Positions 1 through 16,179 of a DNA stretch of 16,179 nucleotides are shown here, piece after piece. The notes below the pieces were generated by a model. The model searched no databases and was not told where the DNA came from. It was given only the letters and a program-made list of their open reading frames with translations. This DNA is from Nitrospinae bacterium RIFCSPLOWO2_12_FULL_45_22 (lineage in GTDB: Bacteria > 2-12-FULL-45-22). Every line of letters starts with the position of its first letter. Within the stretch, counting starts at the first letter, position 1. The stretch is taken from positions 1 to 16,179 of the forward strand of contig MHDQ01000318.1 of NCBI GenBank assembly GCA_001803565.1, in the 5' to 3' direction. A program made the position numbers and the translations under genes.

Positions 1-1
1 C

Positions 2-1255
2 CTTATCGAGAAACAAGCTGAGAGTTATGCAAAGGTCTATCAGCGCTTTAAAGATAACCCTAAGGCGCAAAGTGATGCGGTATATTATAAATTCCTGAAT
101 CAATATTATTCTAATATACTGCAGGCCAGGGAAACTGACCAACCACTGGGTCAGCATAATTTATTTGGCCCGGTGGAATTGTTCTATGCTATGGATATTG
201 TTCCTTATCTGCAATGTCATCTCAGCGCAGTCGGGCCCGCGCTTTGGGACTGTACCGAATATTTTGAGCTGGCACAGGGGTTTGGGATTGCTCCTGAGTT
301 CTGTTCTTTCGAGAAGTTACGGATCGGCTATATATTAGCGGATTCGATAACTAAACCCGATTTTATTCTTGGCACCAATCTTTACTGCACCGGGAGTATG
401 AAGACCATGCTTATGGCCGCCCAAAAATGGGATATACCCTATTTTATTATAGATGCCCCGTATACCCGGGATGAAGCCTCCATAGATTATTACGCAGGGC
501 AAATGAAAAAAGCAGTAGACTTTTTGGAAGCCCAAACCGGAAGAAAGATGGATTATGACCGGCTGCGGGAATTGACGCAAAAAACGAAAAAGTGTTTTGA
601 TTATTTTCGGGAATTAGTTGAACTCCGCAAACTACCTTCTACGCCGGTGAGCTTTGTTAATGTGGCCAAGGGAAATGACATGTTGGAACTGGGTGCAGGG
701 ACAGATACGGCAGTGGAATATTTCGAGAAGCTATTGAATGAAATCCATACCCAAAAGGCCGAGGGGATATCCGCGGTATCAGGAGAAAAGCTGCGGGTGG
801 CATGGTGGGGGGCGCTGCCTGGTTTTGATACCAAAATAGTGCGGTGGTTGGCCCAGGAGCATGGGGTAAATATTGTGCTCGATCTCTTTACCCTGCTTGG
901 TCCCCCGATTGAGACCGGTGAACACCTGAGCAATCCCCTCAAATATATTGCCCGGAAAACATTGAGTTTCCCGGTAGCCAGGCTTAGCGGACTTTTTTCT
1001 GATGTCTCTCAGGATATTACTCGGGTCGCTAAAGAAAGCAAGATAGATGCCTGCATAATATATACCTCCCTGGGGTGTACTCAGATCAGCGGGATTCGAA
1101 AGATCTATCGAGATGCGGTTACAGAAAAATTAGGGATCCCCACGTTTATCCTCGATGGGGATTATTGCGATTCCCGGGTCATTTCTGCCCCGCAGGTCAG
1201 AGCTAAGCTTGCAGAATTTTTTGCCTTGCTGGAACACAAAAAAAGCCAGGGTTAG
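2..1255 (+). CDS. 2-hydroxyacyl-CoA dehydratase / benzoyl-CoA reductase-type subunit (HgdB-like), 5' truncated
   Basis: The reading frame is open to the left edge from base 2, giving 417 codons; the true start lies outside the window. A GTG at 173 is internal, because homologous-looking sequence continues upstream of it (LFGPVELFYAMDIVPY). The protein belongs to the HgdB/BcrB/BcrC family, which binds a [4Fe-4S] cluster and removes water from, or reduces, acyl-CoAs by a ketyl-radical route in the cytoplasm. Likely cluster cysteines, numbered from base 2, are C101 (PEFCSFEK), C359 (SLGCTQISG) and C389 (DGDYCDSR). The last two blocks match the family's C-terminal GC and D-D-R region. It heads a likely operon with the next two genes, 77 bp upstream of a second family member. 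The two could form a heterodimer like HgdA/HgdB. No ASKHA-type ATP-dependent activator is visible in the window. The substrate is unknown; a double-cubane-type reductase is an alternative. Confidence 0.85.
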   Translation, partial: LIEKQAESYAKVYQRFKDNPKAQSDAVYYKFLNQYYSNILQARETDQPLGQHNLFGPVELFYAMDIVPYLQCHLSAVGPALWDCTEYFELAQGFGIAPEFCSFEKLRIGYILADSITKPDFILGTNLYCTGSMKTMLMAAQKWDIPYFIIDAPYTRDEASIDYYAGQMKKAVDFLEAQTGRKMDYDRLRELTQKTKKCFDYFRELVELRKLPSTPVSFVNVAKGNDMLELGAGTDTAVEYFEKLLNEIHTQKAEGISAVSGEKLRVAWWGALPGFDTKIVRWLAQEHGVNIVLDLFTLLGPPIETGEHLSNPLKYIARKTLSFPVARLSGLFSDVSQDITRVAKESKIDACIIYTSLGCTQISGIRKIYRDAVTEKLGIPTFILDGDYCDSRVISAPQVRAKLAEFFALLEHKKSQG

Positions 1256-1332
1256 GCCGACATAATCTTTCCCACGAAGCAGGTAGTAGCCAAAGGATAT
1301 TCTCAAATCTCTCGCAAAGAAAGGGGTTAAAT

Positions 1333-2451
1333 ATGATAGAGGCATTTCAAGAATCATTTTTAGCGCGGTTCGCTAAAGCCAAAAACCATAAAGCATCTGG
1401 TCAAAAAATAATCGGTTGGATGTGTATTTACACACCCGAGGAGTTGCTTCACGCCGCGGGTTTTTATCCCTTCAGAATCCTGGGAAACCCGGGTGAGACC
1501 CTTCAAGCCGATGCATATTTCCCCCCCAATATGTGCTCTTTTACCAGAAACTGCCTGGAAGGGGTCTTTGACGGGACATATGACTTTCTGGATGGATTCA
1601 TAACCAGTAACAACTGCGACCATATCCGCCGTTTCTATGATATCTATTATGAGTATCGAGACAGACCCTTTATGCAGATATTGAATGTTCCCAATATTAT
1701 CTCTCCCGAGTCGGAAGCATTTTTTATTCAGCAATTGCGGGATCTGAAAAAGAGTTTAGAAAAAAAATTTAACCTGCCGGAGATATCGGATAGGTCCATT
1801 AAAGAGTCCATCCGGCTATTCAACCGGATGCGGGAACTATTGAAAAAAGTTTACTTACTCAGGACCTCGCAGCAGCCACCGATCACCGGAGTAGAGGCAT
1901 TAGAGATTGTCAGAGCGGGTATGGTACTCCCCAAAGAGGAATATAATCCTATGGTGGAGGATTTTTTACAAAAAATATCCGAAAAAGCGCCTGGTGGCGG
2001 CGACCATGACTATCGGCTTCTCCTTACTGGGAGCGAAATGGATGATGTGGATTATATTAAATTGATAGAAAGTCTTGGTGGCTTGGTGGTAACAGATGAT
2101 TTATGCAATGGGAGCAGATATTTCTGGGACCTGGTTGATGAAGAGGAAAAAGACCCGATAGTAGCTTTAGGAAAACGATACCTGAAACATGCTCCTTGCG
2201 CCCGGATACAACCTATAGATAACAGAATCAATCACCTGCGAGAAATGATAAAGACCTTTTCGGTGGATGGAATTATTATGCAGTATCTAAAATTTTGTGA
2301 TCTCTATGGAGCAGACCTCCCTTTATTAAAAAGGGCAATCAAAGACCTTGATATACCTCTGCTCTGTTTGGACAGGGAGTATGGGGTAGGGGGTGTGGGC
2401 CAGATGAAGACCAGGGTCCAGGCATTTTTTGAAGTGCTGGAAGCAGCTTAA
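1333..2451 (+). CDS. 2-hydroxyacyl-CoA dehydratase-type subunit (HgdB/FldB family)
   Basis: This 372-residue protein is of ordinary family length. ATG at 1333 follows AAGGGG at 1321-1326. The N-terminal block GWMCIYTPEELLHAAGFYP (residues 28-46) is the family hallmark (P-E-L..AaG..P). Likely [4Fe-4S] ligands are C68 (PNMCSF), C95 (NNCDHIRR) and C322 (KFCDLYG). The C-terminal LDREYG...TRVQAFFE block is also typical. The protein should act with the upstream subunit as an oxygen-sensitive acyl-CoA dehydratase or reductase that takes one electron at a time from an activator or ferredoxin. The following gene, a ferredoxin-like protein 20 bp downstream, is a plausible electron donor. The sequence does not say whether the substrate is an aliphatic 2-hydroxyacyl-CoA or an aromatic acyl-CoA. 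Confidence 0.88.
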   Translation: MIEAFQESFLARFAKAKNHKASGQKIIGWMCIYTPEELLHAAGFYPFRILGNPGETLQADAYFPPNMCSFTRNCLEGVFDGTYDFLDGFITSNNCDHIRRFYDIYYEYRDRPFMQILNVPNIISPESEAFFIQQLRDLKKSLEKKFNLPEISDRSIKESIRLFNRMRELLKKVYLLRTSQQPPITGVEALEIVRAGMVLPKEEYNPMVEDFLQKISEKAPGGGDHDYRLLLTGSEMDDVDYIKLIESLGGLVVTDDLCNGSRYFWDLVDEEEKDPIVALGKRYLKHAPCARIQPIDNRINHLREMIKTFSVDGIIMQYLKFCDLYGADLPLLKRAIKDLDIPLLCLDREYGVGGVGQMKTRVQAFFEVLEAA

Positions 2452-2471
2452 ACAGGAAAGGAGGAATAATC

Positions 2472-3539
2472 ATGGGAAATGAAGTATTTGAAAGTCTAAG
2501 GGAGCATCTTCATAAATTGCCCTTAGGGGCGCCGAAAACCGGTAAGGGTGTTGAAATCTCTCTCCTGAGAAAGCTCTTTACTGAAGAGGAGGCCAAATTA
2601 GCTACCTTACTTACTCCTATTCCTGAACCGGTAGATGCCCTCGCTAATAGGATGGGAATGGATAAGAAGGAATTGTCTGAAAAATTAGATAAAATGTCGC
2701 GTAAAGGATTAATCTTTCGCATGGGAGAAGGAGAGCAAACAGCATTTAATTTAGTTCCTATCCTCCCGGGGATTTATGAATTCCAGGTGAATAATATAGA
2801 TAAAGAAACAGCAGAGATATTTGAGGAATATTATACCGCCGCCTTAGGCAACGAAGTTTTTGCCGCCCCAACTCCTTTTATGAAGGTTGCACCGGTGGAA
2901 AAAGAAATCCCTTCTGAAATAGAAGTATTCCCCTATGAGAAGGTCTCCGAGCTCATCAAAGAGGCGGATACGATTGCTGTAGCCGATTGTATATGCCGGA
3001 AAGAGCAGAAATTGGTGGGGAAAGGCTGCGAAGCACCCACGGACAACTGCTTATTATTTGGCCATTGGGCTCGATTTTATGTCGGGAACGGTTTAGCGAG
3101 ACAGATTAATCAGGACGAAGCCCTTGAGGTGTTGAATAAAGCTGAAGAGGCGGGTTTAGTCCACTGTACGAGTAATACCCAGGTGGGTCATATGGCTATC
3201 TGCAATTGCTGTGGCTGTTGCTGCGGTATTCTCAGGGGTATTACTCATCTAAAAAATCCTCGGGCAGTCGCTAAATCGGATTTTGTCCTTAGTATCAATA
3301 CCGAAGAATGTATCGGTTGTGGAGCCTGTGTGGATAGGTGCCAGGTAAAGGCCCTCGAACTCCAAGATGATGTCGCAGTAGTAGACCGGGAAAGATGTAT
3401 CGGTTGCGGGGTATGTGTGATGACCTGCCCGGTTGAAGCCCTGAGCCTGGAGAGGAAAAGGGCTGATGAAATAGGAGTGCCGGCACAGGATTTTACCGCG
3501 CTGATGGTCAAGATAGGTCAAGAGAAAGGGAGGTTATAA
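2472..3539 (+). CDS. Winged-helix / Cys-rich / 2x[4Fe-4S] ferredoxin protein
   Basis: A 355-residue protein; ATG at 2472 follows AAAGGAGG at 2457-2464 with 7-nt spacing. Three parts are visible. Residues about 25-90 look like a winged-helix fold (TLLTPIPEPVDALANRMG...LDKMSRKGLIFR). A central Cys-rich part holds C173-x-C175-R, C186, C193 and the cluster CNCCGCCC at 244-251. A C-terminal bacterial-type diferredoxin has CIGCGACVDRC (C280, C283, C286, C290) and CIGCGVCVMTCP (C309, C312, C315, C319). It is probably cytosolic, with no signal peptide or membrane helix. As the third gene of the dehydratase operon, it most likely passes electrons to that enzyme. The winged helix could instead bind DNA or be only structural. 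It has a paralogue at 7157-8263 with the same layout. I do not know a named function for this architecture. Confidence 0.8.
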   Translation: MGNEVFESLREHLHKLPLGAPKTGKGVEISLLRKLFTEEEAKLATLLTPIPEPVDALANRMGMDKKELSEKLDKMSRKGLIFRMGEGEQTAFNLVPILPGIYEFQVNNIDKETAEIFEEYYTAALGNEVFAAPTPFMKVAPVEKEIPSEIEVFPYEKVSELIKEADTIAVADCICRKEQKLVGKGCEAPTDNCLLFGHWARFYVGNGLARQINQDEALEVLNKAEEAGLVHCTSNTQVGHMAICNCCGCCCGILRGITHLKNPRAVAKSDFVLSINTEECIGCGACVDRCQVKALELQDDVAVVDRERCIGCGVCVMTCPVEALSLERKRADEIGVPAQDFTALMVKIGQEKGRL

Positions 3540-3557
3540 GACACCAATCTTTAGGTT

Positions 3558-3899
3558 CTAATCAGTCTCTATTTCATGGACCAAGAGTTCCATTCCCTGG
3601 GTAAGGTTTACCTCTTTGCTTTGACACTGGGGGCAAGAAAACTGGTAATTCTCAACCAGAAAAATAGCTTGACATTGATTACATTGCCCTTGGATGGGTA
3701 TTTTTTCTATATCAATTCTTGCCCCCTCAGCCAGAGTCCCTCGAGAAACAAAGTCAAAGCAAAAAGAGAGGCTTTTGGAGACAATCCCCCGCATCTCTCC
3801 AGCCTTGATCTTGATACTATTGATGCGGGTGGCCTTATTTTTCCTGGCTTCTTCCTCTACAATCCTCAAAATATTCTGGGCAATGGATAACTCGTGCAT
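3558..3899 (-). CDS. hypA: HypA nickel-insertion chaperone
   Basis: A 113-residue protein, the usual HypA length. It starts MHEL, where His2 and the following Glu form the nickel site of the family. Its zinc ribbon has C73-x2-C76 and C89-P-x-C92. HypA delivers nickel to [NiFe]-hydrogenase precursors together with HypB. The gene begins 12 nt after the hypB stop, so the two are co-transcribed as the last genes of the mutase operon. It converges on the preceding plus-strand operon with only 18 bp between the stops, and no clear terminator hairpin is visible there. No hydrogenase structural gene is present in the window, so the client is unknown. Confidence 0.95.
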   Translation of the reverse strand: MHELSIAQNILRIVEEEARKNKATRINSIKIKAGEMRGIVSKSLSFCFDFVSRGTLAEGARIDIEKIPIQGQCNQCQAIFLVENYQFSCPQCQSKEVNLTQGMELLVHEIETD

Positions 3900-3911
3900 T
3901 TTTTCTATCTC

Positions 3912-4559
3912 TCAGGAGATTAAGTTCCCTCTCAGCCAGTCTAACCATCTAGACAACCCTTCATCTGTCCTGCAGGATAGTTCAATAATTTCCAACTGGG
4001 GATTGATTTGCCGGGCATTCGCTTTAGCCGATTCCATGGAGAAATCGGTATAAGGGAGCAAGTCTATTTTATTAATCAACATGACCGATGATTCTCTGAA
4101 CATTAGGGGGTACTTGAGAGGTTTATCATCCCCTTCGGTAACACTGAGGAGCATGACCTTATGATGTTCTCCCACCTTAAATTCCGCCGGGCATACCAGG
4201 TTGCCGACATTCTCAATAAATAGGAAGTCCAGTTCCTCCAAGGGCAAATCATCTATAACCCCTTTGATCATACTGGCATCCAGATGGCAAACGCTCTTGG
4301 TATTTATCTGGACAATGGGGATCTCCAATTTCTCCATCCTTTCTGCATCCCTGGTGGTCTCTATATCTCCTTCTATGACGCCTATCTTATATTCTTTACC
4401 TAAACTTTTTATGGTCGTCTCTAAAAGGGTGGTTTTACCTGATCCCGGAGCACTCATCAGATTAAGAACGAGTACTCTAGATTTATCAAACAAACTCCTA
4501 TTCTGGAGAGCTATATGGTCATTTGCCTCCAAGATATCCTCTAATACTTTAATTTTCAT
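3912..4559 (-). CDS. hypB: HypB GTPase, nickel-insertion chaperone
   Basis: A 215-residue SIMIBI-class G3E GTPase. Walker A is SAPGSGKTT (36-44), the switch region is GDIETTRDAER (64-74), the G-domain metal-site motif is CHLD (C91, H92) with C123 in ENVGNLVCP, and the base-recognition motif is NKID (163-166). The N-terminal CxxCGC high-affinity nickel site and the His-rich stretch of some HypBs are absent. HypB uses GTP hydrolysis to load nickel, with HypA, into [NiFe]-hydrogenase. ATG at 4559 follows AAAGGA with 8-nt spacing. The gap to the upstream mutase small-subunit gene is 222 bp and contains two palindromes, so hypBA may be read through from the mutase promoter or have its own. G3E relatives such as MeaB service B12 mutases, but the sequence here is HypB, not MeaB. 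Confidence 0.93.
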   Translation of the reverse strand: MKIKVLEDILEANDHIALQNRSLFDKSRVLVLNLMSAPGSGKTTLLETTIKSLGKEYKIGVIEGDIETTRDAERMEKLEIPIVQINTKSVCHLDASMIKGVIDDLPLEELDFLFIENVGNLVCPAEFKVGEHHKVMLLSVTEGDDKPLKYPLMFRESSVMLINKIDLLPYTDFSMESAKANARQINPQLEIIELSCRTDEGLSRWLDWLRGNLIS

Positions 4560-4592
4560 AGCCTTAATCCTTTCTAATATTGCTCAGAAAAT

Positions 4593-4643
4593 CCCCCTCA
4601 CCCTAACCCTCTCCCCTCAGGGGAGAGGGTTAGGGTGAGGGGG
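4593..4643. repeat. Perfect inverted repeat, 24-bp arms, 3-nt loop
   Basis: Arms 4593-4616 and 4620-4643 are exact reverse complements around the loop TCA. The arms are built from CCCTAACCC/CCCTCTCCCC-type units. The element sits alone between hypB and the mutase small subunit. Similar C-rich palindromes occur as dispersed repeats in many bacterial genomes. In RNA it would form a very stable hairpin that could attenuate read-through or protect the mRNA 3' end. It lacks a U-tract on either strand, so it is not a typical intrinsic terminator. Confidence 0.9.
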
Positions 4644-4662
4644 TAGTTTTCATCCTTCGTGG

Positions 4663-4676
4663 TGCCCCTTGGGGCA
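4663..4676. repeat. Small hairpin, 6-bp arms
   Basis: TGCCCC-TT-GGGGCA forms a perfect 6-bp stem with a 2-nt loop, 19 bp from the larger palindrome at 4593-4643. It may be part of the same repeat element or a separate short one. No U-tract follows it. Confidence 0.5.
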
Positions 4677-4781
4677 TGATGGTTTGCTCTGGATTCAGGA
4701 TTATCTAAAAGATTTGGCCAAAAAGTTTAAAATTTCCTTAGTCATACATGCCTGCTGTAGGACTCCCCATCTCCTGATTAA

Positions 4782-5186
4782 TTACTGCCTGCCTGCCCTT
4801 TCCCGGATAAAATCTACTATTTCCTTTACCGGTGTGCGGCTAGAAAAGACCTCCGCTACACCCATGTCTTTCAATCGAGGGACATCTTCTAAAGGAATCG
4901 GCCCTCCTACGATCACCAAAAAGCTTTGCTCCATCCCTCTTTCCCGCAATTGTCCCATTATTTTCTGCATTGCACCAACGTGGGCTCCAGAATAGATACT
5001 TACGCCTATCACATTTACATCTTCCTGGATAGCCGCAGAGACAATTTGGTCCGGAGTTTGATGCAGACCTGTATATATTACCTCCAGGCCCGCTTCACTC
5101 AGCCCCCGCGCTACCACGATGGCGCCCAACTCATGTCCGTCCAGGCCGGGCTTGGCCATCAATACCCTGATCCTATTCCCAGTCAT
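4782..5186 (-). CDS. B12-binding small subunit of a split acyl-CoA mutase
   Basis: A 134-residue protein consisting only of the cobalamin-binding domain of the methylmalonyl-CoA mutase family. GLDGHELGA (14-22) supplies the D-x-H-x-x-G motif whose His18 is the lower cobalt ligand. GVSIYSGAH and VVGGPIP are the other two B12-contact loops. Its length matches the separate small subunits of isobutyryl-CoA and 2-hydroxyisobutyryl-CoA mutases, about 136 residues. ATG at 5186 follows AGGAGG with 5-nt spacing, and it lies 16 bp behind the large-subunit stop, so the pair is co-translated. It should bind adenosylcobalamin and close over the large subunit's substrate barrel. Confidence 0.93.
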   Translation of the reverse strand: MTGNRIRVLMAKPGLDGHELGAIVVARGLSEAGLEVIYTGLHQTPDQIVSAAIQEDVNVIGVSIYSGAHVGAMQKIMGQLRERGMEQSFLVIVGGPIPLEDVPRLKDMGVAEVFSSRTPVKEIVDFIRERAGRQ

Positions 5187-5202
5187 TTGACCCTCCTATT
5201 GA

Positions 5203-6873
5203 TTAGATTAAAGCCGGGGGCACAAATTCACCAAATACTTCCTTTAAGGTTCTGGTCATTTCGCCGATAGAGACATAGGTTTTGGCTGCATCAATGAGAT
5301 AAGGCATCAAATTCTTTTTTTCTCTGGCGGCATCCTTTAATCTGGTTAGGCATCCTTTTACCTGCTCATGGCTTCTGGAGGCCTTAAGGCTTTTCAGACG
5401 TTCAATATGCTTGTTTATTGCTTCCATATTGGGTTTGTGCATGGTCAGTCTTTCTCTTGGATCTCGTTCGCCCTCTATTTGATATTTATTTCGCCGGACA
5501 ATAACACGTTGGCCATTGGCTATCTCGCGCTCCACCTGGTGATAATACTCGAGGATCTGTCTCTTCATATAGCCCGATTCAATGGCTGCAGCCGCCCCGC
5601 CCTGATTTTCTACCTCCTGTAAAACATTGACTATTTTATGCTCCATCTGGTTAGTAAGCCACTCAATATAAAATGAGCCGCCCAGAGGATCAACCGTTTT
5701 GGTAATATTAGTTTCCTCTGCCAGTATCTGTTGGGTACCTAATGCCAGGCTCTGACTTTTTTGGTCAGGGATAGCAAACACTTCATCAAAACCGGGATGG
5801 GGAGTTGCCTGAGCACCGCCTAATGCTTGAGCGAGACCTGCCAGGGCAGCCCTTACTAGATTTAACTCCGGTTCCTCAAATTGTAACCAGAGGGGGCAGG
5901 CCAGGGCCGTGAATTTTAGGGCCATAGAAGCCGGGTTTTTAGCACCATATCTATCGCGTAGCAATTTTGCCCATAAACGTCTGGCGGCCCTATATTTTGC
6001 TACTTCCTCGAAGATATGGGGTGTGGTAGAAAAGAAAAAGGTAAATTTTGGGGCAATCTCATCTACCTTCAATCCTCTCTCCAAGGCTTCATTCAAGAAA
6101 CATAAGGCATTGGAGAAACTAAAACCTACTTCTTGGGCCATATTGGCGCCGCCCTCACTCATATTCACTCCCTTGATATTGATGGGATAAAATTTAGGTA
6201 ATTGTTTTGCGGCATATTCTATTAAATCAGTCGCGAGGCGCACGCTGTGTCGTAAAGAAAAAACTGTGGTGCTCTTTGATACCGCCGTACTTAATGGGTC
6301 GTTGGAGATAGAGCCGGAGAGTTCTTTTTGGGACACCCCCCTTTTTTCTGCAGCAGCTATGTACATAGCTACTATCAAGGGGGCCAGGGTCTCCATGTTG
6401 GAATAGAAAGGAACTTTTCCTATGGGTAAGTCTTCAAAGAGGATCTCAATATCTTTAGTAGTGCAGATGGGGATGCCTACCCGGCCCACATCATCCTCTG
6501 CCTGGGGATCGTCAGAATCTAATCCCATATGACTGGGTAAGTCATAAACAATACTGAAACTGGGCTGGCCAGCCTTATAAAGAAATTTCCACCTTCTGTT
6601 GGTATCTTCTGGAGTATCAAACCCGGTAAAAACACTATAGCGCCACGGTTTATGCCGCGACATTTCTGGGTAAGGCCCCCGCGTGAAGGGATATTCTCCC
6701 GGAAAGCCGATATCTTTTAAATAATCACTCAAATTAACATCAACTGGGGTATAGATAGCTTTGATCTCTATGTCCAGGTCAGTCTTGATAGGAGAAGAAT
6801 CTTTTAATCCATATTCCTTTTCCCACCTTTCTTGTTCCTGGGTAATCTTTTTTAAATCATTTCCCTCCACCAT
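5203..6873 (-). CDS. Large subunit of a divergent B12-dependent acyl-CoA mutase
   Basis: The protein has 556 residues from ATG 6873, chosen because TAAGGAGG lies just upstream; a TTG at 6900 is in frame but lacks such a site. The fold matches the TIM-barrel subunit of methylmalonyl-CoA mutases: PGEYPFTRG, DSDDP, FRAARRLWAKL-like KYRAARRLWAKLLRD, and TVDPLGGSFYIE are all conserved. Substrate-facing loops are not. By ungapped comparison with the Propionibacterium enzyme (from memory), Tyr89 is Ser72 (YPEMS), Gln197 is Ser190, Arg207 is Lys200, Tyr243/His244 are Val236/Asn237 (KGVNMSEGG), and the His328/Gln330 loop is also replaced. It should therefore rearrange a CoA ester other than methylmalonyl-CoA. 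The name isobutyryl-CoA mutase would be equally unsupported. It is first in an operon with the small subunit and hypBA. Confidence 0.88.
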   Translation of the reverse strand: MVEGNDLKKITQEQERWEKEYGLKDSSPIKTDLDIEIKAIYTPVDVNLSDYLKDIGFPGEYPFTRGPYPEMSRHKPWRYSVFTGFDTPEDTNRRWKFLYKAGQPSFSIVYDLPSHMGLDSDDPQAEDDVGRVGIPICTTKDIEILFEDLPIGKVPFYSNMETLAPLIVAMYIAAAEKRGVSQKELSGSISNDPLSTAVSKSTTVFSLRHSVRLATDLIEYAAKQLPKFYPINIKGVNMSEGGANMAQEVGFSFSNALCFLNEALERGLKVDEIAPKFTFFFSTTPHIFEEVAKYRAARRLWAKLLRDRYGAKNPASMALKFTALACPLWLQFEEPELNLVRAALAGLAQALGGAQATPHPGFDEVFAIPDQKSQSLALGTQQILAEETNITKTVDPLGGSFYIEWLTNQMEHKIVNVLQEVENQGGAAAAIESGYMKRQILEYYHQVEREIANGQRVIVRRNKYQIEGERDPRERLTMHKPNMEAINKHIERLKSLKASRSHEQVKGCLTRLKDAAREKKNLMPYLIDAAKTYVSIGEMTRTLKEVFGEFVPPALI

Positions 6874-6957
6874 TTTTCCTTTCCTCCTTACTTCCTTCAA
6901 TATGTGTAGCTGGTTAAATCATCTAGACCATTGAGCGAGTTGTATATTCTTTGTAGC

Positions 6958-6986
6958 ATTATACTCTCCTGAAATCCTTATTCCAA
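6958..6986 (-). promoter_or_regulatory. Sigma-70-like promoter of the mutase operon
   Basis: On the minus strand, TTGGAA (6986-6981) is followed by a 17-bp spacer and a perfect TATAAT (6963-6958). Transcription would begin near 6951, leaving about 78 nt of leader before the mutase ATG at 6873. The rest of the gap, 6987-7156, shows no gene and no clear terminator. Confidence 0.65.
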
Positions 6987-7156
6987 GGGGCTTTTTATCT
7001 GAGAGACGTTTCGAGGAAAAACATACAGCAGGGGTAAGGATCCCGCATGATAAAAGAAGGCCAATGAATGCTCATAGAAATCCAGATAAACACGGACCCC
7101 CCTAAATTCGCCAATAAAATCAAATCCCTGGCGAGATTACCCATGTGATTGGTTTA

Positions 7157-8263
7157 TTACTGATGCATAACTTCTTTAATTTGTGTCTGGTGAAGTTCCT
7201 GAAATGTAGCAAAAGGTGGCCTTTTATCCTCCCTTCTTTTTAATTTAGCTGCCCCACTAAGACAGGGGGAAAGGCAAACTCCACAACCGATGCAGACACT
7301 CTGGTCTGCTACAGGATGACCATCTTCCATGGTAATTATCTCCAAAGGGCAAGCATCCACACATAGGCCACACCCTGTGCATTCCTGGTCTTCCGTAATT
7401 CGAAGAAAATATGTATCCATGATAAAATCCCTGGGCACTTTTCTGCTCTTGATGGGATATATATTCCAGCAGCAACAGGGACAACAGTTGCAATTATGAT
7501 GAACATCATCCTGACAATTATCCACAAAATGGATCAGCCCTTCTTCCTCCGTCTTCTTAATAATTTTAACCGCCTCTTCATTGGTAATTTCTCTTCCTAT
7601 ACCCTTCTCTATGACAAACCTCGCCATATCATTGAATTTTAAACAGTTCTCCAAACTGTGATTGCATTCCCTTTTCCCCAATAAGTCTCGCTGCATACGG
7701 CAAGGGCAATGGACAACCGCAATTACCTCTGCTCTCTCGATAATGCCGGTCATTTGTTCGTAAGGAAGAACTCCCTGGAGCGTGTAATCTACGGCTTTTT
7801 CAATAGGTAAATATCTAAAACTTTTGGCGTTCTCCGTTCCGCGGGCCTTATCCAAAGAGTTTGATTCTTTATAATTTTGCGCACATAACTCGGCCATTTT
7901 CTTCGCATATGAAGTATTTTCACCCTTCCAGAAGAAAATCTGAGGGAATCCAAAACCCCATTGAATAAAACCATAACCGGGTTTTCCGGAACCAGTGGTC
8001 TCCTTATAAACAAAGCCTTTTTTAGCCAGACCTTCCAGGGCTTTACCAGCTTTTTCAGGCTCTATACCTGCCCTCCGGGCTATGATATCTATTTCTTCTA
8101 CTTCGAAGGGAGGCAAATTAGGAGGCAATCCTAAGATTACTTCTAATTCGTCCTGAGCAAGGTTATATTTAAGCAATTCTATCATAGCATCAGACCTGCC
8201 ATACCCCAATCCTATATTCTCCAAATGTTCTTTAAGGGCCTCTTCAATATTTCGTTTTTCCAT
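7157..8263 (-). CDS. Winged-helix / Cys-rich / 2x[4Fe-4S] ferredoxin protein (paralogue)
   Basis: A 368-residue protein starting at ATG 8263, preferred over an in-frame ATG at 8296 because AAGGAGG lies at 8274-8280, properly spaced from 8263 and downstream of 8296. It has the same plan as the protein at 2472-3539. A winged-helix-like part spans residues 40-85 (IDIIARRAGIEPEKAGKALEGLAKKGFVYKE). A Cys-rich centre has HC186-P-C188-R, C200, C207 and CNCCPCCC at 258-265. A C-terminal diferredoxin has C295, C298, C301, C305 and C324, C327, C330, C334. The second motif reads CIGCGVCLSPCL, with Leu replacing the usual Pro after the last Cys. It is a single-gene transcript with its own promoter and lies between two metabolic blocks. 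It probably serves as an electron carrier or redox-sensing partner of one of them; the actual role is unknown. Confidence 0.82.
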   Translation of the reverse strand: MEKRNIEEALKEHLENIGLGYGRSDAMIELLKYNLAQDELEVILGLPPNLPPFEVEEIDIIARRAGIEPEKAGKALEGLAKKGFVYKETTGSGKPGYGFIQWGFGFPQIFFWKGENTSYAKKMAELCAQNYKESNSLDKARGTENAKSFRYLPIEKAVDYTLQGVLPYEQMTGIIERAEVIAVVHCPCRMQRDLLGKRECNHSLENCLKFNDMARFVIEKGIGREITNEEAVKIIKKTEEEGLIHFVDNCQDDVHHNCNCCPCCCWNIYPIKSRKVPRDFIMDTYFLRITEDQECTGCGLCVDACPLEIITMEDGHPVADQSVCIGCGVCLSPCLSGAAKLKRREDKRPPFATFQELHQTQIKEVMHQ

Positions 8264-8312
8264 TGGTAAAATTCCTCCTTTTGTAAAATGATTCAATCAG
8301 CATAAAGGCCGA

Positions 8313-8341
8313 TTAATATCATCATGATAGTCATTTGTCAA
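8313..8341 (-). promoter_or_regulatory. Strong sigma-70-like promoter of the ferredoxin paralogue
   Basis: On the minus strand, a perfect TTGACA (8341-8336) is followed by a 17-bp spacer and TATTAA (8318-8313). The start would be near 8305, giving about 42 nt of leader before ATG 8263. It is one of the best promoter matches in the window. Confidence 0.7.
8317..8329. promoter_or_regulatory. Palindromic operator candidate over the -10/spacer
   Basis: TATCAT-C-ATGATA is a perfect 13-bp inverted repeat with a one-base centre. It overlaps the last bases of the -10 box and much of the spacer of the 8313-8341 promoter. A dimeric repressor bound there would block polymerase. The regulator is unknown. 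Confidence 0.4.
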
Positions 8342-8410
8342 AGATTATTTGGAACTAAGTTTTTGACTTTATACGTAACAGTTTAGCCAAATAAAGTATA
8401 CCAAAGATTT

Positions 8411-8611
8411 GTCACGGATAGACACGGATTACATAGCTAACCTTTCCCTGCCACTAAGGCTCAAAGACACCAAGGAGCTCAAAGCTTAAAATGCAAAGTG
8501 TAAAATTAAGGTAATTATTCCTCAGCTTTGCACCTTTAGCTTTGCGTTTTACGTTTCCTTAGTGACTTAGTGCCTTGGTGGCCTAATCTGCGTCTCTGTG
8601 TTCATCCGTGG
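8411..8611. repeat. Large imperfect palindrome (MITE-like dispersed repeat)
   Basis: The ends are inverted copies: TCACGGATAGACACGGATTA near 8412-8431 against the complement of 8584-8611 (CCACGGATGAACAC...AGATTA). Inner blocks also pair: CCACTAAGG/ACACCAAGG on the left with the complement of CCTTAGTGACTTAGTGCCTTGGTGGC on the right, and AATGCAAAG with CTTTGCGTT. It fills much of the gene-free gap 8264-8870 between divergent genes and encodes nothing. Repeats with such sentences (cacggatgaacacgg, cactaag..accaagg) occur as dispersed families in many anaerobes. Confidence 0.75.
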
Positions 8612-8716
8612 TTAAAATCCTAATTTTGCCTAAACAATTACCTTTATACAGATTTATTTAGCAATAATATCACTGTAAACAAAATAAATTACCTGTGTAA
8701 GCTTAGTTTTCTCTGG

Positions 8717-8745
8717 TTCCCAGAATCAAATTCCTTTATTATAAT
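8717..8745 (+). promoter_or_regulatory. Candidate promoter of the flavoprotein gene
   Basis: TTCCCA (8717-8722, 4 of 6 consensus bases) is followed by a 17-bp spacer and a perfect TATAAT (8740-8745). The start would be near 8752, leaving a leader of about 118 nt before the GTG at 8871. Confidence 0.45.
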
Positions 8746-8837
8746 TCCGGGAGGATTTTGATAAAGGTAAGGCCCCGGAAATGACAGGAATCTTTTTTTG
8801 TATAGATAAAAGATGGAGCCCGGTTTTCTTGTCGGGC
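8745..8837 (+). promoter_or_regulatory. Structured 5' leader with two hairpins
   Basis: TTCCGGG (8745-8751) pairs with CCCGGAA (8774-8780). GCCCG (8818-8822) pairs with CGGGC (8833-8837). A run of seven T at 8793-8799 separates them. The second hairpin ends about 20 nt before the AGGAGG at 8859-8864. I do not recognise a known riboswitch. Attenuation is possible, but the T-run is 12 nt away from the first stem. Confidence 0.25.
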
Positions 8838-8870
8838 CGACCGTAAGGAGTAGATCTAAGGAGGTGACAG

Positions 8871-9617
8871 GTGGATATAAGGGATCTAAAAGTGAAAATA
8901 CTGGGAATTGTAGCCACGCCTATAAAGAATGGGAATACCCAATTTATTGTAAATGAGGCGTTGCGAATGGCTGAAGCGGAAGGTCCTGTGGAAACAGAGG
9001 TCATCCATCTGGAGGACTATCAGATTGGTTATTGTACTGGCTGTGAGGGCTGTTTGAGAAAGGTGCATAAGGTGCAGCAAGAGGTGGGTTGTGACATAAT
9101 CCCGGTTCCGATAAAGGAATATAACTGCACTATTAAGGATGATATGGAGGTATTGCACCGCAAGCTCTTAGAGTGTGATGGTCTTATTCTGGGTGCCCCA
9201 GTATATATTGCTACCATACCTGCCCAGCTCAAGACATTCCTGGACCGTTGTCGTACATTCGTCCATGACTATCGCCTCAGGGGAAAGGTGGCCCAGGCGC
9301 TAACCGTTGCGTTTTACCGGAATGCCGGTGAAGATACGGCTCTCGCGGCAATGAATATTACTTTGCTCGGCTTAGGCTTCACCATAGTTGGCTATGGAGG
9401 ATCCACGGTATCTACCAGGGAAGGATTAGGCATCCTTGTGAGAGGGAAACGAATCGCAGTCACTGAAGACCAACTGGGTATGATGTTGATAAGGACGGTT
9501 GGCAGCCAGGTAGCCCAATATGCTCTCCGCCTTAAAGCAGGGACCAGGGCGCTTAAGGAGGCAGGTATCGAGCTTCGCGAGAAGGCGATGTATGCTGTTC
9601 CCGGCAGTAAGAAGTAG
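8871..9617 (+). CDS. Iron-sulfur flavoprotein (NADPH-dependent FMN reductase family)
   Basis: The gene starts with GTG at 8871, set by AGGAGG at 8859-8864 and 6-nt spacing, giving 248 residues. The N-terminus LGIVATPIKNGNTQFIVNEAL (11-31) is the FMN phosphate loop of flavodoxin-like reductases. C55-x2-C58-x2-C61 followed by C74 is the compact Cys motif of iron-sulfur flavoproteins. GAPVYIATIPAQLKTFLDR (108-126) is the family's flavin-contact and helix block. These proteins are soluble FMN plus [4Fe-4S] electron carriers in anaerobes, sometimes linked to oxygen or radical defence. A longer-than-usual insert between C61 and C86 (HKVQQEVGC...YNC) carries two further cysteines. It lies 201 bp upstream of the glycyl radical enzyme and may supply electrons to its activase. 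Confidence 0.85.
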   Translation: MDIRDLKVKILGIVATPIKNGNTQFIVNEALRMAEAEGPVETEVIHLEDYQIGYCTGCEGCLRKVHKVQQEVGCDIIPVPIKEYNCTIKDDMEVLHRKLLECDGLILGAPVYIATIPAQLKTFLDRCRTFVHDYRLRGKVAQALTVAFYRNAGEDTALAAMNITLLGLGFTIVGYGGSTVSTREGLGILVRGKRIAVTEDQLGMMLIRTVGSQVAQYALRLKAGTRALKEAGIELREKAMYAVPGSKK

Positions 9618-9732
9618 CATTTCGGTGCATACCTCCTTATATTGCACTCATTACGCAATGATCATTCAAAACATAATGATGTTGACTCACTGGAGCCATG
9701 AGTGTTTCAGAGGCCATACAGAAAAAAAAGGC

Positions 9733-9761
9733 TTGACAGAAAATAGGGGGTATGGTAGAGG
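9733..9761 (+). promoter_or_regulatory. Possible promoter of the glycyl radical enzyme operon
   Basis: A perfect TTGACA (9733-9738) is followed 17 bp later by TAGAGG (9756-9761, poor) preceded by an extended -10 TG at 9753-9754. Further upstream, AATGATCATT at 9657-9666 is a perfect 10-bp palindrome that could be an operator. Both are weak evidence. Confidence 0.35.
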
Positions 9762-9788
9762 GAGTTAAAACTTAGAGAAAGGACATCA

Positions 9789-9818
9789 ATGGCAAAAATT
9801 AAAGGGGGGGTGGTTTAG
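9789..9818 (+). other. Nine-codon leader ORF in frame with, and abutting, the glycyl radical enzyme start
   Basis: ATG at 9789, with AAAGGA nearby upstream, encodes MAKIKGGVV and ends in TAG at 9816-9818, immediately before the enzyme ATG at 9819 and in the same frame. The ORF contains the run of seven G at 9804-9810 that is also the enzyme's ribosome binding site. It could be a translation-coupling leader or chance. Confidence 0.25.
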
Positions 9819-12362
9819 ATGGTAAGTCCCAGGAGAGAAGATTTGGAGGCATTAGCTAAACCCGGTAGTATAAGCTTTGCTGACCGAGCGGTAAAGGCAA
9901 AGCCGTATGAATGGGGATTCGGTTCAACACTAAGGGTGGCTAAACTACGAGAGGGTTTATTCTCTAAAGCTGCCGTAATAAGGGATTGGTCAAGCCTGGG
10001 CCGGGGTGTTACTACCTTCAGGAAGGATGTCAAGGTAGACATGGACCGCGCCAGACTCGTCACTAAGTCCTATAAAGAGACGGAGGGGCAACCCTGGCCC
10101 ATCCGGAGGGGAACGGCACTTTATAAACTCTGCGACGAGCTCCCTATCTATATAAAACCCCAGGACCTGATCGTTGGTAACCCCAATAGCGCCCCGGACG
10201 AGGTACGTTGGTATCCGGAGGCCGATGTGAGCTATATGCCCCAGGCAGTTACTGAAGGTGGCTATCAACATATGCTTACAGATGAGGAGAAGCAAGAATT
10301 AATAGGGGATATTTATGAGTATTGGAAGGACAAGACCCTGGAGGCATCAGTGCGGAAGGTCTTACCGGAGGATATCAAAAACTTCTGTGATATTGGTCCT
10401 TACTCGACAGCCGGTTATGCCAATTTCTGGCGCTCGCCTCGGGGTCTGGCTAACCCTGATTGGGAAGGAATATTGCAAGATGGGATTGCTGCCCGGATAA
10501 AGCGTATAGAGAATAATTATGCCCGCCATAAAGCCTGCATGCCAGAGACTATGAACCCAGTCGAGTATATCAAGAGGTGCCATAACTACGAGGCGATGAT
10601 AATTGCCGGGAAAGCTATCCTGCGGTTAGCAGAGCGATATGCAGAATTGGCCGCTGAACTAGCCAAAAAAGAGAAGGATGAGAAGCGGAAGAAGGAGTTG
10701 GAAGAGATTGCTGAGGTCTGCCGTTGGGTGCCAGCTAATCCGCCCAGGACCTTTCGTGAGGCCCTTCAGGCCTATTGGCTAATCGAAGTAGTATTTCGCT
10801 TTCTCGAGGCCCCTAGTAATGGTAGTGGCTGCAGGCTGGACCAGATCTGGTACCCTTATTATAAAAAGGATATTGAGGAGGGCAGTATCTGCCGGGCAGA
10901 GGCCCTGGAACTGATAGAGTGCTGGATGCTGAATGTAGAAGAGACCGGGATGCATTGCGAGGCACCCGATACCTTTACTGTAGGGGCCGGCGGCTCTATC
11001 TTCTATACTGCCAATATTGCTGGTACTGTTGATGGCAAAGATGCCTCCAATGATCTGACCTGCGTTATTATGGAGGCCCTCGCCAATGTCCGTACCTCAC
11101 AGCCACCTATCGCCTTCCGCTATTCCCCTAAGGTTTCACCTGATGTTATGGTACGGGCCATTGACCTTTGTCGTACCGGCACTGGACACCCGGCCTTCTT
11201 CAATGAAGACCTGTTCAGCCGTTACTCATTGCTCCAGGGAAATCCAGCCGAAGATACCGAGAAATTTGCCGTAGCCGGCTGTATGGCCCCCACTATTACA
11301 GGCAAGTCCTTGAATGCCGGGGCCTACGGAGTCGCTGGTATCTATACGCCGATGAAGTCGTTGGAGTTGGCCCTCTGGCAAGGGGTGGACAAGATCAGTG
11401 GGCTTAAAGTAGGGGCTGATACCCCTGACCCCCGGAGCTTTAAGGATGCCCATGACCTGCTCAAGGCCGTTGGTATTCAGCAGGAAACTATGGTTAGACG
11501 CTATGCCCTGTCTCATGATCTGGGATTTACAGTGTTGATCGAGCGATTCCCTATGCCAGCCACCTCGTTCCTATTAGATGATTGTCCAGATATGGGTATA
11601 GATGTAAACGAGATGAGCCGTAAGTATAATAGCTGGCCCTGCCTCGCGGGGGCGGAATTCAGCACCCTGGCCGATTCTCTGGCGGCTGTCCAGAAACTTA
11701 TTTATGAGGATAAGAAGGTTAGTTGGGATGAGTTGCTGGAGGCCCTGGAAGCAAATTGGGAAGGTAGAGAAGAGTTGCGACAGCTCTTCCTGCGGGCCCC
11801 TAAATACGGTAATGATGATGACTATGCCGATAACTGGGCCGTCTTTGCCCGCAAAGAGGTCTTAGCGGCAACGGCCCGGGTCAAGGATGCCTGGGGCAAA
11901 TCCTGGGCATATGACGGAAGTACCGGTATTTCTCCCATGGCCCTTCCCCGGGGGGTGTATGCTACTCCGGATGGACGCCGGGCCAGTGAACCGGGGGCGG
12001 ACTCTAGCCTGGCACCTTGTGCGGGCAGAGATACCAAGGGGCCTACAGCGGTTCTTAACTCCATCAGAAAAATACCTTTTATGATGAATGACTTGTTGAA
12101 CCAGCGGTTCATGCCCATGTTCCTGGAAGGGGATAACCGGGAGCTCTTTTTCCACTATCTCCGACAATGGTACGAGGGGAGGAATTCTTACCATGTCCAG
12201 TTCAATGTGGTTAATAACGAGCTGCTAAAAGAGGCCCAGCTCCATCCCGAGAAACACCAAGACCTGATGGTGAGGGTAGCGGGCTATAGTGCCTATTTTG
12301 TTGACTTGCCAACGGAGGTACAAGACCATGTCATTGCCCGGACAGAACAGACCTTCGCCTAA
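9819..12362 (+). CDS. Glycyl radical enzyme, X-succinate synthase (BssA/AssA)-like
   Basis: An 847-residue full-length glycyl radical enzyme. The C-terminal radical site is RVAGYSAYFVDL with Gly822. The thiyl loop is AGCMAPTITGK with Cys488. The 334-residue spacing matches the family. The Glu two residues after Cys found in choline lyase, glycerol/diol dehydratases and arylacetate decarboxylases (GCVEP) is replaced by Ala, and pyruvate formate-lyase's double Cys is absent. From memory, the loop CMAPxxTG and blocks such as APKYGNDDDYAD, HVQFNVV and PTEVQDHVIARTEQTF match benzylsuccinate synthase closely. That enzyme's fumarate-binding Arg, 15 residues after the Cys, is here Tyr503, with no Arg nearby. 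BssB/BssC-like small subunits are not seen. The activating enzyme is the next gene. It likely activates a C-H bond and may add it to an acceptor other than fumarate; the substrate is unknown. Confidence 0.9.
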   Translation: MVSPRREDLEALAKPGSISFADRAVKAKPYEWGFGSTLRVAKLREGLFSKAAVIRDWSSLGRGVTTFRKDVKVDMDRARLVTKSYKETEGQPWPIRRGTALYKLCDELPIYIKPQDLIVGNPNSAPDEVRWYPEADVSYMPQAVTEGGYQHMLTDEEKQELIGDIYEYWKDKTLEASVRKVLPEDIKNFCDIGPYSTAGYANFWRSPRGLANPDWEGILQDGIAARIKRIENNYARHKACMPETMNPVEYIKRCHNYEAMIIAGKAILRLAERYAELAAELAKKEKDEKRKKELEEIAEVCRWVPANPPRTFREALQAYWLIEVVFRFLEAPSNGSGCRLDQIWYPYYKKDIEEGSICRAEALELIECWMLNVEETGMHCEAPDTFTVGAGGSIFYTANIAGTVDGKDASNDLTCVIMEALANVRTSQPPIAFRYSPKVSPDVMVRAIDLCRTGTGHPAFFNEDLFSRYSLLQGNPAEDTEKFAVAGCMAPTITGKSLNAGAYGVAGIYTPMKSLELALWQGVDKISGLKVGADTPDPRSFKDAHDLLKAVGIQQETMVRRYALSHDLGFTVLIERFPMPATSFLLDDCPDMGIDVNEMSRKYNSWPCLAGAEFSTLADSLAAVQKLIYEDKKVSWDELLEALEANWEGREELRQLFLRAPKYGNDDDYADNWAVFARKEVLAATARVKDAWGKSWAYDGSTGISPMALPRGVYATPDGRRASEPGADSSLAPCAGRDTKGPTAVLNSIRKIPFMMNDLLNQRFMPMFLEGDNRELFFHYLRQWYEGRNSYHVQFNVVNNELLKEAQLHPEKHQDLMVRVAGYSAYFVDLPTEVQDHVIARTEQTFA

Positions 12363-12379
12363 AAAGTCAGTACCCGGGG

Positions 12380-12436
12380 CCAGGGATCGGGGCTCAGATT
12401 TATGATCTTTAAATAATGCTGCTCCCTGCTCCCTGG
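12380..12436. repeat. Imperfect inverted repeat downstream of the glycyl radical enzyme
   Basis: CCAGGGATCGGGGCTCAG (12380-12397) is inverted at 12419-12436, whose complement reads CCAGGGAGCAGGGAGCAG, with several mismatches and a 21-nt loop. It resembles dispersed cagggagcaggg repeats. It could also form a partial terminator, but no strong U-tract follows. Confidence 0.5.
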
Positions 12437-12451
12437 TTCATAATAAAGAGA

Positions 12452-12500
12452 TGTAGCGTGAAAGCTTGCTTTCATAATGCGAGCAAGCTCGCACGCTACA
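12452..12500. repeat. Compound REP-like palindrome (TGTAGCGTG family)
   Basis: An outer 9-bp inverted repeat TGTAGCGTG (12452-12460) / CACGCTACA (12492-12500) encloses two hairpins: GAAAGC-TT-GCTTTC (12460-12473) and GCGAGC-AA-GCTCGC (12479-12492). The inner stems share the core AGCTTGCT or its complement but differ in flanking pairs. It lies in the 166-bp gap between the enzyme and its activase; a relative occurs at 13456-13480. Confidence 0.75.
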
Positions 12501-12528
12501 TTGCAAATCCCGGTAGAAAATAGCTGAA

Positions 12529-13455
12529 ATGACTGATTATCAACGCAAAGGTTATGTATTCAATATCCAGCGCTTCTCTATCCATGATGGCCCGGGTATA
12601 AGGACTACTGTCTTTCTGAAAGGCTGCCCCTTGAGGTGTAGCTGGTGTGCTAACCCGGAATCACTAAGACTCCTCCCAGAGATTATTACCCGCGATATCA
12701 AATGTATCAAGTGCGGGAAGTGTATCAAGACCTGCCCCCAGTGTGCTATCGCTGCCGAAGACCATGTGCAGAGAACTATCCATTGGGAAAAGTGTGACCA
12801 ATGTCTGCAATGTGCTGAGGCCTGCCCGGCTGGCGCCATAGAGGTAATGGGTAAATACCTTTCCGTAGACGAGGTTATTGAAGAAGTCTTGAGGGATCTC
12901 CATTTCTATACCGACAACAGTGGCGGTATGACCCTGTCCGGTGGTGAGCCGTTGTCCCAATGGCAATTCGCCCTCGATCTACTTAGAGAGGCTAAACAAA
13001 AGGGATTACATACGGTATTGGATACCAGCGGGTATACGGACTGGGAGATATTGGAGAAAATTTTAGAATATACCGATTTAGTGCTCTACGATATTAAGCA
13101 TATGGATGATGAGCTCCATCAGCGAGAAGTAAAGGTCTCTAACCGCCAAATCCTGGCTAATCTGGAGAAGGCCGCTAGCCGGTCAAAGACCAGGATCTGG
13201 GTCCGCTGCCCGGTCATACCGGATTTCAATGATACCGACGAGCATTTCCGGCAGATGGCCAGCTTTATCCTGGGGCTAGGAAAAGCCGTGGATAAAGTAT
13301 CCCTCCTGCCTTACCATCGGTTTGGCGAATTAAAATATAGCGCGGGCGGGAAGAAATATCCTTATGAAGGAAAACCTCAAATACCTGATGAAAAGATAGA
13401 GTACCTGAAACAGCTCCTAGAATCCTATCAGTTAGTAGTCACCCTCAAGAGTTAA
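12529..13455 (+). CDS. Glycyl radical enzyme activating enzyme (radical SAM)
   Basis: A 308-residue protein with the hallmark N-terminus FNIQRFSIHDGPGIRTTVF. The radical SAM motif GCPLRCSWC has C33, C37 and C40, and SGGEP lies at 137-141 for SAM binding. An inserted diferredoxin carries C59, C62, C65, C69 and C89, C92, C95, C99, as in activases of benzylsuccinate synthase, choline lyase and similar enzymes. It cleaves SAM to abstract hydrogen from the enzyme's C-terminal Gly (Gly822 of the preceding gene product). ATG at 12529 has only a weak ribosome binding site, and the 166-bp gap upstream holds two palindromic repeats. Its partner is clearly the adjacent glycyl radical enzyme. Confidence 0.93.
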   Translation: MTDYQRKGYVFNIQRFSIHDGPGIRTTVFLKGCPLRCSWCANPESLRLLPEIITRDIKCIKCGKCIKTCPQCAIAAEDHVQRTIHWEKCDQCLQCAEACPAGAIEVMGKYLSVDEVIEEVLRDLHFYTDNSGGMTLSGGEPLSQWQFALDLLREAKQKGLHTVLDTSGYTDWEILEKILEYTDLVLYDIKHMDDELHQREVKVSNRQILANLEKAASRSKTRIWVRCPVIPDFNDTDEHFRQMASFILGLGKAVDKVSLLPYHRFGELKYSAGGKKYPYEGKPQIPDEKIEYLKQLLESYQLVVTLKS

Positions 13456-13480
13456 TGTAGTGGCAGAGCTTGCTCTGCAC
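13456..13480. repeat. REP-like hairpin, relative of the 12452-12500 element
   Basis: TGTAG (13456-13460) is followed by the perfect hairpin GCAGAGC-TT-GCTCTGC (13463-13478). It shares the TGTAG lead and the AGCTTGCT core with 12452-12500, and it occupies most of the 39-bp gap between the activase stop and the next ATG. Confidence 0.7.
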
Positions 13481-13494
13481 AGGGAGCCGGACCA

Positions 13495-14604
13495 ATGCCG
13501 TTATTATTAGAGAATAGCCAAACAGTACCAGACCTGTCACCCCAAAATATATTGGACACTACCAGAGAAAAGTTCAAAAAGGTGGTGCAGGAATCTAAAC
13601 CCCTCTTTGCCTGGTTCAGCCTCACAGAGGAATGTGACCTGCGCTGCAAATACTGTTTTGCCGATTCCAGCAAGCCCGTGGAAAGCGAGCTCTCCACGGC
13701 TGAGGCACTCCATATTATAGATAATATTGCCGAGGCCGGCACCCAGGCCATTGTCTTTGGCGGTGGTGAGCCTACCTTAAGAAAAGACCTGTCTGAGATC
13801 GTGCAACATAGCTCTAGATATATGAGCGTCGCTATCAATACGAACGGCCAGGCCCTTGACCGATACTATATAGAGCGGTTAGCCCAGGCTGGTCTATCGC
13901 AGATAAAGATCAGTGTGGATGGCTTGCAAGATACCCATGACTGGAATCGGGGAAAGGGTAGTTTTGAAAAGGCTATAGAAGGGTTAAAGGCCGGTAAGGT
14001 TGCCGGCATCCCCAGGGTAATAATGATTGCTACTGTCTCTCAACGCAACTATAAAGAAGTATCCGGGATGGTAAAACTAGCTATGGAGCTAGGGGTAGAC
14101 TTTTCCGTGGTAGAATTCCTCCCCCTGGGTAGAGGGATGCAGGAAAAGGGCTGGGGCCTCACCCAGGACCAGACCAGGGATTTGCAGCGCTATCTGATGG
14201 AAGCCCGAAGGCTCTATGGGGCAAAACGGATAATCTTTGAAAACCGCTATATCATAACCGAAGATGAGCATGCCCAGAAGATATGTATTGATCCCAATAA
14301 ACCGGTGGATGTATTTGATTTTTGTGTGGGCTGCCCTAACGGAATATACCAGTACTGTATAAACGCCACTGGTAAAGTGACGGCAGGCGATATAACTACC
14401 CTGGAAATAGGGGACCTGAGGAAAGAAAAACTAGGCACCATATGGCGGGATTCCGATGTGCTTAACCTCTTGCGGGATAGAGAGAAGCTGAAAGGTAAAT
14501 GTGGCGATTGCGAATACAAGTATATCTGCGGGGGCTGCCGCAGAAGGGCCTATACTTATACCGGAGACCTTATGGCTGAAGACCCCGGCTGCTGGCGAAA
14601 ATAG
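13495..14604 (+). CDS. Radical SAM / SPASM-domain protein
   Basis: A 369-residue protein. The radical SAM cluster motif is C47-DLR-C51-KY-C54; GGGEPTLRKDL (89-99) is the SAM-binding loop. A C-terminal SPASM region with auxiliary-cluster cysteines includes C277, C280 and C288 (FCVGCPNGIYQYC), then C336, C339, C345, C348 and C366 (CGDCEYKYICGGCRRRA...PGCW). Such proteins modify peptides or proteins (anaerobic sulfatase maturases, PqqE-like) or make haem and cofactor derivatives (AhbC/NirJ-like). It sits 39 bp after the activase, with AGGGAG ahead of the ATG, so it is probably co-expressed with the glycyl radical enzyme. No candidate precursor peptide is visible beside it. It could modify the enzyme or a cofactor of the pathway. 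The family is clear; the substrate is unknown. Confidence 0.85.
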   Translation: MPLLLENSQTVPDLSPQNILDTTREKFKKVVQESKPLFAWFSLTEECDLRCKYCFADSSKPVESELSTAEALHIIDNIAEAGTQAIVFGGGEPTLRKDLSEIVQHSSRYMSVAINTNGQALDRYYIERLAQAGLSQIKISVDGLQDTHDWNRGKGSFEKAIEGLKAGKVAGIPRVIMIATVSQRNYKEVSGMVKLAMELGVDFSVVEFLPLGRGMQEKGWGLTQDQTRDLQRYLMEARRLYGAKRIIFENRYIITEDEHAQKICIDPNKPVDVFDFCVGCPNGIYQYCINATGKVTAGDITTLEIGDLRKEKLGTIWRDSDVLNLLRDREKLKGKCGDCEYKYICGGCRRRAYTYTGDLMAEDPGCWRK

Positions 14605-14734
14605 AAGGATTGTTGGCGCGAACAACGACGACAGAAATATATACCCAGGTAAGCAGCAAGTCATTAGGCAAGATAAAAAGGCCGTTGGACATTTTAACCC
14701 TGTAATTGCTCAATATCTTGTGGGGAATTAATAT

Positions 14735-14870
14735 CACCGCAGAGACGCGGAGAAGAAATTAAATGGGACACGGATAACACAGATTTAACGGATAGATTCG
14801 CTTCGCTCACTACAGGTTTGCTTAAATTTTTTATCTGTGTTAATCCCAACTATCCGTTATATCCATGTTC
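14735..14870. repeat. Imperfect palindromic dispersed repeat; main content of a gene-free gap
   Basis: CACCGCAGAGACGCGG (14735-14750) is followed by ACACGG, AACACAGAT and AACGGATAG on the left. The latter two recur inverted as ATCTGTGTT (14833-14841) and CTATCCGTT (14850-14858). The vocabulary resembles the element at 8411-8611. The gap 14605-15020 shows no convincing gene; besides this and the hairpin at 14897, I see nothing else in it. Confidence 0.6.
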
Positions 14871-14896
14871 TAAATGAATTGACAATATTTAATTAA

Positions 14897-14914
14897 CGCA
14901 GGCTAAAGCCTGCG
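14897..14914. repeat. Short dispersed hairpin repeat
   Basis: CGCAGGC-TAAA-GCCTGCG is a perfect 7-bp stem with a 4-nt loop, followed by ACTAC. Hairpins of the form GCAGGCTAAAGCCTGC..CTAC occur as dispersed repeats in many environmental bacteria. Confidence 0.6.
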
Positions 14915-15020
14915 ACTACCCCAAAACCGCATTAATAAAATGAAAATTCCTATGCTATCGAGTTAGGCGACATCCTTTAATAGCTAATAGATAAAGAATA
15001 TAATAAAAGGAGGTAAACTC

Positions 15021-15233
15021 ATGCATGAAAAGGAAATAGAGGTAAAAATACAGAAGCTTCCCGATGATTTGAGGGGAGAGGTTTTAGATTATGTGGACTT
15101 TCTGCTAAGCAAATATCAAAAAAGAGAAACTGTGAGGAAGAAATTCAAGTTCGACTGGGAAGGTGGACTATCAGAGATAAGAGAGAAATTTACTTCTGTT
15201 GTGCTACAACACAAGGCTTTGGAGTGGAGATAA
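15021..15233 (+). CDS. DUF2281 / VapB-like antitoxin
   Basis: A 70-residue protein starting at ATG 15021 behind AAAAGGAGGT with 7-nt spacing. KLPDDLRGEVLDYVDFLLSKYQK (18-40 approximately, partly quoted as LPDDLRGEVLDYVDFLL) is the DUF2281 signature; the basic, Trp-containing tail KFDWEGGLSEIREKFTS is also typical. These proteins are antitoxins encoded just ahead of PIN-domain VapC ribonucleases, which they bind and neutralise. Here the stop codon TAA overlaps the start codon of a VapC-like ORF by one base, the expected arrangement, but that toxin is broken after 12 codons (next entry). It is thus an orphan antitoxin. Confidence 0.8.
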   Translation: MHEKEIEVKIQKLPDDLRGEVLDYVDFLLSKYQKRETVRKKFKFDWEGGLSEIREKFTSVVLQHKALEWR

Positions 15234-15271
15234 TGTTTTTAGTGGATACGAATGTAGGAAGTCTATTATGA
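15233..15271 (+). pseudogene. Truncated VapC (PIN toxin) N-terminal stub
   Basis: ATG at 15233 overlaps the antitoxin stop and encodes MFLVDTNVGSLL, then TGA at 15269-15271. MFLVDTNV is the usual first strand of PIN toxins and includes the first catalytic Asp. The rest of the roughly 130-residue domain is missing and is not found in other frames. The stop overlaps the ATG of the next gene as ATGA, which suggests the downstream gene now uses this stub for translational coupling. Confidence 0.6.
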
Positions 15272-16179
15272 ACGAATTGATTGTGCAATATTATCATAGC
15301 AATAATCCTACCTGTCAAGTTGGTTATCGTTCTGAACCTGGCATACAAGAGACAGACAAGTTCCCGTTCACTTTCAGCCTTCCAAAGGAAGATCGGGAGC
15401 TTCTCCAGTGGTATCTTGAAGAGTATCTTACTTATCCCTACGGCGCCTTCCAAGACCGTGCAAAGCGTGCTGAAAAAGTCATTTCTGACCAGGGTGAGAA
15501 ACTATTTGCTGCAATCTTCCGCAATGAGAAGGATAAAAGTCAATCTGCCATCAGGTTCTATGACCGTGCTATGGAAAATCCAGCCGATTGCCACATCATT
15601 ATCCAGGCCGACCACCCCGCTGGCTGGTCCCTGCCATGGGAATTCATGTATGACCCTGCCTATGTATACCTTGTGCAAAAAGTAAGCGGATTTGTGCGGA
15701 GTCATCCTGGAGCTGGCGTTCATCTTAAACCCATACCCACGGATACACCTAAGATCAATATTCTGATGGTTATCTCTCGCCCGGGTGGCGAGGAAGATGT
15801 TCCTTTTCAATCGGTGGCCCGGCCTCTGATGGAGATATTTCGACCACACCGAGATCGCATTCAATGCGATGTTCTGCGTCCGCCAACTTATGAGCAGTTA
15901 CAAAAGGTACTGGCAGACAAACCAAATTTTTATCATATCTTACACTTTGACGGACATGGCGTATTCCCACATCCCGGAAGCATAGACCACCTTACCTTCC
16001 TGTTAGAGCAAGGGTCACCAGGACAACTTGTATTTGAAAAAGCCGGTGGCGGAAGCCGTTTTGTCTCTGGATCAGAACTTGGCAATCTGCTCTCAGGTAA
16101 AGGCATTCCAGTGGTGATGCTGAACGCATGTCAATCTGGTATGACCCACCCTGATATGCTATATCCCTCCATCGGTGGC
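15268..16179 (+). CDS. CHAT-domain (caspase-like) protein, 3' truncated by window edge
   Basis: The frame from ATG 15268 is open for 304 codons to the right edge. AGGA at 15256-15259 gives an 8-nt-spaced ribosome binding site. Residues 1-110 are an uncharacterised N-terminal part. GWSLPWEFMYDP (119-130) is the LPWE block common ahead of CHAT domains. HILHFDGHG (223-231) holds the catalytic His230, and VVMLNACQSG (282-291) the catalytic Cys288. CHAT proteins are clan-CD cysteine peptidases (caspase/separase relatives), often with TPR or NTPase domains behind them, and some act in defence or cell-death systems. What follows here is unseen. The gene is fused onto a broken toxin-antitoxin locus, a sign of recombination. 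The family is secure from the His/Cys motifs; the target is unknown. Confidence 0.85.
   Translation, partial: MNELIVQYYHSNNPTCQVGYRSEPGIQETDKFPFTFSLPKEDRELLQWYLEEYLTYPYGAFQDRAKRAEKVISDQGEKLFAAIFRNEKDKSQSAIRFYDRAMENPADCHIIIQADHPAGWSLPWEFMYDPAYVYLVQKVSGFVRSHPGAGVHLKPIPTDTPKINILMVISRPGGEEDVPFQSVARPLMEIFRPHRDRIQCDVLRPPTYEQLQKVLADKPNFYHILHFDGHGVFPHPGSIDHLTFLLEQGSPGQLVFEKAGGGSRFVSGSELGNLLSGKGIPVVMLNACQSGMTHPDMLYPSIGG

Follow-up and report, generated by a model that had tools for sequence, protein, structure and literature searches.

The window, a stretch of 16,179 nucleotides, derives from a 3.67-Mb genome that is 85% complete and belongs to a poorly known phylum. Two minus-strand genes near its middle encode the large and small subunits of a predicted adenosylcobalamin (AdoCbl)-dependent acyl-CoA mutase. 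In addition to the features below, the window encodes a SPASM radical SAM protein.

2-3539, plus strand: HGD-D pair and an iron-sulfur protein
3558-4559, minus strand: hypB-hypA
4595-4641, no strand assigned: inverted repeat of 47 nt with 20-bp arms, CCCTCACCCTAACCCTCTCCCCTGAGGGGAGAGGGTTAGGGTGAGGG; possible terminator or dispersed element
4782-5186, minus strand: B12-binding small subunit, 134 aa, with an intact DGHELG motif
5203-6873, minus strand: acyl-CoA mutase large (TIM-barrel) subunit with a rewritten pocket, 556 aa
6884-6889 (approximate position), minus strand: ribosome-binding site before the ATG at 6873, GTAAGGAGGAAAGGAAAAATG on the minus strand
6958-6986, minus strand: sigma-70-like promoter candidate, TTGGAA-17-TATAAT, 10/12 matches
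7157-8296, minus strand: second iron-sulfur protein
8871-13455, plus strand: FMN reductase, glycyl radical enzyme and activase
15199-16179, plus strand: CHAT-domain (caspase-like) protein, continuing past the end of the contig

The large-subunit open reading frame occupies exactly 5203-6873, is full length and intact, and begins with an ATG; a good ribosome-binding site (AGGAGG) stands before it. The small-subunit gene starts 16 nt downstream, and a 222-nt gap containing the inverted repeat separates the mutase genes from hypB. The number of sigma-70-like sites in the region is not above chance, and the promoter candidate is therefore weak evidence. The small subunit scored 139 bits against TIGR00640 (cut-off 57.45) and, by sequence comparison, conserves D16, H18, G21, S63 and GG94-95; it thus carries both the DxHxxG (DGHELG) and GG motifs that define the base-off/His-on AdoCbl class. 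Replacement of the MeaB chaperone by the neighboring HypB was considered and rejected as unneeded: the genome encodes a genuine MeaB (a single match, on contig C153), the intervening gap holds the inverted repeat, and HypB and HypA each score well against their own family. A functional link between the mutase and its neighbors, the HGD-D pair and the glycyl radical enzyme, was also rejected, since the neighbors are encoded on the other strand and form separate transcription units. Moreover, 67 HGD-D matches are scattered over the genome, which makes HGD-D adjacency weak evidence.

An initial sequence-only reading of this locus had proposed that the scaffold of the methylmalonyl-CoA mutase (MCM) family is intact, and profile and structural data bear this out. 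The large subunit matches PF01642 with an E value of 1e-161 (539 bits against 22.1) and TIGR00641 with 513.7 bits (curated cut-off 303.8). Among PDB sequences it matches 2-hydroxyisobutyryl-CoA mutase best (HCM; 4R3U, E 2.8e-123) and human MUT second best. An AlphaFold model (pLDDT 79, pTM 0.82), built from 13 sequences and of low confidence in loops 50-81 and 360-369, superimposes on 4R3U with a TM-score of 0.86, the range to MCM and HCM structures being 0.81-0.86, and a structure search with the model retrieved the same structures as the PDB sequence search. Collectively, these profiles and the MCM-type fold place the protein in the superfamily. NCBIfam equivalog cut-offs for MCM and IcmF were missed widely, with 420 bits against PRK09426 (MCM) where 876 are needed and 202 bits against the IcmF model where 1500 are needed. 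The MCM beta profile (mmCoA_mut_beta) gave 175 bits against a cut-off of 617, a score that, together with the intact B12 motif, does not fit an inactive MCM beta chain.

To read the pocket, we used the phmmer pairwise alignment to PDB chains and four MAFFT alignments of different sequence sets, with numbering of Propionibacterium shermanii MCM (PsMCM) taken from chain 5REQ, where the Y89F mutation fixes the offset. The pocket strands are gap-free in phmmer and MAFFT alignments alike, so residue register is not in doubt. Correspondences (PsMCM = large subunit) are as follows.

Y75=Y68, T77=E70, M78=M71, R82=K75, T85=R78
R87=S80, Y89=F82, S114=S107, F117=Y110, S164=Y157
T166=N159, T195=S188, Q197=S190, D199=D192, R207=K200
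N236=Y229, Y243=V236, H244=N237, R283=K276, S285=T278
F287=F280, H328=T322, Q330=L324, Q361=Q355, N366=P360, E370=E364

Four substitutions listed in the sequence-only reading were recovered: Gln197 to Ser, Arg207 to Lys, Tyr243-His244 to Val-Asn, and the His328/Gln330 loop to TALACPL. The fifth, Tyr89 to Ser, was wrong. Tyr89 aligns with Phe82, and Phe at this site is also found in IcmF and ICM-like sequences; Ser72, opposite the MY-motif Tyr in the alignment, is probably the serine that was meant. Further changes, absent from that reading, were apparent (R82K, T85R with R87S, T77E, F117Y, S164Y, T166N, T195S, N236Y, R283K, S285T and N366P), while Tyr75, Met78, Ser114, Asp199, Phe287, Gln361 and Glu370 are unchanged. 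Arg82, Arg207 and Arg283 are each replaced by Lys, and basic charge is largely conserved. The idea that lost Arg, Tyr and His equivalents might be supplied from shifted positions, named beforehand as a finding that would count against a new specificity, holds in part and for charge only, in that Arg87 is lost and an Arg stands at the Thr85 position. It fails for histidine, as no His gain compensating for His244 or His328 was seen at the listed pocket positions. A new tyrosine, Tyr157, occupies the Ser164 position at a strand end (E156-158) in the AlphaFold model.

These changes are not spread evenly over the protein. We defined conserved columns as those at least 95% identical among 36 canonical members (n=96), and the large subunit differs at 44 of them, with 33 of the 44 in eight active-site segments. 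The proportion changed was 33/51 within these segments versus 11/45 elsewhere (Fisher P 9e-5). Using a list of known MCM pocket positions that was not derived from coordinates, 14/19 pocket positions were changed versus 30/77 others (P 0.0095). Clustering of changes in active-site segments argues against random decay.

Few acyl-CoA mutase reactions are known. The expectation that named mutases keep the Tyr-His pair held for human MUT, P. shermanii MCM (5REQ) and HCM 4R3U, and extends to an annotated IcmF, the MCM-like and ICM-like copies of the same genome, and one likely ethylmalonyl-CoA mutase (ECM) from Tritonibacter, assigned by taxon and length. The window protein resembles HCM in best PDB match, TM-score and separate large and small subunits, but HCM has Ile at the Tyr89 site and Gln at 207 and retains Tyr-His, Gln197, His328 and Gln330, whereas the window protein has Phe, Ser, Lys, Val-Asn, Thr and Leu at 89, 197, 207, 243-244, 328 and 330. 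With the MCM alpha chain (1REQ, 2XIQ) it shares the fold, the barrel strands, Asp199, Glu370 and Gln361; in contrast, Tyr89, Gln197, Arg207, Tyr243, His244, His328 and Gln330 are all replaced (F82, S190, K200, V236-N237, T322 and L324). It has the Phe at the Tyr89 site of ICM/IcmF (4XC6) and the Tyr at the Asn236 site of IcmF, but those enzymes have Gln at 207 where it has Lys, and keep Tyr-His, Gln197, His328 and Gln330; unlike IcmF, it has no fused GTPase. The lost Tyr-His, Gln197 and His328/Gln330, the missed equivalog cut-offs and a tree position outside MCM support the prior assessment that the protein differs from the named mutases. PDB entry 1E1C is the H244A mutant of MCM, a mutant that reportedly shows His244 to be important for catalysis. 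The substrate-binding sites of known acyl-CoA mutases are highly similar, according to a review (PMC2847961).

In a careful IQ-TREE analysis with pocket columns removed, the window protein joined L095, from another phylum (G172), and L010, its own paralogue on contig C309, at 100/98; both partners are uncharacterised. The window-protein branch is long (0.8-0.9). AU tests rejected placement of the window protein with MCM (p 0.030) and were borderline for HCM (p 0.052), while the whole trio with MCM was not rejected (p 0.27). Placement inside a characterised clade, which the sequence-only reading had said would overturn it, is not supported for the window protein, although its trio as a whole may still be kin to MCM. 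N236Y was discarded as a private marker of the trio, as IcmF also has it.

The closest full-length relative in 386 genomes is L095 (G172 contig 31; 45% identity, 549 bits), whose B12 small subunit is 55% identical to that of the window. Unlike the window protein, L095 keeps His244, Gln197, Arg207 and Arg87, with Y, Q, R, C-H, A and G at 89, 197, 207, 243-244, 328 and 330. Its neighbors encode a type III CoA transferase, an MmgE/PrpD protein, an enoyl-CoA hydratase and a second mutase. Neither an orthologue above 45-46% identity nor a Val-Asn relative was found in the 386 genomes or in a pattern scan of genome contigs from 84,980 species. The complete pocket is so far a singleton.

Eleven proteins without Tyr243, His328 and Gln330 form a wider set, supported at 86/84 in IQ-TREE without pocket columns and at 0.997 in FastTree with them. 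It includes mutases of a plasmid-borne module from Marinobacter, Sulfitobacter, Diaphorobacter and Paraburkholderia, which are 38% identical to the window protein and likewise lack these three residues but keep Tyr89, Gln197, Arg207 and His244 (Tyr, Gln, Arg, Ala-His, Gly and Val at 89, 197, 207, 243-244, 328 and 330). Sisterhood with this module was strong with pocket columns (0.997), was lost in a quick tree without them and was moderate in the careful tree (86/84), so kinship with the module is tentative. In these cultured Proteobacteria (L110 7078-12065, L111 7126-11912, L113 7104-12119 and L123 6243-11116) the conserved module comprises enoyl-CoA hydratase, mutase, B12 subunit, type III CoA transferase and MeaB, adjoining TRAP-type or other transporters. 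We found no described function for the module. By analogy only, the gene content of the module and of the L095 neighborhood suggests that the window protein's branch may help to degrade organic acids, imported or CoA-activated. In the window itself, no substrate-defining gene (CoA ligase, CoA transferase or other) is present.

The source genome contains about eleven mutase genes, of which about nine are non-canonical. Two pockets are canonical, with all pocket residues present: C136, MCM-like, and C220, ICM-like. Residues at 89, 197, 207, 243, 244, 328 and 330 in other copies are IRTQHAQ (C207), LQCQHHQ (C134), FSKVNTL (the window protein, C318), VQ-RNHQ (C85), FPHYEAE and GCWYNDQ (both C286), ISTAAHN (C265) and YNRVLNV (C309). 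This variety among paralogues is consistent with diversification for different substrates. The C85 mutase, with Arg-Asn at 243-244, lies beside a small B12 subunit (L052 411-764, minus strand) reading DSLGHSTG, in which Leu replaces the Asp of DxHxxG. In another copy, on C300 (L056 7040-8736, plus strand), a frameshift or an assembly error divides the gene into two frames; the small subunit that comes after it is intact. A 2.5-Mb genome of another candidate phylum (G033) has 19 PF01642 matches (L069-L087), most with non-canonical pockets of similar spread. On a Sphingobium plasmid that came from contaminated soil, a non-canonical mutase operon is present twice (L109 8549-11654 and 18886-19653), adjoining AMP-ligase and thiolase genes and transposases; its mutase has Leu, Gln, Asn and Gln-His in the pocket and groups with C134.

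On balance, the gene pair probably encodes a two-subunit AdoCbl-dependent acyl-CoA mutase of the MCM family. The small subunit would bind AdoCbl base-off/His-on, and Co-C homolysis in the barrel would yield a 5'-deoxyadenosyl radical. By removing hydrogen from a CoA thioester, this radical would initiate a 1,2 shift in which a fragment of the CoA ester moves; the single MeaB probably loads the cofactor. CoA and anion binding are probably retained, because the conserved arginines are replaced by Lys (82, 207 and 283) or shifted by two residues (87 to 85), and Lys200 may still bind an anionic group. Replacement of His244 by Asn and Gln197 by Ser, with the changes at Tyr89, Tyr243, His328 and Gln330, predicts that the thioester carbonyl is held by groups other than those in MCM and that the acyl pocket is differently shaped, which makes a methylmalonyl, isobutyryl, ethylmalonyl or 2-hydroxyisobutyryl group unlikely. 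Tyr157, which the model places at a barrel-strand end, could stand in for a lost tyrosine. The enzyme probably rearranges a substrate not previously recorded for its family, and an undescribed acyl-CoA rearrangement, as first proposed, remains plausible. Our full proposal, which we advance tentatively and with somewhat less than even confidence, is a carbon-skeleton rearrangement of an unreported CoA ester in which Asn replaces His244 and the new Tyr157 and Arg78 take over contacts, the enzyme being one member of a genome-wide radiation of rewritten-pocket mutases in a probably anaerobic phylum.

A real but minor possibility is that the protein is a catalytically silent or decaying paralogue, with a role like that of the inactive beta subunit in heterodimeric MCM, and kept by chance or as partner of another mutase. 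The main reason to entertain it is the lack of a close orthologue sharing the pocket; joint loss of His244, Gln197 and Gln330, the long branch and the split C300 gene in the same genome point the same way. Against this, the reading frame is full length, DGHELG is kept in the small subunit, the large subunit scores as alpha rather than beta type, the Arg-to-Lys replacements are conservative, and change is concentrated in the pocket with the scaffold retained. Alterations among CoA-side residues (R82K, R87S, T85R, R283K, S285T, N236Y and N366P) would fit an AdoCbl radical enzyme of the same fold with a different reaction or a non-classical substrate, such as elimination or rearrangement on a changed handle. 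This we consider unlikely, as most of the positive charge remains, Tyr75, Ser114, Gln361 and Glu370 are unchanged, N236Y occurs in IcmF too, and the neighboring HGD-D families also act on CoA esters.

Drift of a named mutase (MCM, ICM, HCM or ECM activity) with its known reaction retained would accord with the 36-40% identity to many MCM-like and ICM-like proteins and with the AU result for the whole trio. However, the genome already has canonical MCM-like and ICM-like copies, placing the window protein by itself with MCM is rejected and with HCM is borderline, and changing first-shell residues of an HCM left the enzyme inactive (PMC11599936); we regard this explanation as quite unlikely. Under the preferred reading of a rewritten-pocket mutase, a scaffold and B12 subunit kept while Tyr-His, Gln197, Arg207 and His328/Gln330 changed together make the control of B12 radical rearrangement scope testable. 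Moreover, about nine differently rewritten pockets in one genome constitute a natural library for finding new reactions.

Other genes in the window and genome also have unusual features. The proteins at 2472-3539 (plus strand) and 7157-8296 (minus strand), which flank the mutase block, have a similar layout with a Cys-rich middle and a C-terminal 2[4Fe-4S] ferredoxin domain; no further homologues were found beside the HGD-D genes examined. The glycyl radical enzyme (9819-12362, plus strand) falls far below every curated equivalog cut-off, and its Cys loop, AGCMAP, is without the Glu of dehydratases. No Arg aligns with Arg508, the benzylsuccinate synthase Arg after the Cys loop, and the enzyme appears to lie outside assigned glycyl radical enzyme types. 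The HGD-D matches (2-hydroxyacyl-CoA dehydratase/benzoyl-CoA reductase type; L140-L179) represent a very large expansion, with about 34 B-type and 33 C-type genes. Three of the B-type genes (C53:6777-7883, plus strand; C148:3053-4153, minus strand; C231:5340-6494, plus strand) have a single in-frame TGA at the position of a Cys that is invariant in all 31 other aligned copies and is probably an iron-sulfur ligand. The genome also has a tRNA-Sec gene (75 bits, above the gathering score), and these three genes are candidates for selenocysteine incorporation.
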